From Rothia dentocariosa ATCC 17931 (GTDB lineage Bacteria; Actinomycetota; Actinomycetes; Actinomycetales; Micrococcaceae): 64,000 nt of DNA. Position 1 is the stretch's first letter; every line of letters begins with the position of its first letter. The position numbers were made by a program, and so were the translations under genes. The notes beneath the pieces were generated by a model that ran no database searches, was not told the DNA's origin, and worked only from the letters and a program-made list of their open reading frames with translations. The stretch is from the NCBI RefSeq assembly GCF_000164695.2, contig NC_014643.1:1736001-1800000 (forward strand). Reading direction: 5' to 3'. Positions 1 through 64,000 of this stretch are shown here, in pieces.

Positions 1-1
1 T

Positions 2-1078
2 GTTCCTGAAGAAGGCCGTGCCAAGGCACTCGAAGCCGTGATGGCTAAAATCGACAAGGATTATGGTAAAGGCGCGATTATGCGTCTAGGCGATAAAGAG
101 ACCGTGAAAACGGAGGTTATTTCAACCGGCGCTATCGCTTTGGATGCTGCTCTCGGTATCGGCGGACTGCCCCGCGGCCGTGTGATTGAAATTTATGGTC
201 CTGAATCTTCTGGTAAGACCACTGTCGCTCTGCATGCTGTAGCGAATGTGCAGAAAGCGGGCGGTATCGCGGCGTTTATTGATGCTGAACATGCACTCGA
301 TCCGGTCTATGCTGCCAAACTCGGCGTTGACACCGATGCCCTCTTGGTATCGCAGCCCGATACTGGGGAACAGGCACTCGAAATTATGGATATGCTGGTT
401 GGTTCCGGCGCTGTTGATATCGTTGTAGTCGACTCTGTAGCGGCTCTCGTTCCCCGCGCCGAGATTGACGGCGATATGGGTGATTCTCATGTGGGCCTGC
501 AGGCGCGTTTGATGAGCCAGGCTCTCCGTAAGATTACGGGTCGCCTGGCATCCACCGGCACTACAGCAATCTTCATTAACCAGCTTCGTGAGAAGATCGG
601 CGTGTTCTTTGGTTCTCCCGAAACCACGACCGGCGGTAAGGCCCTGAAGTTCTACGCCTCGGTGCGTATCGATATTCGACGTATTGAGACCTTAAAGGAC
701 GGGGCGAACCCCATTGGCAATAAAACTCGTGCCAAGATCGTGAAGAATAAGATGGCTCCTCCCTTCAAACAGGCCGAGTTCGACATTTTGTATGGTGAGG
801 GTATCTCCGTTGAAGGCGGTATTCTTGACCTCGCGGTAGAGCATGACATCGTCAAGAAGTCTGGCGCCTGGTTTACCTATGATGGCGAACAGCTGGGGCA
901 GGGGCGCGAGAACGTGCGTAAACTGCTCAAGGATAACCCGGAATTGACTGAGGAACTACAGTATAAGGTCCTCGTAAAACTCGGAATTATCGATCCTGAA
1001 GGCGAGGAATCTTCGGAAGAAGCTGAAGCCACATCGGTTGAAGCCGATCCTCTCGACGAGCTCGCAGAAGAATTCTAA
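2..1078 (+). CDS. recA: Recombinase RecA (5' end cut by window)
   Basis: RecA is the ATP-dependent strand-exchange recombinase and the co-protease that triggers LexA self-cleavage in the SOS response. The reading frame is open from base 2. The residues before the first in-window GTG/ATG (38/41) match the RecA N-terminus (REKALE-like helix followed by IDKxYGKGxxMRLGD), so the real start lies a few codons upstream of the window. Walker A GPESSGKT, the L1/L2 DNA-binding loops and the [12 protein letters not shown] stretch are intact, and the C-terminus is acidic as usual. No intein is present. A long hairpin separates it from recX, the normal partner. The SOS operator expected upstream is outside the window. 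Identification is certain. Confidence 0.98.
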
Positions 1079-1086
1079 ATAAGATG

Positions 1087-1138
1087 GCGTGTGCCGCGCA
1101 TCCACGATAGCCTAGCTTTGAGGATGCGCGGCACACGC
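1087..1138 (+). terminator. Hairpin between recA and recX
   Basis: A perfect 17-bp inverted repeat (arms 1087-1103 and 1122-1138, 18-nt loop) starts 8 nt after the recA stop. It has no T-run. It probably terminates or attenuates recA transcription and so limits recX read-through, as is known for recA-recX operons. Confidence 0.7.
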
Positions 1139-1217
1139 TCAGCATATCTGAGGACTCTACGCCTTTGAGGCGTTGTACCTACAGGATTACAGCATCGAAT
1201 CAGCACAGGAAGGCGGC

Positions 1218-2303
1218 ATGGGTAACGATTGGTTGGCGGATGCCTGGGGTGATAACCCGTTGAGTGACCCTACGATTTCTGACGCTGAAACAATTTCTGA
1301 TGCTGCAGAGGGCAAAGCCACAGGATTCTCTGATTGGCATCCCGCCGCACACGGATATGTGGAAGACAAACCCGACCCCGATTCTGTACCCTATCGTTCT
1401 TCCTCATCGCGCTCGTTCCCAAGCACACGAGGGGGAGGGGCGGCAGCTCAACATGATGCAGAACCCCGTACACAAAACGCTTCATCAAAAACTTCAGCAG
1501 AGCGTACATCGGGCGCCCGTAAGAAGCGTCGAAACCCGGACTGGAAAAAAGGATTCCGGCGCCCCAAGAACACCGAAAAATCGCCCTTCGCCCCGGCTAT
1601 TGGGGCTCATCGTGCAGAGGAAGAACATCCAGAAAAAGTACGAAAGAAGAAAAGGTCATCAGGCCCATTATTTCGTGAGGGGAGTGCCCTCAACGAACCT
1701 TTGAGCACCGAAGAAGAAGCTCTTATTCGAGGTATCGCTGCCGAAGAAAAGACGAATGTTCCGGGCACCAATCGCTCAGGACGTTGGAAACAGCGCGAAG
1801 AGCCAGATCCGTACACGCGAGCAAAGACTCTGGTTTACAATCAGCTGGCGTATTCTGCTAAATCCCGCGCGCAGTTGCAGAAAAAACTTGCCGATAAAGG
1901 GTTTGAGGAAAGTCTTATAGAGCCGCTGCTCGATAAATTTGAGGCGGCTCACCTAATCGACGATGCCGAGTATGCGCGTTCCTTTGTGGAACAGCGGGGA
2001 AAACATAAGAAGCTTTCCCGAACCGCTCTGCGCCGTGAACTCAAAGAGCGAGGAATTACCGGAGAACTTGCTGAAGATGCGCTCGCTGCACGCACGGACG
2101 AAGATGAGCACCGGGATGCGGCGGAGCTCGTGCGCAAAAAACTGCGTCCTTCCATGAACTTCTCAGATCGTACCGAGAATGAGAAAATCTTGCGTCGGCT
2201 AGTAGGGATGCTGGCACGTCGAGGATATTCTTCATCTGTAGCGTTTTCGGTGGTAAAAGAAGAAATCGAGAGGTACCGCAGCGAGCAGGAAGAAGACTGT
2301 TGA
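1218..2303 (+). CDS. recX: Regulatory protein RecX with long N-terminal extension
   Basis: RecX inhibits and modulates RecA filaments. The homologous part is the C-terminal half (from about 'AKTLVYNQLAYSAKSRAQL'), with the repeated three-helix RecX modules, e.g. LIDDAEYARSFVEQR and LRRELKERGI. The ATG at 1218 was chosen over an upstream in-frame TTG (1173) because AGGAAGG sits 5 nt before it. That gives 361 aa. About the first 190 residues are a polar, basic, low-complexity tail (Arg/Lys/Ser/Pro/Glu rich) that looks disordered; RecX proteins are usually about 150-270 aa. The gene follows recA after a hairpin, the usual arrangement. The core is certain; the role of the extension is unknown. 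Confidence 0.93.
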   Translation: MGNDWLADAWGDNPLSDPTISDAETISDAAEGKATGFSDWHPAAHGYVEDKPDPDSVPYRSSSSRSFPSTRGGGAAAQHDAEPRTQNASSKTSAERTSGARKKRRNPDWKKGFRRPKNTEKSPFAPAIGAHRAEEEHPEKVRKKKRSSGPLFREGSALNEPLSTEEEALIRGIAAEEKTNVPGTNRSGRWKQREEPDPYTRAKTLVYNQLAYSAKSRAQLQKKLADKGFEESLIEPLLDKFEAAHLIDDAEYARSFVEQRGKHKKLSRTALRRELKERGITGELAEDALAARTDEDEHRDAAELVRKKLRPSMNFSDRTENEKILRRLVGMLARRGYSSSVAFSVVKEEIERYRSEQEEDC

Positions 2304-2358
2304 ATATTCTTCATCAGAAGAGTATCCAGCGGATCCAGCAACAGATAAGAGGTAATCT

Positions 2359-3366
2359 ATGCAGCCGTTACAAGAACTTCGTGCCAGGCGTATGATCGCT
2401 CAGCTCCTCGCTCCAAGTGCAGCGCATCGTGGTATAGGTGTAGACGCTGACACTCTGTACCAAGAGACAAGCGCCCCGATACATGTGTTAAATCATCTCT
2501 ACGCTGTTCAGGGGCAAAACTATAACGCCGGTGTGCGTGCCATTGCGCTACGAGCTGGGTGCAGTACTGACACAGTTCTTGAAGGCATTCACGACTACAG
2601 CATTGTACGTTCGTGGCCCATGCGCGGGACACTCCACTTTTTGACTCTTAACAGTGCAGATTCGCTGTATGCTGCTGTCGCCGGCCGAGGCGCGAAGCCT
2701 CAACCCACCTATATGCGTCAATGTAACTTTACGCTCGAAGACTTTGAGCGGTGGCGTGAGCACCTTCATGACGCTTTACAAACCAGGGGACATCTTGAGC
2801 CGCTCACTCGCACTGACCTCTACACCATTCTGGATGAATACGGCTATAGCGGGCCAAGTTCGCGGCGCAGCCACCTCATTCGACTCTACGGCGGTGAGGG
2901 CACGGTTCTTCAAGGGCCGCTCCGGGAAAAAGAAGAAAGCTTCGTGCACCGCGACTCCATACCTGTGCCCCGCACAAAATATGAGCGAAAACAGGCACTG
3001 GCTGAACTGGGTACACGTTATATATGCGGTCACGGGCCGGTGACCGCGGAGGATCTGCGCTGGTGGGCTGGGATTACAATAACCGATGCCCGGTATGCGT
3101 TTGAACATGCTCGCTGTACCCAGACTATTGTGCTGGGCGGGCAAGAATATGCGGTAGGTTCCTGGCAAGAAGGCATTACCCGTTCGGAGCTTAAGGATGC
3201 ACTCAACCGCGAGCTTAGCCTCCCGGCCTTCGACGAGTATCTGCTGGGGTACGCCGATAAGAGTTTTGCATTGCGTGAGGAACTGCGTCCGCAGGTTCTC
3301 ACCTGGAACGGAATTAGCTGGGATTTTACGCTTGCCGCCGGTGAGGCAACTGGACGTGCCGTCTAA
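2359..3366 (+). CDS. Winged-helix DNA-binding domain protein (HTH_42/YcaQ-like)
   Basis: A 335-aa protein resembling the HTH_42 (DUF1006) family, whose best-known relatives are the YcaQ/AlkX crosslink-repair glycosylase-like proteins. Family signatures seen are 'IVRSWPMRGTLHFLT', 'YICGHGPVTAEDLRWWAGI' and 'FDEYLLGYADKSFAL'. The start has AGAGG 6-7 nt upstream. The C-terminus stops just where relatives normally continue with the GxxxGTW strand region, so it looks shortened by some tens of residues. The stop lies one base from the stop of the convergent gene. It may act in DNA repair beside recA/recX, but that is inference from position. Function is unproven. Confidence 0.75.
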   Translation: MQPLQELRARRMIAQLLAPSAAHRGIGVDADTLYQETSAPIHVLNHLYAVQGQNYNAGVRAIALRAGCSTDTVLEGIHDYSIVRSWPMRGTLHFLTLNSADSLYAAVAGRGAKPQPTYMRQCNFTLEDFERWREHLHDALQTRGHLEPLTRTDLYTILDEYGYSGPSSRRSHLIRLYGGEGTVLQGPLREKEESFVHRDSIPVPRTKYERKQALAELGTRYICGHGPVTAEDLRWWAGITITDARYAFEHARCTQTIVLGGQEYAVGSWQEGITRSELKDALNRELSLPAFDEYLLGYADKSFALREELRPQVLTWNGISWDFTLAAGEATGRAV

Positions 3367-3367
3367 T

Positions 3368-4708
3368 CTACTTTTCGAGGTTCTTACCGTAATCGCCAAG
3401 GCGCTGGATGAGATCGTAAAGCGCAGGGTCTTGGGTGTTCCCAAGAGTAAGCAGGATGCGCATCAGCTCAACACCCTGGCGGCAAATGCGGGGAAGAACC
3501 CGCACCCGAGCTCCGTCGGCGTAAAGCTCCAAAAGCGTACACACTGTAATAGCTGCGCACACCGCAATGTCTTCTGCAAGCCTGGCATCTAAAGGTATTT
3601 CACCGAAGAGGACCGTATAAAATTTAGGAAGCTCCTGTTCCCTATCTACCCGGTAAAGCGGGTACTGGGGCGACGAGGGAAACCCGAGCATCGCCTCCAC
3701 AAAAGGGAATCCGCGGTGGTGGATACAGGTTCCCTCCGTATCAAAAGCGCGGGTGCCGATACCGCGAGAAGGTGCCATATCGGCAGGGGAGTACAGCACG
3801 TTATGCGGCGAAAAATCTCCCGACGAGAGCATATAGACCTGTCCGCGGCTACGTTTAAACTGCTCGGGTACCGGCGGGCGTTTGAGGAAAAATGGCTGAG
3901 TGATGCGATGGAACCGGAAGATTAGTTCTTGGAGATCGTTTGTAGGTTCTTCGGCATCTTCGCTCCGTTCTGCTGGGAGATCGGGATATAGGCGTTGAAG
4001 CCCCTTCTCGGCAAGTTTCGGGGAGGGCATTGCCCCCGGGAACTGTGCCCTACGGTCCGCCCTCGCAAGCGATGCGCGATATTCATCGACGGTGTCGTCA
4101 AAAATTCCCTGCCGAGCAAATTCACCCCACACTGCCGCGTAAGCCGCAAAAGCGCGTGCCGTATTATTCTGGTTGAAAAGCTGCGTGGAAGTATCAGCTA
4201 TGAGGGAGTTTGCAACGGGTACCGACCCTTCAAAAACCACGTCTTCGAGTGCTAAGCAGCGTAGATCATCATCAACACCGTAGAGGGCAGGGTAGATATC
4301 TGGAACCATTTCATCGAGGGCAACCGCACCGTATTTTTCCCGAAGGTATCCAAAACCGCCTGCGTTAGTCGCCGAATCTCCGCGGCGATAACGTTTTAAG
4401 ATGACAGATTCGGGCTGCCAGGGTGTATGCGGGTTAGATCCATAGCGTACTCGCAGCACTACCGAGCGCATTCCGGTTGATAGGATCGTCAGCGAGAGCG
4501 GAATCCGATCTCCGATAGCCGGTAGGGTTGCCGCCCACGAAAGCATCTTGAGAACACTGACCCGGAACGCCTCAGAATCGGCGGGGGAGTGCGTGGGCGC
4601 GGGATGGTATTCCGCGATGGCACGCTCAAGAATAGTCGCGAGGGGATCATCAGGATATTGGCCGGAAGAATTACTAAGGGATACCTGCATAGAGCCATTA
4701 TCCACCAT
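3368..4708 (-). CDS. APH-fold phosphotransferase-like protein
   Basis: A 446-aa protein with the layout of the aminoglycoside/choline phosphotransferase fold. There is a nucleotide-lobe strand with lysine ([11 protein letters not shown]), a hinge-like 'LRCLALEDV', a catalytic loop '[12 protein letters not shown]' in which the usual HGD...N appears as SGD...N, and a metal-binding 'AFDTEG' in place of DFE. Catalytic Asp and Asn are kept, so it may be active. The substrate is unknown, and nothing here suggests antibiotic resistance. The start at 4708 was chosen because a -10-like TAGGGT on this strand ends 5 nt before it (leaderless). A second ATG at 4690 is possible. Divergent from miaB with a 16-bp gap. 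Confidence 0.65.
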
Positions 4709-4724
4709 CCGCTACCCTAATGGC
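4709..4724. promoter_or_regulatory. Candidate bidirectional promoter for two leaderless genes
   Basis: Sixteen bases separate the start codons of the divergent APH-like gene (ATG, 4708) and miaB (GTG, 4725). The 7-mer TACCCTA at 4713-4719 reads TACCCT on the + strand, 6 nt before the miaB GTG, and TAGGGT on the - strand, 5 nt before the other ATG. Both fit the TANNNT -10 spacing of leaderless actinobacterial genes. The -35 regions would lie in the opposite gene. Inferred from spacing only. Confidence 0.5.
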
Positions 4725-6248
4725 GTGAGCATGACCCTAAATGATTTTTCTGCTGAATCCGCAACGTCCGCCGAAACTCCCCGAACCTATGAAGTTCGCA
4801 CCTTTGGCTGTCAAATGAACGTTCACGATTCTGAACGTATGTCTGGTTTGCTAGAAGCGAACGGGTATGTACGCGCCGCCGAGGGAGAAGAACCCGACCT
4901 CGTGGTGTTTAACACATGCGCGGTGCGCGAGAACGCATCAAATCGTCTCTATGGACATTTGGGACAGTTGGCCTCCGTGAAGCGACGCCACGAAGGCATG
5001 CAAATTGCTGTAGGCGGATGCCTGGCTCAAAAAGACCAGAACACTATTATCGAAAAAGCCCCTTGGGTAGATGTCGTGTTCGGCACCCACAATATTGGTT
5101 CGCTCCCCACACTCCTTGAACGCGCTCGCCACAATCACGAAGCGCAGGCGGAACTGCTCGAATCGCTTGAAGTGTTCCCCTCGACCCTACCCACGAAACG
5201 TGACCATGTGTACTCGGGCTGGGTTTCAATCTCCGTAGGATGTAACAACACTTGTACCTTCTGTATCGTGCCGTCACTGCGCGGTAAAGAGAAAGATCGT
5301 CGACCCGGCGATATCCTCGCTGAAGTTCAAGCGCTCGTCGATGACGGCGCGATCGAAGTAACTCTGCTTGGGCAGAACGTGAACTCCTACGGCGTGGAAT
5401 TTGGGGATCGTCAGGCATTCTCCAAACTATTGCGCGCCTGCGGTGATATTAAGGGACTGGAACGAGTACGGTTCACGTCACCGCATCCAGCTATGTTCAC
5501 CGACGACGTGATAGAAGCGATGGCAGAAACCCCGAACGTCATGCCTGTTCTGCATATGCCGCTTCAATCGGGATCAGATAAGGTGCTCAAAGACATGCGC
5601 CGCTCATACCGATCCAAGAAATTCTTGGGCATTTTAGAGAAGGTGCGCGAGCGCATTCCGCACGCTGTCATTACCACCGATATTATCGTGGGGTTCCCCG
5701 GTGAGAGCGAAGAAGACTTCCAGGATACGCTACGCGTGGTGGAGCAGGCGCGGTTCTCGTCAGCATTTACCTTCCAGTACTCAATTCGCCCCGGCACCCC
5801 GGCGGCGACTATGGAAAACCAGATTCCAAAAGATGTTGTGCAAGAGCGCTACGAACGCCTAGTGGCTCTGCAAGACCGTATTGCGGGCGAAGAGAACCAT
5901 AAACAGCTGGGGAAGACTGTCGAGTTGATGGTTGTCGCAGAGTCTGGACGTAAAGCGCAGCAGACGCATCGTCTGGCGGGTCGCGGACCGGATCAGCGCC
6001 TCGTACATTTTTCGGTGCCCGCTGGATGCGAAGAGCCTCGCCCTGGAGACATGGTGACCGTTCCTATCACTGAGGCAGGGTCATTCCATCTGATTTCAGA
6101 TCCCACCGCTGAGCAGTATCAGCTTCGCCGCACCCGAGCCGGGGAGGCCTGGGACCGTTCACAGGCCGAATCTTGCGGTGCCGGAACTACCCAGGCTTCG
6201 GGCGGTCCGGTGGGGCTTGGCATGCCCACTATTGGGCCTAAATCCTAG
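4725..6248 (+). CDS. miaB: tRNA-2-methylthio-N6-dimethylallyladenosine synthase MiaB
   Basis: Radical-SAM methylthiotransferase that converts i6A37 of tRNAs to ms2i6A37, acting after MiaA, which is encoded next. From the GTG at 4725 it is 507 aa. The N-terminal UPF0004 cluster cysteines are C29 (FGCQMN), C65 (NTCAVREN) and C99 (GGCLAQ). The radical-SAM motif CNNTCTFC lies at 173-180, and a TRAM domain follows. The GTG is favoured because a -10-like TACCCT ends 6 nt upstream and no ribosome-binding site is visible. The ATG two codons later (4731) is the alternative. The order miaB-miaA-dapF is the usual actinobacterial arrangement. Confidence 0.95.
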
Positions 6249-6293
6249 ATACCGTAGGGGGTGCGCGCGGTCTCATAATTATATGTAGACCCG

Positions 6294-6299
6294 TACAAT
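6294..6299 (+). promoter_or_regulatory. -10 box of leaderless miaA
   Basis: TACAAT ends 6 nt before the miaA ATG (6306), and no Shine-Dalgarno is present between them, so transcription probably starts at the A of the start codon. Confidence 0.5.
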
Positions 6300-6305
6300 A
6301 GACCC

Positions 6306-7280
6306 ATGACGTACCCCTTGGAGCCTCCTATTCTCGCTATTGTCGGTGCCACCGGTACTGGTAAGAGTGCGCTCGCAATTGCTCTTGCCCGGCATCTTGA
6401 CGGTGAATGCGTAAACGCGGATTCCATGCAGTTCTATCGCGGTATGAATATCGGAACTGCTAAGATTACCGCTGAGGAAATGCAGGGGGTTCCTCACCAT
6501 CTGCTCGATATTTTGGATATCACGCAGGAAGCTTCGGTAGCAGAATTTCAGCATCAAGCCCGGCAGCTCTTTGCGGATATTAGAGCACGCGGTAAGTACC
6601 CTATTCTGGTGGGCGGATCCGGTCTCTATGTTCGGGCAGCTCTTGATAAACTCGAATTTCCCGGCACGGATTCGGCGGTACGGGCTCGGCTGGAGCAGGA
6701 AGCCGCCCAGCAGGGGCTCGGTGTTTTGCGCACACGCCTGGCTCAGGTCGATCCTGACTCTGCGGCGCGTGTTCACGACGAACGGCGCGTTATACGTGCC
6801 CTCGAAGTTTTTGAGGTGACGGGACGTCCCTTTTCTGCCTTCATGCCAGTACGCGAATATGTCTCACCCGCCATACAGATTGGGCTTGATATGGATCGTG
6901 AACGCCTCCATGAACGCCTACACCGCCGGGTGGTGAACATGGCGGAATCAGGGCTTTTAGATGAAGTACGAACGCTGGAACAGCATGGTCTGCGTGAGGG
7001 AAAGACCGCCTCACGTGCCATCGGGTACGCCCAGTTTTTGAAGGTTTTGGATGCGCAGACTACCGCCTCCGACCCCGCGTTGAGCGCGACGTATACTCTG
7101 CACGATGCGATCGAAGACACCGCGACGGCAACCCGACAATTTGCGCGCCGTCAGATAACCTGGTTTCGCGGGGACGACCGCGTACACTGGTTTGACGCCG
7201 AATCGAAGAACCTGCTCAGCCAAGCGCTTGAGGTCGTGCACCAGGCGAGTCAAGGCTGTAAAGGGCCGAAACCCGCTTAA
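6306..7280 (+). CDS. miaA: tRNA dimethylallyltransferase MiaA
   Basis: Transfers the dimethylallyl group from DMAPP to A37 of tRNAs reading UNN codons, making the i6A substrate of MiaB. 324 aa, normal length. The P-loop GATGTGKS is at 14-21. It is followed by the conserved '[18 protein letters not shown]' substrate Asp/Gln region, 'GVPHHLLDI', '[10 protein letters not shown]' and 'AIGYAQFL'. The gene lies 57 bp after miaB but seems to have its own leaderless promoter. The N-terminus begins directly at the ATG with no usable upstream RBS. Identification is certain. Confidence 0.97.
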
Positions 7281-7355
7281 GCAGCGCATCCTCTGCGGTA
7301 AACCGGTAGAATTTACAGAGATTTAGTCACGAAGAACGAAGGGTAGAAAACGAGC

Positions 7356-8294
7356 ATGACCGATGGCGTATCCACGTGGGGAGAACTAGCCGGGCGTACT
7401 CTGACAAAGGGGCATGGAACGGGTAATGACTTTATATTTCTGACCGACCCAGCCTCTGAGATCCCGCTCGATGCTGACCTCATCGCGCGTGTCTGCGATC
7501 GTCATTTTGGAATCGGTGCTGACGGCTTTATCCGTGCAGCGTATACCGAAAATTTCAGGACCGGGCAGAATATGCTGGAAGAACATCCAGACGCTATCTG
7601 GTTTATGGATTACCGTAATGGTGACGGCTCGATCGCCGAAATGTGCGGGAATGGTGTGCGTGCCTTCGTCGATTACTTGCGTACTGAGGGAATGATTGAC
7701 CTTGAGGTAGGTGAGACCGTCAAGATTGCTACGCGAGGTGGCGTCAAAATCGTGGCGCGCACCGAAGAAGGATATGCCATTGATATGGGTCCGTGGAGTT
7801 TTATCCACGGAGACACAGCACGCGAAAGTGGTGAAGATTCGCATGTTTCGGCGCGTGGACTGATGACTCCCCGAGCCGGTCTGTCGATTTCGATGGGTAA
7901 CCCCCACACTGTGGTGATGCTGGGTCAGGAAGGCAAGTTGGACGGACTCGATCTGAACAGCCAACCACAGGTAAATCCAGCCCCCGAAAAAGGAACTAAC
8001 GTTGAGTTTGTGGTTCCGGTTGATCTAGAAACATCCGACGAGAATAAAAATGTTGGAGCCATCAGGATGCGCGTATACGAACGCGGCGTAGGTGAGACTC
8101 TATCCTGCGGGACTGGTGCATGCGCGGCCGCGGCGGCAACCCGTTTTTGGGGCGGCGAAGAGGCGCCCGATGAATGGCTGGTTCATGTTCCCGGCGGCAC
8201 GCTCGCAGTAACCTTCGTCCTAGGCCCCGACGACCTCGAACACGTCGTTCTAGCAGGGCCAGCTCAGACGGTTGCCAAGATTGAGCTCCACTAA
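7356..8294 (+). CDS. dapF: Diaminopimelate epimerase
   Basis: Interconverts LL- and meso-diaminopimelate for lysine and peptidoglycan synthesis, PLP-independently, using a cysteine pair. 312 aa. Catalytic cysteines are C97 in 'EMCGNGVRAF' and C251 in 'LSCGTGACAAA'. The N-terminal 'TKGHGTGNDF' and 'GNPHTVVM' blocks are also present. The gene is 75 bp after miaA in the conserved miaB-miaA-dapF order. The ATG at 7356 has only a weak purine-rich stretch (GAAGGGTAGAAAA) about 8-20 nt upstream. A strong bidirectional hairpin follows between it and the convergent methyltransferase. Confidence 0.97.
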   Translation: MTDGVSTWGELAGRTLTKGHGTGNDFIFLTDPASEIPLDADLIARVCDRHFGIGADGFIRAAYTENFRTGQNMLEEHPDAIWFMDYRNGDGSIAEMCGNGVRAFVDYLRTEGMIDLEVGETVKIATRGGVKIVARTEEGYAIDMGPWSFIHGDTARESGEDSHVSARGLMTPRAGLSISMGNPHTVVMLGQEGKLDGLDLNSQPQVNPAPEKGTNVEFVVPVDLETSDENKNVGAIRMRVYERGVGETLSCGTGACAAAAATRFWGGEEAPDEWLVHVPGGTLAVTFVLGPDDLEHVVLAGPAQTVAKIELH

Positions 8295-8318
8295 CCTACG
8301 AAGGAGTTTTGAGAACTT

Positions 8319-8361
8319 ATGCCCGTCAGCCTTCTTCTGAGGCGGAGAAGCTGGCGGGCAT
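8319..8361. terminator. Bidirectional terminator between dapF and methyltransferase
   Basis: Inverted repeat with arms 8319-8335 and 8346-8361 (about 16 bp, one bulged C, one G-T pair) lying between two converging genes, so it can end transcripts from both sides. Confidence 0.75.
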
Positions 8362-8388
8362 TATCGCGTGAGCATCCACCTGAAGCCT

Positions 8389-9018
8389 TTAAGAACCTTT
8401 GGAAGAACGCACAACCTCCAAGATACGGAACCCCTTCGACATGGCATATCGAGATACCGAAAACTCGGGTCCAAAACGTTCGGTGAGCTGTGCATCCAGC
8501 CATTTTTGCAGGGAATCAGAACCCAAATTCTTTTGAACCACCAGATAGGCAGCACCGCCGGGGGCTAGCCGCGGAAGCCACGCGAGCAGAATATTGTGCA
8601 GAACCTCTTTACCCACGCGAATCGGAGGATTGGACCAGATAGTATCGAAACGTAATGTGGGATCTATCTCATCAGGGGTGCTCACCGAGACGTTATGCAG
8701 CCCCAAAGCGCGGGCATTCTGTTCCGTGAGCGAAAGCGAGCGGGAATTGACGTCAATCCCATAAACCTCAGATTGCGGAGCAAGCATAGCTAAAGATAAT
8801 GTGATGGGTCCCCAGCCGCATCCAATATCGAGCATATATTTTCCGTGCGGCTCAGGTACTTGCGCTAAAAGAACCGCAGTTCCCTTGTCTATTCCCGAAG
8901 GACTAAAAATACCGTTCGCGGTCGTCACGGAAACCTGACGCCCCGCCAACTCAACCTGAACCGTTCGAGGTTTGAACTCGACCTCGGGAGACGAGGAAAA
9001 ATAATGCTGTTCGCTCAT
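8389..9018 (-). CDS. Class I SAM-dependent methyltransferase (RsmC/RlmG-like)
   Basis: 209-aa methyltransferase of the small-domain RsmC/RlmG type that modifies a guanine in rRNA in other bacteria; the exact target here is unknown. Motif I is 'MLDIGCGWGP', the acidic motif 'VYGIDVN', and the catalytic N-P-P motif 'WSNPPIRVGK'. The C-terminus has the usual 'QKNLGSDSLQKWL'. The start MSEQHYF (9018) was chosen over far-upstream codons because relatives begin there and a -10-like TACACT lies exactly 6 nt before it (leaderless). This gene is a standard occupant between dapF and hflX in Actinobacteria. Confidence 0.88.
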   Translation of the reverse strand: MSEQHYFSSSPEVEFKPRTVQVELAGRQVSVTTANGIFSPSGIDKGTAVLLAQVPEPHGKYMLDIGCGWGPITLSLAMLAPQSEVYGIDVNSRSLSLTEQNARALGLHNVSVSTPDEIDPTLRFDTIWSNPPIRVGKEVLHNILLAWLPRLAPGGAAYLVVQKNLGSDSLQKWLDAQLTERFGPEFSVSRYAMSKGFRILEVVRSSKGS

Positions 9019-9024
9019 GAATCC

Positions 9025-9030
9025 AGTGTA
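9025..9030 (-). promoter_or_regulatory. -10 box of the leaderless methyltransferase gene
   Basis: On the - strand TACACT is followed by 6 nt and then the ATG at 9018; no RBS fits in between. Confidence 0.5.
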
Positions 9031-9135
9031 CCCGGCTGCACCCCGCATCATCGCTGCTACGCTGATGCGCCCACAGCGAGAGATAACCGAAAACCGCGAC
9101 AACTGCGGCATGCGACCGCTAAAATAGAGGAACAT

Positions 9136-10785
9136 ATGAAATTAACAGATACCTCTTTTTCCAGCGAAAAGCTGCCCAGTGATGAGCAGCTACGCCGAAC
9201 CGTAGAACGAGTCTTAGGCCGTGCAGATGCAGCGGCACAGACCACTATCTACCCCGAAAGCACCGGTAGCACCGCACAACGCCGCGTGCTCGATACCCGT
9301 GCCCGAGAAATTTCCGATAATCAGCGGGAACACTCAGAATTTGACGGCGAGCAGGAAGACCTCGCCGAACGCCGCGCATTACGCCGAGTCGCCGGGCTTT
9401 CTACCGAGCTCGATGATGTGACTGAAGTTGAATACCGTCAGCTGCGCCTAGAACGCGTGGTTCTCGCCGGGCTGTGGACCGAAGGGACCGTCGAAGATGC
9501 TGAAAACTCCCTGCGAGAACTCGCTGCACTCGCCGAAACCGCAGGATCTGAAGTGCTGGACGGGCTAGTTCAGCGTCGCCTCAAACCAGACCCCGGAACT
9601 TTTCTTGGCTCAGGAAAAGCCCTCGAACTCAAAGACATTGTTGAGGCAAGCGGTGCTGATACTGTGATCGTCGATTCTGAATTAGCACCCTCACAACGAC
9701 GAGCCCTCGAAGATATCGTTAAAGTCAAAGTGATCGATCGTACCGCCCTGATTCTAGACATCTTCGCTCAACACGCGAAGTCTCGTGAAGGCAAAGCACA
9801 GGTCGAACTTGCCCAACTCGAATACATGCTTCCGCGTCTGCGCGGCTGGGGCGCATCCCTGTCACGCCAGGCAGGCGGGCGTGCAGCATCCGGTGAAGGC
9901 ATTGGTTCACGCGGACCTGGTGAAACCAAAATCGAGATGGATCGCCGCCGTCTGCGTGCCCGCATGGCAAAGCTCAAGCGCGAAATAGCTGCTATGGCGC
10001 CCGCACGTGAGACAAAACGCCTAAGCCGTAAACGCAACAGGGTACCCTCGGTCGCTATCGCGGGGTATACGAACGCAGGTAAGTCGTCGTTGCTGAATCG
10101 TCTGACCGATGCCGGTGTTCTGGTGGAGAACGCTCTCTTCGCAACCCTGGATCCGACCGTGCGCAAAGCACAGACTCCGGACGGCATCGGCTATACGCTT
10201 TCGGACACTGTAGGATTCGTGCGCTCGCTGCCCACCCAGCTCGTGGAAGCATTCCGTTCCACGCTCGAAGAGGTAGCCGATGCAGACGTGATTCTGCATG
10301 TGGTAGACGCATCTCACCCAGACCCTGAGGGGCAGATTCGCGCCGTGCGTGAGGTTATCGCAGATTTAGATGCTCGCCGTATACCCGAGATTATTGCGCT
10401 CAATAAAGCGGATGCGGCAGATCCCTTTATCCTCGAACGCATGCGGCAGCGCGAATCGAACCACGTCATCGTCTCGGCGCGCACAGGGGAGGGCATTGAC
10501 GAACTCAAGCAGAAGATTGCGGATACAATTCCGCGGCCATCGCTTGAAGTTAAATTACTGATCCCCTACAACCACGGTGAAGTTATTTCCCGTCTTCATG
10601 CTTGGGACGCTGAGATTAAAAGTACTGCGTTTGTCTCAGATGGAACCTTTGTCACCGCTTTGGTGCGTGAGGATGTTGCCGCAGAACTCTCTGACTATGT
10701 GATCGACGGCGAGCTCCTTGAAGTGCTTGAATTGGAGCTTCAAGACTCTGCCTCTGAACCCGAAAACGTCTGTGAACTCGCGTAA
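9136..10785 (+). CDS. hflX: GTPase HflX (ribosome-splitting factor)
   Basis: Ribosome-associated GTPase that rescues and splits stalled 70S ribosomes under stress. From the ATG at 9136 it is 549 aa. The N-terminal HflX domain carries 'RRLKPDPGTFLGSGKALEL' and the 'RGPGETKIEMDRRR' linker. The G domain has G1 GYTNAGKSS, G3 DTVGF and G4 NKAD. The first ~115 residues are a polar actinobacterial extension. The ATG is only 10 nt after a TAAAAT -10-like box, so the leader is very short or absent. The next gene (helicase) starts 17 nt after the stop, so the two are probably co-transcribed. Confidence 0.95.
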   Translation: MKLTDTSFSSEKLPSDEQLRRTVERVLGRADAAAQTTIYPESTGSTAQRRVLDTRAREISDNQREHSEFDGEQEDLAERRALRRVAGLSTELDDVTEVEYRQLRLERVVLAGLWTEGTVEDAENSLRELAALAETAGSEVLDGLVQRRLKPDPGTFLGSGKALELKDIVEASGADTVIVDSELAPSQRRALEDIVKVKVIDRTALILDIFAQHAKSREGKAQVELAQLEYMLPRLRGWGASLSRQAGGRAASGEGIGSRGPGETKIEMDRRRLRARMAKLKREIAAMAPARETKRLSRKRNRVPSVAIAGYTNAGKSSLLNRLTDAGVLVENALFATLDPTVRKAQTPDGIGYTLSDTVGFVRSLPTQLVEAFRSTLEEVADADVILHVVDASHPDPEGQIRAVREVIADLDARRIPEIIALNKADAADPFILERMRQRESNHVIVSARTGEGIDELKQKIADTIPRPSLEVKLLIPYNHGEVISRLHAWDAEIKSTAFVSDGTFVTALVREDVAAELSDYVIDGELLEVLELELQDSASEPENVCELA

Positions 10786-10802
10786 TGAGAGCGTGAGCGT
10801 CC

Positions 10803-12821
10803 GTGACCGATGATAATATTACTGCGCCCACCGGAGCGGAGCTTGAAACTCTGCCCGGTGCAAAGCCCGTGTTAGATTTGCTCGATCGTGCGATTGAAAA
10901 AACGGGCGGGCAAAAACGCCTCGGACAACGTAGGATGGCAGCCCATGTTGCGCAAGCTTTCGACCTTGAGCGGCATCTCCTCGTGCAGGCAGGCACCGGA
11001 ACCGGTAAATCCCTCGGATATTTGGTGCCAGCCCTGCATCATGCGGGTGCGAGCACAAAACCCATTATCGTGGCGACCGCAACCCTAGCCCTCCAAGCGC
11101 AGATCGTAAAACGAGACCTTCCAAAACTTATGGAGGCGCTCTCTTCTGAGCCCGAATCTGAAGCTCAGGTCGCAATCCTCAAGGGCAGGAACAATTACCT
11201 GTGCCTGCACAAACTCGACGGGGGATACCCCGAAGAGGAACCTGATACCCTCTTCGACATGCCTCAGCGTAGTATGTCTCGCATTGGTGAAGAGGTGCTG
11301 CGGTTAAGGTCCTGGGCGGAAAAAACCGAGACCGGCGACCGCGATGAACTTAAACCCGGTGTATCGGATCGTGCCTGGGCGCAGGTATCCGTGAGCGCCT
11401 CAGAGTGTTTGGGAAAACGCTGCCCCCTCGTTGAGGAGTGCTTTAGTGAGCGGGCGCGCCAAGAAGCATATGAAGCCGATCTTGTGATTACTAATCATGC
11501 GCTGCTTGCCATCAACGCTTTTGAAGGCTTAGGTGTACTTCCCGAACACGATATCGCTATTATTGACGAGGCGCATGAGCTCGCAGACCGCGTGACCGGC
11601 GCGGTGACGGATTCTCTTTCTGCTTCCTTAATTAGGCGTGCTGCTCGCGATATCCGCAAGAACTCCAAAGCAGACTCCAGCGCGCTTGAACAAGCCGCCG
11701 GTTCTTTAGAAACCGCATGTGAAGGTGTTTCTGAGGGCTTGATAGAAAGGCTCGAAGGGCGACTTCTGAACGCGCTCGCGGCTGTAGCCGATGCCGCACG
11801 GGCGGCGCTTTCCGACTCTAAGAGTGACAATAAAGAGGCGGATGCCGGGCTTCAGATGGCTCGTTCACGTGTCTCTGAGGTACACGATGCCGCAACGCGC
11901 ATGCTGGAGTCTGCCGAACACCGCGAAGTGCTGTGGCTATCTCGCCAGGGTAATTGGGAAAACGGACGATATACGGCGGCATCCGATCAGGATCCCGCCA
12001 CACTCCACGTTGCTCCTTTGAACATCGGAAGCCGTTTGCGTGAGGGGCTTTTTGAGGACCGTACCGTTATTCTTACGAGTGCAACCCTTACCGTGGGCGA
12101 ATCCTTCGATGCGGTAGCAGGTGCCCTAGGGTTAGCGGGGCCGCAAGCTCCGCGCTGGGAAGGTCTTGATGTAGGCTCTCCTTTTGATTATCCACGGCAG
12201 GGAATTCTGTACGTGGCTTCCGACTTGCCCAAACCGAGCTTTGGCGTGAATCCTCAGCAGCTCGAACGATTACGCGAATTATGTGAAGCTTCTGGTGGTG
12301 GGGCTCTGGGGTTATTCTCATCGAAGCGAGGTGCCGAGCAAGCGGCTGAATATGTACGTCAGCACACGGATTTGAATATTCTCTTGCAGGGAGAGTCTTC
12401 GTTGCGGGCTCTTGTCGAGGAGTTTACTGAAGATATAAATGCTTGTCTTTTCGGCACCATGAGCCTTTGGCAGGGAGTAGATGTTCCCGGAGACTCCTGT
12501 CGTCTGGTACTGATGGACCGTATACCGTTCCCGCGCCCAGACGATCCACTCGCTCAAGCGCGTACCCGTGCCGTGGCAGAAAAAGGCGGGAATGGGTTTA
12601 TGGCTGTTTCGGCATATCATGCGGCAATCCGCATGTCTCAGGGAGCAGGGCGATTGATACGTTCCGTCCACGATCGCGGGGTAGTGGCGATCCTTGACTC
12701 TAGGCTGGCGACTCAGCGATACAGTGGGTACCTGATGCGGGCGATGCCTAACCTTTGGACCACCCAGGATAAGAATGTTGTTTTGGGTGCTTTAGAACGG
12801 CTTTACCAGAGTATTGACTAA
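10803..12821 (+). CDS. DinG/XPD-family ATP-dependent DNA helicase
   Basis: Superfamily-2, 4Fe-4S containing 5'-3' DNA helicase of the DinG/YoaA type, 672 aa from a GTG. Walker A AGTGTGKS is at 63-70. The iron-sulfur cysteines are C134, C202, C207 and C213, spaced as in XPD. The DEAH box is at 255-258 and the C-terminal motif 'MSQGAGRLIRS' is present. The role is probably removal of R-loops and unusual DNA structures during repair. It sits between hflX and lexA, a common actinobacterial position. The GTG is favoured because it directly follows hflX and GAGCGTGAGCGTCC offers weak Shine-Dalgarno pairing. Confidence 0.93.
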   Translation: MTDDNITAPTGAELETLPGAKPVLDLLDRAIEKTGGQKRLGQRRMAAHVAQAFDLERHLLVQAGTGTGKSLGYLVPALHHAGASTKPIIVATATLALQAQIVKRDLPKLMEALSSEPESEAQVAILKGRNNYLCLHKLDGGYPEEEPDTLFDMPQRSMSRIGEEVLRLRSWAEKTETGDRDELKPGVSDRAWAQVSVSASECLGKRCPLVEECFSERARQEAYEADLVITNHALLAINAFEGLGVLPEHDIAIIDEAHELADRVTGAVTDSLSASLIRRAARDIRKNSKADSSALEQAAGSLETACEGVSEGLIERLEGRLLNALAAVADAARAALSDSKSDNKEADAGLQMARSRVSEVHDAATRMLESAEHREVLWLSRQGNWENGRYTAASDQDPATLHVAPLNIGSRLREGLFEDRTVILTSATLTVGESFDAVAGALGLAGPQAPRWEGLDVGSPFDYPRQGILYVASDLPKPSFGVNPQQLERLRELCEASGGGALGLFSSKRGAEQAAEYVRQHTDLNILLQGESSLRALVEEFTEDINACLFGTMSLWQGVDVPGDSCRLVLMDRIPFPRPDDPLAQARTRAVAEKGGNGFMAVSAYHAAIRMSQGAGRLIRSVHDRGVVAILDSRLATQRYSGYLMRAMPNLWTTQDKNVVLGALERLYQSID

Positions 12822-12916
12822 AAGCAATAAGATACGCGGGCTTAATGCACGTTGTATTCCGGTACTGGTGCCGAGACATAAACGTAGCGAAGCGTCCATA
12901 GATGTAATGTGAGAAA

Positions 12917-12945
12917 GGGAGGGTACCGTTCAACGGTGCCCTCCC
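12917..12945. terminator. Hairpin after the helicase gene
   Basis: 12-bp stem (arms 12917-12928 and 12934-12945, one G-T pair) with a TTCAA loop, between the helicase and the convergent VOC gene. It has no clear T-run. Confidence 0.7.
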
Positions 12946-12983
12946 TGATGTATTGTGCGCTTATGGCTGCCTATAGTAATTAG

Positions 12984-13352
12984 TTAGTCTATCGGGGAAA
13001 CTCGGATACGGTTCCCATCTAGATCACTTGCTACGAAAGTCATCCCAAATACATCACGATGGGGCTCTTCCAATATGACAACCCCTTGTTCCACCCAGGC
13101 TTGGTACTGCGTGAGGATTTCTGCATCGGAACCCTTGAGATTTATACATACCTCAGACGTACGTGTTGAAGTTTCATGAAGAGTATTGCTTGCTCCGGTC
13201 CACAACGCTAGCGAGACTCCCGGCGCTAAATCCATGGTGACATAGCGTGGCGAGGTAAAACTGACCTCAAGATTTAAAATGCTCGTATAGAAGGACACTG
13301 AGGCCTCGATATCCGATACATAGACAATAAAAACGATCTCACGGTCAATCAT
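12984..13352 (-). CDS. VOC superfamily (glyoxalase/bleomycin-resistance-like) protein
   Basis: 122-aa single-module VOC protein with the βαβββ start 'IVFIVYVSDIEASVSFYTSILNLEVSF' and the closing 'FGMTFVASDLDGNRIRVSP'. The family covers glyoxalases, dioxygenases and antibiotic-binding proteins, and the substrate cannot be read from sequence. The ATG at 13352 was preferred to the one 8 codons upstream because AGAAGG lies 12 nt before it and the extra residues do not fit the fold. It lies downstream of lexA on the same strand with about 100 bp between them. Confidence 0.8.
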   Translation of the reverse strand: MIDREIVFIVYVSDIEASVSFYTSILNLEVSFTSPRYVTMDLAPGVSLALWTGASNTLHETSTRTSEVCINLKGSDAEILTQYQAWVEQGVVILEEPHRDVFGMTFVASDLDGNRIRVSPID

Positions 13353-13454
13353 TGTGCTGTTGTTCCTTCTGGACATGAGACGGTTGAATACGCAGGAACG
13401 GAACCTCTAGCGCGTGTCTTTTGAGAAAAACGCGCGCAGTTCAGAAGATCCCTG

Positions 13455-14123
13455 TTAGATGCTTCGCAGAACAGAAACTACTTTACCCATCACCGTGGCG
13501 CGGTCGCCGAGTATGGGCTCATATTGGGAATTTCGGGGGAGCAGCCAGGTATGACCATCTACTTGGCGGAATACTTTGACGGTCGCTTCGTCGTCAAGAA
13601 GAGCCGCAACAATGTCTCCATTATCAGCGGTGTGTTGTTCACGCACAACAACCCAGTCACCGTCGCATATGGCGGCGTCAATCATAGAATCCCCTTTGAC
13701 GCGAAGCATGAAGAGCTTCCCGCTGCCCACGAGCTGGCGGGGGAGAGAGAGAACATCCTCAACGGATTGCTCAGCCGTAATAGGCCCACCAGCAGCAATG
13801 CGACCTACGAGGGGCACGGGAACCATATCCTCATCGCTCACCTCAAATGTAGGCAGCTCCGGAAAATGGGCTGAAGTGCCCTCATGCTCTAGATCGTCAA
13901 GAATCTCAATGGCACGCGGTAGTTTTGGATCGCGGCGAATATACCCCATCTTCTCAAGACGACCGAGCTGATGAGTCACCGAAGAAAGCGAAGCCAACCC
14001 AACGATATCGCCAATCTGACGCATCGAAGGGGGATATCCCTTCTGCTCGATTTCTGTACGAATCGCATCCAAAATTTTCTGCTGACGCGGAGTCAGCGGA
14101 GGGCGCTGAGCTTCGGGTGTCAT
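13455..14123 (-). CDS. lexA: SOS repressor LexA
   Basis: Transcriptional repressor of SOS genes that self-cleaves on activated RecA. 222 aa. N-terminal winged helix (about 10-75, '[21 protein letters not shown]'). The cleavage site is Ala111-Gly112 (RIAAGGP), with catalytic Ser146 (GDSM) and Lys183 (TVKVF). All functional residues are present. An AGAAGG ribosome-binding site precedes the ATG. It is divergent from the LysM-domain gene, with a palindromic SOS-box candidate in the 460-bp gap, as in M. tuberculosis (lexA/Rv2719c) and Corynebacterium (lexA/divS). Confidence 0.97.
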
Positions 14124-14304
14124 GCGGAGCCTTCTTTCTAACTATTTACGCACGCCATGGTTCCTAGAGTATTGACTGGATCCAGGTAAGCATAACGATG
14201 AACCGTCTCGTTCTCAGTCTAAAGCATCAGAGAGAAAACTTCAAACAAATATTCTATGAACCTCGAATATAATCGAAGAAATATTTAGTAACTTTCTACT
14301 AGAC

Positions 14305-14324
14305 TATCGAAACTAGATTCGATA
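14305..14324. promoter_or_regulatory. Candidate LexA (SOS) operator
   Basis: TATCGAA-N6-TTCGATA, an 18/20 palindrome containing TCGAA-N6-TTCGA, the frame of actinobacterial SOS boxes. It lies in the lexA/LysM divergent region about 180 bp from lexA. The central GAAC/GTTC bases are not the ideal ones (A/T instead of C/G). Confidence 0.5.
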
Positions 14325-14421
14325 TAGTTGGTGTCTACGGAAGACATATTCGATAAAAGTTGAGGTCTTTCGGTGAAATGTTCTAGTTCAGGCTCTTGCT
14401 ATGCAGGGATTATCGGTCTTC

Positions 14422-14439
14422 GAAATACTTCGGTATTTC
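14422..14439 (+). other. UUCG-tetraloop hairpin upstream of LysM gene
   Basis: GAAATAC-TTCG-GTATTTC, a perfect 7-bp stem closed by a C(UUCG)G tetraloop, lying in the probable 5' leader of the LysM gene about 145 nt before its start. No T-run follows. Together with 14305-14324 it is the only clear structure in the 460-bp lexA/LysM gap. Confidence 0.45.
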
Positions 14440-14582
14440 TAGAGCATCTTGAGAGAATCCGAAAGCAAAATATGTGCTTTCTGCAGGAATATGAACTCAT
14501 ACCAACCGCATTATGAGCATTGAGAATGGTGTGTAACGGCGAGGATATGAACTTGTCACACACCAGAGGAAAGGAAAATACT

Positions 14583-15224
14583 ATGGCAACGGCTGCTTCT
14601 TCCTCCCGGATTCCGGCGGGGTTAACCGTCATTCACCCGGCTCGTGTTCGTCAGGGCTCTTATCGAGCACGTACACACTATGCTTCACCGAGCCGTTCCC
14701 GTGTGCCTCATCCTCATCCTCGACTGACTTTTCCTCAAGTACAAGCTGTATACGAGACTTCATTCTCAGCTGCACCACAGAAAGTGAACGTCACATCTTC
14801 CTCTCAGACTCAGCAGAGCGTAACCGGTAAAACATCAAGCGGACAGCGGCGGGTTCCAGAAAAACTTAAAGGTGTGTCGGTGGTTAATAAGCGCAATCCC
14901 TCATTTTTCACACGTGCTATGCATTGCTCTAGGGCTCTGAAAAATTGGGTTTTTGGCATTCCGCTGATAACGCTGGCGGCCCTTGTCGTTCTTGGGGCGA
15001 TCATTCTTATATCGCCGCATACAGCAAACGCTGGAAATAATTCTCAAGGCGCAGGAACCCGGTACGTGACCGTTCAATCTGGAGATACGCTCTGGGATAT
15101 TGCACAAGAGGTAGACCCGAAGACTGATCCACGCGACACCATGGTGCAGATCAGTAAACTTAATGATCTGCAGGGTTCAACTGTCAAAGTCGGGCAGCGT
15201 CTAGAAGTCCCAAATGTGCGATAG
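14583..15224 (+). CDS. LysM-domain membrane protein, SOS division-inhibitor candidate
   Basis: 213-aa protein. Residues 1-120 are cytoplasmic and Ser/Arg-rich, one TM helix spans about 122-144 (WVFGIPLITLAALVVLGAI), and a C-terminal LysM peptidoglycan-binding module covers about 160-210 ('VTVQSGDTLWDIAQ...VKVGQRLEVP'). The ATG at 14583 has AGGAAAGGA upstream. Position divergent from lexA and architecture match M. tuberculosis ChiZ (Rv2719c) and Corynebacterium DivS, SOS-induced proteins that block septation. I infer the same role. No catalytic hydrolase domain is seen. A weak 7-bp hairpin (15220-15241) begins within the stop codon and may terminate it. Confidence 0.75.
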   Translation: MATAASSSRIPAGLTVIHPARVRQGSYRARTHYASPSRSRVPHPHPRLTFPQVQAVYETSFSAAPQKVNVTSSSQTQQSVTGKTSSGQRRVPEKLKGVSVVNKRNPSFFTRAMHCSRALKNWVFGIPLITLAALVVLGAIILISPHTANAGNNSQGAGTRYVTVQSGDTLWDIAQEVDPKTDPRDTMVQISKLNDLQGSTVKVGQRLEVPNVR

Positions 15225-15517
15225 CAGCCATAGTTGCTATCTAGAAAACGTGACTGGATGTGCGCTTATTATAACTATTCCGCATTCTTTGCTCTCATGA
15301 CTAATTTGCGACTGGTGGCTTTGAAGGGACCTGTATCGCGTAAGGCCCTTTTATGGACATATGGTGCTCAATACAGGCGATATAACATGCGGTATGCGAT
15401 GATAGCGTGAGATTAGGGGCAGAAACCTTGGAGTTTGTACCCTAGAGATACATGACATTTGTATGCTCGCCCGGTTGTTCGTCTGGAATCCGGTGGGAGC
15501 GGAACTAAGGAGTCTCT
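15225..15517 (+). other. Intergenic region where hisC/hisB would be expected
   Basis: About 290 bp between the LysM gene and the HisH-like gene. In relatives such as Arthrobacter hisC and hisB normally precede hisH here. I see no hisC/hisB coding remnant, only the hairpin at 15220-15241 and a weak imperfect hairpin near 15323-15352. A promoter for the HisH-like gene must lie here but no box is convincing. Confidence 0.4.
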
Positions 15518-16180
15518 ATGCCCACACGTCCCACAGTAGCTATACTTGGCGAATTTGGCACATATGGCGAGCTCCAGCAAGCGTGCGAGCGCGTCGGTGC
15601 CCAAGCGTTCGTTACCACAGATCTCGATTCTCTACGAGACGCTGATGGTACGGTGATTGCTGGCCATAAGAAATCTCTCGAAACATACGAGGCTGTGCGG
15701 AAACTCCACGGTGATCGGGTGCTTGGCAGGCGCGTTGCAGGCGGCCGTCCTGTCCTTGTTGCGGGGGCTGGTTTTGGGATGTTATTTGAAGTTATCCGAA
15801 CCGTGAACCCAGAGCTTGGAGACCTTGATATTTCTGCACTAGGAGAGTGGCCGGGTGCTGCACAAGATCTAGCCACCGCTGGGGCTCATCCAGGATGCTA
15901 TAGGGTTGAGGCCGCTGTGTCCAGTAAATTTTTACAGGATCTTCCTGAACCCCTAAATTTCAAAGCAGAGGATGGCGTGTTTACCTGGGATTTTGACCAG
16001 AGTATAGACTATATGGAGCCGCCTGCTGTCAGTTGGACTGATGCAGATCCGCGTTATATTGCAGCTGTCGAGAATGGTCCTCTCACAGCAATTCAATTTT
16101 GTCCGGTAGCTTCGGGTGCTGCAGGTGAAGAATTTCTTCGCCGCTGGGTTGCGCATCTTCCCGTCATGAACCGTTTGTAG
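15518..16180 (+). CDS. HisH-like protein with all glutaminase residues lost
   Basis: 220-aa class I glutamine amidotransferase fold, clearly aligned to HisH (imidazole glycerol phosphate synthase glutaminase subunit): 'ACERVGAQAFVTTD', 'DADGTVIAG', 'GDRVLGRRVAGGRPVL', 'EWPGA' and 'ENGPLTAIQFCPVASGAAGEEFLRRW'. The nucleophile Cys of G(I/V)CVGMQ is Gly83. The His and Glu of FHPEKSG are Cys195 and Val197. The oxyanion region and the PHMGWN block are also changed. It cannot work as a glutaminase by the known mechanism. The frame is intact, with 'aactaaggag' as RBS. It heads a cluster with a small membrane protein and PriA. It may be a scaffold or a decaying gene. Confidence 0.8.
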   Translation: MPTRPTVAILGEFGTYGELQQACERVGAQAFVTTDLDSLRDADGTVIAGHKKSLETYEAVRKLHGDRVLGRRVAGGRPVLVAGAGFGMLFEVIRTVNPELGDLDISALGEWPGAAQDLATAGAHPGCYRVEAAVSSKFLQDLPEPLNFKAEDGVFTWDFDQSIDYMEPPAVSWTDADPRYIAAVENGPLTAIQFCPVASGAAGEEFLRRWVAHLPVMNRL

Positions 16181-16218
16181 CATCATAAATTTTACGAAAA
16201 ACTGCGAAGGAGCATCAC

Positions 16219-16398
16219 ATGTCACCTCTATACTCCGGACTTATTCTTATGACTGTTGGGGCATTCTTTGCCGGTGGGGGTATATCTTTCCGTAAACAGG
16301 GCATATCTCTTGGCGCGCAGATTGTGCTGTGGATTATTGCTTTAGCCCTCTTCGGCTACGGAGCATATGTAACTTTCGTATACGGGTCACAGGGATAA
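16219..16398 (+). CDS. Small two-TM membrane protein between HisH-like and PriA
   Basis: 59-aa ORF starting at an ATG with GAAGGAG 6 nt upstream. It has two hydrophobic segments ('SGLILMTVGAFFAGGGISF' and 'IVLWIIALALFGYGAYVTF') joined by a short basic loop (RKQG), which suggests a hairpin membrane protein. The stop is 4 nt before the priA ATG, so it is probably translationally coupled. I believe a small hypothetical gene also occurs here in related Micrococcaceae (from memory, unchecked). Function is unknown. Confidence 0.7.
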   Translation: MSPLYSGLILMTVGAFFAGGGISFRKQGISLGAQIVLWIIALALFGYGAYVTFVYGSQG

Positions 16399-16402
16399 GA
16401 AT

Positions 16403-17155
16403 ATGGGTACTCTAGAACTTCTTCCCGCAGTCGATATTGCTCAGGGGCGTGCAGTGCGTCCCGTAGGCGGTCGCCTCTCCCAACAGAGTGAGGGTACAGA
16501 TCCGGTGGAAGCGGCTCTATCGTGGCGCCGCGCGGGGGCACGATGGATTCATCTTGTTGATCTGGATTTGGCGTTTGGCCGTGGTAACAACATTCGCACC
16601 CTTCGCAAGGTTATTGATCGAGTTCGTGCGATAGCTCAGAATCCTATAAAAATACAGGTCAGTGGCGGTGTTAAAGATGAACGTTCTTTGGAAATCGCCT
16701 TGAGTCTTGAACCCGATCGCATCAACGTGACGTCGGCGGCGCTGCAGCATCCGGCATGGTTAGAGAAAACACTAGGGCACTATGGTGAGCGGATAGCTCT
16801 GGGTTTGGATGCTCGCAATGGAACCGTTGTAGCACGTGGGACCGAATGGTGTGGCGATTCCGTGCATAACACAGTGCGATGGCTGCAAACTGCGGGAGCA
16901 TGCCGATATATTGTGACAGATGTAAGCCGAGATGGTGCTCTCTCAGGGCCTGGGCTACAGCTGCTTCGTGAAGTTCTCAGTCTCACTGAGCATCCCGTTG
17001 TGGCTTCGGGAGGTGTTGCTTCACTGGAAGATATTCGCACTCTTCGTGCGCTGACGAATCAGGGCTTGGAAGGTCTTGTCCTAGGGAAGGCACTGTACGT
17101 CGGCAATTTTACTTTTGAAGAGGCTCTTAAGGCGGCTAATGATGATGCCTCATAA
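16403..17155 (+). CDS. priA: HisA/PriA phosphoribosyl isomerase
   Basis: (βα)8-barrel isomerase of histidine synthesis (ProFAR to PRFAR); in Actinobacteria the PriA form also performs the TrpF step of tryptophan synthesis. 250 aa. The general acid/base aspartates are D11 (LPAVDIAQG) and D173 (VTDVSRDG). The two phosphate loops are 'VSGGVKDERSLEIAL' and 'VVASGGVASLEDI'. In the loop around R145 the PriA pattern ARGW is replaced by ARGTEW (W149), so dual specificity is uncertain. It starts 4 nt after the small membrane gene and overlaps sseB at its end. Unlike the HisH-like neighbour it looks enzymatically intact. Confidence 0.85.
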   Translation: MGTLELLPAVDIAQGRAVRPVGGRLSQQSEGTDPVEAALSWRRAGARWIHLVDLDLAFGRGNNIRTLRKVIDRVRAIAQNPIKIQVSGGVKDERSLEIALSLEPDRINVTSAALQHPAWLEKTLGHYGERIALGLDARNGTVVARGTEWCGDSVHNTVRWLQTAGACRYIVTDVSRDGALSGPGLQLLREVLSLTEHPVVASGGVASLEDIRTLRALTNQGLEGLVLGKALYVGNFTFEEALKAANDDAS

Positions 17156-18053
17156 CCCACAAGAACAACGGAATCTGTCTGAACCCCAAAAGCGTGCAGT
17201 TGCACAGCGCGCGTTGCCGGAGCATATTGCGGCTCAATTGCGCAGCGCTGGGAGGCAAACTGATACTGGCGGACAGCCCTGGAAAGGGAGGAACCTGGGA
17301 GAGGGAACGTCACAAACCCATCAATACTATGGAGACGATGGTTTGACAAACCCAGATTTAGTCCGGGTTCTGACCTCTTTTGAAGCTGATGAAGTTGATG
17401 AGGCAGCAGTTGTTGAAGCGTTGAGTGAAGTGCGAATATTTGCTCCGATTGTTGCTCAGCTTTCACAAGCTCATATAACCCATGATGGTCTGGTATCTGA
17501 TAAAGAAGCTGATATGGCATTAGTTAGCTTGCAGGCTCCAGATGGTCGAAAAGCTCTTCCTGTTTTTACGAGTGTTGATGCTTTGACGCAGTGGCATCCG
17601 CAAGCTCGCCCGGTTGCGGCCTCTATGCGTAAAACGGCATTGAGTGCTGTGGAAGATGATAACCAACTCATCGTTGTGAATCCTGGTCAGAACCTCACAT
17701 TTGTGGTACGTCGCCCCGCTGTTTGGTCTTTGGCGCAGGGGAAACCGTGGATCCCTTCGTATCTCAGCGACGAGGTACTAAATGAACTAAAGCGCCTTAT
17801 CTCTACACAACCCGCTTTGGTGGATGTTCAATGCGATGTTGGTGACGGCGTACAGGCACGCACAGGCACGGGAAAGATCCTAAGGGGCGGAGGACCTGGT
17901 CCTGAGCTTGCGATTAAACTTGCTGTTCTTCCCGGACTCACCCGCGAACAGCTCAATATGGTAATTCAGGATTTTCAGCGGAGTCTGGCGAGCAGCGACC
18001 TTATGTCACAGGCGGTTGATTCTGTGCAAATTAAGCTTCTTTCTGCTTCATAG
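17142..18053 (+). CDS. SseB family protein
   Basis: About 303 aa with an SseB N-terminal-type domain (from about 'VEALSEVRIFAPIVAQLSQ', including 'MALVSLQAPDGRKALPVFTSVDALTQW') and a second C-terminal segment with 'VDVQCDVGDGVQARTGTGKILRGGGPGPELAIKLAVLPGL'. The family's biochemical function is poorly known; it is linked to ESX/type III-associated loci in other bacteria. Three successive ATGs (17139, 17142, 17145) are possible starts; 17142 has the best spacing from AAGGCGG. It overlaps the priA end by 14 nt, so it is co-translated with priA. Standard actinobacterial neighbour of priA and infC. Confidence 0.8.
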   Translation: MMPHNPQEQRNLSEPQKRAVAQRALPEHIAAQLRSAGRQTDTGGQPWKGRNLGEGTSQTHQYYGDDGLTNPDLVRVLTSFEADEVDEAAVVEALSEVRIFAPIVAQLSQAHITHDGLVSDKEADMALVSLQAPDGRKALPVFTSVDALTQWHPQARPVAASMRKTALSAVEDDNQLIVVNPGQNLTFVVRRPAVWSLAQGKPWIPSYLSDEVLNELKRLISTQPALVDVQCDVGDGVQARTGTGKILRGGGPGPELAIKLAVLPGLTREQLNMVIQDFQRSLASSDLMSQAVDSVQIKLLSAS

Positions 18054-18115
18054 ATTTGTGTAGTCTCAGTTGATGATGTCTTGGTGAACTTTAGAGAGTG
18101 TGAGATTCTAGAACC

Positions 18116-18544
18116 ATGAGTAATATGACGAATAGTTTTCAATTTGGCGCATCATCAAATGAATCTGTACCTGTACACGGCGGTACAGAGCTAACTGATG
18201 AACAAATGCATGCCGTTAGTGAACAGATGCGGGATATTGCCGATGTGCCAGCCGTTGAGATTATCGGTGCTGCGGCTGTCCATCTCATGAGCGCTGCAGC
18301 CGTCAAATGCGGTCTGGCTGCCGAAGATAATGCTGCGGAGTTACAGGACTTGGATGAAGCACGCAAACTTATTACTGCATTGGCGGGGTTTGTGACGGCG
18401 GCGGCGCCGGAAATTGGTTCGCAGCATGCCGCCCCGCTGCGTGATGGGCTGCGGACGTTACAGCTGGCGTTTCGGGAAGCATCGTCAATCCCAGATGAGC
18501 CGGGGCAAGGGCCTGGCGAGAAATTTACCGGTCCTGTGTACTAA
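18116..18544 (+). CDS. DUF1844 domain protein
   Basis: 142-aa acidic protein with the DUF1844 core 'VPAVEIIGAAAVHLMSAAAVKCGL...DLDEARKLITALAGFV'. Function is unknown. It is almost always found directly upstream of infC in Actinobacteria, as here. The ATG at 18116 lies 62 nt after sseB and is probably part of the same unit. Confidence 0.85.
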   Translation: MSNMTNSFQFGASSNESVPVHGGTELTDEQMHAVSEQMRDIADVPAVEIIGAAAVHLMSAAAVKCGLAAEDNAAELQDLDEARKLITALAGFVTAAAPEIGSQHAAPLRDGLRTLQLAFREASSIPDEPGQGPGEKFTGPVY

Positions 18545-18755
18545 TTCTGCGTGCTGAAGTACCTTGAACGATCCGTGAATGTAAATCTTCATATGTTCGC
18601 TACACAGGTTTTCAGATAAGATTTTGCCTTGTGCGGGGTAGCGTAATGCGCATAATCGTAGCTGCCCCTCACGGCAGGTTTACTGGGCTGACTGACCGGC
18701 TTCACAGGGATAAAACGGGAATATGACGAAGAAGGTTATCGTTCTTGGCATTTTC

Positions 18756-18784
18756 TTGTGAATTAGCTGTAAACCCGGTAGACT
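18756..18784 (+). promoter_or_regulatory. Promoter of infC-rpmI-rplT
   Basis: TTGTGA (18756-18761), 17-bp spacer, TAGACT (18779-18784). Transcription would begin near 18791, giving a leader of about 180 nt ahead of infC. Confidence 0.6.
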
Positions 18785-18884
18785 AATGTACTGTTTGCAA
18801 GTGGAGTCTACTCCCACCCGCATCCGCCCGCATATGGTGTGAGGCAGACGGGTTAGATAACCGAATTTTCGGTATTCGATGTGT

Positions 18885-18915
18885 GCCTTCGCTTGTAAAC
18901 GGCGAGGGCTTTTTT
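18885..18915 (+). terminator. Attenuator in the infC leader
   Basis: 8-bp GC-rich stem (18885-18892 with 18902-18909, one G-T pair) followed by six Ts, i.e. an intrinsic terminator located 55 nt before the infC start. The leader 18791-18970 also holds ACCGAA-TT-TTCGGT and other stems. It fits r-protein/IF3 operon attenuation as known in other phyla (L20 or IF3 leaders). Regulator binding is inferred. Confidence 0.75.
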
Positions 18916-18970
18916 AGTGCTCGCCACGGATAATATTCACGGGGAAACCCACAGAGCACAGGAGCTACTC

Positions 18971-19618
18971 ATTAGCGAACCACGCATAAACGATCGTATC
19001 CGCGTTCCGGAGGTCCGACTTGTTGGCCCCGGTGGCGAGCAGGTAGGCGTTGTTCCTCTTAAAGATGCCTTGCGTCTTGCTGAGGATGCCGAACTCGACC
19101 TTGTCGAGGTTGCCCCGAACGCGAAACCGCCCGTTTGTAAGCTCATGGACTACGGTAAGTACAAGTACGAAGCTGCGGTCAAGGCTCGTGAATCCCGCAA
19201 GAAACAGGTTAACGCCGTTCTGAAGGAAATCCGTTTCCGTCTGAAGATTGATACCCATGACTATGAAACCAAGGTTGGGCACGCTCGTCGTTTCTTGACC
19301 GGTGGGGATAAAGTCAAGGCCATGATTCAGTTCCGAGGTCGTGAACAGCAGCGCCCCGAGATGGGTGTGCGTCTGCTTGAGCGTTTGGCAGAAGAACTGG
19401 CTGAGGTGAGCACCATTGAGTCTCGTCCTCGTCAGGATGGACGCAACATGGTGATGGTTCTGGCACCGCTTCGCGGTAAAGCAGAAGTGCGCCGTGGACA
19501 GAACTCAGGCAACCGCAAGGGTCGCGAGCGTCTCGACACGACTACGGCGAAGCCCGTTAGTAACTCATTGGCAGATGCTATGCCTGCCGAGTTGAAAGCT
19601 CAGGCTTCAGCCGAGTAA
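18971..19618 (+). CDS. infC: Translation initiation factor IF-3 (AUU start)
   Basis: IF-3 binds the 30S subunit, checks start-codon pairing and prevents subunit association. The protein beginning '[19 protein letters not shown]' is the normal actinobacterial N-terminus, and the codon for its first residue is ATT at 18971. AGGAG lies 6 nt before it. The only other candidate, GTG 18917, begins one base after the attenuator T-run and has no RBS. AUU initiation of infC is known in E. coli and lets IF-3 repress itself. Length from ATT is 215 aa. The N-domain, Lys-rich linker and C-domain ('[18 protein letters not shown]') are intact, and the C-terminal tail is basic and polar. First gene of infC-rpmI-rplT. 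Confidence 0.9.
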
Positions 19619-19714
19619 TAGAGCCGAAACACAGCTTGGGGGCGCCCCTCGTGGAGGTGGCGTCCTTGAACTTTGAGTTTGGCACGGCGGGTTAATCCCC
19701 GATCGTAATTCGTC

Positions 19715-19743
19715 CTTGGGGGAGGGCACTCTTCCCCCTCAAG
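19715..19743 (+). other. Hairpin in infC-rpmI spacer
   Basis: Stem formed by 19715-19723 and 19733-19743 (TTGGGGGA-type arm against TCCCCC plus CAAG, one bulged T) inside the 168-nt spacer before rpmI. Probably a processing or translational control element of the ribosomal-protein operon. No T-run. Confidence 0.45.
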
Positions 19744-19786
19744 CTACTCCGCTCGCGCGGGGATGAATGTAAGGAGAACGGCAGCT

Positions 19787-19981
19787 ATGCCGAAGCAGAA
19801 GACCCACTCTGGTGCTAAGAAGCGCTTCAAGCTCACCGGTAGCGGCAAGGTTAAGCGCCAGCAGGCGAACCGCCGCCACTACCTGGAGCACAAGTCATCT
19901 CGTCTGACCCGTCGTCTGGCATCCGACCAGATTGTTACTGGTGGCCAGGCAAAGGTTGTTAAGAAGATGCTGGGTAAGTAA
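19787..19981 (+). CDS. rpmI: 50S ribosomal protein L35
   Basis: 64-aa basic protein, full L35 family length: '[20 protein letters not shown]' through 'KVVKKMLGK'. The ATG at 19787 has AAGGAGA 10 nt upstream; an upstream in-frame ATG at 19763 lacks support. Part of infC-rpmI-rplT. Confidence 0.98.
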
Positions 19982-20094
19982 GCTACGCTTACAATTCGCC
20001 TAGAGAAGCGGGAAAATCCGCATCACAGACCAAGACTCGCTCCTGCACGGTATAACATGATGGCCGTTCAGGACATAAGACGAAGGAGACACAC

Positions 20095-20475
20095 GTGGCA
20101 CGTGTGAAGCGCGCGGTTAACGCGCACAAGAAGCGCCGTACTATTCTCGATCGTGCATCCGGTTACCGCGGTCAGCGTTCGCGCCTGTACCGTAAGGCTA
20201 AGGAACAGGTCACCCACTCGCTCGTATACAGTTACGACCACCGTCGTAAGAAGAAGGGCGATTTCCGTCGCCTCTGGATTCAGCGTATTAACGCTGCATC
20301 CCGTGCACAGGGGTTGACCTACAACCGTTTCATTCAGGGCCTTAAGGCTGCCGGTGTTGAGGTTGATCGCCGTATGCTGGCTGAGCTCGCTGTGAACGAG
20401 CCAGCAGCTTTCAATGCTCTGGTTGAGATCGCTAAGAAAAACCTACCTGAGGATACCTCGGCTCCTAAAGCATAA
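20095..20475 (+). CDS. rplT: 50S ribosomal protein L20
   Basis: 126-aa basic protein starting at GTG behind GAAGGAGA. Conserved '[39 protein letters not shown]' features are visible (N-terminal basic tail, then a helical globular domain). L20 is needed early in 50S assembly and in several phyla represses its own infC-rpmI-rplT mRNA. A perfect 12-bp terminator follows. Confidence 0.98.
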
Positions 20476-20520
20476 CTGAGAGCCAGGTAGTACCTGCAGC
20501 AGTGCGGGTATTAAAGCGTA

Positions 20521-20557
20521 AACGGTCGCCGTGTCTCATGACGGCGACCGTTTTCTT
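20521..20557 (+). terminator. Terminator of infC-rpmI-rplT
   Basis: Perfect 12-bp stem (20521-20532 with 20541-20552, 8-nt loop) followed by a TTCTT tract. Confidence 0.9.
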
Positions 20558-20633
20558 ACTGATATAGAAAATCCCGTAAATGCAGCCCCACTTCAGCGTG
20601 TGCGGGGGAGCGCATCGGTTACCTGTTTGCCTG

Positions 20634-20639
20634 TACCCT
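20634..20639 (+). promoter_or_regulatory. -10 box of leaderless rRNA methyltransferase
   Basis: TACCCT, then 6 nt, then the GTG at 20646; same geometry as miaB, miaA and the Nudix gene at 55094. Confidence 0.5.
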
Positions 20640-20645
20640 TAAAGG

Positions 20646-21590
20646 GTGAATCTTCTAGAACGCATAAGTTCCCCAACCGTGATGTCGAATCCGCATGCTG
20701 ATCGTGTACGTGACATCGCCAAACTGAGCACTCGTCGTGGGCGTGCCAAGAAAAAACAGTTCATGGTCGAAGGACCCCAAGCCGTGCGTGAGGCACTGAA
20801 AGCGCATCTGCAATCACCGGTGTTAGACGCCGTATACGTTACGGAAAGCGCCTATGAGCGTCACCCCGATATTGCTGAACTTCTGGAACAAGCGCACGGT
20901 ACCCCTACACCTGAGGAAGGCCGCCGTGTCTTTATGCGTGTCGTGACCGATGAAGTCTTGGCGGCTATGGCGGATTCCGTAACCCCGCAAGGTATTATTG
21001 CCATTTCGTTCATGGTGGATACTTCGTTCTCTGTCTTATGGGGTGAAAACGCTCTCAACCCTAAACTTATCGCTGTACTATCCAGGATTCAGGACCCTGG
21101 GAATGCGGGTACTATTCTGCGTGTGGCGGATGCGGCAGGGGCCGATCTCGTTATCACCACGAAGGGGTCGGTTGATCTTTATAACCCCAAGACAGTACGT
21201 TCAACGGCAGGTTCTCTCTTTCACGTTCCCATTATTCAAGGTGTTGAGCTGGAAGAATTTGCCGAGGATGTAAAATCTCAGGGAACCGTTGTGCTTGCCG
21301 CCGATGGGTACGGTACTGTAAATCTTCAAGACCTTATTGACCACGCGGCAGTTCTTCGCGCTGGTCTTGACGGTGAAGCTCCGGCGGGGGTAAAAGGTGC
21401 TTTTGACCTTTCTCGTCCTACTATGTGGCTTTTTGGAAATGAAGCCCAAGGACTTAGCGCCGAGGAGAAATCTGCGGCTACGATGCGCATTGCAGTTCCA
21501 GTGTATGGCGCGGCCGAATCGTTGAATGTAGGTACTGCTGCAGCGATATGCCTCTATGCTTCGGCAATGGCACAACACCAGACTCAGTAG
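20646..21590 (+). CDS. SpoU/TrmH-family rRNA 2'-O-methyltransferase
   Basis: 314-aa SPOUT methyltransferase with an N-terminal substrate-binding domain ('RGRAKKKQFMVEGPQAVREAL'). The knotted C-terminal domain has motif 1 'SRIQDPGNAGTILRVADAAGAD', motif 2 'WLFGNEAQGLS' and motif 3 'VPVYGAAESLNVGTAAAI'. It methylates a ribose of rRNA or tRNA; the target cannot be told (TsnR-like). It begins with a GTG placed 6 nt after a -10 box. The position after rplT is typical in Actinobacteria. Confidence 0.9.
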   Translation: MNLLERISSPTVMSNPHADRVRDIAKLSTRRGRAKKKQFMVEGPQAVREALKAHLQSPVLDAVYVTESAYERHPDIAELLEQAHGTPTPEEGRRVFMRVVTDEVLAAMADSVTPQGIIAISFMVDTSFSVLWGENALNPKLIAVLSRIQDPGNAGTILRVADAAGADLVITTKGSVDLYNPKTVRSTAGSLFHVPIIQGVELEEFAEDVKSQGTVVLAADGYGTVNLQDLIDHAAVLRAGLDGEAPAGVKGAFDLSRPTMWLFGNEAQGLSAEEKSAATMRIAVPVYGAAESLNVGTAAAICLYASAMAQHQTQ

Positions 21591-21655
21591 CTTCCTGACT
21601 CGGCGGCTCATATAAAATAAGAACTTTTGAAACACAGACATGTATTGGAGAAAGA

Positions 21656-22606
21656 ATGTCCGCTCATTCTGGTCACACCGGATCAGGCGCAATTTTTGCG
21701 GCTTTAGGCGCAAACCTAGGCATCGCGGTTCTTAAATTTATTGCCTACCTTCTGACCCGTTCATCCTCAATGTTGGCTGAGGCTATTCACTCGGTAGCAG
21801 ACTCGGGTAACCAGTTACTTCTGCTGGTAGGCGGCAAAGTAGCGCAAAAAGAAGCAGACGAAGAGCATCCTTTTGGTTACGGGCGTAACCGCTATATCTA
21901 TGCCTTCATCGTATCTATTATTATCTTCGCGCTTGGTGGCCTCTTCGCGCTCTACGAGGGGTACGAGAAATGGCATGACCCTCACGGAATTACGGAATGG
22001 CAGTGGGTACCGGTTGCGGTACTTGTAGGTTCTATTCTCCTGGAAGGTAACTCGTTCCGCGTTGCTATTAAAGAATCGCGCGAGATGAAGGGGCAGCAGA
22101 GTTGGCTTCGTTTCTTGCGTACCTCAAAGAATCCGGAGCTTCCGGTGCTTCTTCTGGAGGACGCGGGCGCACTCCTTGGTCTAATCCTGGCTCTCTTTGG
22201 CGTTTCAATGACTTTGCTGACCGGTAACGGTCTGTGGGATGCCGCCGGAACTTTGGCTATCGGTATACTTCTGGTTTTTATTGCTATATTCCTTGCTTCT
22301 GAGATGAAGTCTTTGATTCTGGGGGAGGCTGCTTCCCCGGAGGATCTCGCGAAAATTCGTGCTGCAATCGAAAACGGGGACCAGGGTCGTGTTATTCATA
22401 TTAAGACTGTGCATCTGGGACCTGAAGAGATTTTGGTTGCGGCTAAGATTCGCATTCATGATGCTGATACGGGAATTACTGTTGCGAATGAGATCGACAA
22501 AACTGAAGAACGTATTCGTGAGGCGGTACCGGCGGCACGTGTTATATATCTGGAACCGGATGTTTACCGTCCCGAAGCGCAGGACTCCACGAGCGTATCC
22601 CATTAG
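21656..22606 (+). CDS. Cation diffusion facilitator (CDF) transporter
   Basis: 316-aa efflux transporter with about 5-6 TM helices and a C-terminal cytoplasmic metal-binding-type domain (from about residue 220). CDF motifs: 'SSMLAEAIHSVADSGNQLLLLVG' (HxxxD in TM2), 'HPFGYGRNRYIYAF', and 'LLLEDAGALLGL' (D in TM5). It most likely exports Zn2+/Mn2+/Fe2+ in exchange for protons; the metal is not predictable. The sequence is of the longer-loop subgroup resembling ZnT9-like proteins. RBS GGAGAA precedes the ATG. Confidence 0.88.
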   Translation: MSAHSGHTGSGAIFAALGANLGIAVLKFIAYLLTRSSSMLAEAIHSVADSGNQLLLLVGGKVAQKEADEEHPFGYGRNRYIYAFIVSIIIFALGGLFALYEGYEKWHDPHGITEWQWVPVAVLVGSILLEGNSFRVAIKESREMKGQQSWLRFLRTSKNPELPVLLLEDAGALLGLILALFGVSMTLLTGNGLWDAAGTLAIGILLVFIAIFLASEMKSLILGEAASPEDLAKIRAAIENGDQGRVIHIKTVHLGPEEILVAAKIRIHDADTGITVANEIDKTEERIREAVPAARVIYLEPDVYRPEAQDSTSVSH

Positions 22607-22672
22607 CCGGTAGAAATCCCGGACTTATAGATCTTCTTGGTCTGCTGGAATGCTTATTCTCGAAAGGAACAG

Positions 22673-23113
22673 ATGTCGGAATATTCCGTTCAAGTGGTGG
22701 GCGCTGCTATTGTAGACAGCCTTGAATCACCCTCTTGGATGCTTGTTGCGCAGCGGTCTGCCCCCGAATCCCTTGCGGGTTTATGGGAATTTCCGGGTGG
22801 CAAGGTTGAGCCGGGGGAATCTTGCGAGCAGGCACTGGAACGTGAACTGATAGAAGAACTTGGTGTGAGCGTACATCTTGGTTCTGAGGTACAGGGAGAT
22901 CATCCGCAAGGCTGGGTCTTAAACGAGAAGGCTGCTATGCGGGTGTTCCTTGCCGAGATTAGCAGGGGTGAGCCTTTACCGCTCCAAGATCATCGTGAAC
23001 TTCGATGGGTTTCGGTGAAGAAGCAGAGCGTTCAAGATATTCTTGATTTACCCTGGATTCCTGCCGACTTGCCTATAGTGCGGGAGCTGCTGAGCATACT
23101 CCATCGGAGCTGA
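22673..23113 (+). CDS. MutT-like Nudix pyrophosphohydrolase
   Basis: 146-aa Nudix hydrolase. The Nudix box 'GGKVEPGESCEQALERELIEELGV' fits GX5EX7REUXEEXGU exactly, and the N-terminal strand is 'VQVVGAAIVD'. It is likely an (8-oxo-)dGTP/dNTP sanitising enzyme of MutT type. The ATG at 22673 has AAAGGAAC directly upstream; the upstream in-frame start at 22637 lacks an RBS. Confidence 0.85.
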   Translation: MSEYSVQVVGAAIVDSLESPSWMLVAQRSAPESLAGLWEFPGGKVEPGESCEQALERELIEELGVSVHLGSEVQGDHPQGWVLNEKAAMRVFLAEISRGEPLPLQDHRELRWVSVKKQSVQDILDLPWIPADLPIVRELLSILHRS

Positions 23114-23162
23114 AATATAACGGTGTGTCTTGTGAGGCATTTCCAGAGCGTAAAGGCATAAG

Positions 23163-23201
23163 TATCCGTTATTTCTGTAAAAAATGAAAGGTTAACGGAT
23201 A
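23163..23201. terminator. Inverted repeat after mutT-like gene
   Basis: Perfect 9-bp arms TATCCGTTA / TAACGGATA (23163-23171, 23193-23201), then ATTTCTCTCT. Probably a terminator; an operator for efeU is the alternative. Confidence 0.5.
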
Positions 23202-23250
23202 TTTCTCTCTGAACAAGCGTTGGGTCCCTTGTTATTATGCAGACATTCTG

Positions 23251-23267
23251 TAGGTAAACTATGCCTA
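23251..23267. promoter_or_regulatory. Weak IdeR/DtxR-box-like site upstream of efeU
   Basis: TAGG-N9-CCTA with the form of a degenerate IdeR/DtxR 19-mer, 124 bp before efeU. Iron control of efeUOB is expected; the site itself is a weak match. Confidence 0.3.
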
Positions 23268-23390
23268 TCCCAACACTACACTTATGGTGTGCTAAGTCTC
23301 ACACGATCCTGATGGGGTGTGTAACCCAGGGAACCTTTAGAGTTAAATTAAAGAAAAGAAATTTTGTCTAATCTAACGTGGTGACGAATT

Positions 23391-24377
23391 ATGGGTCTTG
23401 ATGCACAATCATGGGGAATATTCATTGGTAACTTCCTCATCGGTCTACGGGAAGGGCTAGAAGCCGCGCTTGTCGTGGGTATCCTTATTGCCTATGTGCA
23501 CAAGACCAAGCGTAATCACCTTCTCCCACCTATTTGGATTGGTGTTGCAGCCGCCATAGCTGTTTCGCTCATCTTTGGAGCAATCCTGACCTTTGGACCT
23601 GAAACGCTGACCTTTGAAGCTCAAGAAGCCATCGGTGGGTCTCTCTCGATTATTGCGGTTGGATTTGTCACCTGGATGGTGTTCTGGATGGCGGAAAACG
23701 CTCGCGCCCTCTCTGCGGAACTCCAAGGAAAACTTGACGCGGTTCAAACTAGCTCATGGGCCGTGATAGTTCTTGCGACTCTCTCGGTAGGGCGTGAAGG
23801 TCTTGAAACCACGCTCTTTATCTGGTCTGCCACTCGCGCCGCTACCCAAGGTACTGAGATTGGTACGGTGCTTCCCGTCATTGGCGCCATTGTTGGTATC
23901 TTGACGGCAGTACTCATCGCGTGGGCTATGATGCGCGGCGTTATGAAGATCAACCTTGCGAAGTTCTTCACCTGGACCGGTGCCTTCCTCATTATTATTG
24001 CCGCTGGTGTGCTCTCCTATGGTATTCACGATCTACAGGAAGCACGGATACTGCCGGGACTGAACAATATAGCATTCGCTTCTCAAGACTTTATCGAACC
24101 GGGCGGCTTCCTTGCCACGATCCTGAAAGCAGTCTTTAACCTTTCGACCACTACCACGTGGGTCGAAGCTATAGCGTGGGTGCTGTATGTGGGCATCGTT
24201 ATGCCCCTCTTCTTCTGGAAACAGAAGCGAGGCCATATTCCTTCACGCAAAGTTGCTGACGCGCCCAAAGCATCCGGCATGGTACACGTGTCGAAGGTGG
24301 TTAATAAAGTCACGAGTGAAGCTACTTCTTCGTCCAGCTCGGCAGATAATAAAACCCCTACTTCCGACGCCGGATAA
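23391..24377 (+). CDS. efeU: Iron permease EfeU (FTR1 family)
   Basis: 328-aa, 7-TM high-affinity iron permease. Both REGLE motifs that bind iron are present: R20-E24 in TM1 ('GLREGLEAALVVG') and R135-E139 in TM4 ('VGREGLETTLF'). The C-terminal tail (about 280-328) is cytoplasmic, Ser/Lys rich. It heads efeU-efeO-efeB. The RBS before the ATG is poor; a TAATCT -10-like box 17 nt upstream (23369) would give a leader of about 10 nt. Confidence 0.95.
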   Translation: MGLDAQSWGIFIGNFLIGLREGLEAALVVGILIAYVHKTKRNHLLPPIWIGVAAAIAVSLIFGAILTFGPETLTFEAQEAIGGSLSIIAVGFVTWMVFWMAENARALSAELQGKLDAVQTSSWAVIVLATLSVGREGLETTLFIWSATRAATQGTEIGTVLPVIGAIVGILTAVLIAWAMMRGVMKINLAKFFTWTGAFLIIIAAGVLSYGIHDLQEARILPGLNNIAFASQDFIEPGGFLATILKAVFNLSTTTTWVEAIAWVLYVGIVMPLFFWKQKRGHIPSRKVADAPKASGMVHVSKVVNKVTSEATSSSSSADNKTPTSDAG

Positions 24378-24420
24378 CTGATTTTTCATATTTCTCTGTC
24401 CCCGAACAAAGGAAAACACA

Positions 24421-25764
24421 ATGCGAAAGTCCCTTTACTCCGCAGGTGCTCTGCTGTCAGTCGGTGCTATCGCGCTGACCGGGTGTACACCCAATAGCGC
24501 GAACAACGCCTCGGGTAATTCTGGTGGAACCGCCGATGGTTCCATTTCGGTAACTTCAACCGATACCGCGTGCAAGCTTTCTGCCACTGAAGTCAAAGCT
24601 GGTAAGGTTACCTTCAATGTAAAGAATGAAGGCTCGAAGGTGACCGAGTTCTACGTCCTAGGCTCCGATGGTCTGCGCATTATCTCTGAGGTCGAAAACA
24701 TTGGTCCCAATCTTTCTCGTGATCTCACTGTTGAGCTTCCCGAAGGTTCGTATAAGACGGCCTGCAAGCCTGGCATGGTTGGCGACGGCATTAAGGGTGA
24801 TCTTAAAGTTGTCAAGAACGAGAGCGCTAAACCTATCTCTGCTGATGAGCAGGCTATGCGTGATACCGCGGTAACTCAGTACTCTGCATATGTGAAAGAT
24901 CAGGTAGAGGCGCTTAAGACAGATACCGACGAATTCGCCAAGCTCTACCAAGAAGGCAAGAACGACGAGGCTAAGGCCAAATATGCGGCAGCCCGTATCC
25001 ACTACGAGCGTATCGAGCCCATTGCCGAAAAAAGCTACGGTAAAACCCTTGACCTGAAGCTGGATGCACGCGAAACCGATCTTGAAGAAGGAAATGTTCA
25101 GGAGTGGACCGGCTGGCATAAGATCGAGAAGGATCTATGGCAGCCTAAGGCAGACGCCAACGACGGAAAAGAATACAAGCCGCTCACTACGGAAGAGCGG
25201 AAACAGATTAGTGAAAAGCTCGTAAAGGACACTCAAGAGCTCTACGATTACGTGCACTCGGATGAATTTAAGCTTGATGCTTTCCAGATTTCAAACGGCG
25301 CGAAAGAACTCTTGGACGAAGTCGTAAACACTAAGCTGACGGGTGAGGAAGAGAACTGGTCGCACACCGACCTCTCCGACTTCCAGGGTAACGTAGACGG
25401 TGCGAAGGTGGACTACGAAAACCTTCTGCCGATTCTGCAGAAGAAGAACCCTGAACTTGCCAAGACTCTGCAAGAGAAATTCGACGCCGTGCAGAAGATC
25501 CTGGATAAGTACAAGCAGGACGACGGTTTCAAACCCTATAACGAGCTGAGCAAAGAAGAAGTCCGTGAGCTCTCCGATGCCGTGACTGCGCTCGCAGAGC
25601 CTGTCTCGCAGATGACTGAGACCGTGGCAGGCGGTGAGTCCGCTGAGGGCAAGAGCGGTGATACTTCTTCGTCGAAGCCGGCTGCGTCATCTGAGTCGTC
25701 CGCTGGAGCTTCGCAGGATGCTTCTGAGCCAGCGGCAGGTACCTCATCGGCAACAGCTAAGTAA
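24421..25764 (+). CDS. efeO: EfeO lipoprotein (cupredoxin + M75 imelysin domain)
   Basis: 447-aa extracytoplasmic iron-binding component of EfeUOB. A signal peptide ends in the lipobox ALTGC (Cys22). Residues about 40-130 form a cupredoxin-like domain ('VKAGKVTFNVKNEGSKVTEFYVL', 'CKPGMVG'). Residues about 150-400 are the peptidase-M75/imelysin domain with the metal-binding HxxE motif 'GWHKIEKDLW'. A Ser/Ala-rich tail ends the protein. It starts 44 nt after efeU with AAAGGAAA as RBS. Confidence 0.95.
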   Translation: MRKSLYSAGALLSVGAIALTGCTPNSANNASGNSGGTADGSISVTSTDTACKLSATEVKAGKVTFNVKNEGSKVTEFYVLGSDGLRIISEVENIGPNLSRDLTVELPEGSYKTACKPGMVGDGIKGDLKVVKNESAKPISADEQAMRDTAVTQYSAYVKDQVEALKTDTDEFAKLYQEGKNDEAKAKYAAARIHYERIEPIAEKSYGKTLDLKLDARETDLEEGNVQEWTGWHKIEKDLWQPKADANDGKEYKPLTTEERKQISEKLVKDTQELYDYVHSDEFKLDAFQISNGAKELLDEVVNTKLTGEEENWSHTDLSDFQGNVDGAKVDYENLLPILQKKNPELAKTLQEKFDAVQKILDKYKQDDGFKPYNELSKEEVRELSDAVTALAEPVSQMTETVAGGESAEGKSGDTSSSKPAASSESSAGASQDASEPAAGTSSATAK

Positions 25765-25845
25765 CGTATCAGCATTTCAACGTACAGATCCTGATCACAC
25801 AGGGGATTGATGGCGTTGGGAGATGTTGCCTAGACGCTGAGCCGT

Positions 25846-25898
25846 CCGTGAGCGTTTCTACATTCGCGAGATAATCGCGGATACAGGGACGCTTGCGG
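25846..25898 (+). other. Long stem-loop between efeO and efeB
   Basis: Outer arms CCGTGAGCGT (25846-25855) and ACGCTTGCGG (25889-25898) pair fully when two G-T pairs are allowed. Inside them CGCGA-GATAA-TCGCG (25865-25879) forms a second stem. No T-run follows. It likely acts as mRNA stability/processing or partial terminator inside the operon, lowering efeB relative to efeUO. Confidence 0.5.
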
Positions 25899-25971
25899 GC
25901 GGTCGGTTCTCAAATATTCAACTGACACACAGTTGTCACATAATCTCCAAAATATTTAGGGAGAATATCTC

Positions 25972-27306
25972 ATGCGTGAAGAAAAGACACCCACGACACA
26001 GGTTCAGCAATCCCACACTGCTGACCAGTCAGACGTATCTCGTGGTACCAGTCGACGGACTCTGATGACGGGCGCAGGTATAGCGGCTGCCTCTGTGGCA
26101 ACTGTAGGCGCTCTTGCTGGATGTTCCGCAGAAGACCAAAAAAATGCTGAGGCCTCGGGTAAGTCTGCTGTTAAAGACTCATATTCTTTCTTTGGTGAGC
26201 ATCAAAGTGGTATCTCGACAGATGCCCAAGACCGCATGTATTTTGCGGCTCTCACTCTTAAAACCACATCGAAGGATGAGATTAAGAAGCTTTTTAAAGA
26301 ATGGTCAGAAGCATCGCGTAAACTCATGGCGGGAGAAATCGTGGGGGAGGACTCCTCCTATGAAGCACCTCCAAAAGATACAGGCGAAGCTATGGATCTT
26401 TCTGCTGGGCATCTAACTATCACCTTTGGCTTGGGGCGATCGTTTTTCGTGGATTCAGAAGGCAAAGATACGTACGGGTTTAAAGATAAACTTCCGCCCG
26501 CCTTGGTAGACATTCCCAAGATGGCGGGGGATGTCATAGAACCCGAACGAAGCGGCGGCGATCTGTGTATTCAAGCCTGTGCTGATGATCCCCAGGTGGC
26601 TTTTCACGCTATCCGAAACCTAGTGCGTATTGCTGCGGGTCGTGCCGTTGTAGCGTGGAGCCAGCTCGGATTTGGGCGTACCGCATCCACGTCAAGTACG
26701 CAGGATACCCCGCGCAACCTCTTCGGGTTCAAAGACGGTACCAACAATATTAAGGTTCAGAATCCAGAGTTGTTGGAAAAGCATGTCTGGGCTTCAAAAT
26801 CTAATTCGGAGGGGCACCCCGATTGGATGGACGGCGGCACCTACCTTGCGGCACGCCGCATCCGCATGATTATCGAGACATGGGACCGCTCCCGGCTACG
26901 GGAACAAGAAGAAATCGTGGGGCGCACCAAAGTAACAGGCGCGCCGCTGTCAGGCGGTGAAGAATTTACCGCTCCGGATTTTAATATGAAGGGCAAATAC
27001 GGTCCCATTATTCCCGATGATTCGCATATGCGCCTGATGCACCCAGACCAAAACAACGGGGTGCAGATGCTTCGTCGTGGGTATAACTACACGGATGGTT
27101 CTGACGGGCTGGGGCACCTGGATGCCGGTCTCTTCTTTATCGCTTTTATCTGTGACCCTCGCACGCATTTTATTCCTTTGCTCAGTACCATGACGGCATC
27201 GGATGCTATGAGTGAGTATCTGCGGCATACCGGGAGCGCGGTCTTCGCTATTCCGGCAGGAGTTAAAGACGAGAACGATTTTATAGCATCAAAACTTTTT
27301 AACTAA
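25972..27306 (+). CDS. efeB: EfeB deferrochelatase / DyP-type peroxidase
   Basis: 444-aa haem-dependent peroxidase that oxidises Fe(II) or removes iron from haem in the EfeUOB system. It carries a Tat signal with RR at 28-29 ('SRRTLMTGAG') and a Cys51 after 'GALAG', so export as a Tat substrate, possibly lipidated. The DyP motif GFKDG is at 252-256 with catalytic Asp255. The 'SHMRL' stretch holds the expected proximal haem His, and 'MLRRGYNYTDG' the conserved Arg. The RBS is weak (GGGAGAATATCTC). The 207-bp gap to efeO holds the stem-loop above. Confidence 0.95.
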   Translation: MREEKTPTTQVQQSHTADQSDVSRGTSRRTLMTGAGIAAASVATVGALAGCSAEDQKNAEASGKSAVKDSYSFFGEHQSGISTDAQDRMYFAALTLKTTSKDEIKKLFKEWSEASRKLMAGEIVGEDSSYEAPPKDTGEAMDLSAGHLTITFGLGRSFFVDSEGKDTYGFKDKLPPALVDIPKMAGDVIEPERSGGDLCIQACADDPQVAFHAIRNLVRIAAGRAVVAWSQLGFGRTASTSSTQDTPRNLFGFKDGTNNIKVQNPELLEKHVWASKSNSEGHPDWMDGGTYLAARRIRMIIETWDRSRLREQEEIVGRTKVTGAPLSGGEEFTAPDFNMKGKYGPIIPDDSHMRLMHPDQNNGVQMLRRGYNYTDGSDGLGHLDAGLFFIAFICDPRTHFIPLLSTMTASDAMSEYLRHTGSAVFAIPAGVKDENDFIASKLFN

Positions 27307-27323
27307 GCTTCGTATTCAACCTT

Positions 27324-27368
27324 TAGCGGCTGGTCTACGTTCATATAGCGGACGTTGGCCAGCCGCTA
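27324..27368 (+). terminator. Terminator of efeUOB
   Basis: 10-bp perfect arms TAGCGGCTGG / CCAGCCGCTA (27324-27333, 27359-27368) with a 25-nt loop starting 17 nt after the efeB stop. No T-run. Confidence 0.7.
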
Positions 27369-27454
27369 TGCGTCATATTGTGGAAATTTAATTTGTTTCC
27401 GTAAGCCCTCAGGGTACTATTGAGCTAGAAATCACATATACATCGTGGGAGACA

Positions 27455-27979
27455 ATGATGACTACTCCAGCACCTCAGTACGATCCGAACACTTTTAGAC
27501 GTGATTCAGCCCCGTCGGATACTCAAGCGATTTACATCCAAGAAGGCGGCGAATCACACGACAGCCTATTTAATTCACCATCGAAACACCCTAAAATTTT
27601 CCGTCTTCAAGAAATCATGATTGTATCGGCGCTTTTGTGCTTTCTTCATGGTGTTATCTCAGCTTTTGCGCCAAACAACTTCAAACCGCTTGAAGGCCTT
27701 CCGGAATTTGGGGTTTGGGGCGGTCTCGTGCTTCTTGCCGTGGCAGCGGTCGTTTATCTATGGGTTTATTTCACCATTCAGAAAGGTAAACGCATCGGTC
27801 TTACTTTTGGACTGATATTTGCGATTTTGGGCGCTTTTATCGCTATTATGTCGATGATCGGCAATATTCTTAACTCCCAGCATTACGGTCTTGTTCCCAT
27901 CTATGCTGGCTGGTTTATCACGAACGTCCTATGGATTCGTTCCGCTTTTGACCCCGCTGTTAAAGAGCTCCTCGTCTAA
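27455..27979 (+). CDS. Four-TM membrane protein of unknown function
   Basis: 174 aa. Hydrophilic N-terminus of about 50 residues, then four hydrophobic segments (about 52-70, 86-107, 112-134, 144-161). I do not recognise a family. GGGAG sits 6 nt before the first of two adjacent ATGs. It stands alone between two hairpin terminators (27324-27368 and 28002-28034), so it is probably monocistronic. Confidence 0.65.
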   Translation: MMTTPAPQYDPNTFRRDSAPSDTQAIYIQEGGESHDSLFNSPSKHPKIFRLQEIMIVSALLCFLHGVISAFAPNNFKPLEGLPEFGVWGGLVLLAVAAVVYLWVYFTIQKGKRIGLTFGLIFAILGAFIAIMSMIGNILNSQHYGLVPIYAGWFITNVLWIRSAFDPAVKELLV

Positions 27980-28001
27980 ATACATAAATGACGACATAAT
28001 T

Positions 28002-28034
28002 CCTGGCTGCATTCACAGAGGTGATGCGGCCAGG
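28002..28034 (+). terminator. Terminator after the four-TM protein
   Basis: 12-bp stem with two wobble pairs (28002-28013 with 28023-28034, 9-nt loop), followed by an A/T-rich stretch. Confidence 0.7.
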
Positions 28035-28257
28035 ATCTATTTAAATTTAACGCTGGTTGCGCTGAGATTTTGTGGAAAGCTTTCGGCTACTCTGATCGGG
28101 AGAATGTTCTGTAGTTTTTCATGCCTAGGGCCTATAGACACAAGCTATCGTGAAAGAAGACTCCAACTGCACTAAACTAGAAAGATAGCGCGTGTCTGCG
28201 TGCCCTGCGGCGCGCCCGCCTGGTGAGAACAATGCACAAATGCAGAGAAGAGTAGTT

Positions 28258-29385
28258 ATGACCGATTCCGTGCAGGAACATGAGAACGCGCCCGAATCAG
28301 CGCACATTCTTGCCCGTATTGCACAGGTTTTAAAAGAGAACCCTGAGAACGGTTTAGAAACCGTTCGAGAAGCCTTCGAGGCAGAACGTGAACGCGCGCA
28401 GAAAGCTCTGCGTGAGCACGCGCAAGACTTTGACTCGCTCAAGGAAGTACGTCTTGGATTCTTTGGCGATAAAGGCAGCTTAAGCCTTGCCAACCGGCAG
28501 ATGCGTGACCTTGAAAACCAACATAAGGGGCCGGTCGGTAAACTTTTGGGACAGGCGCGTGCGGCACTCACCGAGGCTATTGAGGCCCGTACCGCAGAAC
28601 TTGAGGCAGAGCGCGAGGCGCGCATCCTTGCGGAAGAAGCGGTAGATGTCACCGCTGCCACAGCACGCCATTCATTGGGTGGGCGTCACCCTGTTGCGTT
28701 GATGCAGGAAAAACTTACCGATATTTTCGTGGGTATGGGCTGGGAAGTCGCCGATGGACCGGAACTAGAGTCCGAGTGGTATAACTTCGATGCCCTGAAT
28801 ATTAAGCCAGATCATCCGGCACGCGAGATGCAGGATACTTTCTATGTAGAGCCTAAAGAAACGCATCTTCTTTTGCGCACCCATACCTCTCCGGTACAGA
28901 TGCGTTCCATGCTTACCCGTGAGCTGCCACTGTACATTGTGTGCCCTGGTCAGGTTTATCGCACAGATGAGCTTGATGCTACGCACACTCCAGTATTCCA
29001 TCAGATTGAAGGCTTGGCAGTCGATAAGGGACTGACCATGGCTGATCTGAAGGGCACTCTCGAATATATGGCGCGTGCAATGTTTGGTGAGGACGCGAAG
29101 ATTCGTTTGCGTCCGAACTTCTTTCCCTTCACGGAACCTTCTGCAGAGCTCGACCTATGGCACCCCCACGCGAAAGGCGGGCCCCAGTGGATTGAGTGGG
29201 GCGGTTGCGGCATGGTGCATCCCAATGTTTTACGTGCCGCTGGCATTGACCCCAATGTATATTCGGGTTTTGCGTTCGGCATGGGTATTGAGCGTACCCT
29301 CATGTTCCGTAATAATGTCCTTGATATGCACGACATGATTGAGGGCGATATCCGTTTCTCTGAACAGTTCGGGATGGAGATTTAG
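28258..29385 (+). CDS. pheS: Phenylalanyl-tRNA synthetase alpha subunit
   Basis: Catalytic subunit of the α2β2 enzyme that charges tRNA-Phe. 375 aa from the ATG at 28258, the likely start since relatives begin with a similar acidic stretch and the upstream region is promoter-like. An N-terminal coiled-coil tRNA-binding arm covers about 25-105. Class II motif 2 is 'QVYRTDELDATHTPVFHQIEG' and motif 3 'GFAFGMGIERTLMF'. pheT follows 5 nt after the stop, so they are co-transcribed. Confidence 0.97.
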   Translation: MTDSVQEHENAPESAHILARIAQVLKENPENGLETVREAFEAERERAQKALREHAQDFDSLKEVRLGFFGDKGSLSLANRQMRDLENQHKGPVGKLLGQARAALTEAIEARTAELEAEREARILAEEAVDVTAATARHSLGGRHPVALMQEKLTDIFVGMGWEVADGPELESEWYNFDALNIKPDHPAREMQDTFYVEPKETHLLLRTHTSPVQMRSMLTRELPLYIVCPGQVYRTDELDATHTPVFHQIEGLAVDKGLTMADLKGTLEYMARAMFGEDAKIRLRPNFFPFTEPSAELDLWHPHAKGGPQWIEWGGCGMVHPNVLRAAGIDPNVYSGFAFGMGIERTLMFRNNVLDMHDMIEGDIRFSEQFGMEI

Positions 29386-29390
29386 ACACT

Positions 29391-31943
29391 ATGCGTATAC
29401 CCCTATCATGGCTGCGCGAATTTGCGCCTGTTCCCGCGGATGCTTCGGCTGAGGACGTTCTTGCAACTCTCGTGAAGGTAGGTCTAGAGGAAGAGGATGT
29501 TCATCGTCCTACCGATGAGATTTCCGGTCCCATCGTGGTCGGTCAGGTGCTTTCACTGGAGCCCGAAACTCACTCCAACGGCAAGACCGTGAATTGGTGC
29601 CAGGTGCGCGTAGTTCCCGAAGGACAAACACAGACTCTCACCGGCAAAGGCATTGAAGAATCCGGCGTGCAGGGTATTATCTGCGGTGCCCACAACTTCA
29701 AGGTCGGCGACAAAGTCGTAGTAACTCTTCCCGGCGCCGTACTGCCCGGAAACTTCGCCATTACCGCCCGCAAAACCTATGGGCACAAGTCTGCCGGTAT
29801 GATCGCTTCTACCCGAGAGCTGGGGATTGGTGAAGATCACGGTGGTATTTTGGTGCTCTCTACGCTGGGTCTTGACCCGGAACTTGGTTCCGATGCGTTG
29901 GAACTTTTGGGTCTGCATGACGAAGCAGCAGAGGTTAATGTGACTCCCGACCGCGGATATGCGTTTTCGATTCGCGGTATTGCCCGTGAATATGCGCATG
30001 CGACCGGAACTTCTTTTAACGACTTCGTTCTGGAATACGGCGCTCGCGCCCCCAAGGCTAACTCTGAAGGCATCTCGGTACGTCTAGAGGATTCCGCGCC
30101 AATTCACGATAACCCGGCAACTATACGCTTCACCATGCGCCAGGTTAATGGTGTGGATGCAACCGCGCCAGTACCCACGTGGATGGCTTCACGCTTGCGC
30201 TTAGCGGGTGTGCGTTCTATCTCGCTGCCGGTTGATATTTCCAATTACGTGATGCTTGAGACTGGTCAGCCGCTGCACTTCTATGATGCCGATAAGGTAC
30301 AGGGAGAAATCGTTGTGCGCCGAGCAGTCGCAGGGGAGAAGCTGACGACTTTGGACGGCGTTGAACGCGACTTGCATCCAGAGGACATCGTGATTACCGA
30401 TGATTCCGGCGTTATCGGTCTTGCTGGTGTCATGGGCGGTGCTTCTACCGAGGTTACGGCTGAGACGAAGAATATTCTGATCGAGGCGGCGCGTTTCGAT
30501 GAGGTATCTATTGCGCGTACTGCCCGTCGCCATAAGCTGATCTCTGAGGCATCTAAACGCTTTGAACGCGGGGTCGATACAAAACTTCAGCCAGCGGCTG
30601 CCCAGCGTGCAGTTGAGCTACTTGTCGAGCTCGCAGCAGGAGTTGCGGATGCAGGGGTGACCGATGTAGTGATTTCTCGCGATCCGGTGGTCATCGACCT
30701 TCCCCGGGATTACGTGGCGAACCGTATCGGGGTGGAGTACTCACCCGAACAGATCGTCAATACTCTCACAGAAATAGGATGTGAGGTTGAGGCGACCGCG
30801 ACGGGATACACCGTAAAAGCTCCTTCGTGGCGTAATGATTTGCTGGCTCCGGAAGATCTAGCGGAAGAAATTGCTCGTTTGGATGGATACGAGAATATTC
30901 CGTACACTCTACCCGTCGCTCCCGCAGGTCACGGATATACCCCAGAACAAGCCGCCCGTCGGCGAGCTGCTAATGCGCTCGCGGCAGCTGGGTTGACCGA
31001 GGTTTTCGCTTACCCCTTCGTCTCGGAGGAAGCGAATAATCTTTGGTCTTCGCCAACCGCTGGCGAAAAAGTGAACTCGGTACGGTTAGCGAACCCAATT
31101 TCTTCTGCTGAGGGATGGCTGCGTCGCTCGCTCCTGCCCGGTTTAACAGAGGTTTTGCAGCGGAATCTCTCGCGCGGTTTCAAAAACTTGAAGATTTTTG
31201 AAGCTGGCCGCGTTTTTATTCCTGGTGAACGACAGGGCTCCGCTAGTATCCCTCCTTTGGGTGAACGGCCCAGTGATGAGGTTCTTGCGGATTTGAACGC
31301 GGGTATCCCCGAGCAGCCTGTGTATTTTAGTGGCCTGTTTGCTGGTGCTGAGCACGAGCCAATGCCTGGCACTCAGGCTCGTGCCTATGACTGGCGCGAT
31401 GCGCTGGATGCGGCGCGCCTCATCGCGGATGTTTTAGGTGTTGAGATTGTGATTGCCCAAGGAACCCATCAGGCATTCCATCCTGGACGAACCGCTCAGC
31501 TCCGCACACAGGACGGACAAACTATTGGTTATGCTGGCGAGCTGCATCCGAAGCTCCTGCAGACCGAGAATCTCCCTGAACGTACCTGTGCTTTTGAGGT
31601 GAACTTTACTGAACTGTTTGCTTCCCGCTCGGGTGTGCCTCAGGCATCGCCTATTTACGGTTATCCGGCAGCTACTCAGGATGTTGCTCTTGTGGTCGAT
31701 GAGGATATTCCTGCTTCTGAGGTAGCTCAGGCTCTTCGTGATGGCGCTGGGGAATTGCTCGAAGATTTGCGAGTCTTCGATGATTATCGTGGTCAGGGTG
31801 TCGAGAGCGGTAAAAAATCATTGGCGTTTGCTATGCGCTTCCGCGCACCTGATCGCACGCTCACTGCTGAAGAAGCAAGCGCTTCGCGTGAGGCAGCGGT
31901 TGCTGTTGCTGCGGAACGCTTTGGGGCTGTGGCGCGTGTGTAG
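29391..31943 (+). CDS. pheT: Phenylalanyl-tRNA synthetase beta subunit
   Basis: 850-aa editing/tRNA-binding subunit. Domain order: N-terminal 'MRIPLSWLREFAPV', EMAP/OB tRNA-binding domain (about 40-150), B3/B4 editing domain ('SLPVDISNYVMLETGQPLHFYD'), B5 ('IGCEVEATATGYTVKAPSWRNDLLAPEDLAEEIARLDGY'), class II-like core, and a C-terminal ferredoxin-fold anticodon-binding domain ('PATQDVALVVDEDIPASEV'). Full length. Relatives have argC-argJ-argB-argD-argF next; here a membrane protein gene follows instead. Confidence 0.97.
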   Translation: MRIPLSWLREFAPVPADASAEDVLATLVKVGLEEEDVHRPTDEISGPIVVGQVLSLEPETHSNGKTVNWCQVRVVPEGQTQTLTGKGIEESGVQGIICGAHNFKVGDKVVVTLPGAVLPGNFAITARKTYGHKSAGMIASTRELGIGEDHGGILVLSTLGLDPELGSDALELLGLHDEAAEVNVTPDRGYAFSIRGIAREYAHATGTSFNDFVLEYGARAPKANSEGISVRLEDSAPIHDNPATIRFTMRQVNGVDATAPVPTWMASRLRLAGVRSISLPVDISNYVMLETGQPLHFYDADKVQGEIVVRRAVAGEKLTTLDGVERDLHPEDIVITDDSGVIGLAGVMGGASTEVTAETKNILIEAARFDEVSIARTARRHKLISEASKRFERGVDTKLQPAAAQRAVELLVELAAGVADAGVTDVVISRDPVVIDLPRDYVANRIGVEYSPEQIVNTLTEIGCEVEATATGYTVKAPSWRNDLLAPEDLAEEIARLDGYENIPYTLPVAPAGHGYTPEQAARRRAANALAAAGLTEVFAYPFVSEEANNLWSSPTAGEKVNSVRLANPISSAEGWLRRSLLPGLTEVLQRNLSRGFKNLKIFEAGRVFIPGERQGSASIPPLGERPSDEVLADLNAGIPEQPVYFSGLFAGAEHEPMPGTQARAYDWRDALDAARLIADVLGVEIVIAQGTHQAFHPGRTAQLRTQDGQTIGYAGELHPKLLQTENLPERTCAFEVNFTELFASRSGVPQASPIYGYPAATQDVALVVDEDIPASEVAQALRDGAGELLEDLRVFDDYRGQGVESGKKSLAFAMRFRAPDRTLTAEEASASREAAVAVAAERFGAVARV

Positions 31944-31968
31944 ACGCACTATGGCATAGTTCATCACT

Positions 31969-32011
31969 CTAGCGCCCCTTCGCCCGTTACATGGATCAGA
32001 AGGGGCGTTAG
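31969..32011 (+). terminator. Terminator of pheST
   Basis: 13-nt arms 31969-31981 and 31999-32011 (12 Watson-Crick or wobble pairs, 17-nt loop) 26 nt after the pheT stop. Confidence 0.75.
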
Positions 32012-32156
32012 CTATGTGTTCATACGAGTCATGTACTTGCCAAGTTGTAGGTGAGCGTTAGAAAATCGTCACTCTGTGAAGGTTCTATCACGTCTTAACT
32101 TTCCGTAAGGCTAAGGCACCGGTACCCTAGTACAGGAAACACGATAAGGAGAGCGC

Positions 32157-32918
32157 ATGACACAGCGTGATGACGAATACGAAGACGTCGATTACGAGGG
32201 TACTGAAGAATCCAGGGATGATTTTTTCGGCATGAGCGATGCCGACGATGAATACTACGAAGAACGACCCCACATCAACTGGGTATCGGTATTTAGCGTA
32301 CTTCTGGCTATCGTGGTTGCAATCGTTCTGTGCGTTGTGGGTGTTCGTGCGCTTTTCTCCGCGAATCAGGACGCGGAATACGAGGGCAAAAGCTGGGTTA
32401 TTGAAGGCAGTTACGTTGATTTGACCCCCGATTTAGAAACAGACTCGAATGTAGCGCAATATAAGGGTAATCTGCCGAAGGATAACCGCATCGACGGCAT
32501 GAAATATCGCTCGAACCTGAAGGACACCTATGAGGTCCATGCGGGTGAAAATATCGATTTCCGTGGTACGCAGACTGGAAACTATGCGCAGGATTTCCCC
32601 CGTGAGGTAAGTGCTTTAGTCGCAGAGACCTCTGACCACCAGATTGAGGTTGTTCGTACCGGTGAAAAAGGAAGCGTTAAAGCGATTGAGCAGGGCAGCG
32701 TAGGTCAGCAGTACCTTGTTGGCTGGGGTAGTTTTGCGCTAGCTCTTGTTGTGTTGATCGGTGGATGCGCCTTTGGCATATGGTCTAATCGCCGCTCTCG
32801 TGTTGATTATGTAGATGTCGACGGATTCGAGGAATCTGACGACTATGAAGAGGACGATGAGGGCTACATCGTTGAGGAAGAATCTTCACAGGACGATGTA
32901 GAGTCGCGGCAAAAGTAG
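32157..32918 (+). CDS. Acidic two-TM membrane protein, unknown
   Basis: 253 aa. A very acidic, Tyr-rich N-tail (about 1-38, repeated DEYxE), TM1 about 43-67, an extracytoplasmic loop of about 120 residues with 'YEGKSWVIEGSYVDLTPDLETD' and 'NRIDGMKYRSNLKDTY', TM2 about 189-207, then again a very acidic, Tyr-containing C-tail. With both tails inside, it resembles a scaffold that could bind basic partners. I do not recognise a family. RBS AAGGAGAG precedes the ATG. It occupies the place where the argCJBDF genes lie in related genera. Confidence 0.6.
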   Translation: MTQRDDEYEDVDYEGTEESRDDFFGMSDADDEYYEERPHINWVSVFSVLLAIVVAIVLCVVGVRALFSANQDAEYEGKSWVIEGSYVDLTPDLETDSNVAQYKGNLPKDNRIDGMKYRSNLKDTYEVHAGENIDFRGTQTGNYAQDFPREVSALVAETSDHQIEVVRTGEKGSVKAIEQGSVGQQYLVGWGSFALALVVLIGGCAFGIWSNRRSRVDYVDVDGFEESDDYEEDDEGYIVEEESSQDDVESRQK

Positions 32919-32929
32919 CACAGTAGTAG

Positions 32930-32974
32930 GCGGAACCTGACTTTGTAGAATATGCGAGGTCAGGTTCCGCTTTT
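32930..32974 (+). terminator. Terminator after the acidic membrane protein
   Basis: Perfect 12-bp stem (32930-32941 with 32959-32970) followed by TTTT. Confidence 0.9.
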
Positions 32975-33042
32975 GTATGCGGGAATAGAGGATATAAAGT
33001 CCACAAAGTATGCTAGGAACGTAAAAGTTTTCAAATAAAGTT

Positions 33043-33077
33043 GCGCATAATCGATATTTAGGTCGCATAATTATGTG
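33043..33077. promoter_or_regulatory. Pair of candidate ARG boxes upstream of argR
   Basis: CGCATAAT occurs at 33044 and again at 33064, exactly 20 bp apart. The second copy is the core of the palindrome CATAATTATG (33066-33075). Paired AT-rich half-palindromes two helical turns apart are the normal layout of ArgR operators. Autoregulation is inferred. Confidence 0.45.
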
Positions 33078-33176
33078 TATATGTATTATCTTTGAGTATT
33101 GAGAGCGGTGCGGTACCTCGTGGGGTCCGTGACTAGACTCAACCTGTGGTTGGAACCGAAGGAAGTAGAAGACAAA

Positions 33177-33659
33177 ATGCCTTTCCCCTCGACAAAAATC
33201 GCGCGTCAGGCACGTATCGTGGAATTGTTGCAGACCCGCCGTGTACGTTCTCAGGCTGAGCTGGCGCAATATCTTACCGATGACGGTATGAAAGTTACTC
33301 AGGCTACGCTCTCACGTGATCTTGTAGAAATTGGTGCTGAACGTATTCTTGATGAGGGTGCTGGTCTCATATATGCTGTTCCAAACTATCCTGCGCGTCG
33401 TGGGGGAGGGGCAGCTCCCGATGCACGCATGATTTCGCTCTTTAAAGAGCTGCTTATCACGGCGGAAGGCTCGGGCAATATTGCGGTTTTGCGTACCCCA
33501 CCCGGTGCCGCGCAATTCCTAGCGTCCTCTATCGATCAGAGCGGCTTAGAGGCAATTCTTGGCACAATAGCTGGAGACGATACCGTAATGGTAATATCCC
33601 GCGATCCTGCTGGTGGACAGGAACTTGCAGCTAGTTTCTTGGCATGGTCTACAAACTAA
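33177..33659 (+). CDS. argR: Arginine repressor ArgR
   Basis: 160-aa arginine-responsive repressor. N-terminal winged helix (about 1-75, 'QARIVELLQTRRVRSQAELAQYL...VTQATLSRDLVEIGA') and C-terminal hexamerisation/arginine-binding domain ('LRTPPGAAQFLASSIDQSGLEAILGTIAGDDTVMVI', with the GT-AGDDT arginine-binding Asp pair). The ATG at 33177 has AAGGAAG 9-15 nt upstream; the long in-frame upstream extension overlaps the promoter. In relatives argR is the last gene of argCJBDFR and is followed by argG/argH. Here it stands alone, so its targets must be elsewhere or lost. Confidence 0.95.
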   Translation: MPFPSTKIARQARIVELLQTRRVRSQAELAQYLTDDGMKVTQATLSRDLVEIGAERILDEGAGLIYAVPNYPARRGGGAAPDARMISLFKELLITAEGSGNIAVLRTPPGAAQFLASSIDQSGLEAILGTIAGDDTVMVISRDPAGGQELAASFLAWSTN

Positions 33660-33771
33660 TAAAAGACTTTATTGAATATTCAGATACGTTGAATGCCGTG
33701 TAAAGCTATGGTTTGCACGAGGCGGTGGGCGCAAAATTGAGACGTGATGGTTTGTTCCCACTGCCTCTGTG

Positions 33772-34209
33772 CTATTCAGCGGTTGATGCTGCCGTAGCAA
33801 GAAGTTCTTGCATACGTGGTAGGTCGAAGAACCGGGCAACATCCGCAGGGGTTTGTGTACCTAAAGACGCATTGGCGCCAGCATCAAGAAGCAACTGAGA
33901 GATAGTGAGGTTATCGCGGAATACCGCGCAGACTAACGCCGTTTGCCCACGGTCATTGAGACGATCTGGGTCTGCGCCCGCTTTGAGAAGAACGCGCACG
34001 ATTTCTTCATGCTCATGGTAAGCGGCAAGGATGAGGAGGGTGTCTCCGTGGGAGTTTGTGAGATTTACCGGTATGCCTTGATCGAGGAGCGACTGGAGCG
34101 CAATAGGCTTATTATTGCGGGCAAGGTCGAAGATCGAATTGAGGAATTCGAGCTCTTGGTCTTTTAGCTCGGGGGAGACCTGAGATGATGTTGAAAAGTT
34201 ATCGGTCAT
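33772..34209 (-). CDS. Ankyrin repeat protein
   Basis: 145 aa with about three ankyrin repeats covering residues about 35-140 ('NSHGDTLLILAAYHEHEEIVRVLLKAGADPD', 'NDRGQTALVCAVFRDNLTISQLLLDAGANA'). No signal peptide or TM segment, so cytoplasmic; a protein-interaction role is the only safe statement. The start MTDN (34209) was chosen for its AGGAAG RBS at 6-7 nt. Small ankyrin proteins of this kind are often found near catalase genes in Actinobacteria, but none is here. Confidence 0.8.
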   Translation of the reverse strand: MTDNFSTSSQVSPELKDQELEFLNSIFDLARNNKPIALQSLLDQGIPVNLTNSHGDTLLILAAYHEHEEIVRVLLKAGADPDRLNDRGQTALVCAVFRDNLTISQLLLDAGANASLGTQTPADVARFFDLPRMQELLATAASTAE

Positions 34210-34465
34210 GGAGGCTTCCTGCATGAGAGATTATCGTTTATTTTGATTTATTCGTAAATACTATTATGAATTCATCAGAATACAAATTTGTTGAATAAAT
34301 GTGACAGGTAAAAAGCTCGGTTTATAGGTATGCTGTAAACTCTGCCTGAGATTGACGGGTTTAGAATGGAGAAGGCTAAACAAACGCCATATTGTGCTGT
34401 TAGCACTACCCCGAGTTAGAGCTTTTTCATGCTACGCAAGAACATACAACAGGAATAAAGAAACG

Positions 34466-36070
34466 ATGCCCGTTACTGTTGAGAATGCCTCCGCCCCTGA
34501 ACCGGCAACATCGCACAATATTGCACGTCTGCTCGCAAGCCGCATACACGAGAACACTCCAGCGCTAGTATTTTCAGCCTCCTCGAATATCGCTACGGTG
34601 ACATATCGAAAACTGGGGCAGGCGGCGGCTCGGGTACAGACACATCTGCGAAAATGTGGTGTGAAGGAAGGCGATCGAGTAGCGCTCTCTTTGCCTAATG
34701 TTCCCCTGATGCCCGCTCTATACTATGGCATTCTGGCAAGCGGTGCTCTCTGTGTTCCGTTAAACCCTCTGCTGAGTGGTGCCGAGCTTGAACATCATCT
34801 GCAGGATAGCGGCGCTACCGTGCTCTTTGCCTGGGAAGGAACCCGCCTAGCAGCGGAAGCACACCAAGTGCCCCTCGTGTGTGACGGAACCGTGCATCTT
34901 GAGATATTAGGCGGCACGAGTGCAGACCCTCAATCTTCATTAGCTCCCTTTGGAACAGACCATCCGTCTGAACCAGAACTCAAATTATGCCCCGTAAGCC
35001 CGGCGGACCCGGCGCTTATTCTCTATACCTCGGGAACCACAGGAAAGCCCAAGGGTGCGACCCTAACGCACGCTAATATTCTGAGTAATGCCCAAAGCTG
35101 TGCTCAAGTGTTCGGATTTACCGCTGAAGATATTATTTTTGGTGGCTTACCTCTTTTTCATGCATTTGGGCAAACAGTCACCCTCAACGCGGCATGCGCT
35201 GCTGGCTCAACCATCGCTCTTTTGCCAAGGTTCACTCCCGAAAAGGCAATCAAACTCATCGACCAAGCTGATGTGACGGTTCTTGCAGCAGTACCCAGTA
35301 TGTATGCTGCGCTTATAGCCGCACTCGAAGAAAACCCGTCTAACGCTCGCCAGCTGAAAGGACGCATCCGATATGGTATTTCTGGAGGCTCGCCCCTGCC
35401 CGCATCTGCGCACAGTGCATTTGATGCGTTAATTTCCTGTCCTATATATGAAGGGTATGGGCTGAGCGAAACCTCACCAGTTGTCAGTTTTAATCAGGCC
35501 CAGTTTGGGCACGTAACTGGCTCCGTCGGACGTGTGCTTCCGGGAGTGCAGGTGCAGATACGTGACGATGAAGGTCGATCTTTACCTGCAGGAACTCATG
35601 GGCAGCTTTGGGTTTCGGGCGAAAATATCATGGCGGGATACTGGAATAACCCTCAGGCTACGGACGAGGTTTTCGACGGTACATGGTTTGCCACCGGAGA
35701 TATAGCTCGTCTGGATAACAACGGCAATATTTATATTGTGGACCGCATTAAAGACATGGTGCTGCGTAATGGGTATTCCGTTTATCCTCGTGAAATAGAG
35801 GATGTTCTTCAAGCGCATCCGCAGGTTCGAGCCGTTGCCGTTATTGGTCTTGATGATGCGCTTGTTGGCGAGGAGATTACAGCTGTTGTCGTCTCTCGCG
35901 GGCACAAGGATGATGAATCGCTGATTCAAGAATTAGATACTCTCGCGCGTGAGAAACTCGCTGCTTATAAGTATCCGCGCCATTATCGAATTGTAGATTC
36001 CATGCCGTTGGGGCCCACTGGAAAAATCCTTAAACATGAACTACGTGCCATGTTTATCGAAAAAAGGTAG
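34466..36070 (+). CDS. Long-chain acyl-CoA synthetase-like AMP-binding enzyme
   Basis: 534-aa member of the ANL superfamily that activates a carboxylate as acyl-AMP and transfers it to CoA. The P-loop YTSGTTGKPKG is at 187-197. Also present are 'EGYGLSETSP' (A5), 'GDIARLDNNGNIYIVDR' (A7/A8 hinge), and the catalytic lysine region 'PLGPTGKILKHELR' near the C-terminus. It is closest in form to FadD-type long-chain fatty-acid ligases; chain length is not predictable. The ATG at 34466 has AGGAAT upstream; an in-frame start at 34352 would add residues unlike the family. Confidence 0.88.
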   Translation: MPVTVENASAPEPATSHNIARLLASRIHENTPALVFSASSNIATVTYRKLGQAAARVQTHLRKCGVKEGDRVALSLPNVPLMPALYYGILASGALCVPLNPLLSGAELEHHLQDSGATVLFAWEGTRLAAEAHQVPLVCDGTVHLEILGGTSADPQSSLAPFGTDHPSEPELKLCPVSPADPALILYTSGTTGKPKGATLTHANILSNAQSCAQVFGFTAEDIIFGGLPLFHAFGQTVTLNAACAAGSTIALLPRFTPEKAIKLIDQADVTVLAAVPSMYAALIAALEENPSNARQLKGRIRYGISGGSPLPASAHSAFDALISCPIYEGYGLSETSPVVSFNQAQFGHVTGSVGRVLPGVQVQIRDDEGRSLPAGTHGQLWVSGENIMAGYWNNPQATDEVFDGTWFATGDIARLDNNGNIYIVDRIKDMVLRNGYSVYPREIEDVLQAHPQVRAVAVIGLDDALVGEEITAVVVSRGHKDDESLIQELDTLAREKLAAYKYPRHYRIVDSMPLGPTGKILKHELRAMFIEKR

Positions 36071-36167
36071 AATTCTTGAGGCTGTCAAAGCCACCGTGCC
36101 GCATTAATTCTGCGGCGAACATACATCGACTGATCCCAAAACCCGCTGACCTCCGAAAGAGAGAGTA

Positions 36168-36713
36168 ATGAACGTTTCTGCGCTCGCATCCATGCAAGAG
36201 CTTATTCCGGCGGCATGCGCAACCATTCAGGATTACCCACATCAGGGAATCCTGTTCTACGACGTCACCACTCTCTTTGCAAACGCTGAGGTTTTTAAAG
36301 CATCTATTGACGGGATAGCACGGCTTTTTGAAGGTACTTATGACGTTGTCGCTGGTGTAGAAGCCCGTGGTTTTCTTATGGCTTCAGCGCTTGCTTATGC
36401 CTCCGGCAAAGGCATTATGACGGTACGTAAGGCCGGTAAGCTGCCCCGTGAAACATACCGCGAAGAATATGAGCTTGAGTATGGTACTGCAGCTATCGAG
36501 ATTCACTGTCATGATTTCGCACCGGGAACCCGCGTGCTTCTACTCGACGATATCTTGGCAACCGGTGGCACGCTGGTGGCTGCCGCGAAGCTTATTGAAC
36601 GTGCGGAGCTGAAAGTAGCAGGAATTGGCACTCTCTTGGAGCTCAAAGGTTTGGGCGGGCGTGAAGCTCTGGCGCAATACCGAGTAGAAACCTTAAGTGT
36701 AGTTTCTGAGTAA
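36168..36713 (+). CDS. apt: Adenine phosphoribosyltransferase
   Basis: Salvages adenine with PRPP to AMP. 181 aa, normal length. 'DYPHQGILFYDVTTLF' N-terminal hood, 'GVEARGFLMASALAYASGKG' flexible-loop region, and the PRPP loop 'VLLLDDILATGGT' are all present. RBS GAAAGAGAG before the ATG. In many Actinobacteria apt lies with relA and secDF; here it stands alone between the acyl-CoA ligase and helD. Confidence 0.96.
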   Translation: MNVSALASMQELIPAACATIQDYPHQGILFYDVTTLFANAEVFKASIDGIARLFEGTYDVVAGVEARGFLMASALAYASGKGIMTVRKAGKLPRETYREEYELEYGTAAIEIHCHDFAPGTRVLLLDDILATGGTLVAAAKLIERAELKVAGIGTLLELKGLGGREALAQYRVETLSVVSE

Positions 36714-36785
36714 CGTCCTGCCTCAAAGCACATAGACATAGCTTTTGAGCGTGCATATAACCCTGTAAAATAGATACTCTGTTTT

Positions 36786-36825
36786 CGGCATCGCCGTAAA
36801 TCATGAGTTAATCGGCGTTATGCCG
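36786..36825 (+). other. 5'-UTR hairpin directly before helD RBS
   Basis: CGGCAT-CGCCG (36786-36796) pairs with CGGCG-TT-ATGCCG (36813-36825), 11 bp with one TT bulge, ending 3 nt before the helD RBS (AAAGGAG). It could limit or enhance translation, or mark transcript stability. Confidence 0.45.
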
Positions 36826-36839
36826 TTAAAGGAGTTTTT

Positions 36840-39158
36840 ATGCCCGCAGAAACATCTAAGAATGTTTCCGAGAATGTTGCTACACGTGTCTTTGCGCAGC
36901 AGCTTGCCCAAGAACGCGAACATGTTGCAAAAATCTATGCACGACTAGATGATTTACGGGAAGAAACCTCACAAAAACTCGCGGATGTTCGCAAGAATCA
37001 GGCGGTTGGTGGGCATCAAAACCGTTCCGAACGGGACTCTTTTGCCACCCATTACGAAGATCGCCTGGCCCAGCTTAACGCAGTGGATGCGCGGCTTGTT
37101 TTTGGCCGTCTTGACCTTACAAAAGACGGAGCCGATGAGGTTCGGTATATCGGCCGTTTAGGAATTATGGATAGCGACCAGAAGCGGCTTTTGATGGATT
37201 GGCGTGCCCCCGAGGCCGGCACGTTCTATCAGGCTACGGCGTTTAATCCGTTAGGGGTTCGGCGTCGGCGGCATCTGATGCTGGAGGGACGTACCGTCAC
37301 CAACATCGAAGATGAGGTGTTCGACTCCGAATTACTTCAGGATAGCGACACTTTGCATGGTGAAGGTGCGCTTCTCGCGGCTTTAAATAAGAAACGTACC
37401 GGGCGGATGAATGATATCGTCGCAACCATCCAAGCCGAGCAGGATGCGATTATTCGTTCCGAGCTGCCCGGCGTTCGGGTTGTTCAGGGCGGGCCGGGTA
37501 CCGGTAAAACTGCAGTTGCTCTGCATCGTGCGGCATATTTGCTGTATACAAATCGAGAACGCCTCGCTAAAGCGGGTGTATTAGTGGTAGGACCGTCGCA
37601 TTCATTCATGTGGTACATTGAGCGTGTTCTGCCTTCTCTGGGGGAAACCGGAGTGGTCATGGCATCCTTGGCAACACTGTACCCTGGGCTTCGCGCTGTA
37701 CCAGAGCACGATCGTCGTATCGCTGCGCTTAAGGGTGATTTGCGCATGGTAGAGGTAATCAAGAAAGCAGTTGAAGATCGCCAAAAAGTTCCTGAGCGGG
37801 AACAGCGCCTCAACGTTGAGGGCACTGATGTTGTTCTTACTCCACAGATGGTACGTTCAGCACGTTCTCGGGCTCGTGCTACTGGAAAACCACATAATGA
37901 AGCTCGCGAGACGTTCGTCAAAATTTTGCTTAAGGAACTGACGAGCGTGCTGGACGATCAGCTTAATAAAGCCGCCGGTCGCATTGTGGACCGCCCTTAT
38001 TTACAAGATGATGTGCGTGCTTCTTTGGATGTACGACGTGCTCTTAACCTTGCCTGGATGCCGCTTTCACCTGAAACGCTGGTGCGTTCCCTGTTCTCGA
38101 AACAGCAATATCTAGAGTCCGCAACTCAGAATTTTACTGAGGCAGAAAGGGAACTTCTCAAACGCCCTGCCGATGCTCCTCTGACTGAGGCTGATGTTCC
38201 TTTACTGGATGAAGCTGCGGAGCTTCTCGGTGATTTCTCCCGGGTCACGGGTGCGGCAGCAGCAGCGCGCGCAGAGGCTGAGCATCGAGCTAACCTTGAG
38301 AATGCTTCAAAAGCACTTGAGAATGTGCATCAGACACTCGCCGATATTGGCGCAGACGGCGTTGTTACGGCCGAGCAGATCGCCGCTCTCAACGAGGTAG
38401 GTATCAATCGTATGACTGCTGCAGCTGCGGCACAGGCGGATCGCACCTGGGCCTATGGGCATATTGTTGTGGATGAAGCGCAAGAGCTTTCGCCTATGCA
38501 ATGGCGCTTGCTGATGCGACGATGCCCTATGAAATCGTTTACGGTAGTGGGAGATATTGCGCAGGCATCTTCAGCCTCTGCCGCTTCATCGTGGTCTCAG
38601 GCTCTTGAACCTTTTGTGGGGGAGCGGTTTACCCTTGAAGAATTGACGATTAACTACCGTACCCCGGCGCAAATTGCGGATGCCGCAGTCGCCGTTGCAC
38701 GCGAAGCCGGGTATGAAGTGTCAGCACCTCGTGCTGTGCGTGAAGGACAATGGGCACCTTTTATCCATCAGGTGCCCCAGGAACATGTGGTTGCTGAGAC
38801 TGTCCAGCGCGTGAGTGATGAGGTTGCCCTGGGAGATGGGGCTCTTATCGGAGTAGTCTGTTCTCCCGCCCAGTACACACAGGTGGCGCGTGCAGTTATG
38901 GAAACACATGCGGATCGTACAGGAACCGCTGAGGACGCCGTCGAAAATCAGGTTCTTGTCTTGACTCCTTGGGAAGCTAAAGGGCTTGAGTTTGATGTTG
39001 TCATCATCGTGGAACCGCAGCAGCTTCTTGACGATGCACAAGGTGCTGTAGGTGATCTATATGTATCAATGACTCGCCCCACACAGCGGCTTCATCTGGT
39101 AGGAACCTCAATGCCCGCAGGTCTAGGTGCTGAAGCAGCCGGATCTGCCCAGTCGTAA
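36840..39158 (+). CDS. HelD-type RNA polymerase recycling ATPase
   Basis: 772-aa superfamily-1 ATPase of the HelD/HelR class, which pulls stalled RNA polymerase off DNA and in some Actinobacteria protects it from rifampicin. An N-terminal coiled-coil arm (about 15-55, 'QQLAQEREHVAKIYARLDDLREET') fits the arm that enters the secondary channel. Walker A GGPGTGKT is at 217-224, the DEAQ motif is in 'IVVDEAQELSPMQW', and later motifs are 'INYRTPAQIADAA', 'WEAKGLEFDVVII' and 'DLYVSMTRPTQRLHLVGT'. No rifamycin-associated element is seen upstream. A -10 TAAAAT and a hairpin precede the gene. Confidence 0.87.
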   Translation: MPAETSKNVSENVATRVFAQQLAQEREHVAKIYARLDDLREETSQKLADVRKNQAVGGHQNRSERDSFATHYEDRLAQLNAVDARLVFGRLDLTKDGADEVRYIGRLGIMDSDQKRLLMDWRAPEAGTFYQATAFNPLGVRRRRHLMLEGRTVTNIEDEVFDSELLQDSDTLHGEGALLAALNKKRTGRMNDIVATIQAEQDAIIRSELPGVRVVQGGPGTGKTAVALHRAAYLLYTNRERLAKAGVLVVGPSHSFMWYIERVLPSLGETGVVMASLATLYPGLRAVPEHDRRIAALKGDLRMVEVIKKAVEDRQKVPEREQRLNVEGTDVVLTPQMVRSARSRARATGKPHNEARETFVKILLKELTSVLDDQLNKAAGRIVDRPYLQDDVRASLDVRRALNLAWMPLSPETLVRSLFSKQQYLESATQNFTEAERELLKRPADAPLTEADVPLLDEAAELLGDFSRVTGAAAAARAEAEHRANLENASKALENVHQTLADIGADGVVTAEQIAALNEVGINRMTAAAAAQADRTWAYGHIVVDEAQELSPMQWRLLMRRCPMKSFTVVGDIAQASSASAASSWSQALEPFVGERFTLEELTINYRTPAQIADAAVAVAREAGYEVSAPRAVREGQWAPFIHQVPQEHVVAETVQRVSDEVALGDGALIGVVCSPAQYTQVARAVMETHADRTGTAEDAVENQVLVLTPWEAKGLEFDVVIIVEPQQLLDDAQGAVGDLYVSMTRPTQRLHLVGTSMPAGLGAEAAGSAQS

Positions 39159-39313
39159 AGTGGACCCGTAAGTAGTGTTGGCATGTATCGCAGGTAGCGA
39201 CGTAGTGCTAGGCTATAACTATCAATCTTGGGTGTACTTACTATGTGCAGGCTGTATTCTGCGCATCAAATATTTTTACACCGTATGTCATGGAACGGAG
39301 AACATAGAGAACC

Positions 39314-40618
39314 ATGTCTGCCGACATCCTTAATGCGCAGCACAATGACGACACGTTCGAGAACATCTGGCAGGAGCTCAAATGGCGCGGACTCGTGCAT
39401 GTGAGTACTGACGAAGAGGCACTCGAAAAAGCATTGAGCGATGAAAAGCTTACATTCTATACCGGGTACGACCCTACTGCCGCATCCTTGCATTTGGGGC
39501 ACCTTGTGCAGCTTTTGGTAATGCGTCGTCTGCAACTTGCCGGGCACTACCCCCTAGGTCTGGTGGGCGGTTTTACTGGCCTAATCGGAGACCCCCGGCA
39601 GACATCGGAGCGCGTACTTAACTCCCGAGAAGTCGTTGCTGAATGGGTTCAATCTCTACGGTCTCAGATTGAGCGTTTTCTTTCGTTTGAGGGCGAGAAT
39701 GCGGCTCGTATGGTGAATAATTTGGATTGGGGCGGGCAGCTTTCGGCTATCGATTTCTTGCGCGATATTGGTAAGCATTTTCGTGTGGGCACGATGGTCA
39801 AGAAGGAAATTGTTGCTAAACGCCTAAACTCTGAAGAAGGTATTTCTTATACCGAGTTCTCGTACCAAATCTTGCAGGGCTTGGATTATCTTGAGCTTAA
39901 CCGTCAGTACGGATGCACTTTGCAAACCGGTGGTTCTGATCAGTGGGGTAATCTCACCAGCGGCACCGAGCTGATTCGCAAGGTCGAGGGAAAAACTGTT
40001 CATGCTATTGGAACCCCTCTGATTACAAACTCTGATGGCACGAAGTTTGGTAAGAGCGAAGGCAACGCAATTTGGCTGAACCCCGAGATGTGTTCTCCAT
40101 ATGCCTTTTACCAGTTCTGGCTTAATACCGCTGATGCGGATGTAATAGATCGTTTGAAGGTCTTTACTTTCTTGACTCGTGCGGAGATTGGCGAATACGA
40201 GCATAAGGTCGAAGCCGAAGCGTACAAGCGTGAAACACAGAAACGGCTTGCTTATGAGGTTACGGCCCTTGTTCACGGTGTTGAGCCTACGGAACAGGCC
40301 ATAGCGGCTTCGGAAGCCCTTTTTGGCAAGGGAGACTTTGCGGCCTTGGACGAGAGCACTCTTCAGGCTGTAATGGATGAGCTGCCTTCGGTTGAGCTCT
40401 CTTCGGATCGGCTGGATCTGATTACTGCGCTTACGGAGCTTGGTTTTGCTTCTTCCAAGTCTGAGGCGCGACGCATCCTGAAAGAAGGCGGCGCATCTGT
40501 CAATGGTGTGAAGGTTCAAGGTGAAGATGCCCGGATCTCATCTGAGCAGCTTTTGCACGGTAAATATGCAATCGTGCGTCGGGGTAAGAAAAACCAGGGC
40601 GCGATTACCGTAGTATAG
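39314..40618 (+). CDS. tyrS: Tyrosyl-tRNA synthetase
   Basis: Class I enzyme charging tRNA-Tyr, 434 aa. The HIGH signature is HLGH at 60-63 and the KMSKS-like signature is KFGKS ('DGTKFGKSEGNAIWL'). A C-terminal S4 RNA-binding domain (about 365-434) is present ('ARRILKEGGASVNGVKVQG'). Spacing from the upstream purine-rich CGGAGAACATAGAGAACC to the ATG is adequate. A terminator follows and then the rrn operon, as in other Micrococcaceae. Confidence 0.98.
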   Translation: MSADILNAQHNDDTFENIWQELKWRGLVHVSTDEEALEKALSDEKLTFYTGYDPTAASLHLGHLVQLLVMRRLQLAGHYPLGLVGGFTGLIGDPRQTSERVLNSREVVAEWVQSLRSQIERFLSFEGENAARMVNNLDWGGQLSAIDFLRDIGKHFRVGTMVKKEIVAKRLNSEEGISYTEFSYQILQGLDYLELNRQYGCTLQTGGSDQWGNLTSGTELIRKVEGKTVHAIGTPLITNSDGTKFGKSEGNAIWLNPEMCSPYAFYQFWLNTADADVIDRLKVFTFLTRAEIGEYEHKVEAEAYKRETQKRLAYEVTALVHGVEPTEQAIAASEALFGKGDFAALDESTLQAVMDELPSVELSSDRLDLITALTELGFASSKSEARRILKEGGASVNGVKVQGEDARISSEQLLHGKYAIVRRGKKNQGAITVV

Positions 40619-40649
40619 GGTTTACTATTCCCGTTTACCACAGGATCTT

Positions 40650-40688
40650 GAAGGGTTTCCACACAGTTTCGATGTATGGGAACCCTTC
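40650..40688 (+). terminator. Terminator of tyrS
   Basis: 11-bp stem (40650-40660 with 40678-40688, one G-T pair, 17-nt loop) followed by an AT-rich tract. Confidence 0.8.
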
Positions 40689-40812
40689 ATTTATATCTTC
40701 AGTATGGTGGTCTAGAGGGAAAAGAATATCTTAGCGATTCGAGTTTTTGAGGTGACATGACGGGAGTACGCGCTTTTTTAAGAACAGTGAAGAGCTGCGT
40801 AGTTTCGGGGTC

Positions 40813-40841
40813 TTTTGCACCCCCAACCAGCACTGTAGAAT
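40813..40841 (+). promoter_or_regulatory. Candidate rrn promoter
   Basis: -10 TAGAAT at 40836-40841 with a weak -35 TTTTGC 17 bp upstream (or TTGCAC at 15 bp). Transcription would start near 40848, about 570 nt before 16S. Confidence 0.55.
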
Positions 40842-40847
40842 TTATAG

Positions 40848-41419
40848 ATATCTGACTAGTGTTTTTGTGAGTGTTCTATCTCATTACTCCTCGGGTTGCG
40901 GTGGTGGGTGTGGGTGTGTATAGTTGTATGAGTCGCCGCGGCGAGGACTTCATTTCTGGTTGTGATCCGGGTGGGGTTGGTTGCGGTGATTTATCATGTG
41001 ATGACCGGCTGATGATGACTCTGATGGTGTGTTGTTGTTGGTGTGGTGTGTTGTTTGAGAACTCAAGAGTGTGCTTTGTTCAATACGTTTTAGACACAAC
41101 TGTGTGTTGTGTTGTGATGATGTGTATTGGTGAAACGGGATGTTGTGACAGTGCACTGGTACCCCCTTTTTTTTGGTGGGGTGTTGGTGTGCGGGGTTGA
41201 TACCGTATATGTTTTTTGATCTTATTGAGGTCATGTTTTTTGGTGTGGTCTTGTAGTTCTGAAAATTTTGTTGTGGTGTCTGCTGGTTGGGACATTCGTG
41301 TGGGACAGGAAGCATGGGGTGCGTTGGTGTGCCTGGTGTTTTGTGTCCTTGTTTTTTGTTTTGTCAGTAGTTCATTGTTTTTTGAGAGTTATGGGATCAT
41401 GCGTTTGCTTTTTGTTTTT
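40848..41419 (+). other. Long G/T-rich rrn leader with boxA-like site
   Basis: No gene. The transcribed strand is very rich in G and T and poor in A and C, so the small ORFs here are chance. At 41049-41063 it carries TGTTGTTTGAGAACT followed by AGTG, the actinobacterial rrn boxA/antitermination element, which is repeated in the 16S-23S spacer. AGCATGG near 41312 can pair with CCATGCT just after 16S (42975), possibly the RNase III processing stem. Confidence 0.6.
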
Positions 41420-46385
<4,966 letters not shown>

Positions 46386-46430
46386 TCACACTATGTTGTT
46401 TGTGGTGTTTGCGTTCGCTGTATAGTTTTG

Positions 46431-46474
46431 AAACAACAAGCTGGGCCCCGTTTTTGTGGGGTGGGTTGTTGTTT
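46431..46474 (+). other. 23S-5S spacer stem-loop
   Basis: AAACAACAA (46431-46439) pairs perfectly with TTGTTGTTT (46466-46474), and an inner CCCC/GGGG stem is present. Likely a processing stem between 23S and 5S. Confidence 0.55.
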
Positions 46475-46479
46475 GGTGG

Positions 46480-46602
46480 TTTTGCGGTGGTGATAGCTTG
46501 GGGGAAACGCCCAGTATCCTTTTCGAACCTGGTGAGCTAAGCCCTGTGGTGTTGATGGTACTGCATCTTGGTGGGTGTGGGAGAGTAGATGGCTGCCGCA
46601 AT
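46480..46602 (+). rRNA. rrf: 5S ribosomal RNA
   Basis: About 120 nt. The ends pair (TTTGCGG with CCGCAA), and the conserved blocks GGGGGAAACGCCCAGT, CGAACCTGG, GAGCTAAGCCC and GGGAGAGTAGATGGCTGCCGC are present. Ends ±3 nt. Confidence 0.93.
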
Positions 46603-46892
46603 AAATATTTTGTTTAGAGGTAAGTATGGGTGGGGGTTTCCTGTGAGGGGGAGCTTTCGCTCATGCTTTTTGTGTTTAACGGTGGTTTTTACTCAACAAC
46701 CCCAACCTACTAGCCCGCCTTCTACGAGTAGATGCAGAAGACAAAGCTATCTTGGATCTAGTATCTCTAGGGTATCGGTCTATGCCAACCTGTACTAGAA
46801 TATAAAAGGTGCATTTAGCACCCTGAGATTATCTTCCAAAATTTGTAGCGAAGATTCTGTGTTTGATCCCGCCTTCCCCTTTGAGGAGATTC
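46603..46892 (+). other. Region between 5S rRNA and TPR gene
   Basis: No gene. A weak terminator candidate GAGC-TTTC-GCTC (46651-46662) then ATGCTTTTTG may end rrn. A TAGAAT -10 (46796-46801) and the hairpin GGTGC-ATTTA-GCACC (46808-46822) precede the TPR gene. Confidence 0.45.
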
Positions 46893-48023
46893 ATGTCTGA
46901 GACCCCCCAGTCTAAAAATAAGCAGGGTGCTATTGGTGCTTCCACTGCGAAAAACTCCCAGAAGAGCAACTACCACAGTAACGCTCAACATTCTGATGGG
47001 GCTGGGGCAAATCATAAGGATAGCGATGGAGGACGCCGAAACGACTTGAAAAACCCGAATAAATCGCATCGTTTCGGTTTTCGGAGTAAGTCACCTAGGC
47101 AGCACGCGTATAAGACAGAGTCTCAGGAGAACGTGCGATCTGTTGACGGTCGAGCGGGTTATCGTCCTGCCAAGCCAAAGGCGCCTGAGATTGACAGTGA
47201 TGTAACAGGTCGTGAGTTAGACAGTGCTACAAGCCGTCAACTTCGCGCGCTTGAGTCTAGGAATGCCGCTACCGTTGCAAAACATCTTGTTATGACTGGA
47301 CGATATCTGGAGCTTGATCCCCAGTTTGCGCTTGAGCATGCTGTTGCTGCGTCTCGAAGCGCAGGACGTATTTCTGCGGTACGTGAGGCTGTAGGTGTCG
47401 CCGCATATGTCGCTGAAGATTACGAATTAGCATTACGTGAATTACGTACGCACCGTCGCATAAGCGGTTCTCTGGATCATCTTGCGCTCCTCGTAGACTG
47501 TGAGCGCGCTCTTAACCGTATTTCTAAAGCTCTTGACATGATAGAGGAAGCTAAACGCGAAGAGCTTCCTGCCCAGGTTCGCGTTGAACTCGCCATTGTT
47601 GAATCTGGGATATATGCAGATCAGGGCAAAAAATCGCAAGCGATATCGGCCCTTCAAATTCCGCAGCTAAACCCAAAACGTGCTTTCGAATACAGCCCTC
47701 GACTCTTCACAGCATATTCCGAGGCGCTAGATAATGCAGGACGAAGCCAGGAAGCAGAGCAGTGGGCACGCCTCGCGTTCAGGGCCGAAGCCGCTTTGGG
47801 ACAGGGTGAGTTCGCCGAGCCTGAGATTTTCGATATTTATGGTGAATCCGAGCTCTTTGAACCTGAGGAACCTGTGTTAGAAGACCTCGAACAACAAAGC
47901 AATACTGACGAGGGAACACAGTCAGAGAAAGAAGAGGCATATAGTTCTGATAAGTCAAAGAACTTGGCGGTTGCATCTTCTGAATATGAAACGAAGCCTT
48001 CCCAAAATGAAAAAGAGCAGTAG
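46893..48023 (+). CDS. TPR-like protein (Rv1691 type)
   Basis: 376 aa. The N-terminal ~110 residues are polar, basic and probably disordered. A helical repeat (TPR-like) region covers about 120-310 ('LRALESRNAATVAKHLVMTGRYLELDPQFALEHAVAASRSAGRISAVREAVG'). The C-terminal tail is acidic. Position directly upstream of a HAD phosphatase, tlyA and nadK equals that of M. tuberculosis Rv1691. Function is unknown. The ATG at 46893 has TGAGGAG 6 nt upstream. It begins the + strand block that continues through recN. Confidence 0.82.
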   Translation: MSETPQSKNKQGAIGASTAKNSQKSNYHSNAQHSDGAGANHKDSDGGRRNDLKNPNKSHRFGFRSKSPRQHAYKTESQENVRSVDGRAGYRPAKPKAPEIDSDVTGRELDSATSRQLRALESRNAATVAKHLVMTGRYLELDPQFALEHAVAASRSAGRISAVREAVGVAAYVAEDYELALRELRTHRRISGSLDHLALLVDCERALNRISKALDMIEEAKREELPAQVRVELAIVESGIYADQGKKSQAISALQIPQLNPKRAFEYSPRLFTAYSEALDNAGRSQEAEQWARLAFRAEAALGQGEFAEPEIFDIYGESELFEPEEPVLEDLEQQSNTDEGTQSEKEEAYSSDKSKNLAVASSEYETKPSQNEKEQ

Positions 48024-48085
48024 AAACTATCCGTTCCTCACCTGAGAACACTTGCTTTATCTATAACCAGAAAGAATTGAACATT

Positions 48086-49120
48086 ATGACGAGCGAACCC
48101 CTACTAGCTCAGTACGATGCCTTACTTTCAGATCTCGACGGGGTAGTATATGCTGGGCCCTACGCTATTGAGGGAGCACCCGAAGCCTTGAACCGTGCTG
48201 AAAACAGTGGGGTTCCCGTCGTCTTTGTTACTAATAATGCCTCGCGCTCTGTAGAATCTGTAGCGGCTCACCTGCAAGATTTAGGCGTGCGCACGCAGGC
48301 GGAACGTGTTGTCAGTTCTGCCCAGGCTGGTGCTGCTTTATTGGCTCAACATGTGCCCGCCGGGTCTAAAATTCTGGTTACCGGTACTGAAGCTTTAGCA
48401 GATTGTCTACGTGCCGTTGGGCTGGAACCTGTATCATCACAGTCCGACAACCCTGTTGCCGTGGTTCAGGGTTTTAACCCGCAACTCAGCTGGGAAGATT
48501 TGGCAGAGGCAGCGTACACTCTCGCTGATCAAAACGTCTTATGGGTTGCCACGAACACAGACCAAACTATTCCTAAGGAACGAGGGCAAGCGCCCGGTAA
48601 CGGTACTCTAGTAGCGGCGGTGGGTATTGCGGCACGCCGTACTCCGATAGTCGCGGGGAAACCTGAAGCCGCTATTTTTGAGACTGCGGCTCAATCAGTA
48701 AAAGCCTCAAAGCCCGTTATTGTAGGGGACCGCCTTGACACCGATATTCTGGGAGCCAACAAAGCTCATATGGCGGGTGCACTTGTGCTGACCGGTGTGC
48801 AGACCTATCAGGATGTTATATCGGCGGTCCCTGAACAACGTCCCATATATATTTTGCGCACTCTTGATGACTTTTTCGAACCATATCCACAGATCGAAAT
48901 TCTCCATGAGGACCACGCGATTACAGCGCATGGACCATCATGGACTGCCAAGGTGCAGGGAAATAACCTCTATTTAACCGTCCAAGGCTCTTTCGCGCCA
49001 GAGGGTTTTTCCGGCAGCGATGCGGAAGCAGAAGCCTGGCGCGTAGCCTGCGCTGCCTGGTGGGCGGCGCATCCGGAGCAGGCAGTGACCCCGAATATTC
49101 AAGGCCTTCCCGAGGTTTAA
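48086..49120 (+). CDS. HAD-IIA family hydrolase
   Basis: 344-aa haloacid-dehalogenase-superfamily phosphatase of the NagD/4-nitrophenylphosphatase subgroup. Nucleophile motif 'LLSDLDGVVYAG' (Asp16, Asp18), motif II 'FVTNNAS', C2 cap between, and motif IV 'VGDRLDTDILGA'. M. tuberculosis Rv1692, its positional homologue, is a glycerol-3-phosphate phosphatase; the same activity is plausible here. The ATG at 48086 was preferred to TTG 48077. A non-HAD C-terminal segment (about 255-344, 'CAAWWAAHPEQA') is typical for the actinobacterial proteins. Confidence 0.9.
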   Translation: MTSEPLLAQYDALLSDLDGVVYAGPYAIEGAPEALNRAENSGVPVVFVTNNASRSVESVAAHLQDLGVRTQAERVVSSAQAGAALLAQHVPAGSKILVTGTEALADCLRAVGLEPVSSQSDNPVAVVQGFNPQLSWEDLAEAAYTLADQNVLWVATNTDQTIPKERGQAPGNGTLVAAVGIAARRTPIVAGKPEAAIFETAAQSVKASKPVIVGDRLDTDILGANKAHMAGALVLTGVQTYQDVISAVPEQRPIYILRTLDDFFEPYPQIEILHEDHAITAHGPSWTAKVQGNNLYLTVQGSFAPEGFSGSDAEAEAWRVACAAWWAAHPEQAVTPNIQGLPEV

Positions 49121-49123
49121 CTT

Positions 49124-49324
49124 ATGGGTAAGAAACAACAAAACTCTACAGAAAATGCTGATAGCCATGAGTCCCTTGAAGAAGCTGATTACCAGGAGTT
49201 TGAAACACAGCTGCAGGCTGTTTTAGCGATGGATCCTGTAGAGCGTATTCGGGCCTATGGAACCTTAGTTGATAACCTCGAAGATAATGTACGTTTTTCC
49301 CGAGAACCCGGGGAGAACTCCTAG
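49124..49324 (+). CDS. Small acidic protein (Rv1693 position)
   Basis: 66 aa, acidic, mostly helical ('ADYQEFETQLQAVLAMDPVERIRAYGTLVDNLEDNV'). It starts 4 nt after the HAD stop and its TAG stop directly abuts the tlyA GTG, so translation is tightly coupled. M. tuberculosis has a small gene (Rv1693) at the same place. No function known. Confidence 0.75.
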   Translation: MGKKQQNSTENADSHESLEEADYQEFETQLQAVLAMDPVERIRAYGTLVDNLEDNVRFSREPGENS

Positions 49325-50059
49325 GTGCGGCTCGATAAATTTCTTGCCGAGCATGGGCTTGTTGCATCTCGTACTTTAGCGGCAAAACTTATTGATGCCG
49401 GGTGCGTGAGTGTTAATGGGAAAATTGTGTATAAGGCATCGCAGCCTGTACATCGTGACGATGATGTACTGGTACAAGAAAGCCCTCTTACAGAATATGT
49501 GAGTCGTGCCGGGCATAAACTTGCTGGTGCCTTAGATATTTTTACGCACATAACTGTAGCCGGTCGTCGCTGTCTGGACGCAGGTGCCTCTACCGGAGGA
49601 TTTACCGACGTACTCTTGCGCCGTGGGGCTTCACATATTGCAGCAGTTGATGTGGGTCATGGTCAACTTGTTGAGTCGTTACGTGTGGATCCCCGGGTCG
49701 ATGCTTATGAAGGTCTTAACGTACGGTATCTTACCCCAGAAGATATTGGGGGGTTAGTTTCCCTAGTTGTCTCTGACCTATCTTTTATCTCGTTGACGTT
49801 AGTCATAGATGCTCTTGCGCAGGTAACCGAGGAAGATGGGGACTTAGTGCTCATGGTGAAACCACAATTTGAAGTAGGAAAACATCAAATTGGGCGTGCA
49901 GGAGTGGTTACAGATCCTCAAGCACATGCTTTCGCCGTGCGTAAGGTGCAAGACTCGGCTCAATCATGTGGTCTTCGCGTGATAGATACTGTGCAAAGTC
50001 CTTTACCCGGGCAAGATGGTAACGTCGAATTTTTCTTATGGTGCAAGAAGCAGAAATAA
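49325..50059 (+). CDS. tlyA: TlyA family rRNA 2'-O-methyltransferase
   Basis: 244 aa. N-terminal S4 domain (1-60, 'MRLDKFLAEHGLVASRTLAAKLIDAGCVSVNG') and an FtsJ-like methyltransferase domain with motif I 'LDAGASTGGFTDVLL' and 'VVSDLSFISL'. TlyA methylates C1409 of 16S and C1920 of 23S rRNA, which makes ribosomes sensitive to capreomycin; the family was first named haemolysin. It starts at a GTG immediately after the previous stop. Confidence 0.93.
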   Translation: MRLDKFLAEHGLVASRTLAAKLIDAGCVSVNGKIVYKASQPVHRDDDVLVQESPLTEYVSRAGHKLAGALDIFTHITVAGRRCLDAGASTGGFTDVLLRRGASHIAAVDVGHGQLVESLRVDPRVDAYEGLNVRYLTPEDIGGLVSLVVSDLSFISLTLVIDALAQVTEEDGDLVLMVKPQFEVGKHQIGRAGVVTDPQAHAFAVRKVQDSAQSCGLRVIDTVQSPLPGQDGNVEFFLWCKKQK

Positions 50060-50186
50060 CAGACAAACCTTTTTATCGAAATAATATTCTAGAAAATATG
50101 TTCCAGTATAATGGGAAATTCGGCTATACTAAAGAAGTAGTCGTGGGATAATTCGCAAATAATGCCTGCTGTGAGGAGGGTAGAAC

Positions 50187-51155
50187 GTGTCAATAACGGA
50201 AAATCGTAAAATTCTAGTCTTTGCGCATACTGGCCGCAAAGAAGCACGGGATGCAGCCCGCCAGGCGTGTAAACAGCTGCATAGTGCAGGTCTAGTGCCC
50301 GTGATGAACCGTTCTGATCTGGAAGCCTTGACGGAAAATTGGGACGATCCGGTGCCTGTGCAGGTGGTGCATGAGAGTGTTGCGCTTATTGATATTGAGC
50401 TTGGTATGGTCCTCGGCGGTGATGGTTCTATCTTGCGTGCTGCAGAAATGGTGCGACATACAAGCATTCCGCTGATCGGCGTGAATCTGGGACACGTAGG
50501 ATTCTTAGCGGAATCGGAAGAAAGTGATCTGCAAGAAACTGTAGACCGCATCGTCAAGAGCGAGTATGCGGTCGAAGAGCGTATGGCAATCGACATTGAA
50601 GTATGGCACGAGGAGAAACGTGTTCATACGGATTGGGCGCTTAATGAAGTAAGCGTTGAAAAAGGCAACCGCGAGAAGATGATTGAGGTCATCATTGAGG
50701 TAGATCGTAAGCCAATAAGCACATTTGGCTGTGATGGTGTGGTGATAGGTACGCCCACGGGATCCACCGCATACGCATTTTCAGGTGGGGGACCGGTAGT
50801 CTGGCCCGAGGTAGAAGCTATATTATTGGTGCCGCTTTCAGCACATGCCCTTTTTGCACGACCGCTAGTAGCATCTCCGTCTTCTATGGTAGCTGTTGAA
50901 ATGATGGCTCATGGTGCATCCGGTGTGTTGTGGTGCGATGGACGGCGTATGAATGATCTGCTGCCCGGTTCCCGTATTGAGGTGCGTAAATCTGAAAAAC
51001 CAGTGCTTTTGGCACGTATCCACCCCGCCCCGTTCTCTGAACGGCTGGTTCGTAAGTTTGCTCTGCCTATTCGAGGATGGCGAGGCCCAACCTCTGAGGA
51101 AGAGCGTGAGGCGTGTGATGCCGGTGAAAAAAACAGCTCACAAGATCCTCATTAG
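50187..51155 (+). CDS. nadK: NAD kinase
   Basis: Phosphorylates NAD to NADP. 322 aa from a GTG behind the strong RBS GAGGAGG. The GGDGS motif is at 77-81, with 'NLGHVGFLAESE', 'ALNEVSVEKGNREKM' and the glycine-rich 'GVVIGTPTGSTAYAFSGGGPVVWP'. Conserved position between tlyA and recN. The C-terminal ~30 residues are a polar tail. A possible own promoter (TATACT near 50123) lies in the 127-bp gap after tlyA. Confidence 0.96.
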   Translation: MSITENRKILVFAHTGRKEARDAARQACKQLHSAGLVPVMNRSDLEALTENWDDPVPVQVVHESVALIDIELGMVLGGDGSILRAAEMVRHTSIPLIGVNLGHVGFLAESEESDLQETVDRIVKSEYAVEERMAIDIEVWHEEKRVHTDWALNEVSVEKGNREKMIEVIIEVDRKPISTFGCDGVVIGTPTGSTAYAFSGGGPVVWPEVEAILLVPLSAHALFARPLVASPSSMVAVEMMAHGASGVLWCDGRRMNDLLPGSRIEVRKSEKPVLLARIHPAPFSERLVRKFALPIRGWRGPTSEEEREACDAGEKNSSQDPH

Positions 51156-51295
51156 TTTATATCTGGTACTCACACGGAAACCGAATGTTTGGGTACTCCA
51201 GCAGGAAGTCGGTCAGTGCAATAGAGTCGCACATAGCTTGCGTATGTGGCACGACTCCAGCCCCTATGCGGTAAGGACTTTAAGGTAGACGCATC

Positions 51296-53005
51296 GTGAT
51301 TGAAGAAATCCATATTCGGGACTTGGGCATTATTACTGATGCTCGATTACCCTTGCAGCCCGGGCTGTCGGTTCTAACAGGTGAAACTGGTGCCGGTAAA
51401 ACTATGGTCGTTACGGCGCTTGGTATGCTTCTTGGGGCACGTAGTGATGCTGCAAGTGTGCGTCAAGGGGCAAAGAGCGCCTTAGCGGAAGCCATTGTGC
51501 GCCTACCTCAAGAACATAAGGCTTTGACCCTCGCGGAAGAAGTGGGCGGAACAGTTGACCCGGTAGATGAAAAAACAAGCGAACTTCTCTTAGCTCGCAC
51601 CGTTAATGCTTCTGGGCGTTCTCGAGCACATGTAGGAGGATGCACCGCGCCTGTCGGTAAGCTTTCAGATATTGGGCAAACTCTTGTAGCTGTGCACGGT
51701 CAGTCGGATCAATTGCGTCTCAAGTCTGCCAGCGAGCAACGTCGTGCACTAGACCTTTATGCGGGCGAAAAGCTTTTTGACCTGTTGGAGAAGTACCAGC
51801 ATACCTATGAGCGGTACCGAGTCGCAGCCGCTGAATATAAAGAGGTTCGTGAGAATTCTCGTGCACGAGCATTAGAGGCGCAAAGCTTGCAGGGGGCGCT
51901 TGAAGAAATAGACTCCGTAAACCCACAGATGGGCGAGGACGAAGCGCTTAAGAATGAAAGCATCAAACTGATGAATGTTGAGGCGCTTCGTACCGCAACC
52001 GGTGTTGCAGCGGCGGCGCTGTCGGGCAGCGAATATACGGAAGGTACAGAGGCAAATGTACTGAGTCTTCTGGATGCGGCACATACATCTCTTTTGGGAC
52101 AAGCCGATGCTGATAGCGATATAGAGAATTTAGCTCAACGGGTTAACGAACTTTTAGTTCTGGCGACTGATATTGCCACCGATATTTCTACCTATTCGAC
52201 CTCGTTAGATTCTGAAGGGCCTGAACGCCTAGCGCAGGTACAGGAGCGTCGTGCGCAGCTGAAAACTTTGACGCGAAAATATGGTGCAGATATTGCGGAA
52301 GTCCTTGAGTGGGCCGAAGAATCTCGTGATCGCCTGACTCACCTTGTTGATGATCCAGAGCGACAGGAATCTCTGGAACAAGAGCTCACCGACCTGCGTC
52401 AGGCTTTAGGAGAGCAGGCAACTCAGCTTATGAAAGCGCGTCAAGAAGCCGCTTCGCGTTTAGCGGATTCTGTTAGTGAAGAACTAACCGCGCTTGCCAT
52501 GCCGAATGCTTCTCTTGTTGTTGAAGTTGCCGAGGCAGATAAATTTTCAATTCATGGTCGTGACACAGTGACCTTTATGCTTGCTCCGCATCGTGAGGCA
52601 ACCCCTCGTCCACTTGGGAAAGGCGTCTCTGGAGGTGAGCTTTCGCGCGTAATGCTTGCGTTGGAGGTTGTGTTGGCGGAAGTGGATCCGGTACCTACCT
52701 TTATCTTTGACGAAGTAGATTCGGGCGTTGGCGGTAAGGCTGCTATTGAGATTGGTCGCAGGCTTGCAATGCTTGCCCAGCATGTACAAGTTTTGGTGGT
52801 AACTCACCTACCACAGGTTGCGGCTTTCGCGGATCAGCATATTCTGGTCCTTAAAAATGATGACGCATCGTTATCGAAAGTACAGGTGCTTTCTGACCAA
52901 GAGCGTGTTGTGGAACTCGCTCGTATGCTCGCCGGACACGATCAGTCGGAAGCAGCCCAAGAACACGCGCGAGAGCTTTTACGCGCAGGGGACCAGCTTG
53001 AGTAA
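51296..53005 (+). CDS. recN: DNA repair protein RecN
   Basis: SMC-like ATPase of double-strand-break repair. 569 aa. Walker A GETGAGKT is at 29-36, central coiled coils with a hinge cover about 150-370, ABC signature 'GKGVSGGELSRVMLALE', Walker B 'TFIFDEVDSGVGG'. It starts at a GTG 13 nt after TAAGG. I see no convincing SOS box in the 140 bp upstream. In other actinobacteria two genes (Rv1697/Rv1698 type) separate recN and pyrG; here only a 240-bp gap does. Confidence 0.96.
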   Translation: MIEEIHIRDLGIITDARLPLQPGLSVLTGETGAGKTMVVTALGMLLGARSDAASVRQGAKSALAEAIVRLPQEHKALTLAEEVGGTVDPVDEKTSELLLARTVNASGRSRAHVGGCTAPVGKLSDIGQTLVAVHGQSDQLRLKSASEQRRALDLYAGEKLFDLLEKYQHTYERYRVAAAEYKEVRENSRARALEAQSLQGALEEIDSVNPQMGEDEALKNESIKLMNVEALRTATGVAAAALSGSEYTEGTEANVLSLLDAAHTSLLGQADADSDIENLAQRVNELLVLATDIATDISTYSTSLDSEGPERLAQVQERRAQLKTLTRKYGADIAEVLEWAEESRDRLTHLVDDPERQESLEQELTDLRQALGEQATQLMKARQEAASRLADSVSEELTALAMPNASLVVEVAEADKFSIHGRDTVTFMLAPHREATPRPLGKGVSGGELSRVMLALEVVLAEVDPVPTFIFDEVDSGVGGKAAIEIGRRLAMLAQHVQVLVVTHLPQVAAFADQHILVLKNDDASLSKVQVLSDQERVVELARMLAGHDQSEAAQEHARELLRAGDQLE

Positions 53006-53244
53006 ACAGGTGCTGAAAAGATAATGGTCATAGCTGATATATCTGGAGGAGTATTCCAAGGATATTCGGTAGTGTTGGGGCGCAGATATTTCTAGAGGCC
53101 GTTGTGGTGCAACACGGTATTCAGCGGTAGGTGAAGCGTTTATTATGGCGTAAAAACTGCGCGAAATACGGGAAAAAGCTCATTAAATCTAGGGAAGAGA
53201 AACGCTCTCGTTCGCTAGTGTTCTATTGGATAGGGGAAAAGAAA

Positions 53245-54942
53245 ATGGTAAGCTTGAATTCCGTGGTGAATGAAAATAATAACGCTCTTAACGCGTCCGC
53301 TAACGGTAAGGTAACCCGCCAAATCTTTGTTACGGGTGGTGTTGCTTCTTCTCTCGGTAAAGGTCTTTCAGCTTCTTCTCTCGGTCAGATTCTACGTTCT
53401 CGTGGCCTATCGGTCACGATGCAGAAATTTGACCCGTACCTTAACGTAGACCCCGGTACCATGAACCCTTTCCAGCACGGCGAAGTCTTTGTAACTGACG
53501 ATGGTGCTGAAACAGACCTTGATATTGGGCATTACGAACGCTTTCTTGATGAGAACCTTGACCAATCCGCTAACGTTACAACCGGTCAGGTGTACTCGAC
53601 CGTTATCGCAAAAGAACGTCGCGGAGAATATTTGGGCGATACCGTGCAGGTTATTCCTCATATCACTGATGAAATCAAAGCACGTATGCGTTACGCCGCC
53701 GAAATCGAGAACGCGCCCGATATCATCATCACCGAAATCGGCGGTACGGTAGGCGATATTGAATCGCTGCCCTTTATGGAAGCGGCACGCCAAGTACGCC
53801 GTGACGTTGGACGCCAGAACGTGTTTTTCCTCCATGTATCTTTGGTACCCTTTATCGGCCCTTCCGGCGAACTCAAAACGAAGCCTACTCAGCATTCCGT
53901 TGCAGCATTACGTGGTTTGGGTATCCTGCCCGATGGCTTGATTCTGCGTTGTGAGCGTGATGTTCCGGAATCGCATCGCGCCAAAATCGGTAACGCCTGC
54001 GATGTTGATACTGCCGCCGTTATCTCATGTCCCGATGCCCCCAGCATCTACGATATTCCCAAAACCCTTCATTCCCAGAAGCTCGACGATTATATTCTGG
54101 ATTACTTTGGCATGACTGCCCCTGAGCCAGATTTCACGCAGTGGGATCGTTTGTTGGATGCGGTGCACCGCCCCTCCGCCGACGTTAACATTGCCCTCGT
54201 GGGTAAGTATATCGATCTTCCCGATGCATACCTCTCGGTTTCTGAGGCTCTGCGCGCCGGGGGCTTTGCGAATAATGCAAAGGTCAATATCAAATGGGTC
54301 GCTGCAGACCTATGCGCCACCGATGAAGACGCAGACCATCAGCTGCACGATATGGATGCCATTTTAGTACCCGGCGGTTTCGGTATTCGCGGTCTGGACG
54401 GCAAGATCGGCGCATTGAAATATGCTCGTGAACATAAGATTCCTACTCTGGGCATTTGCCTGGGGCTGCAGTCCATGGTGATTGAGTACGCTCGAAACGT
54501 TTTGAATCTTTCTGACGCATCCTCAACCGAGTTTGACCCGGAGACATCGGTTCCGGTCATTGCCACGATTGAAGAACAAAAGCAGTTTGTGGAAGGCGCA
54601 GGTGATTTGGGCGGAACCATGCGTTTGGGCCTGTACACAGCTAACCTGGTTCCCGGTTCACAGGTTGCTCAGGCCTATGACGAGACCGAAGTGGCGGAAC
54701 GGCATCGTCACCGGTACGAAGTTAATAACGAGTACCGTGAACAGCTTGAGAACGCGGGCTTGGTTATCTCCGGCACTTCACCGGATTCCTCGCTCGTGGA
54801 GTATGTTGAGCTCCCCGCTGATGTGCATCCTTACTATGTGGCGACTCAGGCTCATCCGGAGTACCGTTCGCGTCCTACGCGGCCGCATCCGCTTTTTGCG
54901 GGGCTGGTGAAAGCAGCTCTCAAACGTAGCGGTAAAGAATAA
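53245..54942 (+). CDS. pyrG: CTP synthase
   Basis: Makes CTP from UTP, ATP and glutamine. 565 aa from the ATG at 53245, with GGGGAAAAG 3 nt upstream; the far longer frame to 53131 is not conserved-looking. An amidoligase domain ('[23 protein letters not shown]', '[22 protein letters not shown]') is followed by a class I glutaminase domain with nucleophile Cys in 'LGICLGLQ' and the His/Glu pair in 'QAHPEY'. All catalytic residues are present, unlike the HisH-like protein. A perfect terminator follows. Confidence 0.97.
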
Positions 54943-54958
54943 GAACTTCCTTCATAAG

Positions 54959-54990
54959 AAGTCGCGGACTGCCGATGTAGTCCGCGACTT
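54959..54990 (+). terminator. Terminator of pyrG
   Basis: Perfect 12-bp stem (54959-54970 with 54979-54990, 8-nt loop) followed by a short TGCTCT tract. Confidence 0.88.
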
Positions 54991-55081
54991 TGCTCTGCCA
55001 AAGGAAAATAGAAACGTCAGCGCTGTCAGCTGATAGCTCTGTCCTTAAGGTTCTGATTCTGGCGACCGCAAGTATGCAAAT

Positions 55082-55087
55082 TAGAAT
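55082..55087 (+). promoter_or_regulatory. -10 box of leaderless Nudix gene
   Basis: TAGAAT ends 6 nt before the ATG at 55094; AGGGA in between is too close to serve as RBS. Confidence 0.5.
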
Positions 55088-55093
55088 AGGGAT

Positions 55094-55816
55094 ATGAACA
55101 CTTCAGAGAACAAGAATCCGTATCGAATAGACCCTATGTATGCTGATGTGATCGATGCTCCCTCTACGCGAGAAATCCTAAGCCGTGAGGTGCAGTATAG
55201 CGGATATGTTCTCCAAGCAGCCGTGGAACACTATGATCTCGACGGGCACGGTACCACTTTAACGCGGGATGTTATCGACATGCCCGGTTCCGTTGCGGTC
55301 GCCGCATTGAACAACTGGAATGAGATTTTGCTTCTGCGTCAGTATCGGCATCCCGTGCGTATGAACCTCTGGGAGGTTCCCGCAGGACTTCTTGATATTA
55401 CTGGTGAAGACCCTCTTTATGCAGCCCAGCGCGAACTCGCGGAAGAAACCGACCTTGGGGCTCATCGCTGGCGCAGCCTGGTCGATTATTACACGACTCC
55501 GGGAGCCGCTTCGGAAGCGGGCCGTATATACCTTGCCCAAGACCTGTACGAGATTCCTGAAGCAGACCGTATAGTACGCAGGGACGAAGAAGCGGAGATT
55601 ACCTACCGGTGGGTTCCGCTTGAACAGGCCGTACGCCTTGTGCTCGCGGGCCGACTACATAACGGTTTGGCTATTCAGGCTATTCTCGCGGCATATTGCG
55701 CGGTCGAGGCTCGGCAAGAGCAATTGCCCTTGCGAGATGCCGCCGATACCTGGGATTTTCACCCTTATTTGGGAGAGCGCCGTATCCGACCCGAAACTTT
55801 TAAACACGAGGAATAA
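55094..55816 (+). CDS. Nudix hydrolase, ADP-ribose pyrophosphatase type
   Basis: 240 aa. Nudix box 'GLLDITGEDPLYAAQRELAEETDLG' with the REUxEE core intact, preceded by the 'RQYRHPVRMNLWEVPAG' segment typical of ADP-ribose/NDP-sugar pyrophosphatases (NudF-like). It is the positional homologue of M. tuberculosis Rv1700. It hydrolyses ADP-ribose to AMP and ribose-5-phosphate. xerD starts 6 nt after the stop, so the two form an operon. Confidence 0.9.
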   Translation: MNTSENKNPYRIDPMYADVIDAPSTREILSREVQYSGYVLQAAVEHYDLDGHGTTLTRDVIDMPGSVAVAALNNWNEILLLRQYRHPVRMNLWEVPAGLLDITGEDPLYAAQRELAEETDLGAHRWRSLVDYYTTPGAASEAGRIYLAQDLYEIPEADRIVRRDEEAEITYRWVPLEQAVRLVLAGRLHNGLAIQAILAAYCAVEARQEQLPLRDAADTWDFHPYLGERRIRPETFKHEE

Positions 55817-55822
55817 TTCGCT

Positions 55823-56998
55823 ATGGTTTCTCAGCACCTGAGCGAAGGAATACATCGTATAAGTCCGCTTGAGCGGGATATTGAACAGTATCTTATTCAC
55901 CTGCGAGTTGAAAAAGGCAGCAGCGAGAATACGATAGCTTCGTATGCACGTGATTTAAGGCGGTATGTAGAATTTATGGCGTCACGCGGTATCATTGATG
56001 CCCACCGAATTCGCACTGCCGATGTGCGTGCCTTTATGCGTGAACTTGCCCAACCGTCACTGCCGCGTGCGGGGGAGAACAGAGATTCGGGGCATCCCAG
56101 CAAAAGCCAGGGAGAAAAACCATCTGAATCTGATACCCGAGCAGAGGAACTCGAAGACACCCTGGAGTCTTTGGCGGTTTCCCTCTACACCTCGGATCAG
56201 ACAAAGGCTCCTTCAACGAGTACGCGTGATGTCACACTGCCTCTGCCGCTGGGCCCTAATTCAATTGCACGTACCATGGCTGCAGTTCGTGGCGCGCATA
56301 GTTTCTGGCATGCTTCGCGCATCCTGGAGACCGATCCTGCCGCTGCCGTGAAACCGCCTAAAAATGTGAAGCGATTGCCCAAAGCCGTATCCGTGGAGCA
56401 AATGCAAAAGCTCCTTGCCATTCCCAGTCTTAAGACTCCTACCGGTCTGCGTAATCGAGCGATACTTGAGTTCTTATATGCTACCGGTGCGCGCGTGAGC
56501 GAGATGCTGGCAACAGATCTGGACGATATACACCTGGGCGAAAAACCCCGCGATGAAAACGGGGAATCTATTGCCGTGCCTGGGTATGTGCGTCTTTTCG
56601 GCAAAGGGGGTAAAGAGCGTTTAGTACCTTTGGGATCCTATGCGCAGAGGGCGCTGGAAGACTACATTGTGCGCGCTCGCCCCAAGTTTGCGTCGCACGG
56701 CAAAGGTACTGCTGCGCTTTTCCTCAACGGGCGGGGGAGCCGGCTGGGTCGACAGGGAGCATGGCTTATCCTCAAAGAAACAGCTGAGGAGGCGGGGCTG
56801 AGCTCTGATTTTTCGCCCCACTCTATTCGACACTCGTTTGCGACGCATCTTGTACAGGGCGGCGCCGATATTCGCGTGGTTCAGGAACTGTTGGGACACG
56901 CCTCGATTGCGACTACACAGGTGTATACCAAGGTTACTCCGGAAGGGATGCTGGAGGTTTACCGTATGGCGCATCCTCGTGCACATGAGCGTACTTAG
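55823..56998 (+). CDS. xerD: Site-specific tyrosine recombinase XerD with inserted segment
   Basis: Resolves chromosome dimers at dif with XerC or acts alone. Catalytic residues all present: Arg224 (TGARVSE), Lys264 (GKGGKERLVPL), His333/Arg336 (HSIRHSFATH), His359 (LLGHASIATTQ), Tyr368 (VYTKV). At 391 aa it is about 90 longer than usual. The extra part is a polar, Ser/Glu-rich stretch at residues about 78-143 inserted in the N-terminal core-binding domain, just before the helix 'SIARTMAAVRGAHSFW'. GAGGAA lies 10 nt before the ATG. Confidence 0.92.
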   Translation: MVSQHLSEGIHRISPLERDIEQYLIHLRVEKGSSENTIASYARDLRRYVEFMASRGIIDAHRIRTADVRAFMRELAQPSLPRAGENRDSGHPSKSQGEKPSESDTRAEELEDTLESLAVSLYTSDQTKAPSTSTRDVTLPLPLGPNSIARTMAAVRGAHSFWHASRILETDPAAAVKPPKNVKRLPKAVSVEQMQKLLAIPSLKTPTGLRNRAILEFLYATGARVSEMLATDLDDIHLGEKPRDENGESIAVPGYVRLFGKGGKERLVPLGSYAQRALEDYIVRARPKFASHGKGTAALFLNGRGSRLGRQGAWLILKETAEEAGLSSDFSPHSIRHSFATHLVQGGADIRVVQELLGHASIATTQVYTKVTPEGMLEVYRMAHPRAHERT

Positions 56999-57156
56999 TA
57001 GGTGATTAGTAGAAGTAGACTGTGGGGAATAGCTGCGATGAAGAACGACGACACTATGTCTGTATAGCTATGCCGACAAATATGTGTTTAAAGAGAAAAT
57101 ACGCCAATAAGATACTATAATTTAGCTTATTTATACGATTTACACTCTAAAGATGT

Positions 57157-57192
57157 AATATTTATGCTGTTTGTAACAGACATGTAAATATT
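57157..57192. promoter_or_regulatory. Nested inverted repeat, candidate operator of symporter gene
   Basis: AATATTTA (57157-57164) and TAAATATT (57185-57192) enclose CTGTT-TGT-AACAG (57167-57179). It lies in the AT-rich 343-bp gap between xerD and the symporter, the only clear structure there. Operator or leader hairpin. Confidence 0.4.
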
Positions 57193-57341
57193 CTGTTGCA
57201 ATGGCATATTTTAGTCAGAAAACACCCGCGTTAATGTTGCCGTAGGTGTAGCCTGTATAACATCCTGAATCCGGAACAATAAAGTTCTGGTCGGTATAGA
57301 CACACAGCACCGTGCGTCCCCGGCGCGAAAGGAAAGAATTA

Positions 57342-58769
57342 ATGAGTACGGAATCCGCAAAGAAACCGTTCTACAAAGACCCAACCCATATGCTTTACCT
57401 CTCGGTGATTGCCGCTGTGATCCTTGGGTGTATCTTGGGAATGACCGTTCCCGATTTTGCAAAAGAGCTGCAGCCCATCGGTACTGGTTTTATCGCTCTC
57501 ATCAAGATGATGATCGCCCCTGTAATTTTCTGCACGATTGTGCTGGGTGTAGGGTCTATTGCTAAGGCAGCAACCGTCGGCAAGGTCGGTGGATTGGCGC
57601 TGCTGTACTTCGTACTCATGTCGACCTTTGCCTTAGGAATTGGCTTGGTTGTAGGTAATATTATCGAGCCGGGAAGCTCGCTGCACTATGACCCGGCAAC
57701 AACGAAATACACGCTTCCAAATTCGTCTGAAGGACATGGCGGTGACAGCACTGTCTCGTTCCTGCTCAACATCGTGCCGACTTCTTTGCTTTCGGCATTG
57801 ACAAGCGGTAATATTCTGCAAACCCTTTTCGTGGCGCTTTTGACCGGCTTTGCCCTGCAGAAGATGGGGCCGGTTGGCGCTCCCATTCTCAAATTTCTGA
57901 CCTACTGTCAGGCGCTCGTATTCCGTCTGCTCATGATGATTATGTGGTTAGCGCCTGCTGGTGCGCTTGGTGCGATTGCAGCTGTTGTAGGTTCTACGGG
58001 TTCCCGTGCGATATCCTCAATGTTTATTTTGATGGTGGCATTCTATATCACTTGTATTCTCTTTGTCGTAATCGTTCTGGGCACTATTCTCAAGCTCGTA
58101 ACCGGTGTGAATATCTTTACCCTGTTGAAATATCTGGCGCGCGAATATCTCCTCATCTTCTCAACATCCTCGTCTGAGGCGGCGCTGCCGCGTCTTATCG
58201 CCAAAATGGAACACTTAGGTGTTTCGAAGCCTGTCGTAGGCGTTGTGGTTCCTACGGGGTATTCCTTTAACCTGGATGGCACCGCAATTTACCTGACGAT
58301 GAGCGCCCTCTTTGTTGCGGAGGCTATGGGGACTCCACTTGCATTAGGCGAGCAGATTTCTCTGCTGGTCTTCATGATCATTGCTTCGAAAGGAGCTGCC
58401 GGTGTTTCGGGCGCAGGGTTGGCGACCCTGGCAGGCGGTTTGCAGTCACACCGCCCCGACCTTGTTAATGGTGTGGGCTTGATCGTGGGAATCGATCGCT
58501 TCATGTCTGAAGCACGCGCGGTCACTAACTTCACAGGCAACGCAGTGGCGACGTTACTCATGGGGAAGATTGTTAAAGAGGTAGATATGGATCGTGTTCA
58601 TGCGGTGCTGAAAGGGGAGATCCCCTTTGACGAATCCACCATGGGCGGCGAACTACACGGTGACCAATACGTGGATAATGCGGTAAGTCAAAAATCTCCC
58701 ACCAAACAGATGTCCGTTGTGGCTGAACCAAAGATTAAAAATACTGTGACGCTACCGGAAGATCAATAA
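57342..58769 (+). CDS. Dicarboxylate/amino acid:cation symporter (DAACS)
   Basis: 475-aa GltP/DctA-type Na+ or H+ coupled uptake protein with about eight TM helices and two re-entrant hairpins. Signatures: 'STSSSEAALPRLIAKMEHLG' (HP1 serine motif), 'VVPTGYSFNLDGTAIYLTMSALFVAEA' (TM7, NMDGT-like) and 'GIDRFMSEARAVTNFTGNAVATLLM' (TM8; Arg and Asn set substrate binding, this form fits C4-dicarboxylate/glutamate carriers). The ATG at 57342 has AAGGAAAG upstream. Inserted between xerD and parA relative to M. tuberculosis gene order. Terminator downstream. Confidence 0.9.
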   Translation: MSTESAKKPFYKDPTHMLYLSVIAAVILGCILGMTVPDFAKELQPIGTGFIALIKMMIAPVIFCTIVLGVGSIAKAATVGKVGGLALLYFVLMSTFALGIGLVVGNIIEPGSSLHYDPATTKYTLPNSSEGHGGDSTVSFLLNIVPTSLLSALTSGNILQTLFVALLTGFALQKMGPVGAPILKFLTYCQALVFRLLMMIMWLAPAGALGAIAAVVGSTGSRAISSMFILMVAFYITCILFVVIVLGTILKLVTGVNIFTLLKYLAREYLLIFSTSSSEAALPRLIAKMEHLGVSKPVVGVVVPTGYSFNLDGTAIYLTMSALFVAEAMGTPLALGEQISLLVFMIIASKGAAGVSGAGLATLAGGLQSHRPDLVNGVGLIVGIDRFMSEARAVTNFTGNAVATLLMGKIVKEVDMDRVHAVLKGEIPFDESTMGGELHGDQYVDNAVSQKSPTKQMSVVAEPKIKNTVTLPEDQ

Positions 58770-58778
58770 GTTAAAAAG

Positions 58779-58827
58779 TATGCGGGGAGGTGTATCTGTT
58801 TCTAGGGGGAAAGCGCCTTCCCGCATA
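58779..58827 (+). terminator. Terminator of symporter gene
   Basis: 14-nt arms (58779-58792 and 58814-58827) with TATGCGGG/CCCGCATA at the base and at most one mismatch plus one wobble, 21-nt loop, 10 nt after the stop. Confidence 0.75.
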
Positions 58828-58992
58828 TTGCAAGGTCTGATTTAGCATGAGAATTACATAACGCTGTGGCTTATGGTGAGCGGGGCCTCTAGAATTCCCA
58901 AATATTTGGTTTATAGACCTGAACAGAGCGCGATGTAACATAATTCGTACGTAAAGCGAACTCACAAACCTGCTGAGCGGGCGTGTGTGGGG

Positions 58993-58998
58993 TAACCT
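58993..58998 (+). promoter_or_regulatory. -10 box of near-leaderless parA
   Basis: TAACCT ends 5 nt before the ATG at 59004. No RBS is visible. Confidence 0.4.
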
Positions 58999-59003
58999 TA
59001 TAC

Positions 59004-59900
59004 ATGAAGAGAAAATTCGTTGACGAAGGTGAAGATAAGTTGACCGAAGCACCGGCACAAGAACTCGGACCAACCGGCCGACCCCTACGTGAATACCCCG
59101 ACCCTGCGCCTATAAGCCAACATGGTCCCGCCCGCATCATCTCAATGGTGAATCAGAAGGGTGGCGTAGGAAAGACGACCTCAACCATAAATCTTGGTGC
59201 TGCACTTGCGGAGTGTGGTCGTAAAGTGCTCCTTGTAGACTTTGACCCTCAGGGTGCCCTGTCCGCTGGTTTCGGTACAAATCCGCATGAGCTTGAGCTG
59301 ACCGTGTACAACGTGATGATGGATCGTAAGGTCGATATTAACGACGTTATTCTACCGACCGATATCGAGAACATCGACCTTCTTCCCGCAAACATCGACC
59401 TTTCTGCGGCTGAAGTTCAGCTAGTAAACGAAGTTGCTCGCGAGCAGGTACTCGCCTCAGCCCTACGTAAGGTACAGAATGAGTACGATGTTATTCTGAT
59501 TGACTGTCAGCCCTCGCTCGGCCTGCTAACCGTAAACGCATTGACAGCATCACATGGCGTTATCATCCCGCTTATCTGCGAATTCTTTGCCCTACGAGCT
59601 GTGGCGCTTCTCGTGGACTCTATCGAGAAAGTGCAGGATCGCCTGAACCCAGATCTAGAAATTACCGGCGTTCTTGCGACCATGTTTGACGCCCGCACCA
59701 TCCATTCTAAAGAAGTGCTTGCACGTATTATTGACGCTTTCGGAGATAAAGTATTTGACACCGTGATTAAGCGAACCGTTAAATTCCCGGATGCTACAGT
59801 ATCGGCAGAGCCTATCCTCTCATATGCCAGCAACCACACCGGGGCTCAAGCTTACCGGCAGGTAGCCCGTGAACTTATTTACAAGGGCGGAGCCCGATAA
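59004..59900 (+). CDS. ParA-family ATPase (Soj-like, scpAB-linked)
   Basis: 298-aa P-loop ATPase. Deviant Walker A KGGVGKTT is at 52-59; also 'LLVDFDPQGALSAG', 'DVILIDCQPSLGLLTVNAL' and 'FFALRAVALLVDSIEKV'. The first ~45 residues are a polar tail. It is the Rv1708-type ParA next to scpAB rather than the parAB pair at the origin, and no parB follows. Likely role: chromosome or cell-division positioning together with the ScpAB-SMC complex. Relatives' starts match the ATG at 59004. Confidence 0.9.
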   Translation: MKRKFVDEGEDKLTEAPAQELGPTGRPLREYPDPAPISQHGPARIISMVNQKGGVGKTTSTINLGAALAECGRKVLLVDFDPQGALSAGFGTNPHELELTVYNVMMDRKVDINDVILPTDIENIDLLPANIDLSAAEVQLVNEVAREQVLASALRKVQNEYDVILIDCQPSLGLLTVNALTASHGVIIPLICEFFALRAVALLVDSIEKVQDRLNPDLEITGVLATMFDARTIHSKEVLARIIDAFGDKVFDTVIKRTVKFPDATVSAEPILSYASNHTGAQAYRQVARELIYKGGAR

Positions 59901-59915
59901 GACCCTGGATCCCAT

Positions 59916-59962
59916 GTGCCTTGACACCACCTATAAACCTTGAAGGTATGGTGTCAAGGCAC
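59916..59962 (+). terminator. Perfect hairpin between parA and scpA
   Basis: Perfect 14-bp arms (59916-59929 and 59949-59962, 19-nt loop) 15 nt after the parA stop. Its right arm lies inside the scpA promoter described in the next entry. Confidence 0.8.
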
Positions 59963-59969
59963 GTATAAT
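59940..59969 (+). promoter_or_regulatory. Promoter of scpA overlapping the parA terminator
   Basis: TTGAAG (59940-59945), 18-bp spacer, perfect TATAAT (59964-59969). The start would be near 59976. The spacer is the right arm of the hairpin 59916-59962. Confidence 0.65.
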
Positions 59970-60044
59970 ATGGGCGGTGCATCCCGTATCTTTTATAATC
60001 TCGCAGGTTATCCTGCAATCCCCAGTAAAGGAAATCGGTCAACT

Positions 60045-61037
60045 ATGACCAAAAATGTCGCTGCCGTGAGGGTACCGACACCGCATGAGACGTCTGATGC
60101 CTCCAATCCGGTGAACGGTGCTGGATTCACGCTTAATTTACCGAATTTTGAGGGCCCATTCGACCTTCTCCTAACACTGATCACACGTCGTAAGCTCGAT
60201 ATTACAGACATTGCGCTTGCTGAAGTAACCGACGAGTTCCTGGAGTATCTGCATGCCCTATATTCACAGGGCACCGAACGCGCATTAGACGAGGCAAGCG
60301 ATTTTTTGGTAACGGCAGCGACTCTGCTAGAGCTTAAAGCCGCCCGGCTACTCCCGCAGAATCATGAACCATTGGATCAGGATGTGGCTCTTCTAGAAGC
60401 GCGTGATTTGCTTTTTGCCCGGTTGCTTCAGTACCGCGCCTACCGTGAGGTAGCCGCTATTTTCGCTGATCGTTGGCGCGAAGAGACCCAGCGCTTTCCG
60501 CGGACCGTGGCGCTTGAACCTGTATTTGTGAAGGCCCTTCCAGAGCTTGTTTTCAAAGGGGGAGTGGAGGAATTTGCGCGTATTGCAGCGCAAGCATTTG
60601 CCCCGAAACTTTCGACTAATCTAGAACCGAATCCGGCTGATGTTGCTGAGGAACTGAATGAGCACCTTCACGGCGCCTCAACAACGATTGCACACGAAGA
60701 ACAATATATTCTGGATGTACTTCTTGCGTGTAAACCGACGGTATCATCGGTAACATTTTCGGCACTGGTGCATGATGCTAAGGGACTTGACATTGCAGTT
60801 GTGCGTTTCTTGGCGCTCTTAGAACTGTATAAAGAGGGTGCGGTAGACGTACATCAGGATGCGCCGCTTGCCGAAATTTCGGTACGTGCTACCGAATATG
60901 CGCGTGCTTTTGTTCCTGCTGAACCGGCAGTGTCAGCACATGATACAAGGCAGGGCTACAGTCCAGAACATCGCGATAGCGCGGATGATCTTACCTTGTC
61001 AGAGAACGTTAAAAATGCAGGGGAGGAGACCGCATGA
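60045..61037 (+). CDS. scpA: Segregation and condensation protein A
   Basis: Kleisin that bridges the SMC heads for chromosome condensation. 330 aa from the ATG at 60045 (AAAGGA upstream); the longer frame from 59940 would overlap the promoter. N-domain 'FTLNLPNFEGPFDLLLTLITRRKLDITDIALAEVTDEFLEYL' and 'ASDFLVTAATLLELKAARLLP' are canonical. C-terminal winged helix is 'SSVTFSALVHDAKGLDIAVVRFLALLELYKEGAVDV'. Overlaps scpB by 4 nt. Confidence 0.95.
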   Translation: MTKNVAAVRVPTPHETSDASNPVNGAGFTLNLPNFEGPFDLLLTLITRRKLDITDIALAEVTDEFLEYLHALYSQGTERALDEASDFLVTAATLLELKAARLLPQNHEPLDQDVALLEARDLLFARLLQYRAYREVAAIFADRWREETQRFPRTVALEPVFVKALPELVFKGGVEEFARIAAQAFAPKLSTNLEPNPADVAEELNEHLHGASTTIAHEEQYILDVLLACKPTVSSVTFSALVHDAKGLDIAVVRFLALLELYKEGAVDVHQDAPLAEISVRATEYARAFVPAEPAVSAHDTRQGYSPEHRDSADDLTLSENVKNAGEETA

Positions 61038-61969
61038 GCGAAGAATCCTTCGACTCTGCTGGTAAGACAGCCGTGCAGCAGCAGGGGAGCCGATTTGAGG
61101 ATGAATTCACCGAGAATGATTTAGCGATGGTGAACCTAGGCTACTGGGACCCTAATGCCGATACTGAGACAGACAGTGAATCCGGAGAAGAATCTGATCG
61201 CGAAAATGCCTCGGTACCCGAGCAGACTTCTACTGACCAGGAACACAAAGCCGAAACTGAGCGCGATTCTGATAAAAATATAACGTCTTCGGATGCTCGG
61301 CATCCCGCTAAGATAACCCGGGCGGTTGCCGCTGATGCAGAGGAATTCTCGCGCGTTGAGCTTATTCCTGGGGGCGTGAAAAGCGCTATTGAAGCTATTC
61401 TTGCTGTTGCTGATACTCCTGTAAGTGTGCGCGAACTCTCTGCTGCCTTGATTGTCAATGAGCGCAGTATTGAGCACGCTCTTGACGAGCTTTATCGTGA
61501 ATATAACGGTGACGATTCGGAATATGGTGAAGACACTCCCGCCCACGAGCCGCGTGGTTTTGAGCTTCGCCAAGTTGCCGGTGGCTGGCGGTTGTATTCT
61601 CGCGCCGATTTTGCTCCCTGGGTAGCGAGGTTTGTGACCCGTTCACAGAGCGCTACCCTGAGCAAAAGCGCATATGAAACCCTGGCAGTTATCGCTTACC
61701 GGCAGCCGGTTACGCGTGCCGCAATAGCCGCAGTCCGAGGAACAAACGCGGATGCATCGGTACGTCAGCTTGTACAGCGCCAGCTCGTGCGCGCGGCCGG
61801 TAAAGAGGAGGGAACCGGCGCGGTTCTTTACGAGACTACGGAACTTTTCTTGACAAAATTAGGTCTCAATTCTCTGGAAGAGCTTCCCGCGCTTGCGCCT
61901 CTTTTACCTGATGAAACCGAGGCAGCAGTGCTCTCTGACAGCCCCTCTGAACACGGTAATCGTAACTAA
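61034..61969 (+). CDS. scpB: Segregation and condensation protein B
   Basis: Partner of ScpA/SMC, 311 aa. Two winged-helix domains ('GGVKSAIEAILAVADTPVSVRELSAAL' and 'ATLSKSAYETLAVIAYRQPVTRAAIAAVRGTNADASVRQLV'). The first ~100 residues are an acidic, polar extension not found in most ScpB. ATGA overlap with scpA indicates translational coupling; AGGGGAGGAGACC before it is a strong RBS. Confidence 0.95.
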   Translation: MSEESFDSAGKTAVQQQGSRFEDEFTENDLAMVNLGYWDPNADTETDSESGEESDRENASVPEQTSTDQEHKAETERDSDKNITSSDARHPAKITRAVAADAEEFSRVELIPGGVKSAIEAILAVADTPVSVRELSAALIVNERSIEHALDELYREYNGDDSEYGEDTPAHEPRGFELRQVAGGWRLYSRADFAPWVARFVTRSQSATLSKSAYETLAVIAYRQPVTRAAIAAVRGTNADASVRQLVQRQLVRAAGKEEGTGAVLYETTELFLTKLGLNSLEELPALAPLLPDETEAAVLSDSPSEHGNRN

Positions 61970-62055
61970 CCTATCCGCCCGCGGACTAAATCTAGGAAGC
62001 GGCGGGCACCAAAATCTTGTGAAAACTTCAGACGAACGACATAAGGAATAAGACT

Positions 62056-63129
62056 ATGACATATGGAAACTCTCGCGGTAAAAACCCCGAGTCGCGGAAA
62101 CCTCGACCCGGCGCGAAACGTAATGGCGTGGGCGCTAGCTCCTCAACCCGAGGCGGTAAATTTAGCGGCAAAACTTCAGGCGGTGGAAAGTCTAAAGCCG
62201 GTACATCAGGGTCTCCACGCGCCGCGCGTAGCCACGGTGCGGGTGCTTCCAAGCGGGATAGGCGGGCGCCGCATCGCCCCTATCGTTCCGGTGAAGCTTT
62301 CCCGCATGAGCGCGGCGAATACAGGGTAAATAACTACTCTGGGCCACATCGCCCACGCCGTCCCCGTAATGCGCCTGTGGATCATTTTGATTTCTATGAT
62401 CACGAAGGTGTACGCCTGCAAAAATTGATGGCGCAGGCAGGTGTTGCATCGCGTCGTGTATGTGAAGAGATGATCACGGAAGGACGAGTGACCGTTAACG
62501 GTGAGGTCGTGACCGAGCTGGGGGTGCGTGTTAATCCTGCCGATGTGATTGTGCAGGTTGATGGTATGACCGTGCAGACTAACGAAAAGCTCATCTACAT
62601 GGCGTTCAATAAACCTGCTGGCGTCGTTTCCACGATGGAAGACCCCGATGGCCGCCCCTGCATTAAAGATTTTCTACGTGACTCTATGAATGAGCGCGTT
62701 TTCCATGTGGGACGATTAGACGTGGAAACCGAGGGTCTGCTGCTTCTTACTAACGACGGCGAGCTCGCAAACCGTTTAACACATCCTTCGTATGAGGTAC
62801 CCAAAACGTATCTGGTGCAGGTGCGCGGTCCAGTAGAATCAGGTATTGGCGCTGAGCTAAAGAAAGGTATTCGCCTTGAAGACGGCGTATCGAGGGTGGA
62901 CTCCTTTAAACTTGTGGATTCGGCACCCGGCCATGTGCTGATTGAAGTGACCATTCACTCGGGCAAGAACCGTATTGTGCGCCGCCTCTTTGAAGCCGTG
63001 GGGTATCCTGTGGAGAAACTTGTTCGTGTGCAGATGGGTCCCATTCGTATCGGATCGCAGAAGCAGGGGACTGTTCGTAATCTTTCTAAAGTCGAAATTG
63101 GGCATCTGCTTGCTTCGGTGGAGATGTAA
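62056..63129 (+). CDS. rluB: 23S rRNA pseudouridine synthase (RluB type)
   Basis: 357 aa. A basic, Gly/Arg/Ser-rich disordered N-tail (1-~115), S4 domain about 117-175 ('VRLQKLMAQAGVASRRVCEEMI'), and the RsuA/RluB/E/F catalytic domain with Asp222 in 'GRLDVETEGLLLLTNDGELANRL'. It makes pseudouridine 2605 in 23S rRNA in E. coli. Conserved place after scpB. The stop overlaps the start of tyrA by 1 nt. Confidence 0.93.
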   Translation: MTYGNSRGKNPESRKPRPGAKRNGVGASSSTRGGKFSGKTSGGGKSKAGTSGSPRAARSHGAGASKRDRRAPHRPYRSGEAFPHERGEYRVNNYSGPHRPRRPRNAPVDHFDFYDHEGVRLQKLMAQAGVASRRVCEEMITEGRVTVNGEVVTELGVRVNPADVIVQVDGMTVQTNEKLIYMAFNKPAGVVSTMEDPDGRPCIKDFLRDSMNERVFHVGRLDVETEGLLLLTNDGELANRLTHPSYEVPKTYLVQVRGPVESGIGAELKKGIRLEDGVSRVDSFKLVDSAPGHVLIEVTIHSGKNRIVRRLFEAVGYPVEKLVRVQMGPIRIGSQKQGTVRNLSKVEIGHLLASVEM

Positions 63130-64000
63130 TGACAGAAACAACTATGACCCCCATGCTGGAAGGACCGGTCCTCGTGGTAGGGGCTGGCCTATTGGGTGCA
63201 TCTATCGGGCTAGGTTTGCGTGCTGCGGGGCTTGAAGTTTATCTGCAGGATATTTCGCCCACCGTTGAAGCCGTCGCCGAAGATATTGGGGCAGGAACCC
63301 GGCTCGGTACCCTTGAGTCCGATGAGCGTGAATCCTTCGCCCCGCAGCTGGTAGTTGTGGCTTCTCCGCCGGATATAGCCGGAAAGCTTTGCATACAGGC
63401 ATTGCGGGAGTATGCGCCTAGCCCCGGATATGCGGGCGCTACCGTGACCGACATTGCCTCCGTTAAAGTACAGCCTTTAGAGCAGGTACTCGCCTCTGAT
63501 GCTGATGCTTCACGATACGTTGGTTCGCACCCGATGGCTGGGCGTGAAAAGACCGGCCCGGTTGCGGCGCGTGGGGAGCTTTTTCAGGCGCGTCCCTGGA
63601 TTATCTGCGAACATGACGATGCACGTATCGAGTGCGTGCGATTAGTGCGCGCCCTTGCGGTAGAGCTTGGGTCTTTCGTGACGACTCTTAGCGCTGAAGA
63701 ACACGACGAAACTGTTGCGTTGATTTCACATCTGCCGCAGGCTATGAGCTCCCTGCTAGCGACTCGGCTGCAGGAAACTCCCTTATATGCGCTTGGTTTA
63801 GCAGGGCAAGGGCTTCGCGATACGGTTCGCATCGCTGCTTCCGACCCCGCACTCTGGGTGCAGATTTTTGCGGCGAACGCAGCGCCTATCGTGAAAAGCC
63901 TCTATGGTGTGCGAGAAGATTTAAACCGTCTGATTGAAACATTAGAAGATCCTTTGGCATCGGGCGCCAGGCTTGATCTTGCGCAGCTGATGAGCGAAGG
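63129..64000 (+). CDS. tyrA: Prephenate dehydrogenase (3' end beyond window)
   Basis: NAD(P)+-dependent dehydrogenase of tyrosine synthesis. The frame runs open from the ATG at 63129 (TAATG overlap with rluB) to the window end, 290 codons. A Rossmann start 'VLVVGAGLLGASIGLGLRAAG' is followed by 'VTDIASVKVQPLEQVL', 'YVGSHPMAGREKTGP' (conserved His in SHPMAG) and 'AEEHDETVALISHLPQAMSSLLA' (catalytic SHLPQ His). In relatives cmk and der follow. Identification is secure although incomplete. Confidence 0.93.
   Translation, partial: MTETTMTPMLEGPVLVVGAGLLGASIGLGLRAAGLEVYLQDISPTVEAVAEDIGAGTRLGTLESDERESFAPQLVVVASPPDIAGKLCIQALREYAPSPGYAGATVTDIASVKVQPLEQVLASDADASRYVGSHPMAGREKTGPVAARGELFQARPWIICEHDDARIECVRLVRALAVELGSFVTTLSAEEHDETVALISHLPQAMSSLLATRLQETPLYALGLAGQGLRDTVRIAASDPALWVQIFAANAAPIVKSLYGVREDLNRLIETLEDPLASGARLDLAQLMSE

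Follow-up and report, generated by a model that had tools for sequence, protein, structure and literature searches.

A gene of Rothia dentocariosa ATCC 17931 encodes a HisH homologue (here called pseudo-HisH) that has lost its glutaminase triad in a genome without HisF; it is very likely a retained pseudoenzyme and not a gene in decay. Alignments show the protein to be a HisH descendant without the active-site residues and without the Trp of the HisF contact, and codon comparisons show that it is under purifying selection. Here, we report an analysis of the gene, its neighbors in the window (the whole stretch of 64,000 nucleotides that was analyzed; NC_014643.1, positions 1,736,001 to 1,800,000), and its relatives in the genus Rothia and beyond. 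The pseudoenzyme reading is very likely, and the more specific reading as a scaffold is moderately likely.

A HisH gene without its active site

The open reading frame (Table 1) starts with ATG, has AAGGAG 5 bases upstream, and contains no internal stop. The TIGR01855 (HisH) profile matched residues 14 to 211 (E value, 2.2e-9; 37.4 bits), which falls below its curated cut-off of 105.4 bits, and a Pfam search of the protein returned no family at E values up to 1. Best matches in a PDB profile search were the solved HisH structures 4gud and 1ka9. Alignment with canonical HisH placed Gly83 at the nucleophile Cys, Cys195 at the His, and Val197 at the Glu, which bears out the original prediction of an intact-frame homologue with these three substitutions. 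The PGVG (oxyanion) loop, the GICVG elbow, and the HSY motif are lost as well, as are the HMGWN Trp and a first-helix Arg, which we take, from the motif and a Thermotoga sequence, to be the equivalents of W123 and R18. In HisH, W123 and R18 are interface residues, and changing them affects activation (PMC12828452). No glutaminase activity is predicted for pseudo-HisH.

A displaced catalytic triad, which had been raised as an objection, was not seen: the only cysteines of the window protein are C23, C127, and C195, and its elbow has none. In G012, G013, G014, and G027, a Cys lies 5 residues past the elbow, in the next helix.

The window genome is closed (single contig, 2,506,025 bases). The earlier proposal to look for hisF and for a second hisH was followed up, and neither was found: the HisF model and Pfam His_biosynth matched PriA only (HisF model, 58 bits; cut-off, 294.55), and the sole other HisH-like match was PdxT (196 bits; cut-off, 105.55). 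Profile searches for hisD and hisG gave no match in this genome. Three marks of HisH membership, a score above the TIGR01855 cut-off, the Cys-His-Glu triad, and a HisF partner in the genome, are all absent here. In the histidine-positive genome G002, hisC and hisB sit between the LysM gene and hisH; in the window genome, about 300 bases separate the end of the LysM gene from hisH.

Table 1. Features at and near the pseudo-HisH locus (coordinates in the window)
Feature	Coordinates	Strand	Basis
Triad-less HisH homologue (pseudo-HisH), 220 amino acids	15518..16180	+	TIGR01855 match below cut-off, alignments, AlphaFold2 model
Small hydrophobic membrane-protein-like ORF, 59 amino acids	16219..16398	+	No family
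PriA with HisA-substrate residues changed (SubTrpF-like)	16403..17155	+	TIGR01919, PDB PriA matches, alignment, marker residues of PMC13055916
LysM protein resembling division suppressor YneA	14520-15224 / 13455-14123, pair with lexA		47.6 bits, cut-off 60
Glyoxalase-fold (VOC) protein	12984-13376		Weak FosB-model similarity, far below every cut-off

Upstream, the LysM gene points away from lexA (matches to LexA_DNA_bind and Peptidase_S24). SOS control via a LexA-type box was considered and rejected; the consensus CGAACNNNNGTTCG had no match in the window at one mismatch or fewer. A scan for promoters and terminators gave results near chance. The VOC gene was seen in G000 only among 21 loci, and the G023 contig ends before that region. 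Downstream, the membrane ORF had no NCBIfam match and only one subthreshold Pfam match; it follows hisH in 16 of the 21 loci (13/13 histidine-positive, 3/8 histidine-less) and overlaps the hisH stop codon in G002.

PriA scored 245.7 bits against TIGR01919 (cut-off, 306.45) and is a HisA/HisF-family barrel by profile search. Positions 19, 85, 105, 145, and 170 of PriA are tied to HisA activity in PMC13055916, and our residue numbers were counted from the residues named there. In the histidine-less clade described below, Ser replaces T105 and Thr replaces W145 in 7/7 sequences, and Lys replaces R85 in 3/7, so that of the five HisA-linked positions two differ in every sequence and a third in some; marker residues R19 and T170, and also Ser81, His50, and Arg143, are unchanged in 7/7. 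Retention of PriA after his gene loss is described, with SubTrpF cases, in PMC5404923 and PMC13055916. Since trpA is present everywhere (35/35 genomes of the genus), in keeping with a need for TrpF, PriA of histidine-less Rothia is most simply explained as kept for tryptophan, like the gene-loss cases in PMC5404923, and its residues apparently make it another case of specialization after histidine loss. This tryptophan role cannot explain the retention of HisH.

Histidine loss in the genus and the order

Out of 35 Rothia genomes, 27 had hisF above the cut-off, and hisD was found in those same 27. The eight without both genes (G000, G001, G012, G013, G014, G023, G027, and G033) are called histidine-less here; hisG was found in 0/8 of them and in 3/3 histidine-positive genomes searched. 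All eight carry a HisH homologue with no internal stop and no triad residue, and the substitutions first noted in one genome thereby recur, as loss of the triad, across every histidine-less genome of this set. The canonical triad was intact in all 13 fully aligned histidine-positive loci, which were drawn from 26 histidine-positive genomes in which HisH was matched. G031 (65% complete; hisF and hisD present) was the sole genome of the genus with no HisH match.

The neighbor-gene phylogeny indicates two independent histidine losses. In a tree of six neighbor proteins, seven of the histidine-less genomes form one clade (support, 100/100), and G023 groups with histidine-positive G005 and G006 (support, 100/100). 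The histidine label needs two changes on this tree, and a single histidine-less clade was rejected (p-AU, 0.00176). The placement of G023 rests on its hisH contig, with 46% of columns filled, in a genome that is 72% complete. Its membrane ORF shares 87.5% identity with the G005 one, and its HisH carries WTFDQNNEAM-PPQVTW, a stretch of the canonical G005 type. Nearest to G023 HisH were P0121 to P0123, near copies (87 to 99%) that are triad-less too; after these, canonical Rothia HisH scored 155 bits versus 132 for the best triad-less sequence of the main clade. In the HisH gene tree, the triad-less rows join (81/85, unstarred), with end branches of 8.8 and 10, so the HisH gene alone cannot exclude a single origin. 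A HisH tree constrained to unite G023 with G005 and G006 was not rejected (p-AU, 0.174), and we infer that the joining of the triad-less rows is long-branch attraction.

Retention of HisH after histidine loss is unusual in the order sample. Of 396 genomes, 366 had hisF above the cut-off. Non-Rothia genomes under the cut-off numbered 27, and 26 were searched for HisH; G354 (hisF match, 1e-83), presumably the 27th, was left out. Full-length HisH is kept in G330 (about 1,060 contigs) and G332 (hisF match, 1.2e-63), which were set apart. None of the remaining 24 hisF-less genomes (three families; few independent losses among them) had a full-length HisH match: 10 had no match, and 14 had short ones (no more than 93/222 profile positions; E value, 1.3e-9 or weaker). 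The same search matched 3/3 histidine-positive controls at 1.2e-50 to 1.8e-72. The match in G033 is not an independent control, because G033, G001, and G023 lie within the search profile. In a survey of the family, hisD was present in 291/295 genomes, and the four without it were three Rothia genomes and G149. G149, from another genus of the family (100% complete), had no hisD match and keeps the HisH triad (L075 and L080).

Farther afield, the triad was wholly absent in 104 of the best 120 of 581 homologues and complete in 16, with no mixed cases; 100 of the 104 were readable at all three positions, and 4 were partly gapped. Five triad-less proteins in public records (P0010, P0022, P0034, P0049, and P0054) are named "imidazole glycerol phosphate synthase." This naming may mislead metabolic models of Rothia; the genomes examined here that carry triad-less HisH lack hisF, hisD, and hisG. 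A scan of genome contigs found no relative, in a set from which very near records were possibly left out.

Selection and retained residues

Pairwise dN/dS (Nei-Gojobori) was computed for hisH, priA, dinG, and lexA, with dS saturated in distant pairs. For the six pairwise combinations of G012, G013, G014, and G027, pseudo-HisH gave 0.118 to 0.153, PriA 0.056 to 0.300, dinG 0.024 to 0.040, and lexA 0.026 to 0.034; the two computable histidine-positive pairs gave 0.049 and 0.122 for canonical hisH. Set against dinG and lexA, the constraint on pseudo-HisH is real yet looser than that on housekeeping genes. In a neutral simulation, a frame stayed free of stops with a probability of 0.0385 after 0.22 substitutions per site, and of 0.0005 after 0.8. 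Codons in the conserved motif stretches printed from the genus alignment vary synonymously; selection therefore acts on the protein, and a DNA or RNA element behind the motif conservation was rejected on this basis. The gene thus combines enzyme homology and lost catalytic residues with purifying selection and frames left open across lineages, as expected of a pseudoenzyme. Intact frames in 8/8 genomes and dN/dS of 0.12 to 0.15 support the original suggestion that a pseudoenzyme was retained in a structural or regulatory capacity, and further support comes from the same residues being kept in two lineages that are independent by their neighbor genes.

Those residues were counted over the 140 sites at which 12 or more of 13 canonical sequences agree. 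Of these, 53 are kept by the main clade (six sequences, G033 left out) and 66 by G023; 43 are kept by both, versus 25 expected (p, 1.8e-10). With G, P, W, and C sites removed, 25/103 were kept in common (p, 1.7e-7). Kept in all sequences, including G033, were A42, D43, GRR-AG-RPVL (70 to 80), F90, GEWPG (109 to 113), W157, F159, Q161, P169, V171, W173, A183, ENGPL (185 to 189), A191, W210, and R219, the last being the C-terminal R of the TGR tail. Canonical HisH from other families of the order (G306, G320, G330, G332, and G479) holds the retained set only in part: residue 70 is not Gly, GEWPG is altered, and the TGR tail was not seen. Three HisHs of another genus of the same family have the residue-70 Gly and GEWPG motifs, with the tail absent.

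An AlphaFold2 model of the protein (53 sequences) reached a mean pLDDT of 93.3 and a pTM of 0.91. In the predicted fold, residues 70 to 78 close a helix and run into the strand that bore the old nucleophile, and residues 185 to 189 form the turn preceding the strand of the old His. In class I amidotransferase topology, both would fall at the far end of the sheet from the active site. Fold constraint alone could cause the same sites to be retained; it would not explain what the fold is for.

Explanations and known systems

Our best explanation, drawn from sequence comparison, is that pseudo-HisH is a pseudoenzyme, with its fold and one group of noncatalytic residues preserved by selection, and that it probably carries a noncatalytic binding or scaffold role older than the loss of the pathway. 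Rothia HisH would already have had this second role, as a binding or scaffold subunit whose contacts would lie outside the glutaminase site; GRR-AG-RPVL, GEWPG, W-F-Q..P-V-W, ENGPL, and the C-terminal R in the TGR tail are the candidate residues. When histidine synthesis was lost, twice and independently, the enzyme parts would have eroded and the part serving the second role would have stayed.

Alternatively, pseudo-HisH might be a dedicated PriA subunit that binds this HisF-like barrel in place of HisF and stabilizes or regulates it for tryptophan synthesis. PriA lies downstream of hisH in 7/8 histidine-less genomes (no more than tens of bases away in G012, G013, and G033), is of the HisA/HisF family, and has SubTrpF-like residues and a dN/dS similar to that of pseudo-HisH. 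Against this, G023 keeps pseudo-HisH in a locus that runs hisH, membrane ORF, SseB gene, with PriA missing there and no match elsewhere in that incomplete genome; moreover, the Trp equated with HisF-contact W123 is absent in 8/8 histidine-less genomes, and the Arg equated with R18 is absent in 7/7 readable rows (replaced by Lys in 4). We regard a PriA subunit as unlikely. The adjacent partners named in the original prediction fare no better, with the membrane ORF missing at the locus in 5/8 histidine-less genomes and PriA in 1/8: HisH is the constant member of the locus, and neither PriA nor the membrane ORF is. A new catalytic activity, perhaps via Cys195 in the place of the old His, is quite improbable. 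Cys195 is kept in 93/93 triad-less homologues of at least 210 amino acids among the best 120 and in 6/8 histidine-less genomes, but the position is Asp in G023 and P0121 to P0123 and Ala in G033, so Cys195 is not shared by every lineage in which the protein persists, and the residues that all of them keep lie away from it.

Two further readings deny the product a function. Retention of the frame purely as a leader for priA and the downstream genes, through coupling, a promoter, or an RNA element, would fit the hisH stop lying near or overlapping the next start in some loci (e.g., G002 and G013); it is very improbable, given constraint at the amino acid level with free synonymous change and a G023 locus that keeps hisH without priA. 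It is scarcely credible that the gene is a plain relic in early decay, open by chance, as had been offered as the other possibility at the outset. Faster evolution than dinG and lexA and the strong divergence of G033 and G023 would suit a relic, yet all eight frames are open, dN/dS is low, survival under neutrality is improbable in simulation, and identical residues are kept in separate lineages.

The retained-pseudoenzyme reading may extend to the working enzyme. The chances are about even that Rothia HisH, perhaps throughout the Micrococcaceae, has a second function unrelated to histidine that would reside in residues away from the glutaminase site. If so, a protein that persisted in two independent lineages after its pathway was gone would matter in histidine-positive relatives even when histidine is supplied. 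HisH has persisted, apparently twice, beyond the loss of partner, pathway, and active site; this natural experiment sets a catalytic job apart from a hidden one and names residues to test.

Compared with canonical HisH, pseudo-HisH is homologous over nearly its whole length, and its gene precedes priA in the same order as in histidine-positive relatives. It differs in lacking the Cys, His, and Glu, the PGVG loop, HSY, and the HisF-contact Trp, in scoring far under the family cut-off, and in residing, in the window, in a genome without HisF. SubTrpF PriA, in the passages searched of PMC5404923 and PMC13055916, is likewise a pathway member that human-associated actinobacteria retained when genes were lost, and the window PriA fits that description; there, PriA keeps its tryptophan catalysis, whereas pseudo-HisH has neither an active site nor a known remaining pathway. 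The same passages contain no mention of hisH. A search of one open-access literature library found no report of a triad-less HisH kept after histidine loss. Pseudoenzymes keep a fold and an open frame under purifying selection after their catalytic residues are lost. Pseudo-HisH does the same, and differs from pseudoenzymes generally in having been kept after its partner enzyme and the tested pathway genes were lost, apparently twice.
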